From an uncultured delta proteobacterium (GTDB lineage: Bacteria > Desulfobacterota > Desulfovibrionia > Desulfovibrionales > Desulfovibrionaceae), in NCBI GenBank assembly GCA_903843965.1, contig CAIMRY010000019.1, positions 124,001-188,000 on the forward strand: 64,000 nucleotides of DNA, written 5' to 3'. A model generated the notes under the pieces. The model had not been told where the DNA came from, searched no databases, and saw only the letters and a list, made by a program, of their open reading frames with translations. This document shows positions 1-64,000 of the stretch, piece by piece. How positions within the stretch are numbered: position 1 is the first letter of the stretch; each line of letters starts with the position of its first letter. A program made the translations under genes and the position numbers.

Positions 1-875
1 ACCGGCCCATGCAGGGCCGCATCTGGCGCATGCTGCCTGTGGAGACGCACCGGGGTTGCCCCTACCAGTGCACCTATTGCAACTCCCCTGCCCAGCAGCG
101 CCTGTACCACGGCGAAACACGCAAAAGCTTCTTCCGCCAGAAGCGCTTCGACGCCATCCACGAGGAGCTACTGTACTACAAGAACGACCTCAAGGCCGAG
201 GCCTTCTATTTCTGGGCCGACACCTTCCTCGCCTACACCGACCGCGATTTCGACGCTTTTTGCGAAATCTACCAGGACATCCGGCTGCCCTTCTGGTGCC
301 AAAGCCGCCCGGAAACGCTGCGCCGCGACCGGGTGCAAAGGCTCATGGACCTGGGCATGTTCCGCATGGCCTTCGGCATTGAGCACGGCAACGAGGAGTT
401 CCGCAAGAGGGTGCTGCGCCGCAACGTCAGCAACGAGGTGATGGTCCGCAATTTCGCCATGTTGAACGAGCTGGACCTCAAGTTCAGCGTCAACAACATC
501 ATGGGCTTCCCCACGGAGACCCGTGAATTGGCCTTTGACACCATCGAACTCAACCGCCACGTCCACGCCGACAGCGCCAACGCTTACAGCTTCTCGCCCT
601 TCCACGGCACGGTGCTGCGCAAGATGTCGGAAGATTTGGGGCTCTGCGACAAGGACCTCATCGCCCGCTCGGTGATGAAGCCGACCCTGCTCAACATGCC
701 GCAGTTTCCGCCCCAGGCCATTGAGGGGCTGCGGCGCTGCTTCACCCTATACGTGCGCATGCCCAAGGACCGCTGGCCGGAGATCAAGCGGGCCGAGGCC
801 CTGACCCCGGAAGGCGACCTCATCTGGCAGGCCCTGCGGGACGAATGCCTGGCGAAGTATGTCAACTTCGACTAG
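1..875 (+). CDS. Radical SAM protein, C-terminal part (5' end outside window)
   Basis: The reading frame is open to the left edge, so this gene is truncated by the window and only about 290 residues are visible. The radical SAM 4Fe-4S motif CxxxCxxC (CPYQCTYC) lies about 19 residues from the edge. In B12-binding radical SAM enzymes that motif normally follows a cobalamin-binding domain of about 170-200 residues, so such a domain is probably encoded upstream. An ATG at position 9 is in frame but would start just before the cluster motif and is unlikely to be the true start. After the core there is a charged C-terminal region ending at TAG 873-875. The genes that follow are glycosyltransferases, so a role in modifying a surface glycan or lipid is plausible. 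The substrate cannot be read from the sequence. Confidence 0.85.
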   Translation, partial: RPMQGRIWRMLPVETHRGCPYQCTYCNSPAQQRLYHGETRKSFFRQKRFDAIHEELLYYKNDLKAEAFYFWADTFLAYTDRDFDAFCEIYQDIRLPFWCQSRPETLRRDRVQRLMDLGMFRMAFGIEHGNEEFRKRVLRRNVSNEVMVRNFAMLNELDLKFSVNNIMGFPTETRELAFDTIELNRHVHADSANAYSFSPFHGTVLRKMSEDLGLCDKDLIARSVMKPTLLNMPQFPPQAIEGLRRCFTLYVRMPKDRWPEIKRAEALTPEGDLIWQALRDECLAKYVNFD

Positions 876-1147
876 CTGCCGGAGTCGCTCCAGACCGGCG
901 TTAGTCGCTGCCGGTGCCTTCGCCGCCTGGATTTTGGCGGCGCACGTGGGACTGCCGGGAGGAAGGTCCCGCGCGAGGGCTGTCAAGACCCTGGCAGGGG
1001 ATCAAGCACCAGAAGCCAGGGCCTTGGGCTGAACCGGGTAGAATGGCCCGCGAATAGCCTCTTGATTTGCAGAGCTGTTTTGGTTGCGCTATCTGGCACG
1101 TACCTGCAAGGCATTGAGGACTTCCGCAATAGTACATATTGCGCCCG

Positions 1148-2362
1148 ATGTTGCAAATCACAGAGGATAGGTTCGGCCACGTGATCCCCGCAGCACTCCC
1201 AAATTCCGCCGCACTTGGCCAAAACGAGGCAACGCCCGGGCCGGAGGCACTCCTGACCGTTGTCTTCGTTATCGCCCATCTGGGATTCGGAGGCGCACAG
1301 CGGACGCTGACGAACATGGTCAACCGCTGGGCCGCGCGGGGCGCCCTGCGGCCTGTTGTTCTCGTCCTTGAGGGTGAACGCGCCCCGGCCTACCCCATGG
1401 GCCAAGGCGTCACGGTGCTCTGGCTCAACCTTGCCAAAAATTCTTCCTGGGCTCTGGACAAAATCGCCAACAATCTTCGGCGCATCCAGGACATCCGCAC
1501 AGCACTCCAAGAGACTCGTCCGGACATTGTGGTGGCCTTCCAGGACAGCACCAACGTGTTGACGATACTGTCCTGCCTGGGCGCTGGCCTCCCGGTGGTC
1601 GTAAGCGAGCGGACAGACCCTGCTCGCCATCGCATCGGCGCGGCCTGGTCCGCCCTGCGCGCCCTCACGTACCCCCTGGCCGCCGTTGTCGTCGCCCAGA
1701 CCGAGGCCGCCCGCAAGGCGCTGCCCTGGCCCGCCAGGCGAAAGGCCCTGGCCATACCCAATGCAATCCTGACGCCCAACGCAGACAAGGGCTGCGCCTC
1801 TCCCCTGCCACGCCCTCTGGTCTTGGGCCTGGGCAGGCTCTCACCAGAAAAGGGCTTCAGCGAACTGTTGCGGGCCTTTGCCTTGGCTGCCGCCACCCGC
1901 CCGGCCTGGCGCCTGGCCATTGCGGGCGATGGCCCGCAAGGAGCAGAGCTTTCCGCCCTGGCCCATTCGCTTGGCTGTGCCGAGCGAGTGCTCTTTGTCG
2001 GCGCGGTGCAGAACGTTGCCTCCTGGTTCGGCCAGGCCGACCTGTTCGCGTTGCCGTCGCACTACGAAGGCTTTCCGAACGCCCTGTGCGAAGCCATGGC
2101 GCTTGGCCTGCCGTGCATCGCCACGGCGACATCCGGCGCAGCCGCAATTATCCGGCCAGAGGTTGACGGACTGCTCGTTGCCGTGGGAGACGTTCCGCAG
2201 ATGGCCCTGTCCCTGGCGAGGCTTATGGACGCCCCCCAAGAGCGCGCACGGCTTGGCGCCGCAGCCCGTGAGGTGACGAAGCGCTTCGGTGAGGACCAAG
2301 TGCTCGGGCTCTGGGAGAAATTGTTCAGAGAACTCCGCAGAGGTCCCGAATGCATGTCATGA
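1148..2362 (+). CDS. Glycosyltransferase family 4 protein
   Basis: This 404-residue protein has the two-domain GT-B layout. The N-terminal domain contains the glycine-rich acceptor loop GFGGAQR, typical of the LGxGGAER signature. The C-terminal domain has LGRLSPEKG and the retaining-GT motif EGFPNALCEA, whose two glutamates usually contact the nucleotide-sugar donor. It would transfer a sugar from an NDP-sugar to a lipid-linked or glycan acceptor on the cytoplasmic face of the membrane. I prefer ATG 1148 over the in-frame TTG at 1139. Neither has a strong ribosome binding site, and the conserved fold only begins about 35 codons later, so the start is uncertain. It overlaps the next gene by 13 bp, which implies co-translation. 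The next protein is clearly a paralogue. Confidence 0.85.
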   Translation: MLQITEDRFGHVIPAALPNSAALGQNEATPGPEALLTVVFVIAHLGFGGAQRTLTNMVNRWAARGALRPVVLVLEGERAPAYPMGQGVTVLWLNLAKNSSWALDKIANNLRRIQDIRTALQETRPDIVVAFQDSTNVLTILSCLGAGLPVVVSERTDPARHRIGAAWSALRALTYPLAAVVVAQTEAARKALPWPARRKALAIPNAILTPNADKGCASPLPRPLVLGLGRLSPEKGFSELLRAFALAAATRPAWRLAIAGDGPQGAELSALAHSLGCAERVLFVGAVQNVASWFGQADLFALPSHYEGFPNALCEAMALGLPCIATATSGAAAIIRPEVDGLLVAVGDVPQMALSLARLMDAPQERARLGAAAREVTKRFGEDQVLGLWEKLFRELRRGPECMS

Positions 2363-3429
2363 TGATCGCCCCATCTCTCACCATGGGCGGCGCAGAACGC
2401 ATCACCGCCACCATGGCCAACGGCTTCATCGCCCTTGGGCACGAGCTGACCCTCGCGCTTCTCGTCGGTGCGCAGACGCCCCAAGACTTCCCCCTGCACC
2501 CGGCAGTGAACGTGATCCACCTGGACATTTTCCAGGCGCCGCAAGGTCCCTTCGACCGGCTTCGCAACATGTTCCGGCGACACCGCGCCATCCGCCGGGC
2601 CATTCGCCAATCCAAACCGGATGTGCTGGTGAGCCTTACAAACATCGCGAACATACGCACGCTGCTCGCGTCGGTGGGCTTCAACGTTCCCGTGATCTTG
2701 GCGGAACACACAGACCCGAGGCATTATGACATCGGACCTGTATGGCAGTGCCTGCGGCGGTGGGTCTATCCACATGCCGCAGCGCTGGTCGTTCTTACCG
2801 AAGACATGGGGCAATTCTTCACGCGTTTCGTCAACCCGGAATGCGTCCACGTATTCTTCAACCCCATCGAGTTCCCGTCTCAACTGCCGGAGGTCGACCG
2901 CAGCCAGACCATCCTGTACCTGGGCCGGTTCTCCCCGGAGAAGAACGTCCCCCTGCTGCTGGAGGCCTTTGCCGACTGTGTGCAACCCGGATGGAAACTG
3001 GCGCTGGCAGGTGACGGGCCGGACAGGGTGACGCTTGAGGCCATGTGCAGGCAGTTGGGAATAGCAGATTCCGTGCTGTTCCTTGGGCAAATTGCCAATG
3101 TTTATCCTTTGCTTGCAGGAGCGGCCTTTTGCGTTCTGCCCTCAAACTTTGAAGGCTTGCCGAACGCACTCTGCGAGGCCCTTGTCATGGGCACGCCGTG
3201 CCTGGCCACCGCCACCTCCGGTGCCAAGGCGGTGATCCGCCACGGGGAGAACGGGCTGCTGTGCCCGGTGGGAGACGTCGCGGCAATGCGCCAGGCCATG
3301 GAGCATCTCATGAACAATCCGGCTCTGCGTGCGCAAATGGGTGCAAAGGCCAGGGAGCTGCGTTCCCACATCACGCCCGAGGCCGTCTTGGCCCAGTGGG
3401 ACGCCTTGTGCCGCCAGGTGCAGAAATAA
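2350..3429 (+). CDS. Glycosyltransferase family 4 protein
   Basis: This 359-residue GT-B enzyme begins directly at the fold, with MHVMMIAPSLTMGGAER. ATG 2350 is preceded by an AGAGG ribosome binding site inside the end of the upstream gene. The donor-domain motifs LGRFSPEKN and EGLPNALCEA match those of its upstream neighbour almost word for word, as does the following ATATSGA stretch, so the two genes look like a tandem duplication that has diverged. The predicted role is sequential addition of two related sugars in glycan assembly at the cytoplasmic membrane. The donor and acceptor cannot be read from the sequence. The next gene downstream is convergent, so this one ends its transcription unit. 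Confidence 0.87.
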   Translation: MHVMMIAPSLTMGGAERITATMANGFIALGHELTLALLVGAQTPQDFPLHPAVNVIHLDIFQAPQGPFDRLRNMFRRHRAIRRAIRQSKPDVLVSLTNIANIRTLLASVGFNVPVILAEHTDPRHYDIGPVWQCLRRWVYPHAAALVVLTEDMGQFFTRFVNPECVHVFFNPIEFPSQLPEVDRSQTILYLGRFSPEKNVPLLLEAFADCVQPGWKLALAGDGPDRVTLEAMCRQLGIADSVLFLGQIANVYPLLAGAAFCVLPSNFEGLPNALCEALVMGTPCLATATSGAKAVIRHGENGLLCPVGDVAAMRQAMEHLMNNPALRAQMGAKARELRSHITPEAVLAQWDALCRQVQK

Positions 3430-3638
3430 CGCCGCTGCGCCGCTGCATGCAAGCCGGTGCCGAGCATGCAGGCACCTCTACGGACTTGCCGTGGCCTCTC
3501 ATGTGCTGCGCAAACCCGACCCCAGGCGCCTGCCTGCCGCGTCGTGCGGAGTATCATTGTCCCACCGCCGGAACGAAGGCCGCTCAAGCATCCCGCCGGG
3601 GTTGAAACGGCGCGGGCAGGGGTCGTGGCGGCGCGGGC

Positions 3639-5039
3639 CTAGAACTGAAAGTAGATGAAGGTCTTGGCCCCGCCGGAATTGAAGACCATGACGAGAATCC
3701 AGCAGCAGGCATAGGCTGCCGCCCGCAGCGCCAGCGGAGCGCGCAGGAACGCCTGGCCCAGCCTGTGCCTCCCGGCCAAGTATTGCACAAGCCAGCCCCC
3801 GGCGGCGATGGCCAGAACGGCGAGCATGCCCACGGTCAGCGGCATGCCCGGCCTGCCTGCAAACAGCGCCCCGCAGTAGTCCACAAGGTTGCCGAAGTCC
3901 TTGGCCCGGAAGGGCAGCCAGGTGAACGCCACCAGCTGCAGCATGATCAGGGAGCGCCAGGCCGAGGGCTGCGAGCGGTCCTTGTGCAGGCCCAGGGCGC
4001 GCTCCGCCACGAGCAGCAGACCGTGCAGCGTGCCCCAGAAGACGAAGGTCCAGGCCGCGCCGTGCCACAGCCCGCAGAGCATCATCGTCACCAGCAGGTT
4101 GATCAGGTTGCGCGGACCAGAGCCTGTGCGGCTGCCGCCAAGGGGAATGTAGAGATAGTCGCGCAGCCATTCGGAGAGGGTTATGTGCCAGCGCCGCCAG
4201 AAATCGCTGAAGCTGCCGCAAGAGTATGGCCGGTTAAAGTTCTCCGAGAGCTTGAAGCCCATGAGCCGGGCGCAGCCCAGGGCCAGGTCCGTATACCCGC
4301 TGAAATCGTAGTAGATTTGAAAGGCGAAGGCATACATGCCGACCCAGGCCATGAGCAGGCCCGCGCCCTGCGGATCGGCAAAGGCCTTGTCCGCGTACCC
4401 GGCCAGAAAGTCCGCCAGGACCACCTTCTTGAACAGTCCGCGGAAGATGCGCATCAGGGCTTCGTCGAGGGCCTCTGCGTCCAGGCGGGGGTGCTCGCCT
4501 ATCTGGTGCAGGAAGACCGAGGCGCGCACGATGGGCCCGGCGATGAGATGCGGGAAATAGGCCACGAAAAAGGTGAAGCGGCACCAGTTCGTCTCCGCCG
4601 GGATGACCCTGCGGTAGACATCGATGGTGTAGGTCATGGACTGGAAGGTGTAGAAGGAGATGCCCACAGGCAGTATCACATGCAGATCCACCCAGCCCAG
4701 CCTGAGTCCGAGATGTTCCGCAAGCGCAACGGCAGAGGAGGCAAAAAAATTGATGTACTTGAAATAGGCGAGCATGCCCACGTTGAGCGACATGGAGGCG
4801 GCAAGCCAGAGCTTGCGCACGCGCTGCTCCTTCGCCCTGGAGATGTACAGTCCTGCCAGCCAGTCTATGTGCGTGGTGGCGATGAGCAGGAGGATCAGCC
4901 AATGGTTGTTGCTGGCGTAGAAATAGTAGCTGCCCAGAAGCAGCACCCAGATGCGCAGCCTGGGCACACCCACCGTGCACCAGCTCGCCGTGAGCACGAC
5001 GAGAAAGAACAGCAGATATTCAGGGGTGTTGAATAGCAC
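3639..5039 (-). CDS. MBOAT family O-acyltransferase (AlgI-like)
   Basis: This 466-residue polytopic membrane protein begins MLFNTPEYLLFF, the usual start of AlgI-type acyltransferases. It carries the MBOAT signature LCGLWHGAAWTF with the conserved histidine at about residue 326, and the family stretch FWRRWHITLSEWLRDYLYIPLGG lies before it (cited by its ends FWRRWHI and YIPLGG). Family members pass an acetyl group across the membrane so that a partner SGNH protein can acetylate a polysaccharide. The gene upstream, ending only 3 bp away, encodes such an SGNH-like protein, so the two form a functional pair. A second pair of the same kind lies at 14623-17074. The acceptor polymer is unknown. Confidence 0.93.
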   Translation of the reverse strand: MLFNTPEYLLFFLVVLTASWCTVGVPRLRIWVLLLGSYYFYASNNHWLILLLIATTHIDWLAGLYISRAKEQRVRKLWLAASMSLNVGMLAYFKYINFFASSAVALAEHLGLRLGWVDLHVILPVGISFYTFQSMTYTIDVYRRVIPAETNWCRFTFFVAYFPHLIAGPIVRASVFLHQIGEHPRLDAEALDEALMRIFRGLFKKVVLADFLAGYADKAFADPQGAGLLMAWVGMYAFAFQIYYDFSGYTDLALGCARLMGFKLSENFNRPYSCGSFSDFWRRWHITLSEWLRDYLYIPLGGSRTGSGPRNLINLLVTMMLCGLWHGAAWTFVFWGTLHGLLLVAERALGLHKDRSQPSAWRSLIMLQLVAFTWLPFRAKDFGNLVDYCGALFAGRPGMPLTVGMLAVLAIAAGGWLVQYLAGRHRLGQAFLRAPLALRAAAYACCWILVMVFNSGGAKTFIYFQF

Positions 5040-5042
5040 GCG

Positions 5043-6167
5043 TCATTGCCCCCTGTGGCGTCCCAGGTGGGGGGCGAGGGCTGCGGCGAACAGGGCGCTG
5101 AACTTCCGCACCCCCCTAGAATTCATGTGGTTGTAGTCAAAATAGTCCGCATCATCGAGCTGGTCCAGGTCCACGCGCAGGTACACGAACCCGCGCGCCT
5201 CCACCTCCCGGCGCACCGGGCCGTCCATGAACCGCCGCTCCTTAAGCAGGTCCGCCCGCGTCGGGTACCTGTAGGGCGCTTCCTCCAGCACATTGACCAC
5301 GACATGGATCCGGTGCTCGCGCAGCAGGTCGAGCATGGCCAGGAACAACGACCAGTAGGCCGCGTCCGGCTGGAAGACTGCGGGGTGGGGAGCGCTTTTC
5401 GTGCCGAGCTGCTTGGCGCGGAAATGCGCCGGGTCAAGCTCCTCCAGCAAATAGCCGCCCCCGGCCATGAACTGGGACACCGCCACGGGCCTGCCCTCCG
5501 CAAACTGCACCTCGACACGCATGACGCCGGGCCTGCGGGAGAATTCCCGTTCGATGCCCGAAACATCCGGCGGGCCCAAGGAATCAGGCGGAACAGGCGG
5601 TCCGCCGCCCCTGGCCCAAAGCGTGCGCGCGGCAAGATCCTTCGCCCGCTCCAGCAGGGCCCCGCGCCGGGAATACAGATAGGTCAGCGGATTGAGGGCG
5701 ACAAGATTCTCCTCCATAACGGACAAGGGGATGCCCAGGGAGAGGTAGCGCGGCACGTTCCGCAGGCCGATGGGGTAGGCGTCGCGGATCTGCGCCGCCA
5801 GGAAGTTGAAGCTGCCGAGGGAGCAGACCACTGTGGCGTTTTTGGGAATCCGCTCCACAATGTCCTGAACGTGGGCGAACTGCGTGGGCAGCCAGTGGGC
5901 CCAGTGCGACAGGTTGAAGGACCGAGCGCCGAGCAGCGGGTCGAGCAGCTCCGGCTGCATGGTGCAGAACGTCCGGCTGTCTCCCAGGAACACAAGATCG
6001 TACTCCCCGGCGTGGGACAGGTAGAAGGCCGTCTTGCCCGGGAGGTTGCTGATGGGGCTTGGGGCGGAGACGACGCGCTTGTTTTTCGCATAAAGCAGGC
6101 AGCTGACCAGGGCCAGGGTGATACAGAAGACAAGCGCGTAGCTGATGATTCTCCTGGGAAGCGGCAT
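5043..6167 (-). CDS. Membrane-anchored SGNH-hydrolase-like O-acetyltransferase partner
   Basis: The chosen start gives 374 residues with one N-terminal membrane anchor at about residues 7-27. It is followed by the SGNH block I motif FLGDSRTF, with the presumed catalytic Ser at residue 64. A block V-like motif (DYNHMNSRG) sits near the C terminus. The layout resembles AlgJ/AlgX proteins, which place acetyl groups on an exported polysaccharide. I use ATG 6167, with GGAG 12 bases upstream, because it puts the anchor at the very N terminus. The frame extends to 6284, but that extension looks non-coding. The MBOAT gene follows after 3 bp, which supports a shared operon and an acetylation role. Sequence similarity to named members cannot be tested here. 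Confidence 0.75.
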   Translation of the reverse strand: MPLPRRIISYALVFCITLALVSCLLYAKNKRVVSAPSPISNLPGKTAFYLSHAGEYDLVFLGDSRTFCTMQPELLDPLLGARSFNLSHWAHWLPTQFAHVQDIVERIPKNATVVCSLGSFNFLAAQIRDAYPIGLRNVPRYLSLGIPLSVMEENLVALNPLTYLYSRRGALLERAKDLAARTLWARGGGPPVPPDSLGPPDVSGIEREFSRRPGVMRVEVQFAEGRPVAVSQFMAGGGYLLEELDPAHFRAKQLGTKSAPHPAVFQPDAAYWSLFLAMLDLLREHRIHVVVNVLEEAPYRYPTRADLLKERRFMDGPVRREVEARGFVYLRVDLDQLDDADYFDYNHMNSRGVRKFSALFAAALAPHLGRHRGQ

Positions 6168-6688
6168 CTGCTTTGGAGTCTCCAAGAAGTTGAAGGCTGA
6201 CGGATAACCCGCTCCCCCTCTAATTGCTGTTCCACGGCGCGTCAACCAGGGCCGGGTGCCTGTCGCCAAACCTTCTGGGTCCATGCCTGCTCACTGGCGG
6301 GGCATGCGTGCCTGGCTCACCGCAGCAATCGTGGCGGCCCTGCGGCCCCGGCGCGTCACGCACTGGAAGCGTTGGAGCTCGACCGGCATGGCTCTGTGCA
6401 GGCGAGACTCCCGTGCCCAACCGGGCCAGAATCCACAGCCGGGCGGTGGGCCGAATCTGTTCAGCGCAACGTTCGCAAGCTTGAACTGCCCTGAGAAGAG
6501 TCTGGCCAGCCATCGCATCGTCCTTCTTGACGCGAAGTAAGAACCTCATTACGAGTTTCTTGCCATTGAGATTGAAGGCGAACCGCTCCACGGTCAACAA
6601 TTTAATCCGTCGACACCCAAAGGCAGACCATGCACCTCATGCGAAACCACTTCGCTCAATCGATCACAACGTCACACACGCCCGCTAA
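6168..6688. other. 521-bp divergent intergenic region
   Basis: This region separates a minus-strand SGNH gene from a plus-strand epimerase gene, so promoters for both should lie here. The right third, from about 6530, is visibly more AT-rich than the rest. Short open frames exist on both strands but none has a convincing start or composition. I see no clear promoter pair, terminator or repeat. Confidence 0.5.
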
Positions 6689-7660
6689 ATGACCTCCAGA
6701 AAGGTTTGCCTCGTCACAGGATGCGCCGGCTTCATCGGTGGACATCTTTCTCTGCGGCTGCTCAAGCTCGGATACACGGTCATCGGCATTGACAATTTTT
6801 CCTCGGGGACTCGCGGATCCCTCGAAAAGCTCACTGCCATACCCAGCTTCCATCTTGTTGAATCAGACTTCACCTCACCAGGATTGTTTGAGCACTTGGA
6901 CCGGATCTTTGGTCCGTTCAGCGCCGTATTCCACCTTGCCGCCATCATCAGCATCCCCTACTCCATGGTACATACGGCGGAGACCATGCTCGTGAACCAC
7001 CAGGGAACCACGGCGTTCCATGACGAGTGCCGCGAAGCTGGCGTTCCTGCCTTCGTCTTTGCCGGTTCCGCTGCGGAATACGGGGACTGCACCCGGCTTC
7101 CGCTACGCGAGGACTATGCCGACGAGAGCGTAAGCCACCTGAGCCCCTATGGCCGCTCCAAGTGGCTGGCCTCGCGGCACATCGAGGGCGCAGGCTACGG
7201 CTGCGTGCTCAGATTCTTCAACATCTACGGACCGCAGCAACCATCGGAGAGCCCTTACAGCGGCGTCATCAGCCTCTTCGCCAACAACGCCCTGAAAGGC
7301 GAACCGCTGACGATCCACGGCTCCGGCAACCAGGCGCGGGACTTCCTTTACGTTGATGACGCAGTCGACGCCTACCTTGTCGCCGCAGGCCTTGGTGGTG
7401 GACTGCCCCTGCACGGCGTTTACAATGTAGGGACAGGTGAGGCCAATTACATCTACGACGTTGCGAACATTGTCCTTGAACTCACGGGCGGCGGCGAGGT
7501 GTGTTATCTCCCGCCACGAGAAGGAGACATTTGCTGGTCTTTGGCAGACGTCAGCAAGCTTCACGATACAGGGCTGTTCGTCCCCAAGGTCTCCATCGCA
7601 GTGGGGTTGGCGCGCACCCTTTCCTGGCTTGCTCAACAGGACCGCGCAGAATTGAAGTAG
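6689..7660 (+). CDS. NAD-dependent epimerase/dehydratase (extended SDR)
   Basis: This 323-residue protein has the Rossmann motif TGCAGFIGGH near the N terminus, an acidic residue ending the second strand (GIDNFSSG), and the catalytic pair in SPYGRSKW (YxxxK). These are the hallmarks of extended SDRs such as UDP-glucose 4-epimerases and NDP-sugar 4,6-dehydratases. The middle contains FNIYGPQQP and RDFLYVDDAVDAY, both typical of nucleotide-sugar epimerases. It probably makes or interconverts an NDP-sugar for the glycosyltransferases around it. The exact reaction cannot be assigned. It stands alone on the plus strand between two long non-coding stretches, and its base composition is a little lower in GC than that of its neighbours. 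Confidence 0.88.
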   Translation: MTSRKVCLVTGCAGFIGGHLSLRLLKLGYTVIGIDNFSSGTRGSLEKLTAIPSFHLVESDFTSPGLFEHLDRIFGPFSAVFHLAAIISIPYSMVHTAETMLVNHQGTTAFHDECREAGVPAFVFAGSAAEYGDCTRLPLREDYADESVSHLSPYGRSKWLASRHIEGAGYGCVLRFFNIYGPQQPSESPYSGVISLFANNALKGEPLTIHGSGNQARDFLYVDDAVDAYLVAAGLGGGLPLHGVYNVGTGEANYIYDVANIVLELTGGGEVCYLPPREGDICWSLADVSKLHDTGLFVPKVSIAVGLARTLSWLAQQDRAELK

Positions 7661-8354
7661 ACGTCTACGCGGCGCGGCCCTCTGGCATCCGCAGCGTGCA
7701 TGGTCTGGGACCGCACGCGAGTCCCAACCCCTTGCCCTTCAAGGCGATGCCTCCCCCTGGGCAGACTTTTCCCAGTCAATATGGGGAGTCCGTGCGCCAC
7801 TCCTTCACGGTTCAATACTGCAGCAGCAACGGCCAGAGTAAAGGTTGACGTGTTGCTTGTCGGTGTGGGAGATATTCGCCGGAGAATTGAGGCCATTGCG
7901 TTGCGCTTTGAGGAGCCGGGTCCTGCTGGAGCAAGCTGGAATTGGCCCGGCAACCCCGGAATACATGCCGCTGTGTTCATTCTGGATTTTCAAAGCTGGC
8001 TGTCTGGCCAAGGCATGGCGGCCATCAATTCGGAAGGGAGCGGGGAGAGGCGCGGCGCCGTTGGCCGGTGGCAAGCCTTGCATGTGGGCAGGGCCAAACC
8101 ACCCCCGCGTTAGTTGCGGGCTGCGCGCCCACGAAACGGCGCACCCCTGTGTTGAAGCGATGCATCTGCCCGGCACATGTCTCTTGCTCTTTGGCCGCTG
8201 CGGGCCCAACCCTTGTTTGCCCGTCAAGCCGGTCGCTCAACGGATCGGCGCGCAGCAGCGCCCCTTGTGATGGGAGACTTGCACACAGCCGCCTGTGCGG
8301 CAAAGCATCTTTCGCCCGCGCTATTCAAGCAGCATGGACCCACTCGAGGGAAGC
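7661..8354. other. 694-bp region without a supportable gene
   Basis: Several overlapping open frames of about 110-140 codons occur on both strands, but none has a good ribosome binding site, recognisable motifs or a protein-like composition. I see no terminator, repeat or RNA gene. The first 350 bp are less GC-rich than the following genes, which could mark an old insertion or decayed gene. Confidence 0.45.
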
Positions 8355-9212
8355 ATGACACAAAGTCGAGAGAACAAATTCGCATTTGGACGCAATTGGC
8401 AGTCTTTTTTGAACGTGCTTGATGACGATCATATCACCGCAGCGCAGGACTCAATCAAGTCATTGCTCGGCGTGACCCGGCTTGACGGAAAACGCTTCCT
8501 CGACGTTGGCTGCGGTTCAGGCCTGTTGTCTTTGGCTGTCCGAAGATTGGGCGCGCGGGTGCACTCCTTCGACTACGACCAACAGTCCGTGGCCTGCACC
8601 AACACCCTGCGCCAGCGCTATTTTCCGGCCGACGCAGACTGGACTGTGGAGCAGGGCTCGGCCCTGGACCAGGGCTATCTGGCCGGGCTGGGCCAGGCGG
8701 ATGTGGTCTACTCCTGGGGCGTGCTCCACCACACCGGCGCGCTGTGGCAGGCAATCGAGAACGTGCTCCCCCTTGTGGCGCCTGGCGGCAGCCTGACCCT
8801 GGCCATCTACAATTTCCAGGGGGCCGCCACCAGGGTCTGGACTGCGGTGAAGCGGCTCTACGCCTCCTCGCTCAAACCCGCGCAGGTGCTCATCGCCGCC
8901 CTGGTCTGCTGCTATTTCGAGTGGTGGCACATGGTGGACCGGGTCATCCACCTGAAGAACCCCCTGCCCTGTGCGGACTGGAAGGCTTACAGGGCCCAGC
9001 GCGGCATGAGCCGCTGGCATGACTACGTGGACTGGGCCGGGGGCTATCCCTTCGAGACCTCCACCCCGGACGAGCTGTTCCGGTTCGTGCACTCCCGGGG
9101 CTTCGAGCTGGTGCGGATGAAGACCCTGCGGGGCGGCCTCGGCTGCAACGAGTTCACCTTTGTGAAAAAGCCCGCCGCGTCCGTACCCCACGCTACGGGC
9201 GCTCCGGCATAA
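8355..9212 (+). CDS. Class I SAM-dependent methyltransferase
   Basis: This 285-residue protein carries the SAM-binding motif I FLDVGCGSG at about residues 48-56, followed by an acidic strand end (SFDYD) and the post-motif AYSWGVLHHTG-like block (VVYSWGVLHH), as in UbiE/Methyltransf_11 proteins. ATG 8355 has GAGGG five bases upstream. An ATG at 8334 is in frame but lacks a comparable site. The C-terminal half includes a hydrophobic segment and the block WHDYVDWAGGYPFE, also common in glycan-cluster methyltransferases. It probably methylates a sugar or lipid intermediate of the local glycan. It lies 20 bp upstream of a broken asnB copy, so it heads the plus-strand run that continues to 17074. 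Confidence 0.85.
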   Translation: MTQSRENKFAFGRNWQSFLNVLDDDHITAAQDSIKSLLGVTRLDGKRFLDVGCGSGLLSLAVRRLGARVHSFDYDQQSVACTNTLRQRYFPADADWTVEQGSALDQGYLAGLGQADVVYSWGVLHHTGALWQAIENVLPLVAPGGSLTLAIYNFQGAATRVWTAVKRLYASSLKPAQVLIAALVCCYFEWWHMVDRVIHLKNPLPCADWKAYRAQRGMSRWHDYVDWAGGYPFETSTPDELFRFVHSRGFELVRMKTLRGGLGCNEFTFVKKPAASVPHATGAPA

Positions 9213-9221
9213 ACCGCGGAA

Positions 9222-9369
9222 GGACCACCCCCATGTACGGCAGAGCAGGCATTTTCTCCCTCCACGCCGGTGGCGTTGCGCAGGATCTTTTACGGCGCAT
9301 GACCGACACCCTGCACCACAGAGGGCCGGACGACTCGGACCTGCGGCTGGACGAGTCCGCTGGCCTGAG
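9222..9369 (+). repeat. Direct repeat copy 1 (start of asnB)
   Basis: This stretch matches 10656-10803 with about 17 mismatches over 148 bp by eye. The match begins 11 bp upstream of the start codon and ends abruptly inside the codons for residues 40-46. The copies are 1434 bp apart, in the same orientation, and enclose one SGNH gene. Confidence 0.9.
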
Positions 9370-9448
9370 CCGCCTTTGGACCTGGCCTGCGCCCCACGGC
9401 CAGGTCCTTGACCAGACCCATTGCCAGGCCCCTGGAGAAGCGCCATGA
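9233..9448 (+). pseudogene. Truncated asparagine synthetase (asnB) 5' fragment
   Basis: The first 45 or so codons match the start of the intact asnB at 10667 closely, sharing VAQDLLRRMTDTLHHRGPDD. The similarity then stops and the frame runs out after 71 residues. Cys2, the catalytic nucleophile of the glutaminase domain, is replaced by Tyr, and Gly3-Ile is also altered, so even the N-terminal domain could not work. The TGA overlaps the ATG of the next gene (ATGA at 9445), so translating the fragment might still couple to that gene. It is best read as the left scar of a duplication or recombination between asnB copies. A functional 71-residue peptide is unlikely. Confidence 0.85.
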
Positions 9449-10608
9449 GCGCCCCCCTGCGGCCAGGCCGCAAGCTGCTTGTCATGGCCGTTGCCGCGCT
9501 TTTGGGGCTGGTACTGGCTCTCGCCCTGGCCGAAGGCGTTTTGCGCCTGTTGCCCGTGGCCGACCAGTTCCTGGCCGAAAACAACATCGACGCGCAGAAC
9601 CCCCTCATCCGCTTCAAAAAAAGCGGGGCCTTCACCTTTTCGCGCGGCTTCGGCTTCGACATGGTCAACCGGGTGCGGACCAACAACGACGGCTTCGTCA
9701 ACGATCAGGACTACACCACCACCGACCCCAGGCCCCTGCTGGCCGTTGTGGGCGATTCATACGTCGAAGCGGCCATGGTGCCCTATCCCCAGACCCTGCA
9801 AGGCAGGCTGGCCCAGTCCGTGGACGGTCATGGCCGCGTGTACAGCTTCGGCGCTTCCGGCTCGCAGCTGCCGACCTACCTCGCCTACGCCCGCTACGCC
9901 CGCGACACCTACCGCCCGCAGGGGCTCGTCATCGTCATCGTGGGCAACGACTTCGACGAGAGCCACATCGAGTTCCGCAACTCCCCTGGCCTGCACTACT
10001 TCGAGCCAGGCCCGGGCGGGGAACTGCGCATGCGGCTGGTGGAATACCGCCCGGCACACCCCGACGCCCTGCACGCCATAGCCTCCCGGCTCGGCCTGGG
10101 CAGGCTGGCCCTGGTGCGCCACTGGCGCAACAACTGGCCCTCGGCGGCGTTCCAGCTGCACCGGCTCGCCGCGTTTTTCAGCGGCCAGAACCAGACCTCA
10201 TTCGTGGGGCAGACCGCTTCCATGGCCAGCCCCCACCGGGTGGAGCTCTCCAAGCGCTGCGTGGACGCCTTCTTCCGGCTGCTTCCGGAATACGCCGGGC
10301 TGCCCCCGGAACGCATCGTCCTTGTGGTGGACGGCCTGCGCCCGGAACTGTATGATCCACTGGCCCTGGCCGCTGCCCAGGGCAGCTTCGTGGCCGTGCT
10401 GCGCGCCTACTTCATGGAGCAGGGCCAGCGGCGGGGTTTTGAAATCATCGACATGCAGCCCGTGTTCATGGACCTGCACAAGAAGGACGGTCGGGTCTTC
10501 GAGTTCAAGGCTGACGGCCACTGGAGCGGCGGCGGGCACGCGGCGGCGGCGGAAGAGGTAGAGCAGTCGCGGATGTTCCGCGCGGTCTTCGCGCCCCCGG
10601 CCCCCTGA
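9445..10608 (+). CDS. Membrane-anchored SGNH-hydrolase-like protein
   Basis: This 387-residue protein has an N-terminal membrane anchor at about residues 10-32 and the SGNH block I motif VVGDSYVE with Ser at about residue 105. Near the C terminus is the DxxH-type motif ADGHWSGGG. It is probably an extracytoplasmic esterase or acetyltransferase acting on a polysaccharide, like AlgJ/AlgX relatives. ATG 9445 has GGAG eight bases upstream and overlaps the stop of the asnB fragment. Unlike the SGNH genes at 5043 and 14623 it has no adjacent MBOAT gene, so it may share one of the two nearby MBOAT proteins or act as a deacetylase. It lies exactly between the two asnB repeat copies. Confidence 0.78.
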   Translation: MSAPLRPGRKLLVMAVAALLGLVLALALAEGVLRLLPVADQFLAENNIDAQNPLIRFKKSGAFTFSRGFGFDMVNRVRTNNDGFVNDQDYTTTDPRPLLAVVGDSYVEAAMVPYPQTLQGRLAQSVDGHGRVYSFGASGSQLPTYLAYARYARDTYRPQGLVIVIVGNDFDESHIEFRNSPGLHYFEPGPGGELRMRLVEYRPAHPDALHAIASRLGLGRLALVRHWRNNWPSAAFQLHRLAAFFSGQNQTSFVGQTASMASPHRVELSKRCVDAFFRLLPEYAGLPPERIVLVVDGLRPELYDPLALAAAQGSFVAVLRAYFMEQGQRRGFEIIDMQPVFMDLHKKDGRVFEFKADGHWSGGGHAAAAEEVEQSRMFRAVFAPPAP

Positions 10609-10655
10609 CGAAGACCTCGTCGGGCCGCCCTGGGCGCCATGTTGCGACAAGGAGC

Positions 10656-10803
10656 GGACCACCCCCATGTGCGGCATAGCAGGCATCCTTTCCCCACACG
10701 CCGGTTGCGTTGCGCAGGATCTATTGCGGCGCATGACCGACACCCTGCACCACCGCGGGCCGGACGACTCCGACCTGTGGCTGGACGAGGCCGCAGGCCT
10801 GGG
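10656..10803 (+). repeat. Direct repeat copy 2 (start of intact asnB)
   Basis: This is the second member of the pair described at 9222. It covers the ribosome binding region and first 46 codons of the intact asnB. Confidence 0.9.
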
Positions 10804-12574
10804 CCTGGGCCACCGCAGGCTGTCCATCCTCGACCTCTCGCCCCTGGGTCGCCAGCCCATGCACTCGGCCTCCGGCCGCTTCGTCATCTGCTTCAACGGC
10901 GAGGTCTTCAACTTCGCCCGGCTGCGCGCCGAATTGGAGCCCCTGGGCCACGCCTTCCGGGGCGGCTCGGACACGGAGGTCCTGCTGGCGGCCATCGAGG
11001 AATGGGGTCTGGAAAGCGCCGTGAAGCGCTTTGTGGGCATGTTCGCCTTCGCCCTGTGGGACAGGCAGGAGCGCGTGCTCTCGCTGGTGCGCGACCGCGT
11101 GGGCATCAAGCCGCTGTACTACGGCTTTACTCAGGGCAAGGGCGGCCGGGACTTCGTCTTCGGCTCGGAGCTCAAAGCCCTGCGCGCCCACCCGGACTTT
11201 TGCGCGGACATCGACCGCGAGGCCCTGACCCTGTACTTCCGGCACAACTACATCCCCGCGCCCTTCTCCATCCACACCGGGGCCAAGAAGCTCCCGGCCG
11301 GGCACATCCTGACCCTGGCCCCCGGCCGCCAGCCCGCGCTCTCGGCCTACTGGTCGGCCGAGGAGGTCTACGCCAAGGGCGCGGCCTCGCCCTTCTGCGG
11401 CGGCGAGACCGAGGCCCTGGACCGGCTGGAGGCGCTGCTCAAGGACGCCGTGGGCCTGCGCATGCTGGCCGACGTGCCCCTGGGCGCGTTTTTGTCCGGC
11501 GGGGTCGACTCCTCCCTGGTGGTGGCGCTCATGCAGGCCCAGAGTTCGCGCCCGGTGAAGACCTTCTCCATCGGCTTCGCCGAGGCGGCCTTCAACGAGG
11601 CCCCGCACGCCCGGGCCGTGGCCGCGCACCTGGGCTGCGAACACACGGAGCTCCTGCTGAGCGAGCGGGACCTGCTGGACATCGTGCCCCTGGTGCCCAG
11701 GTTCTGGGACGAACCCTTTGCCGACTCCTCGCAGATACCGACCTATGCCGTGTGCAAGCTGGCCCGGCAGCACGTCACCGTGGCCCTGTCCGGCGACGGC
11801 GGCGACGAGCTCTTCTTCGGCTACGACCGCTACTTCTATGCCCGGCGCTGGTGGCTGCTCCTGTGCCGCGCGCCCCTGCCCGCGCGGCGGCTGGCCGCCG
11901 GTCTGGCCAGCCTGGGGCCAGAGCGCCTGACCAGGCGCCTCGGCACCTTTGGCCAGCGGCTGCTCTGGCGGCTCGACGCCCTGGGCATCACCGACTTTCC
12001 GGCCTTCTACAAGCGCCTGGTCTCGCACCACCCACGGCCCTGGGAAATGGTGCGCAAGGCCGGGCCAGAGGCGCGCACGGCCATCGACCTGGTGCCCGGG
12101 GCCGCCGACCAGTACCGCGCCATGTCCCTGTGGGACGTGCTGACCTACCTGCCCGACGACATCCTGACCAAGGTGGACCGGGCCAGCATGGCCGTGAGCC
12201 TGGAGGCCCGGGTGCCGCTGCTGGACCACCGCGTGGTGGAGTTTGCCGCCAGCCTGCCCACGAACCTCAAGGTGCGCGACGGCGGCGGCAAGCACCTGCT
12301 CAAGCAGCTGTTGTACCGCCACGTGCCGCGCGATATCGTCGACAGGCCCAAGATGGGCTTCGGCGTGCCCATCGACAAGTGGCTGCGCAACGAGCTGCGC
12401 CCCTGGTGCGAGGATCTTCTGCAGCACGAAACCCTTGAGCGGCAAGGCCACCTCGACGCTGGCGCGGTGACCCGGATGTGGCGGGACTATCTGGCCGGAA
12501 AGGGCTCCTGGAGCTACCATCTCTGGGATGTGCTCATGTTCCAGTCCTGGCTCGCCCAGCAGGAAGCGCAATGA
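10667..12574 (+). CDS. asnB: Asparagine synthase (glutamine-hydrolysing)
   Basis: This 635-residue protein has the full class II architecture. Met1 is followed by the nucleophile Cys2 (MCGIAG) of the N-terminal glutaminase domain, with the RGPDD substrate loop and GHRRLSI. The C-terminal synthetase domain has the ATP-pyrophosphatase motif SGGVDSS at about residues 277-283 and LSGDGGDELFFGYDR. The usual reaction converts aspartate, glutamine and ATP to asparagine. Within polysaccharide clusters, homologues of this type often amidate a sugar acid instead, so a glycan amidotransferase role is a serious alternative. It sits downstream of an SGNH gene and 34 bp upstream of a methyltransferase gene. 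A broken copy of its 5' end lies at 9233. Confidence 0.92.
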   Translation: MCGIAGILSPHAGCVAQDLLRRMTDTLHHRGPDDSDLWLDEAAGLGLGHRRLSILDLSPLGRQPMHSASGRFVICFNGEVFNFARLRAELEPLGHAFRGGSDTEVLLAAIEEWGLESAVKRFVGMFAFALWDRQERVLSLVRDRVGIKPLYYGFTQGKGGRDFVFGSELKALRAHPDFCADIDREALTLYFRHNYIPAPFSIHTGAKKLPAGHILTLAPGRQPALSAYWSAEEVYAKGAASPFCGGETEALDRLEALLKDAVGLRMLADVPLGAFLSGGVDSSLVVALMQAQSSRPVKTFSIGFAEAAFNEAPHARAVAAHLGCEHTELLLSERDLLDIVPLVPRFWDEPFADSSQIPTYAVCKLARQHVTVALSGDGGDELFFGYDRYFYARRWWLLLCRAPLPARRLAAGLASLGPERLTRRLGTFGQRLLWRLDALGITDFPAFYKRLVSHHPRPWEMVRKAGPEARTAIDLVPGAADQYRAMSLWDVLTYLPDDILTKVDRASMAVSLEARVPLLDHRVVEFAASLPTNLKVRDGGGKHLLKQLLYRHVPRDIVDRPKMGFGVPIDKWLRNELRPWCEDLLQHETLERQGHLDAGAVTRMWRDYLAGKGSWSYHLWDVLMFQSWLAQQEAQ

Positions 12575-12608
12575 CCGCCGCCCTGCGTGCGCGTGCGGGA
12601 GACGCCTG

Positions 12609-13490
12609 ATGTTTCCACGCTTGATGCAGGCCGCGCGCGGCAGCGGCCCCTGCGTGGACAGCCCGGCGCTTTTGCGCCTGCTTGCGGCGTCCGGCTGGGT
12701 GCGCACCCTGGCGCTGAACGTGCTGCGCTTCAAGTTCACGCCCGAGGTGCTGGAGCGCGTCCGCGCGCTGCCCGCGCCCCTTGAGGAGCGCGCCAGGCTG
12801 TTCACCCAGGGCGTGTCGCTTTTGAGCACCGGCGGCAGCTTCAAAACCACGGGCGCGGACCGCACCCGCCTGGGCGACGCGGTGGTGCTGCGCCTGGCCG
12901 CGCGATACCCCTCGCCGCAAGTCATGGAGGTCGGCGCGTCCGACGGATCAGCCTCCCTCCGGCTCTTGGCCGCGCTTCCGCCACAGGCGCGCCTGATCTT
13001 GACGGACAGACACCCCGTGTTCCTGCGGCGCGGCTTCGGCCCGGCGAGCCTCACCCTGGACAGCGATGGCCGCCTGCTGGGGCTGAAGCTGTTCTGCCTG
13101 TATCTGCGCCTCCCGTTCAACCTGCGGCGCAGCGCAACAGGCTGCCAGCGCATCGACACCCTGAACCCGCTCTTAAGCGAAGGCCACGGGCTGCGCGCCA
13201 TTCTGCCCTTCGACGCCTTTTCCGACCGCCTGCCCGAGCCTGTGCACATCATCAAGTGCGCCAACCTGTTCAACCGGGCCTATTTTTCGGACCAGGCCAT
13301 CCGCGCGGCCGTGGCCAACCTGGGCCGGAGCCTGGCTGAGGGCGGGCATCTGGTCATCTCCCAAAACAACGCCTGCTACGCGGGCGGCGAGGCCTATTTC
13401 GTCCTGGAGCGCAGGGGCCCGGAGATGCTCCTGGTGGAGGAGCAGGGCGGGCACAGGGCCCTGGGGCTGTTCCAGGAGGCCGGGGCGTGA
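12609..13490 (+). CDS. Class I SAM methyltransferase-like protein
   Basis: This 293-residue protein contains the glycine-rich SAM motif MEVGASDGSAS, followed by an acidic strand end (ILTDRHP). The variant motif places it among class I Rossmann methyltransferases without naming a subfamily. A later block, EGGHLVISQNN, matches the usual final strand of such folds. ATG 12609 is preceded by GGAGA six bases upstream. The frame is open further upstream to 12528, but that overlaps asnB and is not credible as coding. Its TGA overlaps the GTG of the next glycosyltransferase gene (GTGA at 13487), indicating translational coupling. It probably modifies a sugar in the same pathway. Confidence 0.72.
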   Translation: MFPRLMQAARGSGPCVDSPALLRLLAASGWVRTLALNVLRFKFTPEVLERVRALPAPLEERARLFTQGVSLLSTGGSFKTTGADRTRLGDAVVLRLAARYPSPQVMEVGASDGSASLRLLAALPPQARLILTDRHPVFLRRGFGPASLTLDSDGRLLGLKLFCLYLRLPFNLRRSATGCQRIDTLNPLLSEGHGLRAILPFDAFSDRLPEPVHIIKCANLFNRAYFSDQAIRAAVANLGRSLAEGGHLVISQNNACYAGGEAYFVLERRGPEMLLVEEQGGHRALGLFQEAGA

Positions 13491-14626
13491 GGGTTCTTCT
13501 GTCCATTCCTTCCCTGCTGCCCGGCGGGGCCGAGCGCCAGTTCGCCGAGCTGGCCGCCGGGCTGGCCGAGCGCGGGCACGAGGTGCTGGCCGTGGCCCTG
13601 GAGCGCGGCGGCCCGCTGCAGGACTCCCTGGGCGCGGCGCGGCTGGCGGTGCTGGGCAAGACCAGCCGCCTGGGCAACGTGCGCGTGGCCACCGGGCTGG
13701 CCGGGCTGTTGCGCTCCTTCCGGCCCCAGGTGCACTACGCCTTTCTGAGCCTGCCCTGCGTGCTGGGCGCGCTGCTCAAGCCGTTCTTCCCGGCCACCCG
13801 GCTGGTCATGGGCCTGCGCGCCACGGACGTGGACCACTCGGCCTACGCCTATGGCCGCGCCAGCCGCGTCATGCACGCCCTGGAGGCCCTGTTGTCCAGC
13901 CGGGCCGAGCTGATCATCGCCAACTCCGAAGCCGGGCAACGCGACGCCCTGGCGCGCGGCTTCCGGCCTGACAGGACCGTGGTGGTGCCAAACGGCATCG
14001 ACACCGGCCGCTGCCAGCCGGACCGGGAGCTGGGCCTGGGCCTGCGCGCGGCCTGGGGCATCGCGCCGAGTGAGGTGCTGATCGGCCTTGTGGCCCGGCT
14101 GGACCCCATGAAGGACCACCCGAACTTTCTGCGCGCGGCAAGCCAGCTGGCTGCCAGCCACCCGGAGGTGCGCTTCGTCTGCGTGGGCGGCGGGCCCGAG
14201 GGCTATGCAACGGACCTGCGGGCCCATGCCGACGCCCTGGGCCTGGCCGACCGCCTGACCTGGGCTGGAGGCCGCACGGACATGCCCGCCGTATACAACG
14301 CGCTGGATCTGCTCTGCCTGGCCTCGGCCTATGGCGAGGGCTTTCCCAACGTGCTGGGCGAGGCCATGAGCTGCGGCGTGCCCTGCTGCGCCACGGACGC
14401 GGGCGACGCGGGCCTGATCCTGGGCCAGGCCGGCGTGCTCGTGCCCAAAGGCGATGCCGAGGCCCTGGCCGCAGGGCTGGCGGAGCTGCTTGATCGGTTG
14501 GAGCGCGAGGGCGAGCCCCTGCGCCAGGCCTGCCGGGAGCGCATCGTCGCGAACTTCGGCGTGGGGCGCATGGTGGACAAGACCGAGGCTTTGCTCGCAG
14601 GGCTGTGCGCCGGGGGCCGGGCATGA
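13487..14626 (+). CDS. Glycosyltransferase family 4 protein
   Basis: This 379-residue GT-B enzyme starts at GTG 13487 with MRVLLSIPSLLPGGAERQ, the canonical N-terminal loop. The donor domain shows VARLDPMKDHP and the retaining-GT motif GEGFPNVLGEAMSCG. It would transfer a sugar from an NDP-donor during glycan assembly on the inner face of the membrane. The start overlaps the upstream methyltransferase stop, and its own TGA overlaps the next ATG (ATGA at 14623), so it sits in the middle of a tightly coupled operon. It is not as close to the 1148/2350 pair as those two are to each other. Donor and acceptor are unknown. Confidence 0.9.
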   Translation: MRVLLSIPSLLPGGAERQFAELAAGLAERGHEVLAVALERGGPLQDSLGAARLAVLGKTSRLGNVRVATGLAGLLRSFRPQVHYAFLSLPCVLGALLKPFFPATRLVMGLRATDVDHSAYAYGRASRVMHALEALLSSRAELIIANSEAGQRDALARGFRPDRTVVVPNGIDTGRCQPDRELGLGLRAAWGIAPSEVLIGLVARLDPMKDHPNFLRAASQLAASHPEVRFVCVGGGPEGYATDLRAHADALGLADRLTWAGGRTDMPAVYNALDLLCLASAYGEGFPNVLGEAMSCGVPCCATDAGDAGLILGQAGVLVPKGDAEALAAGLAELLDRLEREGEPLRQACRERIVANFGVGRMVDKTEALLAGLCAGGRA

Positions 14627-15735
14627 GCCCGCCCGCGCCGCGGCACTGGGTCCTGCACTGGATACTGGGGCTGGTCCTGTCGTTGCTGGCGGCCTGGGCC
14701 ATTGGCGCCGTGTTCCTGGACACGGTTCAGCCCGTGGTCCTCGACCCGCAGGTGGGGCGCTTCGTGGCCCGGCCCGGCACCAGCTACCGCTCCCGCTCCG
14801 AGGGCTGGTCCAGCTCCCTGGCCGGAGAGCACGGCCTGCGCGGACTGCCCGGCGGCCAGCTGCCGCCCGGCCCCAAGGTGGTCTTCTGGGGCGATTCCTT
14901 TGTGGAAGGCCTGCAGGTGGACGACGCCGAGCGCATGGCCCAGGTGCTCTCCTCCCTGGCCCGGCAGGCGGGCCTGCCTGTGACCGGCGTGGGCGTGGGC
15001 ACCGGCGGCGACAGCCTCATCGACAGCCTGTTCAAGCTGCCGGACTATGCCCCGGCCCTGGACCCGGTGGCGCTCCATGTCTTTTTCCTGGGCAAGCTCG
15101 GCGACGTGCTGCCGGACGTGCCCCACGACTGCCGGGCGACCTTCCTCAGCAGGCCAAAGCTGGCCCTCGCGCCCGCGCCGGACTGCCCGCCCAGCGGCCT
15201 GTCGCTGCATCTGGCTTCCGCCTTTCGCAGCCTGGAGTTGGGCGGGGCCTTCCAGGTCTACCGCAGGCTGGGCAGCCTGGAGTTGCGCCTGGGGCCCGGC
15301 CCGGCCCCGCGTCCTGTTTTGAGCCCTGTTCCGGGCCCGGCCCCTGTTCCGGCGACAGCAGACGTTGAACCGCAGGTTGCGCTGGAGCGCGCCTGGGCCT
15401 TCCTGCTGGCGGAGCTCCAGCTCCGGGCCGGGCCGCGTGTGCTGCTGCTCTATGCGCCGACCCTGCCGTATCTGGACCGGGGGCAGGTGCTGCTGGACGA
15501 CCCGGAGGCCGCGACCGCCACGGGCTTTGCCCAGGCCTGCGCGCGGGCGGGGGTGGATTTCCTGGACCTGGGCCCGGCCTTTGCCGCGCATTTCCGCGCC
15601 ACAGGACGCCTGCCGCGCGGGTTTTTCAACACCCCGCCCGGTGCCGGGCACCTGAACCAGGACGGCCACCGCCTGGTGGCCCAGGCTGTGATCCACTACC
15701 TCAAGGAGCGCCGCAATGCCCTTCTGGCGCCCTGA
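14623..15735 (+). CDS. Membrane-anchored SGNH-hydrolase-like O-acetyltransferase partner
   Basis: This 370-residue protein has one N-terminal membrane anchor at about residues 10-33 and the SGNH block I motif VFWGDSFVEG with Ser at about residue 92. The C terminus carries GAGHLNQDGHRL, which fits the family's histidine block. A proline-rich low-complexity stretch at about 15290-15360 (PGPAPRP and PVPGPAPVPA) interrupts the fold and looks like a repeat-expanded linker. ATG 14623 overlaps the preceding stop. The following MBOAT gene overlaps its 3' end by 20 bp. That arrangement matches the AlgI/AlgJ-type acetylation pair and strongly suggests that the two act together on an exported glycan. 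Confidence 0.8.
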   Translation: MSPPAPRHWVLHWILGLVLSLLAAWAIGAVFLDTVQPVVLDPQVGRFVARPGTSYRSRSEGWSSSLAGEHGLRGLPGGQLPPGPKVVFWGDSFVEGLQVDDAERMAQVLSSLARQAGLPVTGVGVGTGGDSLIDSLFKLPDYAPALDPVALHVFFLGKLGDVLPDVPHDCRATFLSRPKLALAPAPDCPPSGLSLHLASAFRSLELGGAFQVYRRLGSLELRLGPGPAPRPVLSPVPGPAPVPATADVEPQVALERAWAFLLAELQLRAGPRVLLLYAPTLPYLDRGQVLLDDPEAATATGFAQACARAGVDFLDLGPAFAAHFRATGRLPRGFFNTPPGAGHLNQDGHRLVAQAVIHYLKERRNALLAP

Positions 15736-17074
15736 GTTCCTGCTGCTGCTTGGGCTGTGCCTGGCGCTGCTGCGGCTTTCGCCAGCGCCCTGGCGCAAGC
15801 CGCTGCTGACCTTGGCGGGCCTGTGCTTCTACGCCTGGTGGGACCTGCGCTTCGTGCCGCTGCTCGTGGGCGCGGCCCTGGCGGACTGGGCCCTGGCCCT
15901 GTGGATGGAGCGCGCGGACGCGGCGCGCAGGCCCCTGTTCGTGGCCGGGCTGGCCCTGCACCTGGGCCTGCTTGGCTTCTTCAAGTACGCGGACTTCTTC
16001 GTTTCCGCCCCGGCCGGGTCCACGCTGTGGCTGATCATGCCGCTGGGCCTGTCCTTCCAGACCTTCTCGGCCATCACCTACCTCGCCGCCGTGCAGGCCG
16101 GGCGCATGGCCGCACGCAGAAATCCGCTGGACGTGCTCTGCTTCGCCAGCTTCTTCCCGGTGCTGGCCGCCGGGCCCATCGTGCGGGCGGAGGAGCTGCT
16201 GCCGCAGCTGGACGCCCTGCCAAGGCCCGGCGCGGACGACCTGTACGAGGGCTTCCGGCGCTTCAGCCTGGGCCTGTTCAAGAAGCTGGTCCTGGCAGAC
16301 AGGCTGGGGCTCTACGTGGCCGAGGTCAACGGCCATGCCGGGGCCTATGACGCGGCCTCCACCTGGGCTGCGGCCCTGGCCTACGCCCTGCAGATCTACC
16401 TGGACTTCTCCGGCTATTCGGACATGGCCATCGGCGCGGGCCGGGCCCTGGGCGTGCGCCTGCCGGAAAACTTCAGCTTCCCATACGCGGCCAAGAATCC
16501 GTCCGAGTTCTGGCGGCGCTGGCACATGAGCCTGTCCCTCTGGTTCCGGGACTACCTGTACATCCCCCTGGGCGGCAGCAGGCAGGGCGAGGCGCGCACC
16601 TGCGCCAACCTGATGCTGGTGATGCTGCTGTGCGGGGTCTGGCACGGCTCGGGCTGGACCTTTGTGCTCTGGGGAGCTCTGCACGGGCTGGGGCTGTGCG
16701 GCCACCGCCTGTGGCGGCAGTGGCGCGGCCGTAGGGCGCATTCCCTGCCTGGTGCGGCGCTGGCCTGGGCTGCGGCGACGCTGTTCACCGGGCTGTGCTG
16801 GATTCCCTTCCGGGCGGACGACCTGGGCCACACGCGGCGCATTGTGGCGGCCATGCTGGGCAACGGCGGCCCGGTGCACTGGGTGCACCCCTTTGTCTGG
16901 GCGGCCCTGGCGCTGACGGTGCTGGCCCACGGCCTGCGCGGCCTGGGCCGCGAGGACCTGCTGGCCCTGCACGGTCGGCCCTGGTACGCCCCGGCAGTGT
17001 TGCTGACCCTGGTCTGGCTCGCGGTGCTGTTCGCGGCGGAGGGCTTTACGCCATTTCTGTACGCACGGTTCTAG
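15716..17074 (+). CDS. MBOAT family O-acyltransferase (AlgI-like)
   Basis: This 452-residue polytopic membrane protein contains the MBOAT signature LCGVWHGSGWTF with the conserved His at about residue 310, preceded by FWRRWHMSLS and YIPLGGSR. It would supply acetyl groups across the membrane to the SGNH partner encoded just upstream. ATG 15716 has an AAGGAG site inside the upstream gene, and the two reading frames overlap by 20 bp. It is the last gene of the plus-strand run and is convergent with the polyamine operon 22 bp away. It is a paralogue of the MBOAT gene at 3639, not an obvious recent copy. Confidence 0.93.
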   Translation: MPFWRPEFLLLLGLCLALLRLSPAPWRKPLLTLAGLCFYAWWDLRFVPLLVGAALADWALALWMERADAARRPLFVAGLALHLGLLGFFKYADFFVSAPAGSTLWLIMPLGLSFQTFSAITYLAAVQAGRMAARRNPLDVLCFASFFPVLAAGPIVRAEELLPQLDALPRPGADDLYEGFRRFSLGLFKKLVLADRLGLYVAEVNGHAGAYDAASTWAAALAYALQIYLDFSGYSDMAIGAGRALGVRLPENFSFPYAAKNPSEFWRRWHMSLSLWFRDYLYIPLGGSRQGEARTCANLMLVMLLCGVWHGSGWTFVLWGALHGLGLCGHRLWRQWRGRRAHSLPGAALAWAAATLFTGLCWIPFRADDLGHTRRIVAAMLGNGGPVHWVHPFVWAALALTVLAHGLRGLGREDLLALHGRPWYAPAVLLTLVWLAVLFAAEGFTPFLYARF

Positions 17075-17096
17075 GGCCGCAGGCTCCCCGCCGCCC

Positions 17097-18236
17097 CTAC
17101 CCGGCGGGCTCCTGCCGCGTCAAACAGTGGATGGTGCCCAGGCCCCAGACCAGGTCCACGGCGTGGATGCCGATGACGGGCCTGTCGAACGCTTCCGCCA
17201 GGATGCCCAGCGCCAGCCGGTCGCTTACGTCGTTGAAGGTGGGCACGAGCACGGCGGCGTTGGTGATGAGGAAGTTGGCGTAGCTGGCGGGCAGGCGCTG
17301 GCCGTCGAAGTAGAGCGGCGCGGGCATGGGCAGGCGGATGACCTCGGGCCTGCTGCCGTCCTCCAGCCGGGCCGCCTCCAGCAGCTCGCGGTTCTCCTCC
17401 AGGATGGCGTGGTTCGGGTCGCCTGGGTCCGGCTCCTGGCAGAGCACCATCGTCGTGGCGTTCACGAACCGGCAGAAGTCGTCCACGTGGCCGTGGGTGT
17501 CGTCGCCCTTGATCCCGTTGGCCAGCCAGATGGCGTTGGTGATGCCGAGCGCTTCCGCGAACACGGCCTCGTAGTCGGCGTGGGTGAAGCCGGGGTTGCG
17601 CACCTGCACCAGCGGGTCCAGGCAGCATTCCTCGGTGGTGACAAGCGTGCCGCGCCCGTTGGTGTCCAGCGCGCCGCCCTCAAAGGTCACCAGGCGGCCC
17701 TGGCGCGTCACGGGCGTGAGGTCAAAGCCCATGAGCCCGGCGATGGTCCGGGGCACTGCCGCGTCAAGCGTGAAGTCCTGGTACTTGCTCCAGGCGTCGA
17801 AGCCGAAGCCGGAGATGACGATGCGGCCTTCGTTCTCGCCGTCCCGTTCATTCGCCCGCTCGCCCACGCGCTCGCCCACCCGTTCGCCCACGCGCTCGAC
17901 AAAGCAGGGCCCGCAGTCGCGCATCCAGCCACGGTCCGTGGGGATGACGAAGAAGTCCACGCGGCTAACGTCCACGTGGGCCTTGTTCAGCTGGGCCTCG
18001 GCGCGGTGCAGGGTTGCGGCGCTGCCCACGAGCACGCGCACGCGCTCGCTGTCCTCGCTGTTCGCGATCTTGCGGATGATCTCGGCAAAGGCCCAGGGCA
18101 TGGGCTGGAACTTGCCCGGCCAGTCGCGCGGGTTCTGCGGCCAGGTGATCCAGGTGGCGGCGTGGGGCTCCCACTCCGCAGGCAGGCGGAGGTTCCCAAG
18201 AACCGGCCCACGAACCGGGTTGCCGGGCGCGCCCAT
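17097..18236 (-). CDS. aguA: Agmatine deiminase
   Basis: This 379-residue protein hydrolyses agmatine to N-carbamoylputrescine and ammonia. Family hallmarks are visible: WPQNPRDWPGK near the N terminus, the substrate loop TDRGWMRDCGP, the catalytic HVDDFCRF block, and the active-site Cys at about residue 371 in GTIHCLTRQEP. An arginine/glutamate-rich insert built from 12-bp repeats (17838-17897) follows the substrate loop and is unusual for the family. The gene begins 8 bp after the speY-like gene and is the last of three in the operon. No N-carbamoylputrescine amidohydrolase (aguB) gene is present in the window, so the next step must be encoded elsewhere. Confidence 0.92.
   Translation of the reverse strand: MGAPGNPVRGPVLGNLRLPAEWEPHAATWITWPQNPRDWPGKFQPMPWAFAEIIRKIANSEDSERVRVLVGSAATLHRAEAQLNKAHVDVSRVDFFVIPTDRGWMRDCGPCFVERVGERVGERVGERANERDGENEGRIVISGFGFDAWSKYQDFTLDAAVPRTIAGLMGFDLTPVTRQGRLVTFEGGALDTNGRGTLVTTEECCLDPLVQVRNPGFTHADYEAVFAEALGITNAIWLANGIKGDDTHGHVDDFCRFVNATTMVLCQEPDPGDPNHAILEENRELLEAARLEDGSRPEVIRLPMPAPLYFDGQRLPASYANFLITNAAVLVPTFNDVSDRLALGILAEAFDRPVIGIHAVDLVWGLGTIHCLTRQEPAG
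17838..17897 (-). repeat. 12-bp tandem repeat, 5 units, inside aguA
   Basis: Five degenerate 12-bp units run through this stretch. Two of them (17862-17873 and 17886-17897) are identical (gcccacgcgctc on the plus strand). They encode repeats of roughly E-R-V-G in the protein, keep the frame, and lie between the TDRGWMRDCGP loop and the next conserved strand. Confidence 0.9.
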
Positions 18237-18244
18237 GGCCCGCC

Positions 18245-19360
18245 CTACTTCTTTTCCTTTGAGGGGGCCTGTGCGGCGGCCTTGGCCTTCTTGGCCAGGC
18301 GGTCCTGCAGGCCCTTGATGAGGATGGGCCAGGCCAGGGTGGCGTCGGCGTGGACCTCGGCGAACTGGCCGCCCTCGGCCGGGGGCACGAACTTGCCCCA
18401 GGAGATGCCCTCCTGGTAGGTGCAGCCGGACAGGCCGCCCCAGTGCACGGGCTCCGGGCAGATGCGGATGGCGTAGGTGAAGCGGCGCTCGGGCAGGTCG
18501 CGCTCCAGGCGAGTGCCCATGACGTCGAAGAACGGGCCGATCTGCTGGGCCCAGTTGCGCGGCACCCCGCCGCCGATGGTGAAGATGGCCATTTTCTTGG
18601 CGCCGAACATCTTCTTGGAATAGCTGAACAGGTCCAGGAACGGGTTGAACTGGAAGGGCAGGGCCTCCGGGCCCTTCTCGCCCAGCAGGTGGCCGAAGTC
18701 CTTGGCCAGGATGGAGCAGGCCACGTCGAGGGCGAGTTCGGAGTCCGTGAAGGCCGGGATGAACACCGGAACGCCCTTGTTGTAGGCGCTCTTCAGGATG
18801 CCGGGGCCGTTGTACTTCTCGCTCAAGTGCTTGCCGATGGCCGCGCAGATGAGTTCGCTGGACAGATGCGTGACCTTGTCCACGTCCATCAGCTGGTGCA
18901 TGACCTCGCGCACCACAAGCTCGGCCTGGGCGAAGTTGGCCTCGGGCTCCAGGGTGTCGTACACGCGGTTGTACCCGGCGTCGAACAGGGCCTTGTCGTT
19001 CATCTTCGCCGGTTCGTACTTGAAGTGCTTGAGCCCGATGGACTCGATGAAGCCGTGGGCCATGAGCGCGCCGGTTGAGACGACCACGTCGAGCCAGCCC
19101 TCGTCGATCATCTTGATCAGGAGCTTGCTTTGCTTGGCCACGGTCATGGCGCCGGAAAAGGTGCCCACCACCACGCAGTCAGGGTCTGCGACCATGGCCT
19201 CCAGCACGTCCAGGGCCTCGCCCAGGCAGCGGCCCCCGAAGGCCGTGCGGCCCATGGCGGTCAACAGCTCGTCGAAGTCGTTGATGGCGTCCGGGTCGAG
19301 GGTGGAGAGCGGGGTCAGGTGATCCTTGGCGCCGTCGTGCAGGGTGCGCTTGGTGGACAT
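18245..19360 (-). CDS. speY: Deoxyhypusine synthase-like protein (probable homospermidine synthase)
   Basis: This 371-residue protein belongs to the deoxyhypusine synthase fold family. The NAD-binding segment VVVGTFSGAMT and the active-site block SWGK, with Lys at about residue 323 equivalent to the enzyme-imine lysine of deoxyhypusine synthases, are both present. Bacteria lack the eIF5A substrate. A characterised bacterial homologue (SpeY of Anabaena) makes homospermidine from putrescine, so a polyamine aminobutyltransferase is the best guess. Its position between pyruvoyl arginine decarboxylase and agmatine deiminase supports a polyamine role, and agmatine could even be an acceptor. ATG 19360 has a modest AAGGAT site. 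A strong hairpin lies in the 168-bp gap upstream. Confidence 0.8.
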   Translation of the reverse strand: MSTKRTLHDGAKDHLTPLSTLDPDAINDFDELLTAMGRTAFGGRCLGEALDVLEAMVADPDCVVVGTFSGAMTVAKQSKLLIKMIDEGWLDVVVSTGALMAHGFIESIGLKHFKYEPAKMNDKALFDAGYNRVYDTLEPEANFAQAELVVREVMHQLMDVDKVTHLSSELICAAIGKHLSEKYNGPGILKSAYNKGVPVFIPAFTDSELALDVACSILAKDFGHLLGEKGPEALPFQFNPFLDLFSYSKKMFGAKKMAIFTIGGGVPRNWAQQIGPFFDVMGTRLERDLPERRFTYAIRICPEPVHWGGLSGCTYQEGISWGKFVPPAEGGQFAEVHADATLAWPILIKGLQDRLAKKAKAAAQAPSKEKK

Positions 19361-19459
19361 GGGCGTATCCTTGTGCTGTGGGGCCTTGCCGGGCCCTTGT
19401 CTGGGTCCTTGGTGCGGTTGTGCAGCCCCTTGCGCGGGCCTTGCGTCTAGGTCCTGCCC

Positions 19460-19500
19460 GGGGGGGGGGCCCCCGCCGCCGCGTGCGCAGGCGGGGGCCC
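19460..19500 (-). promoter_or_regulatory. G10 run and 11-bp perfect hairpin between pdaD and speY-like gene
   Basis: Ten G residues (19460-19469) run into a perfect 11-bp stem (19467-19477 with 19490-19500) around a 12-nt loop. It lies between two genes of one operon. There is no T-run on the transcribed strand, so it is not a classical terminator. It may act as an attenuator, mRNA stabiliser or processing element. Confidence 0.5.
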
Positions 19501-19528
19501 TGGGCCGGGGTCCGGGAAACGGGCCGTC

Positions 19529-20083
19529 TTAGAAAATGAAGACGACTGCGGACACGGTGGTGGTCCACATGTTGGTCGTGCCCATGGCGGACACGGCGGC
19601 GGAGAAGGAGTCGATGATCTTGCCGCTCATGAGGTAGACCTCGCGGCGCTCGTCATAGCCGATCTCGGGGTCGAAATCGACGCCGAGGGTGGTGGCCAGC
19701 ATGGTCGAGGCCAGGTCCTCGGCAAAGTCGCCCAGTTCCTTCTCCTCCTCGCCGAAGCTGTGGTGCTCGGAGATGTAGCCGTAGTGCTGCTTGTCGGCCG
19801 GGATGGCCATGCCCACGGCGCTGCCCACCAGGCGGCCCTTCTCGTTGGTCTGATTTCTCGCCATGACGCAGAAGGTGATCTGGCCGGGGTGCAGGCTCTT
19901 CACGCCCTCTTCAAGGCTCAAGAGCTCACAGTTGGGCGGGTAGATGCTGGAGACGTACACAAGATTCTGTTTTTCGATGCCGGCGGCTCGGAGCGCCAGC
20001 TCGAAGGACTGCAGCTTGTTTTTGTGGACGCCCACGCCTTTGGTGAAGAAGGCATGGGTGGGGACCATGGGATGATTGGCCAT
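19529..20083 (-). CDS. pdaD: Pyruvoyl-dependent arginine decarboxylase
   Basis: This 184-residue protein decarboxylates arginine to agmatine. Members of this family are made as a proenzyme that cleaves itself between two serines to create the pyruvoyl cofactor. The corresponding motif is visible as YVSSIYPP, with Ser45-Ser46 the expected cleavage point. ATG 20083 is preceded by a near-perfect AGGAGG at good spacing, which rules out the longer frame that begins at 20137. The gene heads a polyamine operon with the speY-like gene and aguA, so agmatine has two possible fates here. A small hairpin lies in its leader at 20111-20126. The length is normal for the family. Confidence 0.92.
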
Positions 20084-20110
20084 ATGATGACCCTCCTGGG
20101 CTGGTGATAG

Positions 20111-20126
20111 CGTCGGTGCCCCGACG
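20111..20126 (-). promoter_or_regulatory. Small leader hairpin upstream of pdaD
   Basis: A perfect 6-bp stem with a 4-nt loop (cgtcgg / ccgacg) lies 27 bp upstream of the pdaD start codon, just before the ribosome binding site. It could influence translation or simply be chance in GC-rich DNA. Confidence 0.35.
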
Positions 20127-20182
20127 AGAGACGGCATATAATTTTTTGGAAGGGCTGGCTACTAATAAAATGGAGCGTTCCT

Positions 20183-20234
20183 GGCAAGGGCTTTTTTCAG
20201 GCCGCACCCAGTGCGCCTTTCCCAGGCCCTTGCC
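20183..20234. repeat. Inverted repeat between rlmN and pdaD
   Basis: A perfect 9-bp inverted repeat (20183-20191 with 20226-20234) spans a 34-bp loop. One arm is followed by six T residues on the plus strand. On the rlmN transcript strand the stem is not followed by a T-run at once, so a role in terminating rlmN is possible but weak. Confidence 0.35.
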
Positions 20235-20268
20235 CCGGCTCTTCCCTCTGCCCTGCCGACACCACTTC

Positions 20269-21402
20269 CTACGCCACTTCCTCCGGCCCGGCCAAAAGCT
20301 TCAGCTGGCCGCAGGCCGCGGCGATGTCCTGGCCCATGCTGCGGCGGATGAAGGTGGTGATGCGCCTGCTGCGCAGGTATTCCTCAAAGGCCAGCACGCC
20401 TGCCGGGTCCGGCGCGCGAAAGGGCGGGTTCGGGGTCGCCTCGGGCGGAGGCGGATTGTAGCCGATGAGGTTGACCTTGCAGCGGCGCTGGCCCAAAAGC
20501 TTCACCAGCTGCTTGGCGTGCTGGATGCTGTCGTTGACCCCGCCGAGCATGATGTATTCGTAGGTCACGCGCTCGCGCGACTTCAGCGGGTAGGCGTCCA
20601 GCGCGGCCAAAAGCTCGTCCAGGGGCACCCGCGCGGCCTTGGGCATAAGCTTCGCGCGCAGCTCCTGGGTGGGCGCGTGCAGGCTGATGGCGGGCACGGC
20701 CAGGCCGAAGTCGCCCAATACCTTGAGCGCCGCCGGAATGCCCACGCTGGAGACCGTGGCCCGGCGCGAGGCGATGGAGATGCCCTCGGCGCTGCCGAGC
20801 GTCTCCAGGCTGCGCAGCAGCTCGGGCAGGTTCATGAGCGGTTCGCCCATGCCCATGAACACGAGGTTGCGCACGATTGGCAGCCCGGCCCCGGCCAGGT
20901 GCGCCCGGCCGACCATGACCTGGCCCAAAATCTCGCCCATGGTCATGTTGCGCGTGAATCCCAGCTCGCCCGTGGAGCAGAACGAACAGGCCATGGCGCA
21001 GCCCACCTGGGTGCTCAGGCACTGGGTATAATGCTGGCCCATGGGGATGAGCACGGTCTCGATGCGCTCGCCGTCGGCCAGGCGCAGCAAAAGCTTGATG
21101 GTGCCGTCGCGGCTGGTGCGCGCCACGTCCACAGCGGGCCAGTTGATGGCCGCGCGCCGCGCCAGCAGGCCCTTCAAGTCCTTGGACAGGTTGGTCATGG
21201 CCGCAAAGTCGCGCACGCCCCGGCGCCACAGCCAGTGCCACAACTGGTCCGTGCGGAAGCGCGGCTGGCGCAGCTCCTGCGTCACAAAGGCTTCCAGCTC
21301 GGAGCGCGTCAGGTTCAAGAGGTCCACTTTGGCCTCGGGCTTGGCTTCGGGCATGGACCCGGAGCCTGGGGCCTGGATATTGGTGGCGGCGGCGTCTGTC
21401 AT
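20269..21402 (-). CDS. rlmN: Dual-specificity 23S rRNA/tRNA adenine C2-methyltransferase RlmN
   Basis: This 377-residue radical SAM enzyme methylates C2 of A2503 in 23S rRNA and A37 in some tRNAs. The cluster motif CAMACSFC gives Cys135, Cys139 and Cys142, followed by TGELGFTRN. The mechanistic C-terminal cysteine, which forms the methyl-enzyme intermediate, is seen in AAACGQLK at about residue 364. FMGMGEPLMN is the usual SAM-binding GGE-equivalent block. A short alanine- and proline-containing leader precedes the conserved core, so the true start may lie slightly downstream, for example at the ATG around residue 17. It is a single housekeeping gene next to the AT-rich cassette. Confidence 0.95.
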   Translation of the reverse strand: MTDAAATNIQAPGSGSMPEAKPEAKVDLLNLTRSELEAFVTQELRQPRFRTDQLWHWLWRRGVRDFAAMTNLSKDLKGLLARRAAINWPAVDVARTSRDGTIKLLLRLADGERIETVLIPMGQHYTQCLSTQVGCAMACSFCSTGELGFTRNMTMGEILGQVMVGRAHLAGAGLPIVRNLVFMGMGEPLMNLPELLRSLETLGSAEGISIASRRATVSSVGIPAALKVLGDFGLAVPAISLHAPTQELRAKLMPKAARVPLDELLAALDAYPLKSRERVTYEYIMLGGVNDSIQHAKQLVKLLGQRRCKVNLIGYNPPPPEATPNPPFRAPDPAGVLAFEEYLRSRRITTFIRRSMGQDIAAACGQLKLLAGPEEVA

Positions 21403-21547
21403 CGTTCAAGCATGTAGCAAGAGGGGAGGGCGTTAGACAAGTGGTTGCATCGGGTTGAGGGGACCACTCCACACGCTACGTCGAGGAACCTGAGAAAACC
21501 ACTCACTACGTCAAATATCAGCAAAACAGTTACAGTTATGTTGGCCA

Positions 21548-22477
21548 CTATTTCGCAGATCGGAAATCGACAGAGTACTGCGCGCTGTAGTCATCCCTCT
21601 CCCAACCCCAGTTCCTCATTGACTTCAAGTATGTTAACCAATTTCTCCGAGTCATCATCTTCGTCAAGTCGTAGTCCTTGATATGCTCCACCTGCCGGTA
21701 CACATGATTAGAACTCGTATGCAACATTCCATCTGGGAACAGGAACACATCAGGGGCTTGTAGCCTACTTTCCTTCGAACTATGTCTAATACATTTCATT
21801 TTATTCGTAAACAACTCATACAATTCAATCATCAACGAGTCATATTGTGCCGCCTTTAAATCAAAGCTGTTTTCAGGGGTGTAGCTCTGTCTTCCATTTC
21901 GATAATACTCCTCCACGCGCCAGATAATATTCGGATTGATGGATATAAGTTTCCAACCAAGATCCTCAATACTAGAATAGTTCTTCTTCGTGACCACCGT
22001 TGAAACTTCAAGGCGTATATTCGTCTTCTTGATCTCGTTTAATATCATTATCTGGGTAGATAGCAACTCCATCGCTATTTCCGGTTGAGAAATGCCAAAC
22101 TCGATCATAATTTCTTTAACCGTAAGGCCTCTAACTGACAGGAGGATGGTGTCTAAGTAGTTATCCAGCTCCTGTAATTTCTCTACCGTTAAATTTGCAC
22201 CAGTTGTATTCAAGCACACATGGACATGATTTGAATGTAGATATTTAACAAACTGCAACAATTCATCATTTTTGTCCCAAAAAAACATTGGGTCTCCACC
22301 AGTCAAGGTAACACGCGCGCTACCATTGTAGCAACAAATCGTCTCCACATTTGCCTTCCATTGCTCAATGTCAGTGAGCATGAAGTCCTTCCCTGACAAG
22401 CCAGAATGACAAACTGGGCAATTACGGTAGCACTTCCACGAAAGAGCATAAGCGATGCTAATCGGACTGTTTTTCAT
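21548..22477 (-). CDS. Radical SAM protein of unknown function
   Basis: This 309-residue protein has the radical SAM cluster motif KCYRNCPVC (Cys16, Cys20, Cys23) almost at the N terminus and the SAM-binding LTGGDP motif at about residues 58-63. I do not recognise the subfamily, and there is no obvious second iron-sulfur cluster domain. ATG 22477 has a GAGGATAGAG ribosome binding site and overlaps the end of the upstream gene by 20 bp, so the two proteins are translated together. The region is strikingly AT-rich compared with the housekeeping genes on both sides, which points to horizontal transfer. The C-terminal 80 residues are rich in aromatic and charged residues with no known motif. Substrate and role are unknown. 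Confidence 0.8.
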   Translation of the reverse strand: MKNSPISIAYALSWKCYRNCPVCHSGLSGKDFMLTDIEQWKANVETICCYNGSARVTLTGGDPMFFWDKNDELLQFVKYLHSNHVHVCLNTTGANLTVEKLQELDNYLDTILLSVRGLTVKEIMIEFGISQPEIAMELLSTQIMILNEIKKTNIRLEVSTVVTKKNYSSIEDLGWKLISINPNIIWRVEEYYRNGRQSYTPENSFDLKAAQYDSLMIELYELFTNKMKCIRHSSKESRLQAPDVFLFPDGMLHTSSNHVYRQVEHIKDYDLTKMMTRRNWLTYLKSMRNWGWERDDYSAQYSVDFRSAK

Positions 22478-23189
22478 CTCTATCCTCGATGCCTTTAGAC
22501 TTTTCCCAGAGCTCGTCAAAGTAATTTGAATAGTACTGCCCACCCCTTGAATTATGATCAAATTCATACGTAATAGTCTGTGAACCTGCTCTATCTATTA
22601 AATACGGCCCCACCTTTATGACGTCATCAACCCGGAAATACAGATCCTGCGGGACCCCAAAATATTCTTTAATTTTTACTTTATCCCTGATAAGCAGCGG
22701 TAGCGTTCTGTGCCATGAAATAAGGTCCTCGGTCTTAGTGTGGACTGCACCACCAATTGGTTTGTCTAAGTGGGGTATTAATAACCGAATCTCTAAACCA
22801 TCTTTAATCTTTTTGAGGAGCTTTGACTGAAGATTCTGTCTTAATGAAGTTATCCCGCCTTGCACAATCCCATCGATTTCTTGCGCCCCGTTCTCAATCA
22901 ACGAGTTCATCCTCTCGTTTAGTTGCGCTCTGTACTCATATATTGCCTTGAGTCCCCATTTAGATGATAGTTCTTCGCTACTGAAAATTGAGTGATAGTA
23001 GCGCAAGTTGATAAAGCTGACGATCGCTGCAGAACAGAGTGACGTCCCCACACCTAGAAGGATCTGTTCCATTGATGAAATTAGCAACCCAACCAGCGAC
23101 AAGACCAACCCCAGAAGAAACAAGGCGACACTTATTATTTCGACGTTGCGCATTTTTTGAATTACGACTGAACGCATCTGCCCCCCCAT
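22458..23189 (-). CDS. Membrane protein with unknown C-terminal domain
   Basis: This 243-residue protein has two predicted membrane helices near the N terminus (about residues 17-38 and 42-65). A helical linker with predicted coiled-coil character and a soluble domain of about 150 residues follow. That domain ends with YLIDRAGSQTITYEF and YYSNYFDELWEKSK. By memory, this tail resembles tails seen on phospholipase-D-like or sensor domains of other two-helix proteins, but no catalytic HKD motif is present. Possible starts are ATG 23189, ATG 23177 and ATG 23153. A run of seven C on the plus strand lies directly inside the first codons. It is the first gene of the AT-rich cassette and overlaps the radical SAM gene. 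Confidence 0.65.
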   Translation of the reverse strand: MGGQMRSVVIQKMRNVEIISVALFLLGLVLSLVGLLISSMEQILLGVGTSLCSAAIVSFINLRYYHSIFSSEELSSKWGLKAIYEYRAQLNERMNSLIENGAQEIDGIVQGGITSLRQNLQSKLLKKIKDGLEIRLLIPHLDKPIGGAVHTKTEDLISWHRTLPLLIRDKVKIKEYFGVPQDLYFRVDDVIKVGPYLIDRAGSQTITYEFDHNSRGGQYYSNYFDELWEKSKGIEDRDEKQSD

Positions 23190-23275
23190 TATATGTGGAA
23201 ACGCATAAAGCCATCGATTCCGGTGCGCACTGAGGTCGCATGCCCGAAGAATGAGATAACACCGTAAAATTTATG

Positions 23276-23303
23276 TTGCTTGTATTTAATCTTAACATAC
23301 TAT
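23276..23303 (+). promoter_or_regulatory. Possible sigma-70-type promoter for yggS
   Basis: TTGCTT and TACTAT are separated by 16 bp, 85 bp upstream of the yggS start, at the AT-rich edge of the cassette. Each box matches consensus at four of six positions. AT-rich DNA gives such matches easily, so this is weak evidence. Confidence 0.25.
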
Positions 23304-23387
23304 GCCCCTGAATGAAACCCCCTAATCCGATGGCCTGCCCCTGGGCGGCCCTTCCCTGCCGCAGCGTTTTGGCGTAGACCTGCGGCC

Positions 23388-24134
23388 ATGGCAGCCACCA
23401 ACACCCTTCCCAAGCCCACCGCCACCCGCGCCCGCGAACTGGCCGCCCGCTTGGACGCCGTCAAGGGCCGCATGGCCCGCGCCTGCCAGCGCGCCGGGCG
23501 CGACCCGGACAGCGTGCGCCTGGTGGCGGTGAGCAAGTTCCACCCGGCCAGCGACATCCTGGCCCTGGTCGAGGCCGGGCAGCGCGACTTTGCCGAGTCC
23601 TACGTGCAGGAGGCCCTGCCCAAGCAGGACCAGCTGGTGGGCCAGGACATCCTCTGGCATTTCGTGGGAGGTCTGCAGACCAAGAAGGCCAAGGCCATGG
23701 CCGGGCGCTTCGTGCTGGTGCACAGCCTGGACACGGAGAAGCTGGCCGTGGAGCTGGCCCGCCGCTCGGCGGATGCGGGCATGCTCCAGAGCGTGCTCAT
23801 CGAGGTCAACCTGGGCGAGGAGCAGAAGGCCGGGGTGGACGAGGCCGATCTGGCCGACCTGGCCGGGCAGGTGCTGGCCCTGCGCGACGACGGCGTGGGC
23901 CTGGACCTGCAGGGGCTGATGTGCCTGCCGCCGGTGTTCGACGCGCCCGAAGAGGCCCGGCCGTATTTCGCCCACCTGCGCGAACTGCGCGACGAACTTT
24001 CCGCCAGCCTGGACGCTCCCCTGCCGCACCTGTCCATGGGCATGACCGGCGACTTCGAGGCCGCCATCGAGGAAGGCGCGACCATCATCCGGGTGGGCAC
24101 CTCGATCTTCGGCCCGCGCCCGCGCAAGGCCTAG
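23388..24134 (+). CDS. yggS: YggS/PLPBP family pyridoxal phosphate homeostasis protein
   Basis: This 248-residue protein is a fold-type III alanine-racemase-like PLP carrier with no known catalytic activity of its own. It helps control cellular pyridoxal phosphate and amino-acid balance. The PLP lysine is seen in LVAVSKFHP at about residue 50. Later blocks [28 protein letters not shown] and [13 protein letters not shown] match the family throughout, and the phosphate-binding end [11 protein letters not shown] is intact (VGTSIFG). Its usual homologues have IGxLQxxK at the GGLQTKK position, so this substitution is a small oddity. It is the first of three plus-strand genes with the DUF4390 and NtrY-like genes. 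Confidence 0.95.
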
Positions 24135-24253
24135 GCCCGGCATTACACCGCCCGCCCTTGCGCAACGCCGGGGCGAGTGCTATCGGCTCTAGTGCGCGGG
24201 CGTTTCCTCATTTTCGCCCAAGCGCCAACAACAGACCCTGGACAACGCCGCCC

Positions 24254-24826
24254 ATGCACCGCACCCGTCGCCCGCCCCTGGCCGCAGCAGCAGCCTTCGC
24301 CCTGACCCTGATCCTGTGGGCTTCGGCGGCCCTGGCGCAGTCCCTGGTGCTCTCGAACCTCGTGGTGGACAACAAGGCCGGCAGCCTCACGGCCCGCTTC
24401 GGCGTGTCCGTGGACGGCGCAGCGGAGCTGACCGACGGCCTCCAGAGCGGGGCCACCCTGGCCCTGACCTGCAAGGCCAGGCTGAGCAGGAAGAGCGGCC
24501 TGTTCGGCAGCCCGGAGATCGCCGCAGCGGAGATCACCAGCCTGCTCAAGTACGACGCCCTGACCAAGGAGTACTCGCTGGTGCTGCCAGGGCGCGAGGG
24601 CCCGCTGAAAAACGCCGGGCTGTACGACCTGCTGCGCGCGGGCTGGGGCGAGTTGACCCTGGACTTGGGCCCCTGGCGCATGCTAGAGCGCGACCGCGAA
24701 TACACCCTGACCCTGGACCTGCGCCTGCACCAGACGGACATCCCCAACTGGTTCCGGCGCACCCTGTTCTTCTGGGCCTGGGACGTGGCGCCCTCGGCCA
24801 CGTACCAGCTGCACTTCAAGTACTAA
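24254..24826 (+). CDS. DUF4390 family exported protein
   Basis: This 190-residue protein begins with a typical signal peptide (basic RTRR, hydrophobic core, ALA cut site near residue 28). The mature part is a predicted beta-rich domain ending with LPNWFR-type and AWDVAPSATYQL-like segments (IPNWFRRTLFFW). DUF4390 genes are commonly found directly upstream of NtrY-like kinases, and that is the arrangement here, with a 24-bp gap. A role in sensing or presenting a periplasmic signal to the kinase is a reasonable inference. There is no characterised member that I can name. The frame opens much earlier, but ATG 24254 is the only start that gives a signal peptide. Confidence 0.82.
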   Translation: MHRTRRPPLAAAAAFALTLILWASAALAQSLVLSNLVVDNKAGSLTARFGVSVDGAAELTDGLQSGATLALTCKARLSRKSGLFGSPEIAAAEITSLLKYDALTKEYSLVLPGREGPLKNAGLYDLLRAGWGELTLDLGPWRMLERDREYTLTLDLRLHQTDIPNWFRRTLFFWAWDVAPSATYQLHFKY

Positions 24827-24850
24827 CGCCGGACCGGGCCGAGGAACAGC

Positions 24851-27205
24851 ATGGACCAGGACCCCGCACCAGGCTCCGCGCCAGCCCCCACGCCAGACTG
24901 TGCGCCAGGCTCCGGGCCAGAACCCAAGTCAGGACCTGGGCCAGACCCCGGCGCGCCCATCCGGCTCATGACCCCGGACGCCAAGGAGCGCGCGCGCCGC
25001 AAGCGCGAGGTGCTCATCGCGCTCTTCGGCGTACTGCTCATCGTGGTGCTGACCTGGGTGGAGCTGAAGCTTCTCGGCGTCAACTCCTACCTTTTCCTCG
25101 GCCTGTTCAACCTGAACTTCATCCTGCTTCTGGTGGTGCTCTTCGTGGTGGCCAGAAACGGGGTCAAGCTCGTGCTGGAGCGCCGCCGCAACGTGCTCGG
25201 CTCGCGCCTGCGCTCGCGCCTGGTGCTGGCCTTCATCTTCCTGTCGCTCGTGCCCGTGGCGCTCATGTTCTACGTCTCGGCCAAGTTCGTGCAGACCAGC
25301 GTGGACTACTGGTTCAAGGCCCAGGTGGAGGACTCCATGGAGCAGTCCCTGGAGATCGGCCGGGCCTTCTACCAGTCGGCCCAGGCCAGGGTGGAACAGC
25401 GCGGCCGCGAGGTCTTGACCCAGGTCGCGGACAACCACCTGACCTGGGGCGGCAAGGCCATGGACGCCCACCTGGTGGACTCCCAGCGGGAGTACGGGCT
25501 GGCCGTCATCGGGGTCATCACCCCTGAGGGCCGCGACCAGAACAAGCACCCTCCCCAGGTCTTCGACCGCGTCTGGGGCGAGGCCCGGGGCAAGATCGAC
25601 ATGGAGGGCCTGCGCAAGAAGCCGCACTATGTCTCGGTGGTGCTCTCCAGCGCGGGCAACGACCTCATCGTCGGCATCCTGCCCGTGGACGAGGGCAAAA
25701 CCGGCTTTTTGCTGGTGGGCGAGAGCATCGGCAGCGGGCTGATGTACAAGCTGGACCAGGTGGTGCGCGGCCTGGACGAATACAAGAAGCTGCGCAAGCT
25801 CAAATATCCCTGGAAGATGAACCTGTACCTGACCCTTGGGGTCATGAGCCTCTTGATCGTGCTCGGCTCATCCTGGTTCGGCTTCCGCCTGGCCAAGGAG
25901 ATCAGCGCGCCGGTGCAGGCCATGGCGCTCGGCACGGAACGCATCGCCAAGGGCGACCTTTCCGTGCGCCTGGACGACACCGGCGACGACGAGCTGGGCT
26001 CGCTGATGCGCTCCTTCAACCGCATGGCCGAGGACCTGGAGGCCGGGCAAACCCGGCTCATGAGCGCCAACGAGCGCATGGCCCAGCAGTACGAGGAGCT
26101 GGAGCGCCGGGGCCGCTACATCGAGGCCGTGCTCGACAACATCACCTCCGGGGTCGTCTCCACCGACGCCCTCGGCCGCATCGGCACCGTGAACAAGGCC
26201 GCCGAGGCCATGCTCGGCATCCACGCCGAGCAGATCCTGGGGCTCAAGGCCCAGCACCTGGTGCAGGGCGAATTCTCGGAGCTGTTGAAGGAGGCCCTGG
26301 TGCAGATCGCCCGGGACCCCTCGGCCCAGTGGACCAGGCAGATCGACCTGCCTCTGCGCGAACGCAGCGCGCGCTTTCTGGTCAACGTGGTGGGCCTGTC
26401 ATCTGGCCAGGGAGGCCAGACGGGGCCGCCTGCCCAGGGAGGCCAGGGGGGCCAGGGAGGCCAAGTCGAGGGCACGGGCCTGGTGGCCGTGTTCGAGGAC
26501 ATCACCGAACTGGAGAAGATGCAGCGCTTGGCCGCCTGGCGCGAGGTGGCCCAAAGGATCGCCCACGAGATCAAGAACCCGCTCACGCCCATCAAGCTCT
26601 CGGCCCAGCGCCTGCTGCGCAAGTTTGGGCCCGGCAACGTTGATCCGTCCTTTGTCGAGTGCGGCCAGCTCATCGTGCGCGAGGTGGAGCGCCTGCAGCA
26701 GCTGGTGGCCGAGTTCTCGAACTACGCCAAGCTGCCCGAGCCGCAGATGCGCACGGGCGACCTGGGCGCGCTCTTGACCGAGGTGGTGGGCACCTTCGCC
26801 ACGGCCCACCGGGACATCCGGTGGACCCTGGACCTGGGCCCTGTTTTGCCAAGCTTCCCCTTTGATTCAGAGGGGCTGCGCAAGGTCTTCATGAACCTTC
26901 TGACCAACGCGGCAGAGGCCCTGGAAGGCCGGGACAACGGGGCCGAAGAGGGCCGGGTCGACGTGCGCGCCGAGCTTTTGGCCCAGGCCGGGCGGGTGCG
27001 GGTCAGCGTGGCCGACAACGGGCCGGGCTTCAGCCCGGAGGAGCGCGCACGCATGTTCGAGCCCTACTACTCGCGCAAGAAATCCGGCACGGGCCTGGGG
27101 CTGACCATCGTGCGCTCCATCGTCACCGACCACAAGGGCGCGGTGCGCGTGGAGGCGGCGCGGCCCCAGGGCTCGGTGTTCGTGGTGGAGCTGCCTCTGG
27201 GCTAG
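24851..27205 (+). CDS. NtrY-like sensor histidine kinase
   Basis: This 784-residue kinase has three N-terminal membrane helices (about residues 50-145), an extracytoplasmic region, a fourth helix (about 322-345), a HAMP linker and a PAS domain (about 410-530). The phosphoacceptor His572 lies in AHEIKNPLTP. The HATPase domain shows NLLTNAAEAL, VADNGPGF and GTGLGLTIV. The N terminus before the first helix is a repeat-rich Pro/Gly segment of about 35 residues. A Gly/Gln-rich insert (26406-26468) lies between the PAS and dimerisation regions. NtrY partners an NtrX response regulator in nitrogen signalling, but none is encoded next to it here, so its output is unknown. Confidence 0.9.
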   Translation: MDQDPAPGSAPAPTPDCAPGSGPEPKSGPGPDPGAPIRLMTPDAKERARRKREVLIALFGVLLIVVLTWVELKLLGVNSYLFLGLFNLNFILLLVVLFVVARNGVKLVLERRRNVLGSRLRSRLVLAFIFLSLVPVALMFYVSAKFVQTSVDYWFKAQVEDSMEQSLEIGRAFYQSAQARVEQRGREVLTQVADNHLTWGGKAMDAHLVDSQREYGLAVIGVITPEGRDQNKHPPQVFDRVWGEARGKIDMEGLRKKPHYVSVVLSSAGNDLIVGILPVDEGKTGFLLVGESIGSGLMYKLDQVVRGLDEYKKLRKLKYPWKMNLYLTLGVMSLLIVLGSSWFGFRLAKEISAPVQAMALGTERIAKGDLSVRLDDTGDDELGSLMRSFNRMAEDLEAGQTRLMSANERMAQQYEELERRGRYIEAVLDNITSGVVSTDALGRIGTVNKAAEAMLGIHAEQILGLKAQHLVQGEFSELLKEALVQIARDPSAQWTRQIDLPLRERSARFLVNVVGLSSGQGGQTGPPAQGGQGGQGGQVEGTGLVAVFEDITELEKMQRLAAWREVAQRIAHEIKNPLTPIKLSAQRLLRKFGPGNVDPSFVECGQLIVREVERLQQLVAEFSNYAKLPEPQMRTGDLGALLTEVVGTFATAHRDIRWTLDLGPVLPSFPFDSEGLRKVFMNLLTNAAEALEGRDNGAEEGRVDVRAELLAQAGRVRVSVADNGPGFSPEERARMFEPYYSRKKSGTGLGLTIVRSIVTDHKGAVRVEAARPQGSVFVVELPLG
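26406..26468 (+). repeat. 9-bp tandem repeat, 7 units, in NtrY-like kinase
   Basis: Seven degenerate 9-bp units, typically gccagggag, encode a Gly/Gln-rich linker between the PAS and kinase domains. All units keep the reading frame. Confidence 0.9.
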
Positions 27206-29007
27206 CCGGGCGCACCCAGCCGCGCCAGGCATTCCTCCAGAGTCTGGGAAAAGGTCTGCGCCATGAGCATCACGTGCTGCAGATAGTAGCGCAGGCTCCA
27301 GACCTTGTCCTCGGGCTCGTCCGACTGGAACAGGGCCCAGTGGAAATGCTGGTTGTTGAAGTCCCCGTAGCGCTGCACCAGATAGGTCACATTGCCCTGG
27401 TCGAAGCGCTCCAGGGCCTGGAGCGCCGGGCCCATGAACTCCTCCCCGCGCTTGATCAGGATATTCTTCACCCCCAGGGCCACGGACCGCCAGACCTCCA
27501 GGTCGCGCCGCAGGTGCGCCAGCACGGGCTGGAGCGGAATCTCCGGGGCCCGGGCGGCCGCCGCGCGCGCCAGCCTGCGGTCCAGCCTGCCCGTGTCCTC
27601 CACCGGGCAGTCGGGGATGTGCTCCACCCCGGGGCCGCTGATGATGGTCTCCCCGGTGAGGCTGACGCAGGGGATGCCTGAGGTGCGTATCTCGTCGCGC
27701 AGCCAGTGGGCCGCGTCCAGGAAATTCAGTGTGGTGTAGCGTTGTTGCCCGTCCAGGGTGACCACGGGCGCCAGCTGCGGCCAGGCGTTGGTCAGGGGAC
27801 GCTCGGGCCCGGACTCGGTCTCATGGATGCTGCCGCGCGCGTAGCTGAGCGACCACGGATCCGGCGAGCAGAGCTGCGCCCCCACGAACACGCAACGCGC
27901 GCAGCCCATGTGCCGGGCCAGGGAAAAGGCCGTGCTGATGACCGAGCCGTGCAGCCGCAGGTCCGGCCGCGTGCCGTACAGCTCCGGCAGGTAGTTGCCG
28001 AACAGGTGCTTGCGGCCAAAGACCTGGCCTCCCAGGTCGGTCAGGCAGTGGCCCACCAGGGAAACGTCCGGCAGATGCCCCAAACCCTCCCAGGAGCGGC
28101 CCGTGTGCACGGAGGTGTCGTTGGCCATCACGAAGTGCGGCCGCACCCCGGCGGCCAGCAGGGGCTTGAGCGCGTTGTTCACGGCGATGACCACGGCCCG
28201 CCCGCGCACCTGGCGCAGGTAGTCCAGGCGCTCCGGCAGGTCCGGCCCGGCGGCCACCAGCACTGCGGTCTCGCCCTGGAAGGCCTTGCGCAGGGGCCGG
28301 ATGTCGGGCCAGCGCAGGCACTCCACCGCGTTGACGTAGGAGTGCAACTGCTGGTCGTAGAACAGGCCGCGCACCAGCGGGCGGATGGGCAGGCTGTTGA
28401 AGTTGGACTGGCTGCCCAGGAAGTACATGCGGTGGCGGTAGAACAAGATCTCCACCAACTCCACCAGCCGGGCCGCCTGGGCTGATCCCGCCATTTCCGG
28501 CAGGCTGTAGAACACCGGAAAGCCCAGGCCGAACAGCTCCGGCGGCAGTATCTGCGCCACCGGCGGCAGAAAGGCCTCGGGCTCGCCCAGCAGGATCAGC
28601 GCGCGTTTGGCCAGCCGGGCCGCCGGGGCCCTGGCCGCGAAGTGCGCCAGGCGGCGCGCGTCGGGCTCCAGGATGAGCAGGAAGGTCTCGGGCTGGTCCA
28701 GGCAGCGGCACAGGGCCGGGGTGTCTGCCGCGCCCAGGAAGACCACCAGGCGCGTCTTGGCCAGCACCTCATCCAGGCTGGCGGAGGGCGGCAGCGACTC
28801 GCACACCGGGGGCAGGTCCTTGTCCGCAAAGGGCGCAAGGACAAGCGGGTGCTCATAGTCCCACAGGGGCGTGTGGGCGTGGAAGGCGTGGTCCAGGTCC
28901 CCCGCCGGGGCGGCGCTGGGCGGCAGGTCGTGTATCTCGCCCGCGCCCGGGGCCTCGAACAAAACGCCCAGTTCGCGCAGCACCGAAAAGTGTACTCTCG
29001 TCTCCAT
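27202..29007 (-). CDS. DUF115 / MptE-like protein (motility-accessory-factor type)
   Basis: This 601-residue protein matches the DUF115 type, also called Maf or motility-associated factor, related to 6-hydroxymethylpterin diphosphokinase MptE. The central domain has the glycine-rich VLVAAGPDLPERLD and VIAVNNALKPLL, followed by VMANDTSVHTGRSW, all typical of this fold. In several bacteria these proteins transfer nonulosonic acids to flagellin. NeuB and NeuA encoded at 49.7-54.0 kb would fit that, although no flagellin gene is in the window. I use ATG 29007 because GGTGGAG is well spaced before it; GTG 29019 is the alternative. Its stop overlaps the NtrY-like stop by 4 bp in convergent orientation. 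Confidence 0.75.
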   Translation of the reverse strand: METRVHFSVLRELGVLFEAPGAGEIHDLPPSAAPAGDLDHAFHAHTPLWDYEHPLVLAPFADKDLPPVCESLPPSASLDEVLAKTRLVVFLGAADTPALCRCLDQPETFLLILEPDARRLAHFAARAPAARLAKRALILLGEPEAFLPPVAQILPPELFGLGFPVFYSLPEMAGSAQAARLVELVEILFYRHRMYFLGSQSNFNSLPIRPLVRGLFYDQQLHSYVNAVECLRWPDIRPLRKAFQGETAVLVAAGPDLPERLDYLRQVRGRAVVIAVNNALKPLLAAGVRPHFVMANDTSVHTGRSWEGLGHLPDVSLVGHCLTDLGGQVFGRKHLFGNYLPELYGTRPDLRLHGSVISTAFSLARHMGCARCVFVGAQLCSPDPWSLSYARGSIHETESGPERPLTNAWPQLAPVVTLDGQQRYTTLNFLDAAHWLRDEIRTSGIPCVSLTGETIISGPGVEHIPDCPVEDTGRLDRRLARAAAARAPEIPLQPVLAHLRRDLEVWRSVALGVKNILIKRGEEFMGPALQALERFDQGNVTYLVQRYGDFNNQHFHWALFQSDEPEDKVWSLRYYLQHVMLMAQTFSQTLEECLARLGAPG

Positions 29008-29458
29008 GGCATTCTCCACCCTGTCTGCCCGGCCGATGCAACCCGCGCGCCAAAACGGACCTGTCCGTCATGCCAGATCGCGCGCACGGCGTCGAGGGAC
29101 ACGCCGGTCACGAGCCGATATCACGCTGACCACGCGCGGAGCCCTGCTGGCGACGCATTGCGGCTTGAACTCGGCCATTGCCGCAGGTACTGTACGCGCA
29201 GACAGGCCGCGCGGCGCACAAAATTTTCGGACTGCTCCAGAACGGCCCGCACCTGCGGCCCGACCCGGCGGCACGGATTCTGCTACAGCACCGGCGGGAA
29301 GCGCACCGGAAACACGGGCTGCGCTGCCGGGCCCCTGCCGGGCGACTGTCCGGGCTGTGACGCCAGCGCCACGCTTGCCGCGCCTGCCGCTGAACAGGGC
29401 GTTTTCAGGCCCGGGCCGAAAACCGCGTCACAATGTCTTGCACCCAGGAGCACCGCCC
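29008..29458. other. 451-bp divergent intergenic region
   Basis: This region lies between the minus-strand DUF115 gene and the plus-strand radical SAM gene and should hold their promoters. One frame is open across all of it but has no protein-like composition. A near sigma-54 match around 29151 has the wrong spacing. I see no terminator or repeat. Confidence 0.45.
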
Positions 29459-30685
29459 ATGACCGACTTCCCAGGCGTCTTCACCCACCCGGCCGGAGAG
29501 CTGAGCAACGGCGCGGTGCTGGACATCGGCCTCAAGTGCCCGCATTCCTGCGCCTTCTGCTACTACAGCTTCCTGGACGGCGGAACCGACCAGTTCGCCG
29601 GGCTGCGCAAGGCCAGCCTGCGCAGCACCGCAGACTGCCTGGAGATCGTGCGGCTGCTGGCCGAAAACGGCTTGACGCACCTGGACATCACCGGGGGCGA
29701 GCCCACCACCCATCCCGGCCTGGCGGACATCGTGCGCGCGGCCAGCGGCCTGGGCCTGGGCGTGCGCGTCATCACCCTGGGCCAGTTCCTGCTGCGCAAG
29801 CACGCCGGGGGCACCCTGCTTGAGGCCCTGCTCGGCGCGGGGCTGACGGACCTGCTCTTCTCCCTGCACGCCGCAAACCCGGACTCCTTCCGGGCCATCT
29901 GCGGCGGCTCGCTGGAGAACGTGCTGGCGGCGCTGGACAGGCTGGACGAGCGCGGCTTCCAGTACGGCTCAAACACGGTGATCACGGAAAAGAACCTGCT
30001 CCAGCTGCCGGACATCGCCCGGCTGGCCGCAGGGCGCGGGGTGTACACGGCCAACTTCATCGCCTTCAACGCCTACCACGCCTGGCGCGGCCAGGACCAG
30101 GCCAAGCTGCTGCAAACCTCCTACGCGGCCATCCGGCCCCGGCTGGAGGAGGCCGTCGGCATCCTCGCGGCGGCCAACGCGGCCGTAAACATCCGCTACG
30201 TGCCGCTGTGCGCCTTCCCAAAGCTGGCCCGGCACGTGGTGGGCGTGCTCGGCGTGCCCTACGACCCCTACGAATGGCGCAACCGCTGCCTGAACCACGA
30301 CCGGGAGCCTGCGTACTGCGCAGAGCCCCTGCCCATTCCGGCCAGCGGCGTGCGCGACATCTTCGCCTTCACCCCGCTGGACGAGACCCTGCAGGGTGGC
30401 ACGCGGGTCTGCGGCATGCGCGGGGACCGCTTCAAGTTCTTCCCGGCCCAGTGCGCCGACTGCCCGGCCAAAAGCGCCTGCGACGGCGTGGACCCGACCT
30501 ATCTGGCGCGTTACGGCGCGGACGAGTTCCAGCCGCTGGACCGGCCCACGCAGGGCCCGCTCTTGGCCGCGCGGCTGGCATACCTGCCGCCGCATCTGGT
30601 GAAGATGCGTCCGGAAGCGGATATGCGCGGGGCTATAGGGCACGGAGCCAACGGGCGCGACGCCGCCCTGGCCGCGCGGGACTAG
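29459..30685 (+). CDS. Radical SAM protein with C-terminal cysteine cluster
   Basis: This 408-residue protein has the radical SAM motif CPHSCAFC (Cys27, Cys31, Cys34) and the SAM-binding ITGGEPTTHP. The C-terminal part holds further cysteines (CLNHDR, AYCAEP, CGMRGD and CADCPAKSAC), which could bind auxiliary iron-sulfur clusters as in SPASM or twitch domains. ATG 29459 has an AGGAG site nine bases upstream and begins just before the domain. The long frame upstream is non-coding in appearance. The substrate is unknown; it could be a peptide, sugar or lipid. The gene is convergent with the TPR-fused radical SAM gene, with a 4-bp overlap of stops. The DUF115 gene lies divergently upstream. Confidence 0.82.
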   Translation: MTDFPGVFTHPAGELSNGAVLDIGLKCPHSCAFCYYSFLDGGTDQFAGLRKASLRSTADCLEIVRLLAENGLTHLDITGGEPTTHPGLADIVRAASGLGLGVRVITLGQFLLRKHAGGTLLEALLGAGLTDLLFSLHAANPDSFRAICGGSLENVLAALDRLDERGFQYGSNTVITEKNLLQLPDIARLAAGRGVYTANFIAFNAYHAWRGQDQAKLLQTSYAAIRPRLEEAVGILAAANAAVNIRYVPLCAFPKLARHVVGVLGVPYDPYEWRNRCLNHDREPAYCAEPLPIPASGVRDIFAFTPLDETLQGGTRVCGMRGDRFKFFPAQCADCPAKSACDGVDPTYLARYGADEFQPLDRPTQGPLLAARLAYLPPHLVKMRPEADMRGAIGHGANGRDAALAARD

Positions 30686-32610
30686 GCGGTCGGCCCGCCC
30701 GGCAGATCATCCGACAGATCGTCCGGCAAATCGCCCAGCAGGTCGCCCAGCAAATCGTGAAAGGGCTTGGGACCGGCGTCGAGGCGCAGGGCCTCGCGGC
30801 AGCTTTCGAGGGCCTCGGCCCTGCGGCCAAGGCCGACCAGGGCCTGGGCCAGGCGGTAGCGGAACCAGGGGAAGGACGGATCGCGCTCCACAGCGGTGCG
30901 GATGTTGCGTTCGGCCTCCTCGAAGCGGACGTCCTGCAGGCAGGCCAGGCCGTATTCGAAGGGCGGCCAGGGTCCGGCGTCCACGGTGTGCTCCAGGGCC
31001 TCGCGCAGCAGGTCCACGGCGGCCTTGACCTCGCCCTGGCGCAGGCAGGCCAAGCCGCGCAGGTGCGCCGCCCTGCCCCGCCCACGGGGCAGCCTGGCCA
31101 GGCAGGCGGCCACGGTCTCCACCTCGGCCCAGGCCTGCCGCCGCAGCAGCTCATCGCCCCGGTCGCCCAGGTAGCCGAGGACGAACGCAGCCTCTTCCGG
31201 GCAGTCTTCCAGAACAGTCATCAAGAGCGGCACAGGGTCGTCCGCGCCCTCGCAGCCCACGTCGGCCAGGATGCGCAGCAGGGAAGCCTTGCCCAGGCCC
31301 AGGCCGGACAGGCGCTCCCACAGCCCGTCCAGTTCGTCCCAGGCCTCCAGACGCAGCAGCGCCTCGCCCAGGTCGCACAGGACAAAGCGGTCTCTGGGTA
31401 TGTGCTCCACGGCCTGCTCCAGCAGCGGGCGCGCCTCGGCCGCCAGGCCCAGGCGCAGGCGCGCCAGCCCGGCCCCGTGCCCGCCAGCGGGCGAATACTC
31501 CAGGGCCAGGGAGGCGTCGAAGGCGGCGCGGGCCCGGGCCGGGTCCTCCGCCGCGAGCAGGTCGAACCCTCTCTCGGCCAGTTCCTTGGCCTCGTCCACA
31601 AACTGGCAGCCCATGAGGCAGCGCGTGCAGCCGCGCCGGAAGCGATCGAAACCGGCCCAGGCCGCACCCTGGCGGAAATCCTCCAGCCAGCCCACGGATG
31701 TTTCCCCAGCGCCCGCCGTCCCCAGGGGATCGCAGAACAGGCAGCCGCGCACCTGCAGGACGGAGTTGACGAAGACGAAGCGGTCCGCACCACAGACCTG
31801 GGCCGGGCCTGCCGGGGCGGTGTAGAAGTCCATGAACTTCGTGAGCATGTCCAGGCTGTTGTCCAGGAAGCCGGGCCGGGCGCGGCGCAGGCTGCGCAGG
31901 GTCTCAACCTGTTCGCCCAGGGCGGCGAGAAACTCCCTGTCGGCTGCGGGTCGGGCCACGGGCTGGCCGGACACGGGATAGAGCATGCCGAACGGGTGGT
32001 AGGGCTGGAAGAGCAGGCTGTCCAGCCCCATGTCCTGAGCCAGGGCGGCCACATCGCCCAGCAGGCGCACATTTTCGGGGTGCACGGTGCAGATGCAGCC
32101 GAGGTCGATGTCGCCCCGGCGCGCTGCTGGCAGAGCCAGGATGGCCCGCAGGTTGGCCGTGAGCTGCGCAAAAGCGCCGGCCTTGCCGCGCAACAGGTCG
32201 TGCACCGCCGCCGTGGGCCCGTCGATGGAGACCTTGACCGCCTTGAGCCCGGCCTCGCGCAGGGCCTCAAAGCGCTCCACGCTCAGCAGCAGGCCGTTGG
32301 ACACCAGCTGCACGTCCTGGAAATGCCGGGCCGCCGCAGCGCAGATCTCCAGCCACTGCGGGTGCAGCAGGGGCTCGCCCCCGGTGAGCGTGGCGTAGCG
32401 CACCCCGGCGGCGGCCAGGGGCGCGAAGACCCGCGCTTCGATCTCTGCGGCGCTTTTGCCCCTGCCCGCGCGCTCCGGCAGATAGCAGCCCGGACAGGCC
32501 AGGTTGCAGCGCTCCGTGAGCTGGAGGTGCAGGTACTGCGCGGTTGTGGTTGCCGGGGTCGAGGCCGGAACCGGCTCCGGGGCCGGGGCTTGGCAGGGGT
32601 CTTTGTGCAT
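30682..32610 (-). CDS. Radical SAM/SPASM protein fused to TPR-like repeats
   Basis: This 642-residue protein has the cluster motif CNLACPGC (Cys35, Cys39, Cys42) and TLTGGEPLLHP. A cysteine-rich auxiliary region at about residues 270-330 (CGADRF, GCLFCDP, CTRCLMGC) looks like a SPASM domain. The C-terminal half, from about residue 335, consists of helical repeats of TPR or Sel1 type (for example ARAAFDASLALEYSPAGG and ERDPSFPWFRYRLAQALVGL, each named by short ends). Such fusions may hold a peptide or protein substrate. The final residues are a repeat-derived acidic tail from 12-bp units at 30700-30759. The chosen ATG 32610 comes 8 bp after the upstream epimerase stop. The substrate is unknown. 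Confidence 0.82.
   Translation of the reverse strand: MHKDPCQAPAPEPVPASTPATTTAQYLHLQLTERCNLACPGCYLPERAGRGKSAAEIEARVFAPLAAAGVRYATLTGGEPLLHPQWLEICAAAARHFQDVQLVSNGLLLSVERFEALREAGLKAVKVSIDGPTAAVHDLLRGKAGAFAQLTANLRAILALPAARRGDIDLGCICTVHPENVRLLGDVAALAQDMGLDSLLFQPYHPFGMLYPVSGQPVARPAADREFLAALGEQVETLRSLRRARPGFLDNSLDMLTKFMDFYTAPAGPAQVCGADRFVFVNSVLQVRGCLFCDPLGTAGAGETSVGWLEDFRQGAAWAGFDRFRRGCTRCLMGCQFVDEAKELAERGFDLLAAEDPARARAAFDASLALEYSPAGGHGAGLARLRLGLAAEARPLLEQAVEHIPRDRFVLCDLGEALLRLEAWDELDGLWERLSGLGLGKASLLRILADVGCEGADDPVPLLMTVLEDCPEEAAFVLGYLGDRGDELLRRQAWAEVETVAACLARLPRGRGRAAHLRGLACLRQGEVKAAVDLLREALEHTVDAGPWPPFEYGLACLQDVRFEEAERNIRTAVERDPSFPWFRYRLAQALVGLGRRAEALESCREALRLDAGPKPFHDLLGDLLGDLPDDLSDDLPGGPTA
30700..30759 (-). 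repeat. 12-bp tandem repeat, 5 units, at 3' end of radical SAM-TPR gene
   Basis: Five degenerate 12-bp units (cggcagatcatc-like) encode the acidic C-terminal tail, rich in Asp-Leu and Asp-Asp pairs. The frame is kept. Confidence 0.85.
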
Positions 32611-32618
32611 GGGCCGTG

Positions 32619-33671
<1,053 letters not shown>

Positions 33672-33683
33672 GTGCGGGGTCTC

Positions 33684-34745
33684 CTAGAGGATGCGTTTGA
33701 GGGTGGCGGCGTTTTCGCGCAGCCAGTCCACGATCTCGCCGACGAGCCGGGCCTTGCCGGTGCGGGGGCTCCAGCCGGTGGCGGCCTGTACGGCGCTGGT
33801 GTCGGTCACGTACCAGGGGATGTCGCCGGAGCGGGTCTCGGCGCTTGAACCCATGGGTATCTCCTGGCCTGTGGCCTCCTGCGCCAGGGCGGTCAACTCC
33901 AGCAGCGACAGGCTCAAATCCGGCCCGCCGCCCACATTGTAGACCTTGCCGCTGTGGGCCGAAAGATTGGCCAGCTGGAGGCGCAGCAGATCATACAGGT
34001 CGCGCACGTGCAGCACGTCGCGCACCTGCTTGCCCAGCCCGCCAAAGCCCAGGTAGGCCAACTTCCTGTTGAACAGATGATTGGCCGCCCAGAGGACCAT
34101 GAAGCCCTGGTCGACCTTGCCCATCTGCCACGGCCCGGCCAGCACGGCGCAGCGGTTGACCACGGCCTGCAGGCCGTACATGTCGGCATATTCGGTGATC
34201 AAGAGCTCCGAGGCCAGCTTGGTGGCCCCGTACAGGGTGCGCGGCCCGCTGAGGGCAAAGGACTCGCTCAGGCCCGCCGGGGAGACCCCGGCTACGTTTT
34301 GCCCCGGCGCCAGCTCAAAGCGCGTGGCGGTTTCGACGAAGCGCAGGTCGCGGATGGGCTGCCAGGGGTACACCCGGCTGGTGGACAAGAATACCAGGGC
34401 GGCCTTGTGCCTGCGGCAGGCCTCCAGGCAGTGCATCGTGCCGGTCAAGTTGGTGGCCAGCAGGTAGTCCGGCGAGCCGTCGAAGCCGGCCAGGGCCGAG
34501 GGCTCGGCCGAGCACTCCAGCATCAGGTCGAACGGGCCCACGGCGTCCAGGTCGGCGGGCACGCGGATGTCTCCGTGCAGGAACTCCACCCCGGCGGCCT
34601 TGAGCCTCGGGAGGTTGAGCTCCGAGCCCCGGCGCTTCAGGTTGTCCAGGCTGACGACGCGGGCGGACGGGTTGTCGGCCTTGAGCAGCAGGGCCAGGGA
34701 GGAGCCGACAAAGCCCGCCCCGCCGGTGACGAGGATGGTCTCCAT
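33684..34745 (-). CDS. NAD-dependent epimerase/dehydratase (CDP-paratose-epimerase-like)
   Basis: This 353-residue extended SDR has TGGAGFVGSS and the acidic SLDNLKRRG at the second strand. The active-site Lys and Tyr are both visible in TLYGATK. Like its downstream neighbour it has GKQVRDVLHVRDLYDLL and GKVYNVGGG. It probably acts on a CDP- or other NDP-hexose. Unlike the neighbour it keeps the catalytic Tyr, so the pair may include one active and one divergent subunit or two successive enzymes. The gene starts 4 bp after the stop of the radical SAM gene upstream, which suggests one transcript. Confidence 0.82.
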   Translation of the reverse strand: METILVTGGAGFVGSSLALLLKADNPSARVVSLDNLKRRGSELNLPRLKAAGVEFLHGDIRVPADLDAVGPFDLMLECSAEPSALAGFDGSPDYLLATNLTGTMHCLEACRRHKAALVFLSTSRVYPWQPIRDLRFVETATRFELAPGQNVAGVSPAGLSESFALSGPRTLYGATKLASELLITEYADMYGLQAVVNRCAVLAGPWQMGKVDQGFMVLWAANHLFNRKLAYLGFGGLGKQVRDVLHVRDLYDLLRLQLANLSAHSGKVYNVGGGPDLSLSLLELTALAQEATGQEIPMGSSAETRSGDIPWYVTDTSAVQAATGWSPRTGKARLVGEIVDWLRENAATLKRIL

Positions 34746-34749
34746 GGCC

Positions 34750-36138
34750 CTAGGCCACCTTGGCCCGGCGGGCCTGGCGGGCCTTCAGATGGGCCTGCCA
34801 GCTCTGGGTGGCCTCATTGTGCAGGGCCACGATGTCCTCGTGGGTCAGGGCGTCGGTGCGGACCACGGCGTTGTGGTAGCCGTCGTACTCGTCAAAGTTG
34901 GTGGACATGAGGTGCCCCTTTTCCACCAGCATGGCGTGGAAGCGGCTGCCGGGGAACGGCGTGGCGATGGAGAACTGGGCGCTGTCCGAGTCCAGCTCCA
35001 GGGCCAGGGCGATGGTCTGGCGCGCGGTCTCCCTGGTCTCTCCGGGCAGGCCGAACATGAAGGTGAGGTGGTAGTGGATGCCCAGCTCACGGGTGATGGC
35101 CACAGTCTGGCGCACCCGGTCCAGGTCCAGGCCCTTGCAGGCCTGCTCCAGCACGGCCTGCGCGCCCGACTCCACGCCGTACTTCAGCGCCGTGAGCCCG
35201 GCGTCCTTGAGCGCGGTCAGCATCTCGCGGTCCATCTGGTCGGCCCGGGCCATGATGCCCCAGGGCAGCCCCAGGTTGCGGGCCTTGATCTCCGCGCACA
35301 GCGCCAGGATGCGCTTCTTGCCCACGTTGAAGGTGTCGTCGTCGAAGTAGAAGGACTTGAAGCCGAAGCGCTTCACAGCGTCCTCGATCTCGTCCACCAC
35401 GTCCTTGGGCGAGCGGGTGCGGTACAGGGGACCGCCGTACATCAGCTGGGGCCAGGCGCAGAACACGCAGCCAAAGGGGCACCCGCGCGAGGCGATGACC
35501 TGCAGCGAGGGCTCGGGGATGCCGCCGGGCCGGTCGTTGTAGCGCTCCATGGGCAGCATGTCGCGGTCGGGCCAGGGCAAGGCGTCGAGGTTCGGCTGGG
35601 GCTCGCCGCGCGGGTTCACGCGCACGCCGCCCTGCCCGTCGCGATGGGCCAGGCCGGGCACGTCCACAAGCGAGGTTGTGTCGCGCAGGGCCGTGACCAG
35701 CGCCAGGAGCGGGTACTCGTATTCGCCCACCAAGGTGTAGTTGAGCTCCGGGTGGGCCGAAAGCAGCTCCGCCGTGCCCAGGGCGTGGTAGGCCCCGCCG
35801 AAGACGATGGGCACGTCCGGGCCGAGGATCTGCCTCGCCCGGCGCAGCACGGCCAGGTCGGTCGAGAGCGAGGCCGAGGAGATCTCGAAGAAGACCACGT
35901 CGGGCTTGAAGGCCTCCAACCGGTCGAAAAAGGACGCCTCGTCGCTGCCCTCAGCAATGGCGTCGATCAAGAGCGGCGTGAAGCCGCCCTTGCGCAGCAG
36001 GGCCGTGGCATAGGCCAAGAAGAACGGGAAGGGGATGTATTTGCTGCTGGCGTCCTCAAAATGGGGCCAGCGCGAACCCGCCCTGACGCCGTAGAAGCCG
36101 GGCTTGCTCCAGGGGGCGTTGCCAAGGAAAATCTTCAT
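34750..36138 (-). CDS. B12-binding-domain radical SAM protein
   Basis: This 462-residue protein has an N-terminal cobalamin-binding-like domain of about 200 residues with GGAYHAL near its end. The radical SAM motif CPFGCVFC follows (Cys220, Cys224, Cys227). The layout is that of BchE-type enzymes that methylate or cyclise unusual substrates. ATG 36138 has AGGAG seven bases upstream. A long in-frame extension to 36339 is made of low-complexity Pro/Arg/Glu repeats and is not credible as coding, since the ribosome binding site supports the internal start. Two epimerase genes follow closely, so it could act on the same sugar nucleotide or a lipid-linked intermediate. Confidence 0.85.
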   Translation of the reverse strand: MKIFLGNAPWSKPGFYGVRAGSRWPHFEDASSKYIPFPFFLAYATALLRKGGFTPLLIDAIAEGSDEASFFDRLEAFKPDVVFFEISSASLSTDLAVLRRARQILGPDVPIVFGGAYHALGTAELLSAHPELNYTLVGEYEYPLLALVTALRDTTSLVDVPGLAHRDGQGGVRVNPRGEPQPNLDALPWPDRDMLPMERYNDRPGGIPEPSLQVIASRGCPFGCVFCAWPQLMYGGPLYRTRSPKDVVDEIEDAVKRFGFKSFYFDDDTFNVGKKRILALCAEIKARNLGLPWGIMARADQMDREMLTALKDAGLTALKYGVESGAQAVLEQACKGLDLDRVRQTVAITRELGIHYHLTFMFGLPGETRETARQTIALALELDSDSAQFSIATPFPGSRFHAMLVEKGHLMSTNFDEYDGYHNAVVRTDALTHEDIVALHNEATQSWQAHLKARQARRAKVA

Positions 36139-36162
36139 CTCAGTGCTCCTTTGCAATGTCAG

Positions 36163-36250
36163 CGGTCTGGCCGGTCTGGCCGGTCTGTTTGGTCTCGTTG
36201 GTCCCGTGCTCTCGCCGGGCTCGTCAGTCTTTTTGCTCTCGCCGGGCTCG
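36163..36250. repeat. 9-bp tandem array and a 16-bp direct repeat upstream of the B12 radical SAM gene
   Basis: Five 9-bp units (cggtctggc-like, 36163-36207) are followed by two exact 16-bp copies, gctctcgccgggctcg, at 36208-36223 and 36235-36250. They lie in the 255-bp gap before the radical SAM start codon, so they may affect its expression. A run of nine G ends the same gap at 36380-36388. Confidence 0.85.
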
Positions 36251-36393
36251 CCGGTAGGCCCTGTCTTTTCAAAGGCGACTTTCGCCCCCTGGACCCCGCC
36301 CTGGCCGCTGCTTGCGCCGCTTCCGGCCCAGGGCCGCATCGCCAGAATCCGCTCTGAATACGCTCCCCGGCACCCATTTGGGGGGGGGCAGGC

Positions 36394-37713
36394 CTACTTG
36401 TTCTCGTCGTGCGGCAGCACGATCCGCTTGAGCCCCGCGCAGGCCACATCCATGTTCCACTCCGTGCGCACCCGGCGCAGGCCCTCCCGGCCCATGGCCC
36501 GGCGGGTCTGCGGCTCCCGGTACAGCCGCTCGATGGCCAGGGCGTACTCCTGCACGCTGTCGGCCAAGAGGCCGGTGCGGTCCTGGTCCACAAAATACTT
36601 GGCCTCGCCAAAGGAGGTGGAGATGACCGGCCTGCCGCAGGCGTAGTACTCGAAGATCTTGGTCGGGCTCTTGCTCTCCTGGAACAGCGAGGGCTCCACC
36701 AGGCAGTACAGCCCCACGTCGATGGACCGGAGATAGTCCGGCATGGCGTCGGGCGCAAGCCAGGGGGCCATGCGGATGGGATAGCCCGCAAAGCGCGTGC
36801 GCACCTCCTCCTCCACGGCCTTGAAAAAGTCGCCGCCGCCCACGATGTCCAGCTGCAGGCCCTCGCGCCGGTCGAGCCGGTCGCAGGCCAGGGCAAAGGC
36901 CTCGATCATGAACAGGACATTGTCGCGGGTGAAGTTCTGGAAGATGGTGCCCACCCAGGAATAGACCACCGGCCCCGCATGCTCCTGGTCGGCGTGCTCA
37001 AAACCGTCGCGTTCATGGGCCTCGGCATCAAACCCGGCGGGCGGGGTGAAGCGGCGATGGTCCACATAGGTGGGCAGGATGTGGATGCTCTTGAAGTTCC
37101 GGGACAGCCGCTTTTGCAGCCGCACGCTGGAGACGATGCAGTCGTCGCAGTACAGGCCGAAGAAGTTCAGCAGATGCCGCACCTCCAGCCGCACAAAGGG
37201 CCGGACCACCAGGTAGTCCAGAATCCAGTCGTCGATGTCCATGTACACGCGGGAGCCGTTCAAGAGCTTCAGGTACAGGGGCACGAGAAAGCCGTAGTTG
37301 GGCCGCTGCTCCACAATGACGAGCGGGCCTTTGTACAGCAGCCAATGCAGGGTCGCCAGGTTCAGGCAGAACTTCTCCACCTCCCAGATGCGCCGGAAGG
37401 GGAAGGGGAAATGGTGCAGCTGGGCGTATTCGTCCCAGTAGGCCAAAACGCTGGTGTCGACCCCCTGCTGCCCCATGACCTGGGCGAAGTGGTAGCTGCG
37501 CACCCGCGCGGGCGCCACCTTCAGCCCCTCGCTGGAGAGAAAGAGCACACGGGTGGGCGCGGCCTGCTTCTTGCCCGACAGCAGGCGGAACACGCGGCGC
37601 AGGCCAGCGACAACCAGCACCACGGCCAGCAGCAGCAGGTTGAGCGCCAGGGCCAGGGCGTCGTCCAGGCGGAAGAGCAGCCTGGCCAGGCGGGATTTGT
37701 TGTTCAGGCGCAT
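36394..37713 (-). CDS. Membrane-anchored glycosyltransferase (GT4-like)
   Basis: This 439-residue protein has one N-terminal membrane helix at about residues 17-42, followed by a GT-B-like domain. FFLSSEGLKVAPARVRSY-like start (VLFLSSEGLKV) and the donor-side block SWVGTIFQN, PSLFQESKSPTKIFEYYACG and TSFGEAK resemble GT4 enzymes in layout. The EYYACGRPV block sits where the second glutamate motif is expected. An MKR-poor N terminus with a hydrophobic run suggests anchoring at the inner membrane. ATG 37713 has an AGGAAAG site. A run of nine G residues lies 5 bp beyond its stop. It probably adds a sugar to a lipid-linked intermediate, with donor unknown. Confidence 0.75.
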   Translation of the reverse strand: MRLNNKSRLARLLFRLDDALALALNLLLLAVVLVVAGLRRVFRLLSGKKQAAPTRVLFLSSEGLKVAPARVRSYHFAQVMGQQGVDTSVLAYWDEYAQLHHFPFPFRRIWEVEKFCLNLATLHWLLYKGPLVIVEQRPNYGFLVPLYLKLLNGSRVYMDIDDWILDYLVVRPFVRLEVRHLLNFFGLYCDDCIVSSVRLQKRLSRNFKSIHILPTYVDHRRFTPPAGFDAEAHERDGFEHADQEHAGPVVYSWVGTIFQNFTRDNVLFMIEAFALACDRLDRREGLQLDIVGGGDFFKAVEEEVRTRFAGYPIRMAPWLAPDAMPDYLRSIDVGLYCLVEPSLFQESKSPTKIFEYYACGRPVISTSFGEAKYFVDQDRTGLLADSVQEYALAIERLYREPQTRRAMGREGLRRVRTEWNMDVACAGLKRIVLPHDENK

Positions 37714-37733
37714 CGGCTTTCCTGTCCGTCGGT

Positions 37734-39176
37734 TCAGCTGGCCTGGGGCCGTTTTGCGGTTTTGGCGGCCCGGCGCTCGAAGAGCTGCGCCACGTACGAG
37801 TGCCCGATGGCGCTGGCGTCCATGCCGTGCCAGGGCACGAAGGAGGCGAACAACTGCCGGAAGTGCGTGAGCCGCGGGAACACCGCCACGGGAAAGCCCT
37901 TGTAGGCCGGGTGGCAGGACAGGTTCTCGTGGTAGAAGTAGCGCTCCCCGCTGCGGTCGATCTGGGCGAAGTACTCGCAGATGGTGGCGTGCTCCATCTC
38001 CGAAAAGCTGATGGTGTTGATGAAGAACTCCACCGAGCGGTCCTGCAGCTTCGGCAGCATGAAGTTGGGCATGAGCACGGCGTCGTACTGCTCAAGCACC
38101 GCGCGGTCCAGGCTCAGGTCCGGGGAGTCGTAGAGCAGGATCTTCTTCTCCGGGAAGGCCAGGGAGAGGTAATAGGACGAGATGAGCAGGTTCTCCGGCA
38201 GGTCGAAGTTCACGTAGGTCAGGGGCCTGCCCGTGCGCAGCAGCTGGTGGGCGAAGCCGCCGAACCCGCCGCCGATCTCGGCCACCACGGGCCGGGGCTC
38301 CTCCTCCAGCAGCCGCAGCACGCGGAAGGCCCTGGCGTGGTTGACGAAGGAGTTCCAGTTGATGGTCCAGCCCTCGACATCGTAGCCGTAGGGATTGCCT
38401 ATGGGCGGCATGGCCGCCTCGGACAGGTCGTGCTCGCCGTCGACCAGGGCGCGCCAGACATCCATGTGCTGCAGCAGCCAGGGCTCTTGCTGCGGGTGCG
38501 CGGCAAAGGCCCGGAAGCCCGCCTCCCCGCCGAGGATGGACGTGCTCAGGTCGTTGCGGCAGAAATTGGCCAGGCGCAGGGTGAGCCAGTCCACGTCGCG
38601 CGCGTCCACGGCGTCATAAAAGTCCTTGCGGGTGGTGCGCAGCAGGCTCTCCCAGTTCTTGCCCACGCGGTAGGCCGGGGGCGCGTTCTTGGCGTCGGCC
38701 GTGGCGCGGCGGTAGCTTTCCAGCAGCTGCGCCACCACGGCCCGCTGCGTGTCCAGCGGATGCGGCGAGGGCACGTCGGCCACGACCTTGCCGCGCACCT
38801 GGTGCCTGCGGCGCTTCGTGTGCAGGGTTTCGCCCTCGCAGCTGTAGTCGTAGCAGCACACGGCATAGTTCCCGGCCAGCCGGCGCATGGCCTCCAGGGG
38901 ATTCTGCGGAAAGTGGACCACGCGCTCCGGCCCGTAGCCCAGGCTGGCGGCCTGCCTGCTGACGCCCTCAAAGGACAGGCAAATCACCAGGATCGCGTCC
39001 GGGGCCAGGGCGGGCAGGGTCTGCGGGTCGGCCACGGGCACGCTCTGGACCTCCGCGCCCCACTTGGCGGGATCCCTGTCCAGCACGGCCAGCACCTCGA
39101 TGCCCGCGTCGCGGCACATCTCCATGGCCCGTTCGATGCCCACGCCAAAACCCCACATGCAGATCTTCTTTCCCAC
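37734..39176 (-). CDS. Putative sugar O-methyltransferase with N-terminal Rossmann-like domain
   Basis: This 480-residue protein starts at GTG 39176, which is preceded by AGGAG seven bases upstream. The first 100 residues form a Rossmann-like unit beginning KKICMWGFGVGIE. The second half carries the SAM-like motif EIGGGFGGFAHQLL at about residue 300, followed by NFDLPENLLISSYYLSLAFP (named by its ends NFDLPEN and SLAFP), typical of the putative sugar O-methyltransferase family. The two-domain design could let one protein bind the sugar nucleotide and methylate it. A longer frame to 39266 exists but lacks a ribosome binding site. The GT2 gene is 68 bp upstream and a glycosyltransferase gene follows after 20 bp. 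Confidence 0.78.
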   Translation of the reverse strand: MGKKICMWGFGVGIERAMEMCRDAGIEVLAVLDRDPAKWGAEVQSVPVADPQTLPALAPDAILVICLSFEGVSRQAASLGYGPERVVHFPQNPLEAMRRLAGNYAVCCYDYSCEGETLHTKRRRHQVRGKVVADVPSPHPLDTQRAVVAQLLESYRRATADAKNAPPAYRVGKNWESLLRTTRKDFYDAVDARDVDWLTLRLANFCRNDLSTSILGGEAGFRAFAAHPQQEPWLLQHMDVWRALVDGEHDLSEAAMPPIGNPYGYDVEGWTINWNSFVNHARAFRVLRLLEEEPRPVVAEIGGGFGGFAHQLLRTGRPLTYVNFDLPENLLISSYYLSLAFPEKKILLYDSPDLSLDRAVLEQYDAVLMPNFMLPKLQDRSVEFFINTISFSEMEHATICEYFAQIDRSGERYFYHENLSCHPAYKGFPVAVFPRLTHFRQLFASFVPWHGMDASAIGHSYVAQLFERRAAKTAKRPQAS

Positions 39177-39244
39177 CCGAGTGCTCCTTGACCGAGTTTG
39201 CTCCGGACCAAAATTCCTCTCGCCGCATTTGCGCCGGGGCAGGC

Positions 39245-40120
39245 TCAGGCCGCCTTGCGCCGCCACCAGTCAAGCCAGTCCATGGCCCAGGCGTAGGGCA
39301 GCATGGACAGGGTCAGCAGGCCGCGGGGCAGGTCCAGGTCCGCCGCGTCGCGCCGCAGCAGCTCCCGGCAGCGGCGCAGGGTGCGCCCGCAGGAGGCCCA
39401 GGCCTTGCGCCAGGTGGGCTGTTCATAGCAGCCGTAATAGTACCACTTCCACCAGTTGCGCCGCAGCGAGGCCGCGCTGTCGCGCCGCAGGTGCAGGCAT
39501 TTGGCGAGGTTGGTGTAGATGAGCACGTGCTCGTCGCGGATGGACTCGCACAACTTCACGTCCTCGGCGTTGGTGCGGCAGTGCTCCGGGTACAGCCCGG
39601 CGTCCACCAGCACCTGCTTGCGGAACAGCGTGTTGCAGCCCCAGAGGAAGGGCGGCCGGAAGACCTTGTTCGGCCCCCGGTGCTGCACCATGTGCACGGC
39701 CCGCCAGCGGTCCGGCAGGGTCTGCTGGTACATCTCCAGCAACTCGCCGCCCACGCCGGAGACCCCGCCAGGGATGTCACCGGGGATGTCGGAACTCAGC
39801 TCCGCCGCCAGCTGCTCCAGCCAGTCCGGCGCGGGCAGCACGTCGGAATCCAGGGCGGCCAGAAATTCCGTGGTGCAGGCGCGGATGGCGGTGTTGCGGG
39901 CCACGGCCAGGCCCATGTTGCGCGGCTGGCGGATGACCCGCAGGGGGTAGCGCGCGCCCTGGGCGTGGCGCTGGGCCAGGGCTGCGGTGTCGTCCCTTGA
40001 GCCGTCGTCGATGACCAGGACCTCGGTGATGGGGTGGGTCTGGGCCATGACCGCAGGCAGCACGCGGTCCAGAAAGGGCGCGGCGTTGTAGCAGGGCAGA
40101 TAAAGCGTTATATCAAGCAC
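39245..40120 (-). CDS. Glycosyltransferase family 2 protein
   Basis: This 291-residue GT-A enzyme begins at GTG 40120 with LDITLYLPCYN. VIDDGSRDDT and the DxD-type LDSDVLP motif, which binds the metal and NDP-sugar, are visible. A short hydrophobic segment near the C terminus may contact the membrane. The GTG start has GAGG at good spacing, and the frame upstream of it looks non-coding. A serine/glycine-rich stretch after LAAELSSD (DIPGDIPGGVSGVGG) looks like a small repeat insert. It heads the minus-strand run that goes down to the TPR-fused radical SAM gene. A TTGACT/TATAAA pair upstream may be its promoter. Confidence 0.87.
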   Translation of the reverse strand: MLDITLYLPCYNAAPFLDRVLPAVMAQTHPITEVLVIDDGSRDDTAALAQRHAQGARYPLRVIRQPRNMGLAVARNTAIRACTTEFLAALDSDVLPAPDWLEQLAAELSSDIPGDIPGGVSGVGGELLEMYQQTLPDRWRAVHMVQHRGPNKVFRPPFLWGCNTLFRKQVLVDAGLYPEHCRTNAEDVKLCESIRDEHVLIYTNLAKCLHLRRDSAASLRRNWWKWYYYGCYEQPTWRKAWASCGRTLRRCRELLRRDAADLDLPRGLLTLSMLPYAWAMDWLDWWRRKAA

Positions 40121-40271
40121 CGTTGCGCCTCGCGCTGGTTTGCAGGACGTTGCCCTGAAGGGGCGGGTGGCGAAGACGCCCAGCCGCCTGTTTCCGTCTG
40201 AGCGCATGCAGAATCCAGGCCAGACGCTGTCGTTGCCCCGGTGGGCCTGCGGACCCTTGGCAGCACTGGAT

Positions 40272-40303
40272 TTTATACAAATCTGCGGAGATATGCCAGT
40301 CAA
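40272..40303 (-). promoter_or_regulatory. Possible promoter for GT2 gene
   Basis: On the minus strand TTGACT (40298-40303) and TATAAA (40272-40277) match consensus at five of six positions each. The spacing of 20 bp is longer than the usual 16-18, so this is tentative. Confidence 0.3.
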
Positions 40304-40381
40304 AATCCCGGCGCTGCCAGGTCCGGGCCAGTCCCGGTGGCCCAGCCCCCGGCCCCAGACCCGGCCCCGGACCCGGACCCG

Positions 40382-40402
40382 GCCAGCAAGGCTGGCGTTT
40401 TT
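40382..40402 (+). terminator. Terminator-like hairpin in leader of radical SAM gene
   Basis: A perfect 6-bp stem (GCCAGC / GCTGGC) with a 3-nt loop is followed by GTTTTT. It lies 80 bp upstream of the 40482 start codon. In this position it could be an attenuator, or a terminator for anything read from the left on the plus strand. Confidence 0.55.
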
Positions 40403-40481
40403 CTTGCAGAATGCCTGCAACCGTGACAAGGTTCCACCACAAACGCGCCCAGCGGCGCAAAACCGCAGTCAGGAGAACAGC

Positions 40482-41750
40482 ATGCGAGTTGTTTTGAGCC
40501 ATGTGGGCATCCGCAACATCGGGTTCGACGCCTTTGAGCGTCTGTTCGCGCCGGGCTTCGACAACCTGGACTCCTTCATCGTCCCGTACGGCATGGTCAC
40601 CCTGGGCGGCATCCTCAAGGCCAAGGGCCACGAAGTCGAGTACCTCGACCTGCGCATGGTCAAGGGCTGGGATGAGGTGGAGAGCTTCCTGCGCGACTTC
40701 AAGCCCCAGGTGCTGGGCTGCGGCTTCCAGACCCCGAACCGGGAGTTCGCCATCGACCTGTGCGCCCTGGCCAGGACCCTGGGCATCGTCACCGTGGTGG
40801 GCGGCCCGCACGTCAGCTGCGTCCCGGCCGACGCAGAGGGCATCGACGCCTTTGACCACGTGGTGGTGGGCGAGGGCGACCTTGTCCTGCCGGAGCTCTT
40901 GGAGGCCGTGGGCCGTGGGGCCAAACCGCCGAAGATGATCCGCGCCGAGCCCGTGGCCGAGATCGAGTCCATCCCCCTGCCCTACCTCTCGCCCATTTAC
41001 GAAAGCCTGATCAAGCGCAAGGGCTGCGGGTTCATCGTCACCAGCCGGGGCTGCCCGGGCCGCTGCAAGTACTGCCAGCCGGTGCAGAAGACCATCTACG
41101 GCCCGCGCGTCAAGCTGCGCTCGGCCGAGAACGTCATCCGGGAGATGACGCACTACCAGGAAGCCTTCGGCGTGCGCAAATTCTTCATCATGGACGACAT
41201 GTTCATCGTCAACCGCAAGCGCGTCAACGAGTTCTGCCAGATCATGCAGGACCGCAAGCTGGACATGGAGTACGACATCAGCGCCCGGGTGGACTACTTC
41301 GACGAGGATCTGGCCGAGCGCCTGGCGGCCACGGGCTGCAACCTGATCAGCTTCGGCTTCGAGTCCGGCTCCAACCACAAGCTCCAGCTGATGCACAAGC
41401 AGACCACCCGCGAGCAGAACCTGGCCGCCGGCATGATCTGGAAGAAGTTCAACCGGCTGCTTTTGGCCAACATGCTCTTCGCCATCCCCGGCGAGACCGA
41501 GGAGGACCTGGCGGAGGACTACTCCTTCATCGACATCCTGCGGCCCACCATGGTCTATTTCAACCGCATGGTGCCCTTCCCCGGCTCGGCCTATTTCGAC
41601 GAGCTGCTGGCCGCAGGCATGCTGGCCACCACGGACTTCAGCAAATACGAGATGAACGTGGTGCGCAGCACCCCGCTGGTCAAGAACGTGGACTACGCCA
41701 TGGTGGACCGCTGGGAAGAGAAATTCAACGAGCTGCGCAAGAAGCTGTAG
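40482..41750 (+). CDS. B12-binding-domain radical SAM protein
   Basis: This 422-residue protein has an N-terminal cobalamin-binding-like domain (VGGPHVSC at about residues 107-113 is its conserved end) and the radical SAM motif CPGRCKYC (Cys191, Cys195, Cys198). The C-terminal part includes ISFGFESGSNHKL and MVPFPGSAYFDELLAAG (short block PFPGSAYF), typical of this enzyme class. ATG 40482 has GGAG just upstream and begins directly at the domain. Enzymes of this type often methylate an unreactive carbon of a sugar, lipid or pigment. It is transcribed alone, divergent from the GT2 gene, with a strong terminator beyond it at 41849 and a terminator-like hairpin in its leader. Confidence 0.87.
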   Translation: MRVVLSHVGIRNIGFDAFERLFAPGFDNLDSFIVPYGMVTLGGILKAKGHEVEYLDLRMVKGWDEVESFLRDFKPQVLGCGFQTPNREFAIDLCALARTLGIVTVVGGPHVSCVPADAEGIDAFDHVVVGEGDLVLPELLEAVGRGAKPPKMIRAEPVAEIESIPLPYLSPIYESLIKRKGCGFIVTSRGCPGRCKYCQPVQKTIYGPRVKLRSAENVIREMTHYQEAFGVRKFFIMDDMFIVNRKRVNEFCQIMQDRKLDMEYDISARVDYFDEDLAERLAATGCNLISFGFESGSNHKLQLMHKQTTREQNLAAGMIWKKFNRLLLANMLFAIPGETEEDLAEDYSFIDILRPTMVYFNRMVPFPGSAYFDELLAAGMLATTDFSKYEMNVVRSTPLVKNVDYAMVDRWEEKFNELRKKL

Positions 41751-41848
41751 CGCGCCTGGGGTTTTGCTCCGGCTGGCCGCCCAAGGGCCGCCGCGCACGG
41801 CCCGATGGCCAAAGCCCGCCGCGCGCGGTCATGCGCCGTCACCCACCG

Positions 41849-41896
41849 AAAAGGCCTGGGGGAGTTGGTCCAGTTGGACCTCCCCTGGGCCTTTTT
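41849..41896 (+). terminator. Rho-independent terminator of the 40482 radical SAM gene
   Basis: An imperfect outer stem (AAAAGGCC with GGGCCTTTTT) encloses an inner stem, GGTCCA / TGGACC, and ends with five T residues. It lies 98 bp downstream of the radical SAM stop. Confidence 0.7.
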
Positions 41897-41933
41897 CGTT
41901 CGCCCGATCATCTGGACAGGGCCAACCGCAAAC

Positions 41934-41962
41934 AAAAAAGCCAGCGCATCGCCACGCTGGCT
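41934..41962 (-). terminator. Rho-independent terminator of the minus-strand glycan cluster
   Basis: A perfect 8-bp stem (41939-41946 with 41955-41962) around an 8-nt loop is followed on the minus strand by six T residues and GTTT. It lies 95 bp beyond the stop of the last cluster gene at 42057. Confidence 0.85.
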
Positions 41963-42056
41963 CCATGAATGGCTCCTCCGCCGGAACCCCCGGCGCTGCG
42001 GAAAAATCAGCCCGTCGGCCAGGGCCGGAAGCGTCGTGGACGCCCCTCCCCGCGCC

Positions 42057-43310
42057 TCACCCCTGGCGCGTAAAGATATTCGCCAGGGCGTCCTCCAGGG
42101 TGCGCTTGAGCGCCCAGCCAAAGGCCTCCGTGGCCTGCACGGCCTCCTGCCGGGCCCGCTCCTCGCGCTCCGGGTCCGGCCCTGGGGCCAGCTCCGGCAG
42201 CATGGCCCGCAGCTCGTCGGCCAGGGACTGCGGGTCGCCGTGGCGGAAATATCTGCCGTGGGGCGGGGCCTGCTCCACGTGCACGTCGATGTCCGAGAGC
42301 AGCATGTCCTGGCCCAGCAGCCGGGTGTCCTCGACCACGGTGCTCCAGCCCTCGAACAAGGAGGGCTGCACCACACACAGGGCCCCGCGCACCAGCTGGA
42401 TCTGGTCCACGCGGTCGATGAGCCCCAGGATGCGCACCTGCGTGTTTAGGCCCAGGGCGCTGATCTGCTCCCGCAGGGCCGCGAAGTAGCCCGGCGCGCG
42501 CGGGTCGTCCGGGTGGCCGGTGCAGGCCAGCACCGGCTCCAGGCCGCGCGCCTTGAGCAGGGCCAGGGCGCGCACCAGGGTGCCGTGGTCCTTGTGCTTC
42601 CAGAACTGGTTGCAGCACATGAGGTAGCGCTCGGGCAGGCCGAACTTCCGCCGCACCTGGTCCGGGTCCGGGGCGAACCATTGCTCCGGCGCCCTGGTGG
42701 CGAAGCGCAGCACGCGCCGCTCTACCCTGCTCTGCGGGAAGTGCGCGTCGAAATCCTTGCAGGCGCTCTCGCTGCTGAAGATCAGCAGACGGCCCAGCTC
42801 GGCGATGCGGCGGCAGACCTCGTTGCGGTGGAGCACGTCGTCCGGGGTGAAGAACTCCGGGTAGTGCAGGTGCTGCAGGTCGGGAATCCAGACCGCCACG
42901 GGCCGGTCGACAAAGAAATCCCCGCCGGAATTGGCCTCCAGCGGAAAGAAGATGTCCGCGTGCTCGAAGATGCGCTCCCTGGCCGGGCAATGGCCGACCT
43001 TGAGCCCGTCGAACATCGGCAGGCGCAGGATCTCCATCTCGCAGAAGATGACGCTGCTCACCAGGGGCAGGATGGGCTCGAACAGCGACAGAAAGCTGCG
43101 CCAGTGCGGAAAGATGACCAGCCGGATGTCCAGGCGCTCGGCTTCCGGCAGGGCGGCGTTGGCGCGCACCACGTTCTGCAGGTAGATGACCCCGCCCATC
43201 CAGTCCGGCCCGCCGACGAGCGGCACTGCAACCCTGATTCCCACTGCTCCGGCCTCCCCGGCCTCCCCGGCCTCCCCGGCTGTCATGTCGGCTGTCATGC
43301 CTACTATCAT
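42057..43310 (-). CDS. Glycosyltransferase family 4 protein
   Basis: This 417-residue GT-B enzyme has VAVPLVGGPDWMGG at its N-terminal acceptor loop, the usual place for a GG-containing motif. The donor domain contains YLMCCNQFWKHKDH and the retaining-type block PSLFEGWSTVVEDTRLLG (short form SLFEGWSTVVED). ATG 43310 overlaps the upstream epimerase stop (ATGA), so translation is coupled. The first 25 codons include 9- and 12-bp repeats that encode GEAGEAGEAG and MTADMTA, so the true N terminus could also be one of the in-frame ATGs just downstream. It is the last gene before the terminator at 41934 and probably adds a sugar to the cluster's glycan. Confidence 0.82.
   Translation of the reverse strand: MIVGMTADMTAGEAGEAGEAGAVGIRVAVPLVGGPDWMGGVIYLQNVVRANAALPEAERLDIRLVIFPHWRSFLSLFEPILPLVSSVIFCEMEILRLPMFDGLKVGHCPARERIFEHADIFFPLEANSGGDFFVDRPVAVWIPDLQHLHYPEFFTPDDVLHRNEVCRRIAELGRLLIFSSESACKDFDAHFPQSRVERRVLRFATRAPEQWFAPDPDQVRRKFGLPERYLMCCNQFWKHKDHGTLVRALALLKARGLEPVLACTGHPDDPRAPGYFAALREQISALGLNTQVRILGLIDRVDQIQLVRGALCVVQPSLFEGWSTVVEDTRLLGQDMLLSDIDVHVEQAPPHGRYFRHGDPQSLADELRAMLPELAPGPDPEREERARQEAVQATEAFGWALKRTLEDALANIFTRQG
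43251..43301 (-). repeat. Tandem repeats at the 5' end of a glycosyltransferase gene
   Basis: Three identical 9-bp units (ggcctcccc) are followed by two near-identical 12-bp units (ggctgtcatgtc and ggctgtcatgcc) at the start of the gene. They encode GEAGEAGEAG and repeated Met-Thr-Ala stretches. Confidence 0.9.
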
Positions 43311-44260
43311 GAAGGACTTGGACAGTCCGGGTCGACGCCTTGGCCAAGCCGCGCAAACCACTGCGCGTATTCCGCCACGCCCTCTTCCAGCCCCACGCTG
43401 GTGCGGAAGCCGACGCCCGCCAGCGGCACGACATCACACAGCCAACGGCTGGGGTCGCCCTGGCGGCCCACGCCCTTGAACACAACCGGCACCTGGCCCA
43501 GGCCCAGAGCCGCCAGCAGCATCCGCGCAAGCTCGGCCATGCTCACGCCGCGCCCGCTGCCCACGGGAAACACGCCCGAACGTTGGCCCTGGCCCACCAG
43601 CAGCCCCGCCAGCCGGGCCAGATCGCGCACGTGGATGAAGTCCCGCGACTCCTGCCCGGTGCCGAAAAGCTCCACCCGGCCCGTGCGCGCCTTTTGGCAG
43701 ATGTCCCAGAGGATCTGCTTGCGCAGCCCGGCCCCGTAGCAGCTGAGGACCCGCAGCACGATGGAGTCCAGGCCGTACACGGTCTTGAACTCCCGCAGGA
43801 TGGTCTCGCAGATGAGCTTGTGGAAGCCGTAAGGCGAGATCGGGTCCAGCGGCGTGTCCGCGCCGATGAGCTCGGCCTGCGGCGCGCCGTGCACGGCGGC
43901 GCTGGAGATGTAGATGGTCACGCAGCGGGGCGCAAGCCTGCGCAGGGCGTCGACCAGGGCGAAGGTGAGGCCCGGTCCGGAGGCGAAGTCTTCTGCCGGG
44001 CGGGCGATGGTCCAGTCGACCCGGCCCGTGCCCGCGCAATGCAGCAGGTACTCGGGCTGGAAGCCGCGCACCACCGCGTCCAGACCGCCCTGGTTTGCCA
44101 GGGCCTGGCCGCCGGGAAGTGCCTGGTAGGTCCACGCGCCGGGAAACATGGGCTGGTCCGCGCGGCCCACCCCCAGGACGCGGTGCCCCGCCGTCGACAG
44201 CTCCCCGGCGATCTGTCCGCCGATGAAGCCGCTGGCGCCCGTCACCAGAATGTCAGCCAT
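43307..44260 (-). CDS. NAD-dependent epimerase/dehydratase (extended SDR)
   Basis: This 317-residue extended SDR has TGASGFIGGQ near the N terminus and the catalytic pair in SPYGFHK (Tyr and Lys). TIYISSAAVHG is the usual block before the Tyr. The substrate-binding part is short for an epimerase, as in many rhamnose or 4-keto-reductase-type enzymes, so a dTDP- or CDP-sugar reductase is also possible. Its stop overlaps the glycosyltransferase start. The methyltransferase gene lies 69 bp upstream, with no obvious promoter between them. It probably acts on the cluster's sugar nucleotide. Confidence 0.82.
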   Translation of the reverse strand: MADILVTGASGFIGGQIAGELSTAGHRVLGVGRADQPMFPGAWTYQALPGGQALANQGGLDAVVRGFQPEYLLHCAGTGRVDWTIARPAEDFASGPGLTFALVDALRRLAPRCVTIYISSAAVHGAPQAELIGADTPLDPISPYGFHKLICETILREFKTVYGLDSIVLRVLSCYGAGLRKQILWDICQKARTGRVELFGTGQESRDFIHVRDLARLAGLLVGQGQRSGVFPVGSGRGVSMAELARMLLAALGLGQVPVVFKGVGRQGDPSRWLCDVVPLAGVGFRTSVGLEEGVAEYAQWFARLGQGVDPDCPSPS

Positions 44261-44329
44261 TGTCCTGCCCCCTGGCCGCGTTGCCGCGCCCGGTCACGTT
44301 CACCGCCGCACGGACGCCTCGGCGCGGTC

Positions 44330-45127
44330 TCATTTCATGCGCACGGCCAGGGCCACGCCAAAGCCCAGCTCGTCAAAGGTCCAGTCCCGGAAATCCGCGT
44401 GGGCGGCCAGGGCCCGCCGCCAAACCCCGGCCAGGCAGGGATGCTTGGGGTGGGCGATGTCGTCGAAGATCACCACGCCGCCAGCCGGGATGCGCGGCAA
44501 AACCTGGGCCAGGTCCAGGGCCGCCCCGTCCTCGGTGTGGTCGCCGTCCACGGTGGCCAGGTCGAAGCATGCGCCGGGATTGCGCGAAAAATACTCCCCG
44601 AGGGTGACGTGGCTGTCCCCGTCCACGAACTCCAGGCGGGCCCGGTGTCCGGTCTTGGCGATCTCCCGTGCGACCAGCTCCTTGCCGGGACTCTTCATGC
44701 CGGCATACTCCGGCGGCCACAGGTCAAAGCCGACCAGGTCGCAACGCGGGGCGGCCGTGGCCACCATGGACATGCTGCGCCCCCGCCGCACGCCGATCTC
44801 CAGGTAGCTGCGGGGCTGGAGGAGCCTGGCCGCAGCCCAGCAGGCCGTGCAGATGTCAGCGTAGCGCCAGTGCTCCCCGAAGGTCTGCATCCCGGCGCGC
44901 AAAAATCCGGACAGATACAGGCCGTAGTCGTCGGGTTCGAGCAGCTCCAGCACGGCCAGCACGGCGCGCAGGCTTTCCGGCGCGGCGGCCAGGGCCCCCA
45001 GGGTGGACGGGCCGCACAGCACGGGCGCGTAATAGTCCTGGCCCGCGCCGCCACTGAAGCGGTTGGCGTGGCCGACTTCGCCGCCGGGCTTTTCAGCCTC
45101 GCAGAGGATTTTTGATGAAGCGCTCAA
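44330..45127 (-). CDS. Class I SAM-dependent methyltransferase
   Basis: This 265-residue protein has the SAM motif YLEIGVRRGRSMSMVA and the acidic FDLWPPEYAG-type strand end (LVGFDLWP). LATVDGDHTEDGAAL and GGVVIFDDIAHP are motifs of the CmcI or sugar O-methyltransferase (class I) group. I choose TTG 45127, with GGAG nine bases upstream; TTG 45160 is the alternative. The start lies inside the end of the upstream radical SAM gene, overlapping by 35 bp, so they are co-translated. The enzyme probably methylates a sugar hydroxyl. Confidence 0.75.
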   Translation of the reverse strand: MSASSKILCEAEKPGGEVGHANRFSGGAGQDYYAPVLCGPSTLGALAAAPESLRAVLAVLELLEPDDYGLYLSGFLRAGMQTFGEHWRYADICTACWAAARLLQPRSYLEIGVRRGRSMSMVATAAPRCDLVGFDLWPPEYAGMKSPGKELVAREIAKTGHRARLEFVDGDSHVTLGEYFSRNPGACFDLATVDGDHTEDGAALDLAQVLPRIPAGGVVIFDDIAHPKHPCLAGVWRRALAAHADFRDWTFDELGFGVALAVRMK

Positions 45128-46016
45128 TATAGCGTTCTCCTGTTGCCGTGGGTTCGCCAAGCTCCGGGTAGATGCAGCGCCCGCAGATCTTCATTTCGCT
45201 CCGCCGACCTTCGCGGTGCATCGTGCGAAGCTTGGCCAGCCTGGGCGAGTTGTAGGCCTCCAGCATGCCGGTCGTCTCGATTGTACCGAAATTATATGCT
45301 TTTTCGTAATCAAGACAACACAGGGGGAAGGTGCCGTCATTCAGGACCACAAAGCTCGTCAAGAACATGTCGCAAGGGGCCGCGCCATAGTCGGTGATCC
45401 CCACAAGGGGCTCAAGATAGTTGTGCAGAGCCTGGACGCTGACCTCGTCCCGGCCCTGGTCGATCTTCTCCCGCCAGAATTGCAGGTAGCGCTCCTGCTC
45501 GGCCAGGTTTTTGCGCTGGGCGATAAACCGGACCTGGACAGACGTGGCGCTGCCCATGGAGTCGCGCAGCACCAGGAACCGCAGGATGTTCTCCAGCACG
45601 CGGGCGTGCTTCAGTCCCCGGCGTATGGACTCGTAGACCCCGGAGTCCAGCGACTCCAGGGAGATGATCAGCTTGGCCGCTCCGGCTTCAAGAAGCGTCC
45701 TGGCCCGCTGCTCCGTCAGCAGGGAACCGTTGGTGTGGAGCACGCACTTGGGCTGCCCCAGCGCATTGAAGCGGCGCATCTTGTCCTCCAGCCCGGCATC
45801 CAAAAGCGGCTCCCCGTGCAGACCCAGGTAGACGACGCCCAAGTGACCGTAGAACTCCCGCGCCTGCTCAAGGATCATGGCGAAATGCAGCTCGCTCATG
45901 GTCCCGCGCCCCCGGCTCGAACCGCTCAGCGGGCACATGGTGCAGGAGGCGTTGCAGCCCATGTGGTTGTCCACGATAAGGGCCTGGGGGATGGCTTTGG
46001 TGGTCTCCACGGTCAC
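45093..46016 (-). CDS. Radical SAM/SPASM protein
   Basis: This 307-residue protein has the cluster motif CNASCTMC (Cys21, Cys25, Cys28) and YLGLHGEPLLDAG, with LHGEPL in place of the GGE motif. Near the C terminus are CDMFLTSF, LCCLDYEKA and KICGRC, consistent with a SPASM-like auxiliary cluster domain. Such proteins act on peptides, sugars or alcohols. GTG 46016 overlaps the upstream stop (GTGA). With a methyltransferase and a capsule-type protein on either side, the likely substrate is a sugar or lipid-linked glycan component. I cannot name the reaction. Confidence 0.85.
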   Translation of the reverse strand: MTVETTKAIPQALIVDNHMGCNASCTMCPLSGSSRGRGTMSELHFAMILEQAREFYGHLGVVYLGLHGEPLLDAGLEDKMRRFNALGQPKCVLHTNGSLLTEQRARTLLEAGAAKLIISLESLDSGVYESIRRGLKHARVLENILRFLVLRDSMGSATSVQVRFIAQRKNLAEQERYLQFWREKIDQGRDEVSVQALHNYLEPLVGITDYGAAPCDMFLTSFVVLNDGTFPLCCLDYEKAYNFGTIETTGMLEAYNSPRLAKLRTMHREGRRSEMKICGRCIYPELGEPTATGERYIERFIKNPLRG

Positions 46017-47668
46017 TGCTCCTCCCCCAGCCCGCGCGTACCGTACAGGGCTTCCGCTCGGAAGATGAAGGGCTGGCCATGCAGGATGCCGTCCATGACC
46101 ACATCCAGGCCGGGGTCGCGCCCCGGCAGCAGGTCATCGGGGCTGACCGCGCCGATGCCAAAGGGCGGCCAGCCTGGGACCATCTCGATGGCGCTCAACG
46201 GAATCATGCGGCGGAAAAAGAAGTGGAAGGCGTATGTGCGCGCCCTGGCCACTGTGGCCGGGTCCAGCCGCCGTCCCAGGGGCAGGCGGTCCAGAAAGCC
46301 CAGGTACTCCTCTGGCGAGCGGGCGTCCCAGGTGAGTCCCTTGCCGCGAATCCAGGCCTCTCCGGCCACGATGACCGGGATGCCCATGCTGGTCAGCTCC
46401 ACGCCGGTCTTGGTGCCGTAGATCAGCGCCGCGTCGCACAGGCCCATCAGCGCATAGGTGCTCACTGGGCTTTCCGGACCGACCACGCGCACGTTGTCCG
46501 GCAGGACGGGGAAATGCCGCGCCATCTCAGCCTGCATCCGCCGCCGGGAGGGCAGGGTTCCGGTGATCTCCGCCGGGTGCACGCGGATGACGAGCTGCAG
46601 CTCGGGCCGGTTGGCGAAATACTCGATGGTGCGGACAACCCACGGGACCATGCCGGGAAAGGCGTTGGCCGGATAGTGCAGCTGCGCGTCCCAGATCACG
46701 TTGGTCAAAAGCCCGACCACCGGCCGGTGCAGATCCAGGCCCAGTTCGGCGGCGATGGCCCCGGCGTCGCGCTGGCCCCCTTCGTGGAACCAGATCCAGT
46801 CCTTGGAGCCGCTCCAGCGGCTTTGCAGGTACTCGGCAACGGCCTGCTCCATGTCCGGGGTCAGGTCCAGGTCCTCCCAGCAGGCTGCGGGCTCGGCCAT
46901 CAGCGTGTGGTGGTAGGTGCCGCCGTGGCTGAAGATGAAGCACTGCTTGCGGTAGGCCGGGTTGTAGTTGACCACGTCCACGCCCAGGGACCGGGCCACC
47001 TCGCCCACGATGCCCTGGGGGACGTAAATGCCGTGGTGGAACACGGCCTTCTGGTACTCCCCGGGCGAAAGGATCGTGCGCAGGGCCGCCGCCACGAGCA
47101 GGGCCGCCTGGAAGTAGCGGCGCAGCACGGCCTCGCCGTGGGGCTCGTCCTGGAGGTGGTCCTTGGCGAAGAAGCGCAGGGCCCCGGCCAGGGCGTGCTC
47201 GCCCAGGCGCAGGCCGTGCAGGACGAACGCCGGAATGTCCGCGCCCGGCGTCTCCGCCGCGGTTTTCGCGGCAAGGGCTGCGGCGTCCGCGTCGATGAAG
47301 CTGGAATACCGCAGGGGAGTCAGGCCCAGGGACTCGTACATGGCCTCGCCGCAGGCAAAGCACTGCGCGCAGCACTCCCTGCCGACCCCGTTCCGGCCCA
47401 GGGCTTCGGCGTCCGGGGTGTTCTCGTAGGTCAGCATCTCGCAGGCGGGCAGGGCCCCGTCGCACAGCAGCGCATGGACGTTGGCCCCGCGCATGGTGAG
47501 CGCCGCCGCGAGCAGGCCGTCCAGCACGCCCACCCACTTCATGCCCCCGGCCCCGGTGGCCAACAACACTTTGGGGCCGCCGCCCGCAGCCTGGGCAGCG
47601 CGGACGAAGCGCTCCATGCCCGGTCCGAAAAGCGCACGCCAGTCCGGCAAGGGATTGTCACCGTGCAT
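46013..47668 (-). CDS. Capsule polysaccharide synthesis-like protein
   Basis: This 551-residue protein has a GT-B-type layout with the KpsC/KpsS-like blocks VIRVHPAEITG, LCDAALIYGTKTGVELTSMG and IPVIVAGEAWIRGKG. The shorter motifs RVHPAE and YGTKTGVE are distinctive of that group. A cysteine-rich segment RECCAQCFACGE near residue 100 might bind a metal. ATG 47668 has a strong GGAGG site and overlaps the transketolase stop by 11 bp. An in-frame ATG at 47692 lacks this support. It probably transfers a sugar or Kdo-like residue to a lipid acceptor, or lies in that pathway. The exact reaction is unknown. Confidence 0.7.
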   Translation of the reverse strand: MHGDNPLPDWRALFGPGMERFVRAAQAAGGGPKVLLATGAGGMKWVGVLDGLLAAALTMRGANVHALLCDGALPACEMLTYENTPDAEALGRNGVGRECCAQCFACGEAMYESLGLTPLRYSSFIDADAAALAAKTAAETPGADIPAFVLHGLRLGEHALAGALRFFAKDHLQDEPHGEAVLRRYFQAALLVAAALRTILSPGEYQKAVFHHGIYVPQGIVGEVARSLGVDVVNYNPAYRKQCFIFSHGGTYHHTLMAEPAACWEDLDLTPDMEQAVAEYLQSRWSGSKDWIWFHEGGQRDAGAIAAELGLDLHRPVVGLLTNVIWDAQLHYPANAFPGMVPWVVRTIEYFANRPELQLVIRVHPAEITGTLPSRRRMQAEMARHFPVLPDNVRVVGPESPVSTYALMGLCDAALIYGTKTGVELTSMGIPVIVAGEAWIRGKGLTWDARSPEEYLGFLDRLPLGRRLDPATVARARTYAFHFFFRRMIPLSAIEMVPGWPPFGIGAVSPDDLLPGRDPGLDVVMDGILHGQPFIFRAEALYGTRGLGEEQ

Positions 47669-49721
47669 GAACTGTCCCTCCGTGGCCTTCAATCTGGACG
47701 CGGATCCGCGCGGCCAGGCTCATCCCGTCCAGGCCGTGGGCGCGCAGGACCTCTGCGGCCTGGCCGCAGGCGGGCAGCCCCTCCACGCCCATGGCCGTGA
47801 AGCTGCGCCCGGTCAAAAGCCCGCCCGCGTGCAGGGCCGCCAAAAGGGCCGAGCCCAGGCCGCCCACAAGGCTGTGGTCGTCGACAACGAAGATGTGCGC
47901 CACGCCGCGCAAAATTTTCTCCAGCCAGTCCGCGTCGATGCGGTTGAGCCAGGGCATGGCGATGACGCCGACATGCAGGTCCGCGCAGGCCTCTGCCGCC
48001 TTCACTACCTCGGCCAGGAACACCGGCCCGTAGGCGAAGACCAGGGCCGTGGGGTCGGCCTGACTTGACCCCTCCAGCAGGGTTCCCTGGCCCGCCTTCA
48101 GGCCCCGGCGCGGGGGAAAGGGCAGCTGTGCCGGGGAGGGGCCCAGGTGCAGCCGGATGGCCGCAGGCCCCTTTGCCTCGTGCACCAGATAGGCCAGCAG
48201 GTCGGCGGTCTCCTGCTCGTCCGAGGGCTCCACCACCAGGAAGCCGGGGATGGCCCCGAGAAGCGAGACATCGCGCACGCTCTGGTGCGACATGCCGGCC
48301 GCCGCAGGCAGCAGGCCGCCATAGTGGCAGGCGTAGATGATTTTCGTGCCCTCGCAGGCGTTGGCGTAGATCTGCTCATTGGCCCTGGAGGCCAGAAAGG
48401 CGGCAAAGGAGTTGACCACGGGCAACAGGCCCTGCAAGGCCATGCCCCCGGCTGCGGAGACCATGTCCTGCTCGGCGATGCCGATCTCGAAGAAGCGCTC
48501 CGGAAAACGCGCCCGGAACTCGTCCAGGCGGCAGTCCCCCGCCAGGTCGCCATCGAGCACCACCAGCTCCGGCCTCTGCGCGCCCAACTCGGCCAAGGCC
48601 CGGCCATAGGCGGCGGCCACGTTGCCCGGCGACACGGCAGACGACACGGCAGGCGTTGCGGTTGCCGTTGCTGATGTTGTCGGCGTCGCTGTTGCTGGTG
48701 TCGCTGTTGTTGGTGTCGGCGCCTGCGGTTCGGGCCGGTCCACCAGCAGGGGCGCAGGCAGGGCCAGGCCCAGCTCCAGCGCCAAAGCGTCCACGCGCGC
48801 AGTGACCTCGGCGTGGGCGGAGCAGAACAGTTCGTCCGTCGGCGCGCCGGAGTGCCAGCGGTACAGCCCGTGGCCCTCGGCCAGGGCCCGGGGGTGCTCC
48901 ATGAAGCTCACGCCACGGCCCTTGATGGTCTCGGCGATGATCGCCTTGGGCTTGTCCTTGTGCTGATCCAGTCTGGCCAGGGCGGCGTCCAGGGCGCGGA
49001 AGCCGTGCCCGTCGCAGGTCTCCACGGCCCAGCCAAAGGACGCGAACTTGGCCCCAAGGTCGCCCAGGGGCGCGGTGTCCTCCACGCTGCGGTCGGACTG
49101 GACGCGATTGCAATCAACCACGGCCACCAGACGGCCCAGGCCGCGCGCGGCGGCCCGGCGCAGGGCCTCGTAGTTCTGGCCCTCCTGGAGCTCGCCGTCG
49201 CCGGTGAGCACGAAAACCCGCCCGCCCCGGCCCAGCAGCGCCTTGGCCTCGGCCATGCCCGCGCCCTTGGACAGGCCCATGCCGAGCGACCCGGTCCCGG
49301 CCTCGATGCCGGGCTGGCCCACCACGGGGTGCCCCTCCAGGCCGCCCCGGCGGCGCAGGGCCAGCAGCATGTCCTGCTGCACCCGGCCCGCCGCGTGCAG
49401 CACGGCGTAGTAGCCCGGCGCGTCGTGGCCCTTGGACGAGAAGAAGATGTCGCGGTCCGGGTGCCCGGCCGAGAGGGCGAGCGTGTTCATGACCTTGAAG
49501 TGCAGCCAGGTGAACAGGTCCAGCGCGCTCAGGCTGGAGCCCATGTGCCCGGACCCGGCCAGCTTGATCGCGGCCAGGGCGTTGGCCCGGCACAGCTCGG
49601 CCACCAGCCGCAGCCGCAGATCCACGTGCAGATCCATGTGCAGTTCCGGGTCCAGAGGCGCGGGAGCCGGGGCGGCCAGCACCGCGTCAAAGGTGGACTG
49701 GGGGTGGAAGGGAATCTTCAT
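47658..49721 (-). CDS. Transketolase-like protein, both halves fused with a repeat linker
   Basis: This 687-residue protein joins an N-terminal and a C-terminal transketolase half, which are often separate genes in glycan clusters. The thiamine-diphosphate loop GDGELQEGQNYEA is at about residues 174-186, and the activating Glu417 lies in EIGIAEQDMVSAAGG. Between the halves is a Thr/Ala/Pro linker at about residues 331-365, encoded by short tandem repeats. Transketolases transfer two-carbon units between sugars, so here it may make a precursor of an unusual sugar. ATG 49721 overlaps the NeuA-like stop (ATGA). Its neighbours suggest that its product feeds the NeuB step. Confidence 0.87.
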   Translation of the reverse strand: MKIPFHPQSTFDAVLAAPAPAPLDPELHMDLHVDLRLRLVAELCRANALAAIKLAGSGHMGSSLSALDLFTWLHFKVMNTLALSAGHPDRDIFFSSKGHDAPGYYAVLHAAGRVQQDMLLALRRRGGLEGHPVVGQPGIEAGTGSLGMGLSKGAGMAEAKALLGRGGRVFVLTGDGELQEGQNYEALRRAAARGLGRLVAVVDCNRVQSDRSVEDTAPLGDLGAKFASFGWAVETCDGHGFRALDAALARLDQHKDKPKAIIAETIKGRGVSFMEHPRALAEGHGLYRWHSGAPTDELFCSAHAEVTARVDALALELGLALPAPLLVDRPEPQAPTPTTATPATATPTTSATATATPAVSSAVSPGNVAAAYGRALAELGAQRPELVVLDGDLAGDCRLDEFRARFPERFFEIGIAEQDMVSAAGGMALQGLLPVVNSFAAFLASRANEQIYANACEGTKIIYACHYGGLLPAAAGMSHQSVRDVSLLGAIPGFLVVEPSDEQETADLLAYLVHEAKGPAAIRLHLGPSPAQLPFPPRRGLKAGQGTLLEGSSQADPTALVFAYGPVFLAEVVKAAEACADLHVGVIAMPWLNRIDADWLEKILRGVAHIFVVDDHSLVGGLGSALLAALHAGGLLTGRSFTAMGVEGLPACGQAAEVLRAHGLDGMSLAARIRVQIEGHGGTVHAR
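48632..48723 (-). repeat. Short tandem repeats encoding the transketolase linker
   Basis: This stretch has two copies of gacacggcag followed by many GTT/GTC-rich 3- and 6-bp units on the plus strand. It encodes a linker made mostly of Thr, Ala and Pro and keeps the reading frame. Confidence 0.85.
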
Positions 49722-50464
49722 GGCTTTCCGGCATCCAGCTGCGGGAGCGCGGCGCTGCCGCTGCGCGCCAGGGCCTCGGCCAGCTCCCAGTCGTGCTCAG
49801 TGTTGATGTCCAGGCCCTCGTGCCCCTCGGTGAAGAACGGCAGCACCGCGTGCCCGGAGATGGTGCCGGTGTCGAAAACCGTGGCGCAGCGGGCGATCTC
49901 CAGGCTGGCGTTCTGCACGTAAACCAGGGGCAGGTCCTGGTAGGGGCGGCTGTGCCAGGGCAGCTCCGCCGGGGAAAGGGGCAGAAGCGGCAGGGCCTGG
50001 CTGCCGCGCACCACCCACATCTTGCCGGGGTGCTGGGCGCAGGGCTCCATGGCCCGCAGGGAGTCGGCCCAGGCATTGGCCAAAAACTGCGCGTGGGCCC
50101 GGCGGATGGTGGCGGCGGTGCGGAACGGGCTGGTGGGCCGCAGGATGGCGAACAGCTCCGGCTGGCGGCCCTGGCGCTTCAGTTCGCGCAGGGTGAAGTC
50201 CACCCACTGGATGTCCGGGGACAGGTCCGCCGCGAACTCCGCAGGCCGCAAAAACGGCACCGAGGCCCCGCAGGCCCTGGCCACCTCGGCGGCTTCCGGG
50301 CTCTCGGTGGACACGATGACCTCGGAGAACACGCCGCTCTGAAGGGCCGAGGCGATGGCGTAGGCCAGCAGCGGCTGCCCGCAGAACAGGCGCAGGTTCT
50401 TGCCCGGCACGCGCCTGCTGCCCATGCGCGCGGGGATGAGGCCGACGGTTTCGGGTGCGCTCAT
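49718..50464 (-). CDS. neuA: CMP-nonulosonate cytidylyltransferase (NeuA-like)
   Basis: This 248-residue protein has the nucleotide-binding signature IPARMGSRRVPGKN near residues 10-23, the mark of acylneuraminate cytidylyltransferases. It would activate a sialic-acid-like sugar with CTP to give CMP-sugar. LRPTSPFR and the late DINTEHDWELAE block also fit the family. Both ends overlap neighbours by 4 bp (ATGA with aldehyde dehydrogenase upstream and transketolase downstream), so it is tightly coupled to them. Its substrate may be Neu5Ac, legionaminic, pseudaminic acid or a new one; sequence alone does not decide. The product would be used by a glycosyltransferase such as a Maf-type protein. 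Confidence 0.88.
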   Translation of the reverse strand: MSAPETVGLIPARMGSRRVPGKNLRLFCGQPLLAYAIASALQSGVFSEVIVSTESPEAAEVARACGASVPFLRPAEFAADLSPDIQWVDFTLRELKRQGRQPELFAILRPTSPFRTAATIRRAHAQFLANAWADSLRAMEPCAQHPGKMWVVRGSQALPLLPLSPAELPWHSRPYQDLPLVYVQNASLEIARCATVFDTGTISGHAVLPFFTEGHEGLDINTEHDWELAEALARSGSAALPQLDAGKP

Positions 50465-51918
50465 GCTGCGTCCGGGTTGTGGTGGATGTAGACGGTCTGG
50501 GTCTCGGTGTACACGGCCAGGGCCTCGGTGCCGGGCTCGCGCAGGCCGTTGCCGGAATTCTTGAGCCCGCCGAAGGGCATGTGCGGCTCGCTGCCGTAGG
50601 TTCCGGCGTTGACCACGGCCACCCCGGCCTGGATTCCGCGCACGAACTCCTGGGCCCGGTGCAGGCTTGCCGTGTGCACGCAGGCCGTGAGCCCGTAGTC
50701 GCAGTCATTGGCCAGGGCCAGGGCGTGCTGGAAGTCCTGCGCGCGGTACAGGCAGCAGATGGGCCCGAACAGCTCCTGGCGGGAGATGGGCTGGTCCGGC
50801 CCGGCCCCCTCAAGCACCGTTGCGCCCAGGAAAAAGCCGTTGTCGCGGCCCTGGCCGGTGAGCCGCTCGCCCCCGCAGAGGACTTTGGCCCCGTCGGCGC
50901 GGGCCTGGTCCACCACGGCCAGCATGTTTGCCAGCTGGCGCGCGTTGATCACCGGGCCGAAGTCGTCGGCGTCCGAGGTTCCCACCTTCTGGGCCTTGGC
51001 CACGGCCAGGAAGCGCTCCCGGAAGGCGTCGTAGACCCCCGCGCAGACGATGATCCTGCTGGCCGAGGCGCAGCGCTGCCCGGCGTTGGAAAAGGCCGAG
51101 AGCGCGGCCCAACGCACGGCCAGGTCCAGGTCCGCGTCGTCGCAGACCACAAAGGGGTTCTTGCCGCCCAGCTCCAGGAAGATCTTGGTCAGCCTGGCCC
51201 CGGCGGTCTCCATGATGAAGCGGCCCACGGCGGTGGAGCCGGTGAAGCTGATGACGCCCACCCCGGGCTCGCGCACCAGGGCCGCCCCGGCCTCGGCCCC
51301 CAGGCCGTGTAAAATATTCAGCACGCCCGGCGGCAGCCCGGCCTCCCGGGCCATGGCGGCGAACAGCGAGGCCGTGCGCGGCGTGTCCTCCGAGGCCTTG
51401 AGCACGGCGGCATTGCCGCAGACCAGCGCCGGGAAGACCTTCCAGGCCACGTTGGCCACAGGCGTATTGGCGGCGATGATCAGCGCGGCCACGCCCACCG
51501 GCCGCAGCACGGTCATGGCCTGGCGGTTGTCCAGGGCGCTGGTGGTGGTGCGGCCGTACAGCCTGCGCCCCTCCCCGGCCATGAACTTGCCCAGGGCCAC
51601 CGCGCCCAGGGTCTCGCCCAGGGCGTCCTTCAGGGACTTGCCGGTCTCGGCGTGGACCACCTGGGCCATTTCCGCAGCCCTGGCCTCCAGGGCCTCGGCC
51701 ACCTTGAAAAGGATCTCGCCCCGGCGGGCGGCGGGCAGCGCGGCCCAGGCGGGCTGGGCCGCTGCGGCGGCGGCCACGGCGGCGGCGGCCTCGACAGGGC
51801 CGGAGCGGGCCACGCGGCACACAACCTCGCCCGTGGCCGGGCCGAGCTTCTCAAAGGTTGCGCCCGAGGCGGCCAAAACCTCCTCGCCCCCGATCACGTT
51901 GCCCAGGCAATCCTTCAT
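50461..51918 (-). CDS. Aldehyde dehydrogenase family protein
   Basis: This 485-residue protein has the catalytic Cys283 in NAGQRCASAS and the general-base Glu249 in LELGGKNPF. The GSTAVGR (nucleotide) segment is intact. It would oxidise an aldehyde to a carboxylic acid with NAD(P)+. In a nonulosonic-acid cluster it might oxidise a sugar or side-chain aldehyde. It lies between an SDR and NeuA-like gene; the ATGA overlap with NeuA suggests co-translation. A 149-bp gap carrying 13-bp repeats separates it from the SDR gene upstream. Substrate unknown. Length is normal for the family. Confidence 0.88.
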   Translation of the reverse strand: MKDCLGNVIGGEEVLAASGATFEKLGPATGEVVCRVARSGPVEAAAAVAAAAAAQPAWAALPAARRGEILFKVAEALEARAAEMAQVVHAETGKSLKDALGETLGAVALGKFMAGEGRRLYGRTTTSALDNRQAMTVLRPVGVAALIIAANTPVANVAWKVFPALVCGNAAVLKASEDTPRTASLFAAMAREAGLPPGVLNILHGLGAEAGAALVREPGVGVISFTGSTAVGRFIMETAGARLTKIFLELGGKNPFVVCDDADLDLAVRWAALSAFSNAGQRCASASRIIVCAGVYDAFRERFLAVAKAQKVGTSDADDFGPVINARQLANMLAVVDQARADGAKVLCGGERLTGQGRDNGFFLGATVLEGAGPDQPISRQELFGPICCLYRAQDFQHALALANDCDYGLTACVHTASLHRAQEFVRGIQAGVAVVNAGTYGSEPHMPFGGLKNSGNGLREPGTEALAVYTETQTVYIHHNPDAA

Positions 51919-51962
51919 GCTCTTCTCCGCACCCTTGTCTGGCGTTCAAAACATTCGCGTTC

Positions 51963-52026
51963 ATCATCGGAGCATCACCTCGGGACATCACCCCGGAACA
52001 ACGCCCCGGAACAGCGCCTCGGAACA
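51963..52026 (-). repeat. 13-bp tandem repeat between SDR and aldehyde dehydrogenase genes
   Basis: Four degenerate 13-bp units run from 51975 to 52026, preceded by a partial one. Each is of the type cacctcgggacat or cgccccggaacag. Unlike the coding repeats, 13 is not a multiple of three. It sits upstream of the aldehyde dehydrogenase gene and could affect its expression. Confidence 0.85.
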
Positions 52027-52067
52027 TCCGCAATGACCGCCGCCGGGATAGGCCCCAGGCACTGCTG

Positions 52068-52922
52068 CTACCACGCCGTGTATCCGCCGTCGACCAGCAG
52101 CTCCTGGCCGGTCACGTAGGCCCCGGCGTCGGAGACGAGAAACAGCAGCGGGCCGGTGAGGTCCTTCTCCACGGCCATGCGCCCCAGGGGCACGCGCGCC
52201 TGAAACCTGGCCTTGAACTGTTCGTCCTGCCCGCCCAGCACCCCGCCCGGCGAGAGCGTGTTCACGCGCACCCCGCGCGGCCCCCAGTGCACGCACAGGT
52301 ACTTGGTCAGGTTGACCACGGCGGCCTTGGACATGCCGTACAGGGGCGGCTTGAGAAAGGGCGGGGACAGCGGCAGGTGCTCGTAATAGCGCGGGTCCGG
52401 GGAGCGCCCGGCGTAGAGCGAGCCGATGTTCACGATGACCCCGCCGCCGCCCTCGGCCATGGCCCCGCCAAACTCCTGACAGGCCTGGAACAGGCCCAGG
52501 GCGTTGACCTCCAGGATGCCCCGGCAGACCTCAGGCGGGATGTCCTGGAGCAGCCAGGAGGCCTTGGGCGCGCTAGGCGGTTGGTCAACGCCTGCGCTGT
52601 TCACCAAAATCCGCGCAGGGCCGAAGCGCTCCTCGCACTGCGCACGGGCGCGCGCCAGGGACTCCCGGCTGGTCACGTCGGCCTCGACGAGCGCCAGGCG
52701 CTGTGGGCCATGGGTCTCCAGCAGGGCCGCCAGGGCCGGGCAGAGCTCGGCGCGCGGCAGGTCCAAACCGCAGACCCGCGCCCCGGCGGAGAGCAGCGCG
52801 CCGATCCACACCGGGCCGAGCCTGCCCCCGGCGCCAGTGACCACGGCGGTCCTGCCCGCCAGGGAGAACAGCTCCAGTGCGCTTCCGGTCGCGGGGCTCA
52901 CAGACGGATTTGTGGGGCTCAT
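52068..52922 (-). CDS. SDR family oxidoreductase
   Basis: This 284-residue protein is a classical SDR. The cofactor motif TGAGGRLGP is near residue 30, the NSAG block follows (ILVNSAGVDQP), and the active site has YGMSK. Such enzymes reduce or oxidise sugars, alcohols or ketones with NAD(P)H. ATG 52922 is 11 bp after the NeuB stop, so it probably shares a transcript with NeuB. It could reduce a keto-sugar precursor of the nonulosonic acid or act with the aldehyde dehydrogenase. Specificity is unknown. Confidence 0.87.
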   Translation of the reverse strand: MSPTNPSVSPATGSALELFSLAGRTAVVTGAGGRLGPVWIGALLSAGARVCGLDLPRAELCPALAALLETHGPQRLALVEADVTSRESLARARAQCEERFGPARILVNSAGVDQPPSAPKASWLLQDIPPEVCRGILEVNALGLFQACQEFGGAMAEGGGGVIVNIGSLYAGRSPDPRYYEHLPLSPPFLKPPLYGMSKAAVVNLTKYLCVHWGPRGVRVNTLSPGGVLGGQDEQFKARFQARVPLGRMAVEKDLTGPLLFLVSDAGAYVTGQELLVDGGYTAW

Positions 52923-52933
52923 GGGCGCGGCTC

Positions 52934-54004
52934 CTAGGCCAGGCCGTTCAGGTCGGTCAGATCGGCCCAGTCCAGGGCCTCGTCCTCGGCCAGGGGGCGC
53001 AGCAGGGTCCGGCCCAGCACGCTGTCCAGCTCATAGGGAGCCAGCCCGCCGCCACCGGGAGACTTCACGGCCACGTCGGCCAGGGCCAGCACCTGCCCGG
53101 CTGGCAGGTCGCGCGCGGCCACCAGCTTTTTCGACATCTTGCCCAGGGGCTTCAGCTCGCTCTCAAAGGGGGCCTTGACCCCGTCGCCCATGGCCACGCG
53201 GGCGCGCCTCAGGTCGCGCACCATCTTGCGCAGGCCCACCGGCTCCAGCGAAAAGGCGTGGTCCGTGCCGCGCATGGCCCGGTTCAGGGTGAAGTGCTTT
53301 TCCACCACCCTGGCCCCGAGCACGTAGGCCACCACAGGCATGGCGATGCCCGAGTCGTGGGCCGAGAGCCCGACCACGGCGGACGGGAACTCGCGGCGGA
53401 AGGTCTCGATGACGCGCAGGTTCAGCTCGTGGAACTCCGAGGGATAGCCCGAGGTGCACTGCAGCAGGCAAATCTCGCCATTGAGCGCGCTCACGGCGGC
53501 AAAGGCCCGGCGCACGTCGTCCATGGCCGCGCCCCCGGTGGAGATGACCAGGGGCTTGCCCAGGTCGGCCACGTGCCGGAGCAGGGGCAGGTTGGTCAGG
53601 TCGCCGGAGGCGATCTTGAAGGCCGGCATGCCCAGCTCGGCCAGAAAGTCCGCGCTCCAGGGGTCAAAGGCCGTGGCGAACAGGGCCACGCCAAGGGATG
53701 CGGCGCAGTCCATGAGCTCGCGGTACTGCGCCGCATCGAACTCCAGGAACTCGCGGTGCTCGCCGTAGGTGGCCCCGTAGCTGTTGCGGTTCTCGTAGGG
53801 CGAGTCGAACATGGCCTTGGTGAACAGCTTGCGGTTGTGGCGCTTCTGCAGCTTCACGGCGTCGGCCCCGCTCTGGGCGGCCTCGCGGATCAGCTGCAGG
53901 GCGGTCTGCATGTCGCCCTGGTGGTTGTGGCCCAGCTCGGCGATGACGTAGCAGTCGGACTCGTCGTCGATGACGCGCCCGCTGATGGAGATTCCTCGAT
54001 CCAT
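52934..54004 (-). CDS. neuB: Nonulosonic acid synthase (NeuB-like) with SAF domain
   Basis: This 356-residue protein condenses phosphoenolpyruvate with an aldose, as in N-acetylneuraminate or legionaminate synthases. AELGHNHQGD at the N terminus, GADAVKLQ, and FKIASGDL are diagnostic, and the catalytic CTSGYPS block is present. Residues from about 290 form the antifreeze-like SAF domain of the family. ATG 54004 gives the usual length; the frame opens to 54070 but without a good site. It starts an array with SDR, aldehyde dehydrogenase, NeuA and transketolase. No UDP-GlcNAc 2-epimerase (NeuC) gene is seen, so the aldose may be unusual or made elsewhere. Confidence 0.9.
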   Translation of the reverse strand: MDRGISISGRVIDDESDCYVIAELGHNHQGDMQTALQLIREAAQSGADAVKLQKRHNRKLFTKAMFDSPYENRNSYGATYGEHREFLEFDAAQYRELMDCAASLGVALFATAFDPWSADFLAELGMPAFKIASGDLTNLPLLRHVADLGKPLVISTGGAAMDDVRRAFAAVSALNGEICLLQCTSGYPSEFHELNLRVIETFRREFPSAVVGLSAHDSGIAMPVVAYVLGARVVEKHFTLNRAMRGTDHAFSLEPVGLRKMVRDLRRARVAMGDGVKAPFESELKPLGKMSKKLVAARDLPAGQVLALADVAVKSPGGGGLAPYELDSVLGRTLLRPLAEDEALDWADLTDLNGLA

Positions 54005-54169
54005 TGAGACCCCCTGTGCCCTTGAAACCCCTGTGGGTGGCTGCTGTTCAAAGCCCCTGGGCCTGCCCATATTCGGCTCTTATCCGGCCCTGGTCGCAGG
54101 CTGACGCCTTATTCCCCGTTGCCGCTGCCGGAATACGTAGCAAGTCCTGTGCCTGCCGCCGTCCCGGGG

Positions 54170-54856
54170 CTAGGCCAGGGGGTCGGCCAGGCCGGGCTTG
54201 AGGTAGAAGGCGTGGGCCTGCAGGGGCGTGCCGTCGTCCGGGGAGCAGAGCTGGCTCTTGAACCCGCGAAACTCCAGCCCCGCCTCCAGCAGCAGGCCGT
54301 GCACCACGCCGAAGTCGGCCTGGCCCTCGTAAAGCAGGCAGAAGCTGACCTCCACCTGCACCAGGCAGGCCCTGGCCAGCACCCTGCGCCCGCCGCGCAG
54401 CACCTTGTCCTCGGCCCCCTGCACGTCGAGCTTGACAAAGACTCCGTCCTCCAGGTCCGCGTCGGCCAGCTCGTCGTCCAGGCGGCGGCACATGACCGTG
54501 ATGTCTTCATTTCCTGCGGACTTCGGGGCCAGCTCCTTGTGGATGCGCTCCATGCGCAGCAGGGAAGACGAGGGCGCATACGAGCTGCGGTGGAAGACCA
54601 CAGGCCCCTCCACGTCCGAGAGCGAGACGTTGCGCGCGATGATGCGCGGGTCCGCCGCCGCCTTCTGGGCCAGCAGCGCAAAGGCGTCGGGCAGGGGCTC
54701 GAAGCCGTACAGTTTGGCCAGGGGGAACAGGCTGAGCAGAAAGGCTGCGTAGTCGCCGTTGTTGGCCCCCACGTCCACGATGCTGCGCACCGGGATTTTC
54801 TTCAGCCATTCCAGGCTGGTGCAACACGGGGCGGAGATGAAGGTCTTGGTCATCAT
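54170..54856 (-). CDS. FkbM family methyltransferase
   Basis: This 228-residue protein has SIVDVGANNGDY near the N terminus, the SAM-binding signature of FkbM enzymes, and later LKLDVQGAED, matching the typical KxDVEG block (variant Gln). They O-methylate sugars in natural products and surface glycans. ATG 54856 has AGGGA six bases upstream; an adjacent ATG at 54853 is equally in frame. A frame extends to 54898 but starts with an unlikely segment. It sits between the AT-rich methyltransferase gene and NeuB, with gaps of 224 and 165 bp, so a separate promoter is possible. Confidence 0.85.
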   Translation of the reverse strand: MMTKTFISAPCCTSLEWLKKIPVRSIVDVGANNGDYAAFLLSLFPLAKLYGFEPLPDAFALLAQKAAADPRIIARNVSLSDVEGPVVFHRSSYAPSSSLLRMERIHKELAPKSAGNEDITVMCRRLDDELADADLEDGVFVKLDVQGAEDKVLRGGRRVLARACLVQVEVSFCLLYEGQADFGVVHGLLLEAGLEFRGFKSQLCSPDDGTPLQAHAFYLKPGLADPLA

Positions 54857-55080
54857 ATGCTGTCCCTGGTAGATGGTTCTGCCGGGCGGAAGCCGCACCC
54901 CGGCACCCTGGCGTTACAGTGTCAGGCGGACGCTCGCTGTGCGCATGCAGTTGCTGAGCAAAGGCTTCAACAGCGCTGCGCCTTGACCATACGCGGAGGC
55001 AGTCTGCGAACAGGTTTATGCACGATGAACACCCCTTCGCATAGGCCCTCGCACCCGCATGAATACATCAATGCGCTCTC

Positions 55081-56298
55081 TTAACACTTATCCAAGTCGG
55101 GACGGCAGGGTTTCAACCTCATGTCCAGGCCTGGGTTTCTATAGACGCGCAATAGTTCCTTCGAAAACGACTCATTAACATCTAGTATTGGGACAGCGCG
55201 GGCAACAAGGGCCACTCGGCAGACATCCTTGCCACACCCAGGTTGCATCAGCACATGCATTGTCTCCAGAACCGGCTCGAAAAGTGACGCCCTAAGCATT
55301 TCAAAAAGACATTTGATTGTCGGAAGCCACCAGTTTGTCAGAGGCGAATAATACCGCCCTTCATATCCTTTTCCTGGTGTCAGTATTTGATTAAAAGCCA
55401 TATGCGAATTTTCAGTATCATAGATTGCACCGGTCTCAACGATCATGCAACCATTGGCATTCACGACGCTTCTAGCTTGTGACAGGCAAAGCATCGGGTC
55501 ACGTAAGTGATATAACAAGCCAAAATTCTGGACTATATCAAAGCCGCCAAACTCTTCGCCAGGACATTCTTCCTTCAAAATATCAAGCCTTTCAACAATA
55601 TTGTACGGCGAAACGTTAAAGTATGGCAGCACTTCACTGCCAAGCATTTCTTTCACGAGAAGAAAATTTTTGTAGTAACTGAGATAGGTGTCGGCGCCGA
55701 CCACCTGCTGCGCGCCCAGGGCTTCAGCCTCAAAGGCGAACAGACCGTTGAACGTTGCGATATCAAGAACTTTTTTTCCTGTGTAGTCAACATGCAAGCG
55801 TGTATTTCGGATATTATTCCAGAGATCCTGCCACTGTTTTCCAGGAGTTTGAAACCCGTTGGTAAAACGGATCGTATGGTACCAAGCAAGCTCGTTGATC
55901 CGTTTGGCCAGACGGTCGCTATACTCTTTGGCCTCAAGTGGTGGAATGAACTCCGACAAAGGCACCAAGCCTTTCTTGGTGAAGTACAATTTTATATCGA
56001 AAGGAGCGTCCGATTGGTTCGCAGACTCCACGGCTTGGAGTATCGACTCATGCCAGAATTTGTCACCGCACACCATGATGACTTCACCACGCGCAGCCGC
56101 GCGTAGCGCATCAAGCAAGACTTCATCGCCCGGTTCGAGACGGTCTCCGAAACAATGCTCAGTGGCTCCTTCAAAACAGACACGCGAGGTGTTTTTTTTG
56201 AGGAGAGCAATTTTCTGATAGCTTGACCCATGCTCCTGCAATGCACGATTACATACCGCATCTGGCCCTACGAGTATAAACAGTGCTGTTTGTTTCAT
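55081..56298 (-). CDS. SAM-dependent methyltransferase, AT-rich
   Basis: This 405-residue protein has an N-terminal region of about 150 residues of unknown fold and a C-terminal Rossmann domain. Its SAM motif is VLDIATFNGLFAFEA, with DTYLSYYKN after it and HLRDPMLCLSQ at the usual post-motif site. WYHTIRFTNGFQTPG before it resembles the entry to CmoB-like methyltransferases. The gene is visibly richer in A and T than its neighbours, which suggests recent acquisition. ATG 56298 gives a plausible start. It is in the cluster but may carry out a different modification from the FkbM types. Confidence 0.8.
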   Translation of the reverse strand: MKQTALFILVGPDAVCNRALQEHGSSYQKIALLKKNTSRVCFEGATEHCFGDRLEPGDEVLLDALRAAARGEVIMVCGDKFWHESILQAVESANQSDAPFDIKLYFTKKGLVPLSEFIPPLEAKEYSDRLAKRINELAWYHTIRFTNGFQTPGKQWQDLWNNIRNTRLHVDYTGKKVLDIATFNGLFAFEAEALGAQQVVGADTYLSYYKNFLLVKEMLGSEVLPYFNVSPYNIVERLDILKEECPGEEFGGFDIVQNFGLLYHLRDPMLCLSQARSVVNANGCMIVETGAIYDTENSHMAFNQILTPGKGYEGRYYSPLTNWWLPTIKCLFEMLRASLFEPVLETMHVLMQPGCGKDVCRVALVARAVPILDVNESFSKELLRVYRNPGLDMRLKPCRPDLDKC

Positions 56299-56377
56299 AA
56301 GTCATATCCTTACGCTAATTGTTGCAGTGTGTTTCCCTGTTGTTGCGGATAGACCGCCCAGGATCTGCGCATTCTTA

Positions 56378-57115
56378 TCAGCACGCTGCAGGCGGCCTTT
56401 GCGGCGGGTTGGCCCAGCGGAGCATGTACGCCTGCCTGTCCTTGGCCATGCGGTCCGAGGTCGCGCTGAGCTGTCTGAGTTCGTTGTCGGTCAGAAAATG
56501 GTCCACCTTGGCCCCCTGCACCGCGATGGTGCGGTAGCCCGCCTCCAGAAGCCGCAGGCAGTAGTCCCCGTCAGCCTTGTACAGTTCGTACAGGTCTTCC
56601 TCAAATCCGCCCAGCCTCCGGAATACATCCGCCCTGTAGAACCCGTGGTTGACGAACAGGGTATCATGGATGGTCCTGCGGGCGCTATACGTCTCCTCCA
56701 CCGGAACGTTGCGGAACGGCAGAGCCGCGGCGGCCACGTCCGCCGGGGCGTCAACCAGGGCCTTGTATCCCGCCATGAGGGCCCCAGGGTGCAGGAAGCA
56801 GTCGTCGCTCACCATGCAGATATACGGCGCGTGGGCCGAATTGAACGCGATATTCATGAAGTAGCCCCAGGAGAACCTTCTCTTCCGGCCTTTCCCCTCA
56901 ACCGCGAAGTTGTGCTGCACTATGGTGATGACGTCCTGCTGCGCCACCAGCCACTGCACTGAGCCGTCGGTTGAGCCTCCGTCGATGACGATGATCTCAT
57001 ACGGAACATCAACACCGTTGGACCGTATGCTCTCGATGCATTCCGTGAGCATGGCGAATCTGTTGTATGATCCCAGTACGATACTGATTCGTGGCTTGGC
57101 ATTCTGGCCTGTCAT
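56378..57115 (-). CDS. Glycosyltransferase family 2 protein
   Basis: This 245-residue GT-A enzyme begins with SIVLGSYNR and has VIDGGSTDGS and CMVSDDCFLHPG, whose DD motif is the metal and donor site. The later block GGFEEDLYELYKADGDYCL (short form GGFEEDL) is typical for the family. It is likely to add a sugar in the cluster's glycan. The gaps to its neighbours are 79 and 67 bp, so it may be transcribed with both. No membrane helix is visible. Confidence 0.88.
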   Translation of the reverse strand: MTGQNAKPRISIVLGSYNRFAMLTECIESIRSNGVDVPYEIIVIDGGSTDGSVQWLVAQQDVITIVQHNFAVEGKGRKRRFSWGYFMNIAFNSAHAPYICMVSDDCFLHPGALMAGYKALVDAPADVAAAALPFRNVPVEETYSARRTIHDTLFVNHGFYRADVFRRLGGFEEDLYELYKADGDYCLRLLEAGYRTIAVQGAKVDHFLTDNELRQLSATSDRMAKDRQAYMLRWANPPQRPPAAC

Positions 57116-57182
57116 CAGGATATCCCTATATTCTTGGGGTTGTGCTCATTTTGTGCAGCAGCCGTTTCTGTCCGGCCATCAG

Positions 57183-58517
57183 TTACGGAACGTACCGCGC
57201 CAGAACATCTTCGTACCACCCGAGATAGTCGTCAATCTGCCTGGTCAGATCGAAACGGCGTTTGGCGTCCAGGGCCGCATTCTCGCCCATGCGCTGGCGC
57301 AGGGCTTCGTCCTGTGCCAGCCGATGCAGGGCCAGGGCCAGCAGACCGGGCGCGGCGGGCGGGACCAGCAGTCCTGTGGCCTGGTCAGGGCCGTGCAGGT
57401 TGCAGCCGCGCTCCGCCTCCGGGGGCAGCGCGCCCGCCAGGCCCCGCACCTGCTCAGGTATGCCGCCCACGGCCGTGGCCGCCACCGGAATGCCGCAGGC
57501 CAGGGCCTCCAGCACCACATTGGGGAAGGTGTCCTGCTTGGCGGCGTGCACGTACAGATCCGACGCCTGGTAGAAGGCGGCGACCGCCGCCGGGTCCTTT
57601 TCAAAGGGCACAAAGCGGATTTCCACCCTGCCTGCGTGCTGGGCCGGAGCGTCCTCCCCCAACCCCAGGCAGATGAGGTCCCTGTCCAGCGGCAGGCCGG
57701 AGAGGATCTCCAGGGCCTCCCGCAGCGTGGCGTAGTCCTTCCACCTGTTCCGTGTGAGCCCCACCGCCACGGTCAGCACGATCAAGGCGTCTGCGGGCAG
57801 GTCCAGCCGCCGTCTGGCCGCTGCCTGCGAGCCTGGCTGGAATACGGAGGTATCCAGGCCATTGTGGATGACGCGTTTCTCGACGATGCCCCCGGAAAGG
57901 ATCGAGCGGTCGACCTTGTCCATCAGCCACCTGCAGGGCGTGGCCACGAAAAGCCTGCTTGCGCCGTAGATGCGCCTCTTGCGCCGCCAGTTGAAGGCCG
58001 TGCCGTCCGCGTTCAGGCCAGGGTAGATGCTGATGTCCGGGCAGTGGCCACAGCCCGTGACCCAGCGTTCGCACGCGAAGCTGTGGGCGCAGTTGCCGGA
58101 AAGCAGCCAGGCGTCGTGCATGGTCAAAAACAGCGGGACGGCGCGGCTCAGCGCAGGCAGAAAACCCAGATCAAAAAAACCTCGGTGCAGGTTGTGGGCG
58201 TGGACAACGTCGGGCCTGCCAGAGCCCAGGGTGAGGACCTCGCGGCTTTTGGGAAAGTGGAAGTCCTCAATGCCCAGCTCGAGCTGCTTCGCCCTGCACC
58301 GGCGCATGGCCGGGGTGAGTTCGTCCTGGTTCTTCAACTCAAAGCGAGAGGACAGCCCTTGCGGGGCAAGGCAAATGACGTCCGGATCGCATGAGTCCTT
58401 CTGCCCGGCGGCCATAAAGCTTCCATGCCCCCGGTCGCGGCAGGCCCGGAAGAGATCCCTGGCGACCCGTGCGGCCCCTCCAGTGCCATCGTGGGAGGCG
58501 ATGGTCAGGATGTTCAT
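57183..58517 (-). CDS. Glycosyltransferase family 4 protein
   Basis: This 444-residue GT-B enzyme starts MNILTIASHDGTGGAARVAR, with the GTGGAA acceptor loop. A cysteine-containing NCAHSFACERWVTGCGHCP segment may bind a metal. The donor side shows QDTFPNVVLEALACGIPV and TAVGGIPEQV, the retaining-GT motif. It would add a sugar from an NDP-sugar to the growing glycan. Its ATG overlaps the stop of the deacetylase gene upstream by 4 bp, so they are coupled. Confidence 0.9.
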   Translation of the reverse strand: MNILTIASHDGTGGAARVARDLFRACRDRGHGSFMAAGQKDSCDPDVICLAPQGLSSRFELKNQDELTPAMRRCRAKQLELGIEDFHFPKSREVLTLGSGRPDVVHAHNLHRGFFDLGFLPALSRAVPLFLTMHDAWLLSGNCAHSFACERWVTGCGHCPDISIYPGLNADGTAFNWRRKRRIYGASRLFVATPCRWLMDKVDRSILSGGIVEKRVIHNGLDTSVFQPGSQAAARRRLDLPADALIVLTVAVGLTRNRWKDYATLREALEILSGLPLDRDLICLGLGEDAPAQHAGRVEIRFVPFEKDPAAVAAFYQASDLYVHAAKQDTFPNVVLEALACGIPVAATAVGGIPEQVRGLAGALPPEAERGCNLHGPDQATGLLVPPAAPGLLALALHRLAQDEALRQRMGENAALDAKRRFDLTRQIDDYLGWYEDVLARYVP

Positions 58518-59548
58518 CGCTCGGACTCCGTCAGTTCCGCTTCCAGAAAGCGCCGGAATTCCACGCCGCCGAGGTTGCGCACACCGATGCGGGGCAGCGC
58601 CAGGAGATCCTGCCCTGGCCGGGCCACACCGCGCACGGTGGTGCAGGCCGTCCTGAAGCCGAGGGTTGCAAGGATGTCCCTGGTGCCGCGATCAAAATCC
58701 TGGGCAGAGCCATAGGGGTACGAAAAGTCCGTTACCTCCCGGTCGAGGATGCCCTCCAGGCGGCTTTTGGACCAGGCGATCTCCTCCTGGGCCTCACCCG
58801 CGGAGAGGCGGGTGAGCATCGGGTGCGACACCGTGTGGCAGCCCACGCGGCCAAAGGGGCTGCGGTCCAGGGTCCGCAGGGCCTGTTCGTCCAGAACGCG
58901 CCGGTCCTGGCGGGGCCTGCGGTCCTGCGAGGCCATGGCCGCCAATGTGCCGAGGACCCGCTCCCGGTGCTCGAAGCCCAGGGGCCTGAGCCGCTTGTGC
59001 AGCAGCCTGTAGGCCTCGTGCCTGGGGCTGGGCGCGTGTGCCTGGGTCACATCCCAGCCTGAGTGGGCCAGGGCCGCGCCGGGGGAAAGCTCCGCCGCAT
59101 CTCCCAAGTCGAAGCGCACAGGGCCATCCGACAGGCCGTCCGACAGGCCGCCCGGCAGATCCAGGCACAGCGTCTCCGGCAGCAGGCCCGGACCGAGCAG
59201 CAGGCGCTCCAGTTCGTCCCACCACAGCTCCCTGCCCTGGTCCATGTAGCCGGTGCAGGCATAGAACACGGCAGGCACCGCGTGCTTCTCCAAGAGCGGC
59301 AGGGCCAGCTCCAGGTTGTCCAGGTAGCCGTCGTCAAAGGTCACGGCCACATTCGGACGGTCCGGGGTCCGATCCGAGGTCCGGCCGCCCGGCCCGTTGG
59401 CCAGGGTCTCCAGGGACACGGGGTTGGCCATCTGGACGATGGTCCGCAGGTGGCTCTCGAAGTTCTCAGGAGAAACCGCGAGCAGCTGCGGATCCGGGCT
59501 GGGGCGTCCCACCCGGTGGTAATACAGGATCAGACAGCTCTCAGCCAT
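58514..59548 (-). CDS. Polysaccharide deacetylase (NodB domain)
   Basis: This 344-residue protein has the NodB motif VAVTFDDGYLDN, with catalytic Asp in TFDD, and the metal-site HTVSHPMLTRL later (HSxxH-like SHPMLT). FSYPYGS near the end also fits. It would remove acetyl groups from a polysaccharide or a GlcNAc-type sugar, possibly a step before other modification. The start ATG 59548 lacks a strong site but coincides with the domain start; a longer frame to 60094 is not credible. 12-bp repeats at 59123-59158 lie within the gene. Its 3' end overlaps the GT4 gene. Confidence 0.82.
   Translation of the reverse strand: MAESCLILYYHRVGRPSPDPQLLAVSPENFESHLRTIVQMANPVSLETLANGPGGRTSDRTPDRPNVAVTFDDGYLDNLELALPLLEKHAVPAVFYACTGYMDQGRELWWDELERLLLGPGLLPETLCLDLPGGLSDGLSDGPVRFDLGDAAELSPGAALAHSGWDVTQAHAPSPRHEAYRLLHKRLRPLGFEHRERVLGTLAAMASQDRRPRQDRRVLDEQALRTLDRSPFGRVGCHTVSHPMLTRLSAGEAQEEIAWSKSRLEGILDREVTDFSYPYGSAQDFDRGTRDILATLGFRTACTTVRGVARPGQDLLALPRIGVRNLGGVEFRRFLEAELTESER
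59123..59158 (-). repeat. 12-bp tandem repeat, 3 units, in deacetylase gene
   Basis: Three 12-bp units (gccatccgacag-like) encode a Leu/Ser/Asp/Gly repeat after the NodB core. The frame is kept. Confidence 0.85.
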
Positions 59549-59708
59549 GATCTGGCAGCACCCTTGTTCCGGCGTCGGGATCCCGTGTGCCCGCCCAGGC
59601 CGTAGCCGCCAGGACAGGGTCCTGGCCGCGCCCCTTTCCGCCGAGGGAGGCCAAGGCCATCCGGCAGCCGGGGCCTGCGCCGCTGACCGGCAGGGGACAA
59701 CGAGCCAT

Positions 59709-60443
59709 TCAGCTCTCCTCCGTTTCCAGGGCGTCCGCCGGGTCGGTGCAGCCAGCCCTGTTGGCCGGTTTGACCGCGCGCACGGTGACGACGACCTGGT
59801 AATCAGGGTCATGGTGGTCGAGCTCCCCGGGGGTGAGGTCCTCCACGCACAGGCCTTGCAGGTAGGCCGTGGCGGCCAGGACGTTGCCGTGGGTTTCGAC
59901 CTGGACGTTGTCCGGTCCGAAGACCTCGCCGAACAGCTTCCGCGCCGAAAGGTCCGTGAAGCGCCAATAGTCGCCCCAGCGGTCCATGTCGTAGCGGCTG
60001 ATCTGGGCCAGCCCCGGAAAGGTGGCCAGGAGAACCCCTCCAGGGACAAGGATCTCGTGCAGGTTCCTGACGGCCTGACGGAAATCCGGGACAAAGATCA
60101 GGGTCTGGGTCAGGACCACGCAGTCGAAAGCGCCGCGCGGAAGGGGGCACTCCAGGCTGCCGAGGTCGGCGTGGAGCGTCGCCCCGGGCTCTCCTGGGCT
60201 GATGTGCAGCACATCGGCTCGTGACACCTTGTCCCTGCCGAACCGCCTGATATAGGCGTCGGAGCCCACCTCCATGACCCGTCCACGTATGTCCGGGCGA
60301 CAGCGTTCAAGGAAATTCTCGATGTAATAGCGGTCGATGACGCCACCCCGGTCGAAGCCGAACTCCCTGCTCACGGGCTCAAGGCGCCGCAGGTCCCCGA
60401 AATCCACGGAGCCCACACCGGGTGCGCCGGGCTTGCCTTTCAT
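59709..60443 (-). CDS. Class I SAM-dependent methyltransferase
   Basis: This 244-residue protein has the motif VMEVGSDAYIRRFG, where EVGSDAY replaces the usual glycine-rich motif, followed by ADVLHISPG and LHADLGSL at later positions. FDCVVLTQTLIFVPD and GGVLLATFPGLAQ are standard Methyltransf_11 features. ATG 60443 has an AGGAGAGG site and overlaps the FkbM stop (ATGA). It probably methylates a sugar or lipid in the cluster. A 160-bp gap follows to the deacetylase gene. Substrate unknown. Confidence 0.8.
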   Translation of the reverse strand: MKGKPGAPGVGSVDFGDLRRLEPVSREFGFDRGGVIDRYYIENFLERCRPDIRGRVMEVGSDAYIRRFGRDKVSRADVLHISPGEPGATLHADLGSLECPLPRGAFDCVVLTQTLIFVPDFRQAVRNLHEILVPGGVLLATFPGLAQISRYDMDRWGDYWRFTDLSARKLFGEVFGPDNVQVETHGNVLAATAYLQGLCVEDLTPGELDHHDPDYQVVVTVRAVKPANRAGCTDPADALETEES

Positions 60444-61273
60444 GTCCTCTCCTGCCGTTCCGCGTACACAAGGTTGAAGAAGCGCCGCTGGCCGAGGTTG
60501 AAAGGCGCATGGCAAACCGGGTTGGTTTCCCTGTCCATGGCCCCCAGGCAGTAGCGGAACCCCGCACGGTCCAGGGCCGCCAGGATGCGGTGCAGGGTCT
60601 GGGGCAGTTCCGGGAATCCATGGTACTCTATGAAAATTTTTTCAACCGAGCGCAGCCGGGATTCGGATTCCTCGATCACCGCGCACTCCGCGCCTTCGAT
60701 ATTGAGCTTGAGCACCGCTGCGGGCTCCTCCAGCCACTTGCCCAGACGCACAGTGGCGATGGTGCAGCCCGGCCCGGCGGCGCACAGGGAGGAGGAGTCG
60801 CTCTCCCCCGCCAGGAATGGCGCACGGCCCTCCGAGTCGCTCAGCCCGGACTCCTGGACCGTGACCTGCCCGTCCAGCCCGTTGGCCTGGATGTTAAGCC
60901 GCAGAAAGTCCAGGGACGCCGGATTGGGCTCAAAGGCGATGATGGCCGAATTTGGGGCCTGCCGCGCGGCGAAGAGGCTGAAAAGGCCAATATGCGCCCC
61001 GCCGTCGATGATGCGGTCTTCCGTGCGCGGGGTGTCGAAGTGGTACAGCCCGCCCAGGAAAATGTCCCGGGCGGAGTAGTAGAAGGACATGAGATCGTGG
61101 GCATAGATCGTCAGGCCCTGGAAGCGGATGCGCCAGAGTCCAAAGCGGACGGCATGAGCGGGCTCGCGGATGTTCGAGAGATCGTCCGCAGCGTTCAGCT
61201 CGGTCCAGGAGGTCTTTGCACCTGGGCATAGGCCGGTGGCAGTCGTAGCAGTCGTGGCAGTCGTGGCAGTCAT
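60440..61273 (-). CDS. FkbM family methyltransferase with N-terminal repeat
   Basis: This 277-residue protein has RIIDGGAHIGLFSLFAA (SAM motif DGGAHIG) and LKLNIEGAECAVIEE, the FkbM signatures. The start is ATG 61273 with GGAGG at good spacing. The first 13 residues (MTATTATTATTAT) are encoded by four 9-bp repeat units directly at the start codon. A change in unit number would lengthen or shorten the N terminus but keep the frame. It is coupled to the next methyltransferase by an ATGA overlap. A 395-bp gap separates it from the aminotransferase gene upstream. Confidence 0.87.
   Translation of the reverse strand: MTATTATTATTATGLCPGAKTSWTELNAADDLSNIREPAHAVRFGLWRIRFQGLTIYAHDLMSFYYSARDIFLGGLYHFDTPRTEDRIIDGGAHIGLFSLFAARQAPNSAIIAFEPNPASLDFLRLNIQANGLDGQVTVQESGLSDSEGRAPFLAGESDSSSLCAAGPGCTIATVRLGKWLEEPAAVLKLNIEGAECAVIEESESRLRSVEKIFIEYHGFPELPQTLHRILAALDRAGFRYCLGAMDRETNPVCHAPFNLGQRRFFNLVYAERQERT
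61238..61273 (-). repeat. 9-bp tandem repeat, 4 units, at FkbM start codon
   Basis: Four 9-bp units of ggcagtcgt type (one starts with a instead of g, the last ends in cat, which contains the start codon) encode Thr-Ala-Thr repeats. Confidence 0.92.
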
Positions 61274-61668
61274 GCGGTCTCCTCCGGGGACAGGTGCGTC
61301 CAGGGCGGTTCAAGTGCCTGGGGCTTTGACAATGGGCACAACCCCTGGCGCGCAGCATGGCGGGGGCCTGGTCGCGGATGCGCGGGGCTGGCCCGGGCAA
61401 AGGCAGACACCGTCCAGACGCTCCGCCTCCAGCAAAACGGCGTTGATCCCCGCGACCGCGCCAGGCGTTTGCTTGGCCGGTCGGTGAAGGGTTCGGGCGA
61501 GCCCGTCGTGGCGAATCCCGTCAGACGGGGAACTCCTTTGCGCCTGGATCGCCGGAGCGTGCTCCCCAAGCGGAAGTCGGCGCGCAGGGCCGATGCGCCA
61601 GGCCTGTACGAGAACAGCGCTCCTCAGCGACCGACGGCTTTGGAGCAGGCGCTCCCGGTCCTGTCCAG
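61274..61668. other. 395-bp region between FkbM and DegT genes
   Basis: No clear gene is present. A 120-codon frame starts at ATG 61672, overlapping the DegT stop as ATGA and running to 61310, in the same direction. It has no recognised motif and reads like low-quality GC-rich sequence, so I do not call it. I see no terminator or promoter. Confidence 0.4.
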
Positions 61669-62859
61669 TCATGCCGAGCCTCCGCTCTCTCCCCGGCTCG
61701 ACGCGAGGGCCTGGCCGAGCGCCGCAACCACCCGGACCACGTCCGAATCAGCCATGCCCGGGTACAGCGGCAGGGTGATCTCCTGTTCGCAGAATTCCTG
61801 CGTGCGCGCCAGCGCCTCGCTGCCGGGCATCCCGGAGTAGCAGGAGAACATGTGGATGGGCGGGTAATGCATGCTCGTCTGGACGCCCAAACCGCGCATG
61901 CACAGCCGCACGGCGTCCCGGGCGGCGCCTTTGGGGAGCAGCACGGGCATGATGTGCCAGCAGGAGGGATGGTCCGGCGTGAAGGGCACGCGGACATCCG
62001 GCAGGGCCGCTGCCAGAAGCGAGCGGTACCGGTCGCTGAGCCTGCCCCTTTCGGCGTTCCAGGCAGGCAGCCGGGACAGCTGGGAAAGCCCCAGCGCGGC
62101 CCTGAGTTCATCCATGCGGCAGTTCAACCCGGGTTCAGTCACGTCGTAGCCAAGCAGGGGCTGATTGTGCCGCACGGTCGTGGTGCTGGTCATGCCGTGG
62201 CAGCGCAGCAAACGGCAGCGTTCCTGCAGCCGCTCGTCCCTGGAAAGGATCATGCCGCCCTCGGCGGTGGTCATGTTCTTGTTGCTGAAGAAGCTGAAGA
62301 CCGCGATGTCGCCGATGCCGCCTGCTCCGGGCGCCAGGGGGGCGTGGGCGGCGTCTTCGATTATTTTCAGGCCGTGGTCCGTGCGCAGCGCGTCCCAGGG
62401 CTCCGGGGCCATCATGTAGCCCGCGTAGTGCATGACCATGACGGCCTTGGTGCGCGGCGTGATGCGCTCGCGAACGCTTGCCGGGTCGAGGTGCGGGGTC
62501 TCCAAGGAGAGGATGTCCGCCGCAACGGGGGTTCCGCCGGCGGCAACCACGGTGTTGGCTGCGGCCACAAAGGTCAGCGAGGGGATGATCACCTCGTCGC
62601 CGGGGCCGATGTCAAGGACGGCCAAGGCGAGGTGCAGGCCTGCTGTGCAGTTCGATACCGCCGTGGCCTGATCAAAGCCGTGGGCCTGGGCAAAGGCTCG
62701 CTCGAACTCCTCGACCTTGGGGCCCATGGTCAGCCAGCCACCGCGCAGCACTTCCGCCACGGCCTGGACGTCCTCTTCAGTGATGACCGGGCGCGACAGC
62801 GGAATGGGGACATTCCCCCCGGAGTTGCCACCGCCTGCGTGCTTGTCTGATGTCTTCAT
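61669..62859 (-). CDS. DegT/DnrJ/EryC1/StrS family aminotransferase
   Basis: This 396-residue PLP enzyme transaminates keto-sugars on NDP carriers, as in the synthesis of amino sugars. The PLP lysine is in FFSNKNMTTAEGG. IEDAAHA is the usual Asp block, and SNCTAGLHLAL is the phosphate-binding part. ATG 62859 overlaps the GSCFA stop. It could supply an amino sugar for a nonulosonic acid, where legionaminic and pseudaminic pathways use such enzymes. The donor is unknown. Confidence 0.9.
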   Translation of the reverse strand: MKTSDKHAGGGNSGGNVPIPLSRPVITEEDVQAVAEVLRGGWLTMGPKVEEFERAFAQAHGFDQATAVSNCTAGLHLALAVLDIGPGDEVIIPSLTFVAAANTVVAAGGTPVAADILSLETPHLDPASVRERITPRTKAVMVMHYAGYMMAPEPWDALRTDHGLKIIEDAAHAPLAPGAGGIGDIAVFSFFSNKNMTTAEGGMILSRDERLQERCRLLRCHGMTSTTTVRHNQPLLGYDVTEPGLNCRMDELRAALGLSQLSRLPAWNAERGRLSDRYRSLLAAALPDVRVPFTPDHPSCWHIMPVLLPKGAARDAVRLCMRGLGVQTSMHYPPIHMFSCYSGMPGSEALARTQEFCEQEITLPLYPGMADSDVVRVVAALGQALASSRGESGGSA

Positions 62860-64000
62860 GCCTTCCTGGTCACCACCCTGTTGCCGCCGAACCTGTGAGG
62901 CGATTCCATGAACAAAAGGTCGTCCATGACGAGAGGCGGACCGGCCTCATCGAGCCTGGAGCGCAGAAATGCGGTCATGTCCTTGAAATGCTCGGCCCGT
63001 CTGTCAAAGGCGTTTTCGGCGAAGAAGAGATTGTTCCCGCCAAAGAGCACATGATTCTCCCGCGCGACCCCCGAAAGAATGGCCTGGGGGTTTTCCTGCA
63101 ACAGGCGCAGGGCTTGTTCATACCGCCTCCTTGCCTCCACCGCATCCCCGGACACATCCAGGAGGGCGCCGATATTGAGCAGCACGGCCGGGGACTGCTC
63201 CCGCACGGACACGGCCTCAAAAGCTCCCAGGGCGGAGCGCGTATCCTGCCGCCTGACGGCCAGGGCCGCCCTCTTGACCAACAGGTTGTCTGCTGGGAAA
63301 CCCAGCCGTTCAATCTCGTCGAGGGCCGCTCCGGCCTCTTCGACCGGGCTCGTCTCGAAGGTGTTGATATGCTCCATTATCAACCTGGTCTCAGGAGTAC
63401 AATAGGATTGGACGAAAGAGGACATGACCTTGACCATGGCGTGGTCGTTCACGTGGCGGCAGTCATGTTCAAAGCATGGCGCATGCACGCTCTCATAGTG
63501 AACGAGGTCGAAACTGGGGAAGAAATGGACATTGGCGTGCTTTTCCGAAAATTCGCTGGCCGCAACGTAGACGGTGAACTTGGACTTGTTGTTGGCCACC
63601 AGGGCGTCCTCATCCCTGAACGTGGCGCGCAGCGGAACCGGCGAAATGGTCAGGATGATCTCCAGCCCAGGATTCATGCCCATGAGCAGACTGTAGATTT
63701 CATCGAGTTGCGCCGAGTTTTCGGCCACGGACATGAAATGGATCTCCAGGTTCTCCTTGAGGTTCATCACGCCTGGATAGGGGTGGAGGATGAACTCGCC
63801 TGTGAGCAGGTTCCGCCAAACCTCATTCTGTCCGAGGGTGATGACAAGGATGTCCGCCTTGGGCAACATCCTCTGGGCATTGCGCTCCATGGCGTTGATG
63901 ACCTTCAAGGCGTCTTCCCTGGTCTGGCCGCAGACCCTGTGATGGTTCAGGTCCGTATAGCCCGAGCGGCCCAGGTACAGCTGCTCCGGCCCGGTCAGCC
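62856..64000 (-). CDS. GSCFA/SGNH-like protein, 5' end outside window
   Basis: The frame is open to the right edge; about 380 residues are visible and the start lies outside the window. Near the edge the residues read YTDLNHHRVCG and ADILVITLGQNEVWR, which match GSCFA-domain proteins (SGNH-like esterase fold). FDLVHYESV and RHVNDHAM follow, with His and Asp at typical places. Residues from about 220 look like TPR repeats (for example SALGAFEAVSVREQS). The protein may act on a sugar or acyl group, but its reaction is not known. It is the first visible gene of the minus-strand cluster and overlaps the aminotransferase start by 4 bp. Confidence 0.78.
   Translation of the reverse strand, partial: LTGPEQLYLGRSGYTDLNHHRVCGQTREDALKVINAMERNAQRMLPKADILVITLGQNEVWRNLLTGEFILHPYPGVMNLKENLEIHFMSVAENSAQLDEIYSLLMGMNPGLEIILTISPVPLRATFRDEDALVANNKSKFTVYVAASEFSEKHANVHFFPSFDLVHYESVHAPCFEHDCRHVNDHAMVKVMSSFVQSYCTPETRLIMEHINTFETSPVEEAGAALDEIERLGFPADNLLVKRAALAVRRQDTRSALGAFEAVSVREQSPAVLLNIGALLDVSGDAVEARRRYEQALRLLQENPQAILSGVARENHVLFGGNNLFFAENAFDRRAEHFKDMTAFLRSRLDEAGPPLVMDDLLFMESPHRFGGNRVVTRKA

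Follow-up and report, generated by a model that had tools for sequence, protein, structure and literature searches.

Here we report a two-gene insert between rlmN and yggS in a 64,000-nucleotide stretch of DNA (hereafter the window), which encodes a membrane protein with two transmembrane helices (the TM protein) and a radical SAM enzyme. The rlmN–yggS site is variable and the gene pair is an acquisition. The two genes may form a defence or signalling system that has yet to be described, and the reading we favour, tentatively and at somewhat under even confidence, is that of a horizontally acquired conflict or defence cassette composed of a membrane sensor-effector and a radical SAM enzyme. 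A literature search of limited depth under viperin, radical SAM with a two-helix membrane protein, or DUF5131 found nothing on the gene pair.

The gap between rlmN and yggS holds two minus-strand genes whose frames overlap by 20 bp at 22458-22477 (Table 1), and the flanking genes are identified by NCBIfam matches to RlmN (352 bits, cut-off 290) and the YggS family (180.6 bits, cut-off 106), in agreement with an earlier note on this DNA. The start of the radical SAM gene was taken as the ATG downstream of a GAGG at 22484-22487; the open reading frame list begins it earlier, at 22567 (339-aa frame). GC content is 0.419 in the radical SAM gene and 0.432 in the TM gene against 0.663 for the whole window, and GC3 is 0.52 and 0.48, respectively, against 0.92 in rlmN and 0.94 in yggS. 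Between 15 and 30 kb a 500-bp GC profile drops to 0.39-0.45 at the gene pair only. No other part of the window is as AT-rich as the pair, but a second dip, to a GC of about 0.47 in 1-kb windows, occurs near 55 kb, which tempers the earlier description of it as AT-richer than all its surroundings. No direct or inverted repeats stand out at the flanks of the insert and no Rfam family was matched at the locus; promoter-like sites were below shuffled expectation and terminator-like sites about equal to it.

Table 1. Features of the rlmN–yggS insert, in window coordinates.
Feature	Position	Strand	Remarks
AT-rich insert between rlmN and yggS, approximate extent	21480..23310	.	GC 0.425; edges not base-precise
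Radical SAM enzyme gene, 309 aa	21548..22477	-	Pfam PF04055 38.7 bits; CxxxCxxC
GGDP, residues 60-63, at GGEP position	22289..22300	-	
CYRNCPVC, 4Fe-4S motif CxxxCxxC, residues 16-23	22409..22432	-	
Membrane protein gene, 2TM + pseudo-PLD (DUF5919-like)	22458..23189	-	243 aa
Soluble domain (residues 100-230, approximately), probable phospholipase-D fold lacking HxKxxxxD	22500..22892	-	
Transmembrane helix 2, residues 41-68 (model)	22986..23069	-	AlphaFold model; hydropathy peak residues 42-60
Transmembrane helix 1, residues 15-36	23082..23147	-	AlphaFold model, pLDDT about 80; hydropathy peak
Membrane protein gene, second possible start	23177	-	

Transfer, as proposed earlier, is backed by the scarcity of homologues in relatives and by an empty or differently filled site. 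In 6 of 14 congeneric genomes the rlmN and yggS matches are just 201-369 bp apart, and in one (G002) the site carries sugar-nucleotide genes, of which one encodes a GDP-mannose dehydratase (513 bits) and another belongs to the epimerase family. The TM protein had no homologue among the 394 other genomes sampled from the phylum, and outside its own genome the radical SAM enzyme gave weak similarity, limited to the radical SAM core, in 12 of 148 relatives, the highest score being 27 bits. As a single query the enzyme had no plasmid match at E 1e-5 and no match in viral contigs, the 12 plasmid records returned at E up to 10 being other radical SAM proteins or unrelated; the TM protein likewise found nothing in plasmids (E 1e-3), viral contigs or phages (E 0.1).

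Hydropathy (peaks at residues 18-36 and 42-60) and an AlphaFold model agree with the earlier description of the TM protein as two membrane helices plus a soluble domain, and the latter is probably of the phospholipase-D (PLD) fold class, as judged, on modest evidence, from matches to PLD-type chains and from alignments A5-A8 and A12. VIA comparison of the model (pTM 0.44), whose strand order is compatible with a PLD-type alpha/beta fold, gave Z scores of 4.8-6.3, all below 8, to many PLD-type chains, among them the sugar-binding domain of TrmB (2f5t, Z 5.3, 93 aligned; 3qph, Z 5.5, 101 aligned); the top row and many others in the list were helical bundles or histidine-kinase helices, which match the membrane helices. 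Foldseek returned no match at E 0.001 or better, its top five being TrmBL2 chains (E 0.005-0.05, TM-scores 0.22-0.24, rmsd 14-18 Å), followed by unrelated dihydrodipicolinate reductases. The HKD motif (HxKxxxxD), the mark of the catalytic PLD superfamily, was found in none of 13 proteins scanned, the window protein included. By sequence the domain appears distantly like DUF5919 (PF19319): six homologues match this family weakly (12.2-21.5 bits, all under the cut-off of 23.5), and the window protein itself gave no match at E up to 10. Literature searches found nothing mentioning DUF5919, and no work tying a PLD-like domain to radical SAM and a sensor or TrmB to phospholipase D.

Homologues of the soluble domain, several of them weak, were found at 21 further loci, not counting second tandem copies in L069-L071. 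Genome contigs were scanned once with a single ten-residue motif, so that relatives lacking this motif were missed, and the other searches were of genome samples. The N-terminal partner of the domain varies between two transmembrane helices (2TM), DUF4062 and an NDT/TIR-like domain. DUF4062 fusions occur at L057 (104.3 bits), L058 (106.4 bits) and, by reading only, L068, while the NDT-like domain fused at L055 scores 28.7 bits with Pfam Nuc_deoxyrib_tr, just below the cut-off of 28.8, and 29.7 bits with the PADLOC "Effector TIR" model. Stand-alone 2TM versions are present on viral contigs (L059/L061 and L060) and, by reading, among phage-type genes at L056. Other partners are a Cas2-family protein (L104), a D12 DNA methylase (L074) and an NTP transferase with DUF218 (L113). 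A housekeeping role was found for none of the close relatives; the distant L069-L071 are in settings resembling ordinary chromosome (L069 and L070 by reading). In searches of plasmid, phage and viral collections with the homologues, the L053 TM protein had no match in phages, the L055 protein had none in viral contigs, the L059 and L078 TM proteins found nothing, and the L054 TM protein recovered Cupriavidus again and nothing else. Against plasmids the L055 protein matched 88 records, none covering 80% of the query, and the 40 listed were limited to the N-terminal NDT-like part. Pattern searches of viral contigs with made-up motif alignments gave no match.

An immediate radical-SAM-type partner is present at three of the 21 loci (L053, L054 and L078), or four counting the DUF5131 protein of L055; at the strict Pfam cut-off the count is two (L053 and L078), L054 scoring 16.1 against 29.5. 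Spacing on the same strand is an 11-bp gap at L053, a 17-bp overlap at L054 and a 12-bp gap at L078, beside the 20-bp overlap in the window. At L069 and L070 the TM gene is present twice in tandem and a DUF512-type radical SAM gene lies one gene further; both loci were left out of this count because the radical SAM gene is not immediate and the region reads like ordinary chromosome, and a radical-SAM-like gene at L077 was excluded as lying about 2 kb off on the opposite strand. At an assumed radical SAM neighbour rate of 3%, the probability of at least two such loci in 21 is 0.13, of at least three 0.024 and of at least four 0.003, values to be read in the light of the neighbour class having been picked after the window was seen; the pairing statistics are only suggestive and do not rule out chance. 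The claim that the two genes form one system is upheld in part by the neighbours at L053, L054 and L078 (and DUF5131 at L055), and weakened by the 17 loci with no such partner (three DUF4062 fusions, L057, L058 and L068, and three phage-type loci among them), by partner enzymes that belong to different subfamilies rather than one family, and by the finding of no second copy of the exact pair, a homologous TM protein with a closely homologous radical SAM enzyme, among these loci.

Some of the homologous loci lie close to defence genes. L055 neighbours a type IIG restriction-modification gene (PADLOC, 1006 bits), and its DUF5131 protein matches the candidate defence models PDC-M41B (309 bits) and PDC-M30B (305 bits); downstream of L078 are a GmrSD_N protein (PADLOC NsnA, 231 bits) and a HEPN protein. 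The earlier note had suggested looking for the pair near defence genes in other genomes, and L055 and L078 show such a setting for the domain; no second copy of the exact pair was found. Nucleotide-enzyme-like genes also occur nearby: at L054 ThyX-like (23.9 bits, below the cut-off of 24.8) and dNMP-kinase-like (22.8, below 27.1), at L055 IPP-transferase-like (28.9, over its cut-off of 23.6) together with another NDT-like protein (23.4, below 28.8), and at L074 Ham1 (52.5, cut-off 22.5). No defence genes lie directly beside the window pair, whose direct neighbours are rlmN and yggS.

The radical SAM enzyme passes the Pfam Radical_SAM cut-off of 29.5 bits, and none of the 25 best NCBIfam models listed reaches its own, so the earlier assignment to radical SAM without a recognised subfamily stands. 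The cysteines of its CxxxCxxC motif, which is not viperin-specific, are C16, C20 and C23, and GGDP occupies the position of the usual GGEP. Further cysteines are at residues 48, 49, 88 and 229 and nowhere else; with one cysteine past residue 88 there is no auxiliary-cluster motif, nor the C-terminal SPASM or auxiliary cysteine motif of the radical SAM/SPASM peptide maturases. The AlphaFold model of the enzyme, built from two sequences, had a mean pLDDT of 39.4 and was left out of fold searches. On sequence comparison the enzyme appears nearest to viperin, yet far under the viperin cut-off; naming it a viperin by database label was rejected, as the pVip model proved unspecific in a control scan.

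It is quite unlikely, in our estimate, that the enzyme is a distant prokaryotic viperin making a chain-terminating ddh-nucleotide with the membrane protein as an accessory. Bacterial and archaeal viperins produce ddhCTP, ddhGTP and ddhUTP, according to PMC10732462. The best PDB sequence match by phmmer is 9dfn/9dfu (31 bits, E 1.4e-6; next E 0.19), whose title is just "Radical SAM core domain-containing protein" and whose aligned sequence we interpret as viperin-type; this entry was not listed for the radical SAM enzymes of L053 (319-aa part) and L078. Viperin is also the best NCBIfam model (residues 37-308 of the 339-aa frame, model 3-269 of 281) and pVip the best PADLOC model (58.1 bits, model positions 2-245 of 257). 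However, the NCBIfam score is 50.2 bits against a cut-off of 180, and pVip model PDLC02904 hit every genome scanned (247 of 247) as well as every control genome (14 of 14); its listed matches, up to ten per genome and at 75-102 bits, outscore the window enzyme (56.4 bits) and are hardly all viperins. Moreover, in the 9dfn/9dfu alignment KLNTVV becomes EVSTVV and RWKVFQ becomes IWRVEE, altering stretches in which K and N of the former and R and K of the latter are, we assume, the triphosphate-binding residues of viperin. An improbable alternative is a peptide-modification (RiPP-like) pair, in which the enzyme would modify a peptide or the TM protein itself. Radical SAM maturases commonly lie beside membrane proteins, additional cysteines occur towards the C terminus of the L053 partner, whose best PDB match is the maturase SkfB, and short ORFs lie at the insert edges, such as those of 49 aa (21399-21548, -) and 106 aa (22978-23298, -). 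These seem implausible as precursors, since the former enters the rlmN start and the latter overlaps the TM gene out of frame, and the lack of an auxiliary-cluster motif in the window enzyme and the identity of the flanking genes also count against this explanation.

A possible, though rather unlikely, explanation is that the TM protein acts in defence or exclusion on its own, with the radical SAM gene as independent co-transcribed cargo. The helices would then be the output and the pseudo-PLD domain a sensor that binds a metabolite or a phage protein, an arrangement like that of the phage copies and DUF4062 fusions. Both of these lack an adjoining radical SAM gene, the radical SAM partners come from different subfamilies, and a distant Caballeronia plasmid homologue of the L078 enzyme (23.8% identity), flanked by an integrase, a hypothetical protein and a TetR regulator, has no annotated TM partner; against this are the overlap in the window and the tight same-strand coupling at L053, L054 and L078. 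That the pair is a metabolic or passenger cassette devoid of a defence role, settled at an insertion-tolerant site, is improbable: the sugar-nucleotide genes at the G002 site fit it, but homologous domains are found joined to DUF4062 and TIR-like outputs and close to defence genes.

In the cassette that we favour, the HKD-less PLD-like domain would most likely be the sensing domain, binding a ligand or protein, and the two-helix segment would serve as output: once triggered, it would probably damage or depolarise the membrane. The enzyme would most likely act on a small molecule, possibly a nucleotide, to be read by the sensor or to be directly harmful to phage replication. We infer the sensor and toxic membrane roles from the swapping of N-terminal domains; a small-molecule substrate and a role in phage defence are likewise inferred. 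The earlier suggestion of a membrane sensor or effector with a small-molecule enzyme is upheld in part, by the radical-SAM-type neighbours of TM homologues, by the defence genes near L055 and L078 and by a soluble domain common to DUF4062 and NDT/TIR-like proteins. A broader scheme, speculative and in our view unlikely, is a family of defence signalling systems: radical SAM enzymes from several subfamilies would produce small, probably nucleotide-derived signals for a dead PLD-fold sensor with swappable outputs, these being the two-helix membrane effector here and TIR-like or NDT-like domains in relatives. If true, this would bring new signal chemistry into the effector-swapping logic of CBASS and Thoeris. 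The reading we favour, if right, would add the pseudo-PLD domain as a sensor coupled, in bacteria as well as phages, to both membrane and TIR-like outputs, and would place radical SAM chemistry beside nucleotide signalling in bacterial conflict, where, to our knowledge, viperins are the radical SAM link to defence. The cassette is small, at two genes, and the DUF4062 and NDT fusions offer matched comparisons for its trigger.

Among known systems, those of the CBASS and Thoeris type carry a sensor domain in fusion with a 2TM or TIR effector, and resemble the present family in that one sensor-like domain takes either a 2TM or a TIR-like output and in an adjoining enzyme gene, which here encodes a radical SAM protein instead. 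No CD-NTase, the criterion for CBASS, lies beside the effector, where the genes are rlmN, yggS and the radical SAM partner, and neither protein matched a nucleotidyltransferase, SAVED-, STING- or SLOG-type family. The non-catalytic PLD-fold domains of DUF5919 and TrmB type are alike in the weak homologue matches and the fold match to the TrmB sugar-binding domain, and differ in that the window protein's domain is membrane-anchored. In the phage-defence protein Swarozyc, according to a preprint (PMC13174449), DUF4062 is a TIR-like NADase and a C-terminal auxiliary domain binds the phage portal; this layout puts the output at the N terminus and the sensor at the C terminus, and in the window protein 2TM stands where the output would be. 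The likeness runs through the DUF4062 homologues, whereas the window protein has 2TM, no DUF4062 match and no NADase domain, has a radical SAM partner, and carries a PLD-like domain where the auxiliary domain of KpSwz is described, in the same preprint, as HTH/winged. With pVip the window enzyme shares a single radical SAM domain free of SPASM, a near full-length alignment and the best score of any named family; it differs in falling far under the family cut-off, with a model that is itself unspecific, in its viperin-aligned stretches, and in being paired with a transmembrane pseudo-PLD protein.

The overlapping, AT-rich gene pair that the earlier note placed between rlmN and yggS was correctly observed in its coordinates, its GC content and its flanks. 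It consists of a gene for a membrane protein (TM gene) and a gene for a radical SAM enzyme (rSAM gene), whose reading frames have 20 bp in common, with a GAGG motif 7-10 bases upstream of the rSAM start (22477) and within the TM gene. The pair is the lowest-GC stretch within the window, with a GC of 0.432 for the TM gene and 0.419 for the rSAM gene (whole window, 0.663) and GC3 values of 0.48 and 0.52, respectively (rlmN and yggS, >0.9). At a second AT-rich stretch near 55 kb (54500-56500, GC ~0.47) lie genes for a Methyltransf_9 protein (55081-56298) and, at 54170-54898, an FkbM methyltransferase. A polyamine cluster at 17097-20137 combines a pyruvoyl-dependent arginine decarboxylase with a member of the deoxyhypusine-synthase family and an agmatine-deiminase-like protein (215 bits, below NCBIfam cut-offs).

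Coordinates of the gene pair and its flanks in the window
Feature	Position	Strand	Remark
rlmN, one flank of the pair	20269-21402		confirmed by NCBIfam
rSAM gene	21548-22477	-	309 aa
TM gene	22458-23189	-	243 aa
yggS, other flank of the pair	23388-24134		confirmed by NCBIfam

The pair is acquired and located at a variable site. The TM protein had no match in the phylum sample (394 other genomes), and outside its own genome the rSAM enzyme showed weak core similarity only, in 12 of 148 relatives (best 27 bits), with no match in the remainder. Each of the 14 congeneric genomes has rlmN, and its distance from yggS, taken between matched parts, is 201-369 bp in six of them (GC 0.67-0.71); two more have 890 and 1145 bp. 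Genome G002 holds ~2.6 kb at the site (GC 0.54) with one gene for a GDP-mannose dehydratase and another of the epimerase family, and G006 holds ~3.7 kb with short ORFs, two of which were checked against Pfam and had no match. In G001 and G014 yggS is absent from the 9-11 kb retrieved upstream of rlmN, and in G007 and G012 rlmN lies near a contig end. Because congeneric genomes hold short gaps, sugar-nucleotide-type genes or other ORFs here, the site accepts varied cargo. No repeat was clearly recognisable on either side of the pair.

The TM protein has two hydrophobic segments (2TM), modelled as helices 15-36 and 41-68, behind which the model has a helical linker and then an alpha/beta domain (mean pLDDT 63.9, pTM 0.44, nine sequences). 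Foldseek returned nothing at E <=0.001 with this model; its best five matches were TrmBL2 chains, with TrmB at rank 8, and TM-scores were low. With VIA-align, for which Z <8 may reflect a common arrangement, the soluble part matched polyphosphate kinase (Z 6.3, 112 aligned, 3.6 A), SauUSI (Z 6.3, 117 aligned, 3.8 A) and TrmB (Z 5.5, 101 aligned, 4.1 A), together with BJ-TSA-9, NucT, FAM83B, PLD3/4, phosphatidylserine synthase, NgoAVII R and Zucchini; the membrane helices matched helical bundles and kinases. We take the PLD fold to be common to the chains matching the soluble part, and since many PLD-type chains agree and the strand order fits, the modelled domain probably has this fold. The HKD motif (HxKxxxxD) was found in none of 13 proteins scanned, the window protein among them, and we refer to the domain as pseudo-PLD. 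Pfam DUF5919 scores 12.2-21.5 bits in six homologues, below its cut-off of 23.5, and has no match in the window protein. The soluble domain also resembles 2f5t, titled as the TrmB sugar-binding domain, and this likeness and the missing HKD motif fit binding over catalysis.

Relatives of the pseudo-PLD domain were found at 21 loci besides the window. A scan of genome contigs, steered by one motif loosened with artificial rows, gave six relatives out of 109 pattern matches, and viral contigs gave three loci out of 42, two of them sharing one gene. Profile searches, whose genome counts include the source genomes, matched 6/6 genomes with one new locus (L068), and further searches matched 5/391, 3/244, 5/257 and 2/285; a plasmid search gave one locus. 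The certain relatives are L053-L060 (L059 and L061 being the same gene) and L068, by tblastn E <=5e-17 or 175 bits. Scores are 67-77 bits for L069-L071, 52 for L075 (also L077), 46 by tblastn for L074 and 42 for L113, and the weak relatives are L104-L107 (31-38 bits), L076 (also L078; 30) and L072 (23).

The N-terminal part of these proteins varies. L053 and L054 have 2TM as in the window; L057 and L058 carry DUF4062 at >100 bits, as does L068 by reading; and in L055 an NDT-like domain replaces 2TM (Pfam 28.7 bits, cut-off 28.8; PADLOC 'Effector TIR' 29.7 bits). Stand-alone 2TM pseudo-PLD genes (L056:7974-8705, L059:5809-6537, L060:5806-6543) sit on viral or phage-type contigs with portal/head and scaffold-type neighbours, by reading, a slot that would suit exclusion or defence cargo. 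The 2TM protein L074 lies behind a D12 DNA methylase on a Cupriavidus plasmid. Near L055 are a restriction gene of type IIG and an integrase-like gene; the DUF5131 protein of this locus scores 309 and 305 bits with the candidate defence models PDC-M41B and PDC-M30B, respectively. By reading, L055:2846-11223 contains an MmeI-type RM gene, an HNH protein, the NDT-pseudo-PLD fusion, DUF5131, an IPP-transferase-like and a second NDT-like gene, with the integrase-like gene downstream, and is likely a defence island. At L078 the pair has a GC of 0.36 (retrieved locus, 0.51), and the genes behind it encode GmrSD_N (NsnA 231 bits) and HEPN proteins. A distant pseudo-PLD-like membrane protein (L104:1165-2651; L108:3885-5371) shares 4 bp with a Cas2-family gene that stands alone (59.9 bits to Pfam CRISPR_Cas2), no cas1 being recognised by eye within 12 kb, and L113 adjoins an NTP transferase and DUF218. 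In three clostridial loci (L069/L115, L070/L116, L071/L117) two tandem pseudo-PLD-like membrane genes stand, by reading, behind a conserved sulfotransferase-like gene, perhaps forming a branch of the family with a chromosomal, housekeeping character.

Nucleotide-type enzymes recur near the relatives, several below cut-off: ThyX-like (23.9 bits, cut-off 24.8) and DNMK (22.8, cut-off 27.1) by L054, IPP transferase (28.9, cut-off 23.6) by L055 and Ham1 (52.5, cut-off 22.5) by L074. The operon-like run L054:5921-8786 (weak ThyX-like, weak dNMP kinase-like, divergent radical SAM-like, 2TM pseudo-PLD) suggests a modified deoxynucleotide.

An adjacent, same-strand radical SAM-type partner occurs at three of the 21 loci: L053 (11-bp gap, 60.6 bits to PF04055), L078, itself a weak family member (12-bp gap, 40.8 bits), and L054 (17-bp overlap, CxxxCxxC present, 16.1 bits with a cut-off of 29.5). 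The count is two by strict Pfam cut-off and four with the L055 DUF5131 protein (267.6 bits), which scores 84.9 against NCBIfam 'radical SAM mobile pair protein A' (cut-off 355). Radical SAM matches number 47, 12, 60, 51 and 51 in genomes G000, G537, G538, G539 and G1042, or 0.9-1.9% of genes if 900 genes per Mb are assumed. At an assumed 3% per locus, and in a post hoc test, the chance of at least two, three or four partners among the 21 is 0.13, 0.024 and 0.003, and these statistics are suggestive. The partnered enzymes are mutually dissimilar, the nearest PDB entries being SkfB, then MoaA, for L053 and PqqE for L078, and the best models for L054 being PA0069/Rv2578c (20-21 bits).

The nearest PDB entry of the window rSAM reads as viperin-type, and the enzyme aligns with viperin models nearly end to end, but at 50 bits of the 180 needed, which falls short of viperin family membership. 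The PADLOC pVip model PDLC02904, with E 0.001 as its only threshold, matches 247/247 genomes and 14/14 controls; pVip calls therefore require a score threshold. That the enzyme works like viperin is possible, at low probability. Short ORFs at the edges of the pair were considered as precursor peptides and judged unlike them. Together with the lack of auxiliary-cluster cysteines in the window rSAM, this favours a small-molecule substrate, and the product may be the signal, a poison or something unrelated.

The earlier note's proposal of an undescribed system gains some support outside the window, mainly from swapped outputs and phage or defence contexts. The TM-rSAM coupling is real at the window locus and is seen in a few other genomes, too few to prove a system; a literature search, limited in depth, found no account of this pair. 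One and the same domain combined with different outputs argues for the pseudo-PLD domain as the probable sensor, with the N-terminal part (2TM or DUF4062) as output. In the Swarozyc preprint (PMC13174449), DUF4062 acts as a TIR-like NADase, and the phage portal is bound by the C-terminal auxiliary domain. Set against that account, L057, L058 and L068 carry a domain homologous to that of the window protein where Swarozyc has its auxiliary domain, and the window protein itself has 2TM where Swarozyc has DUF4062.
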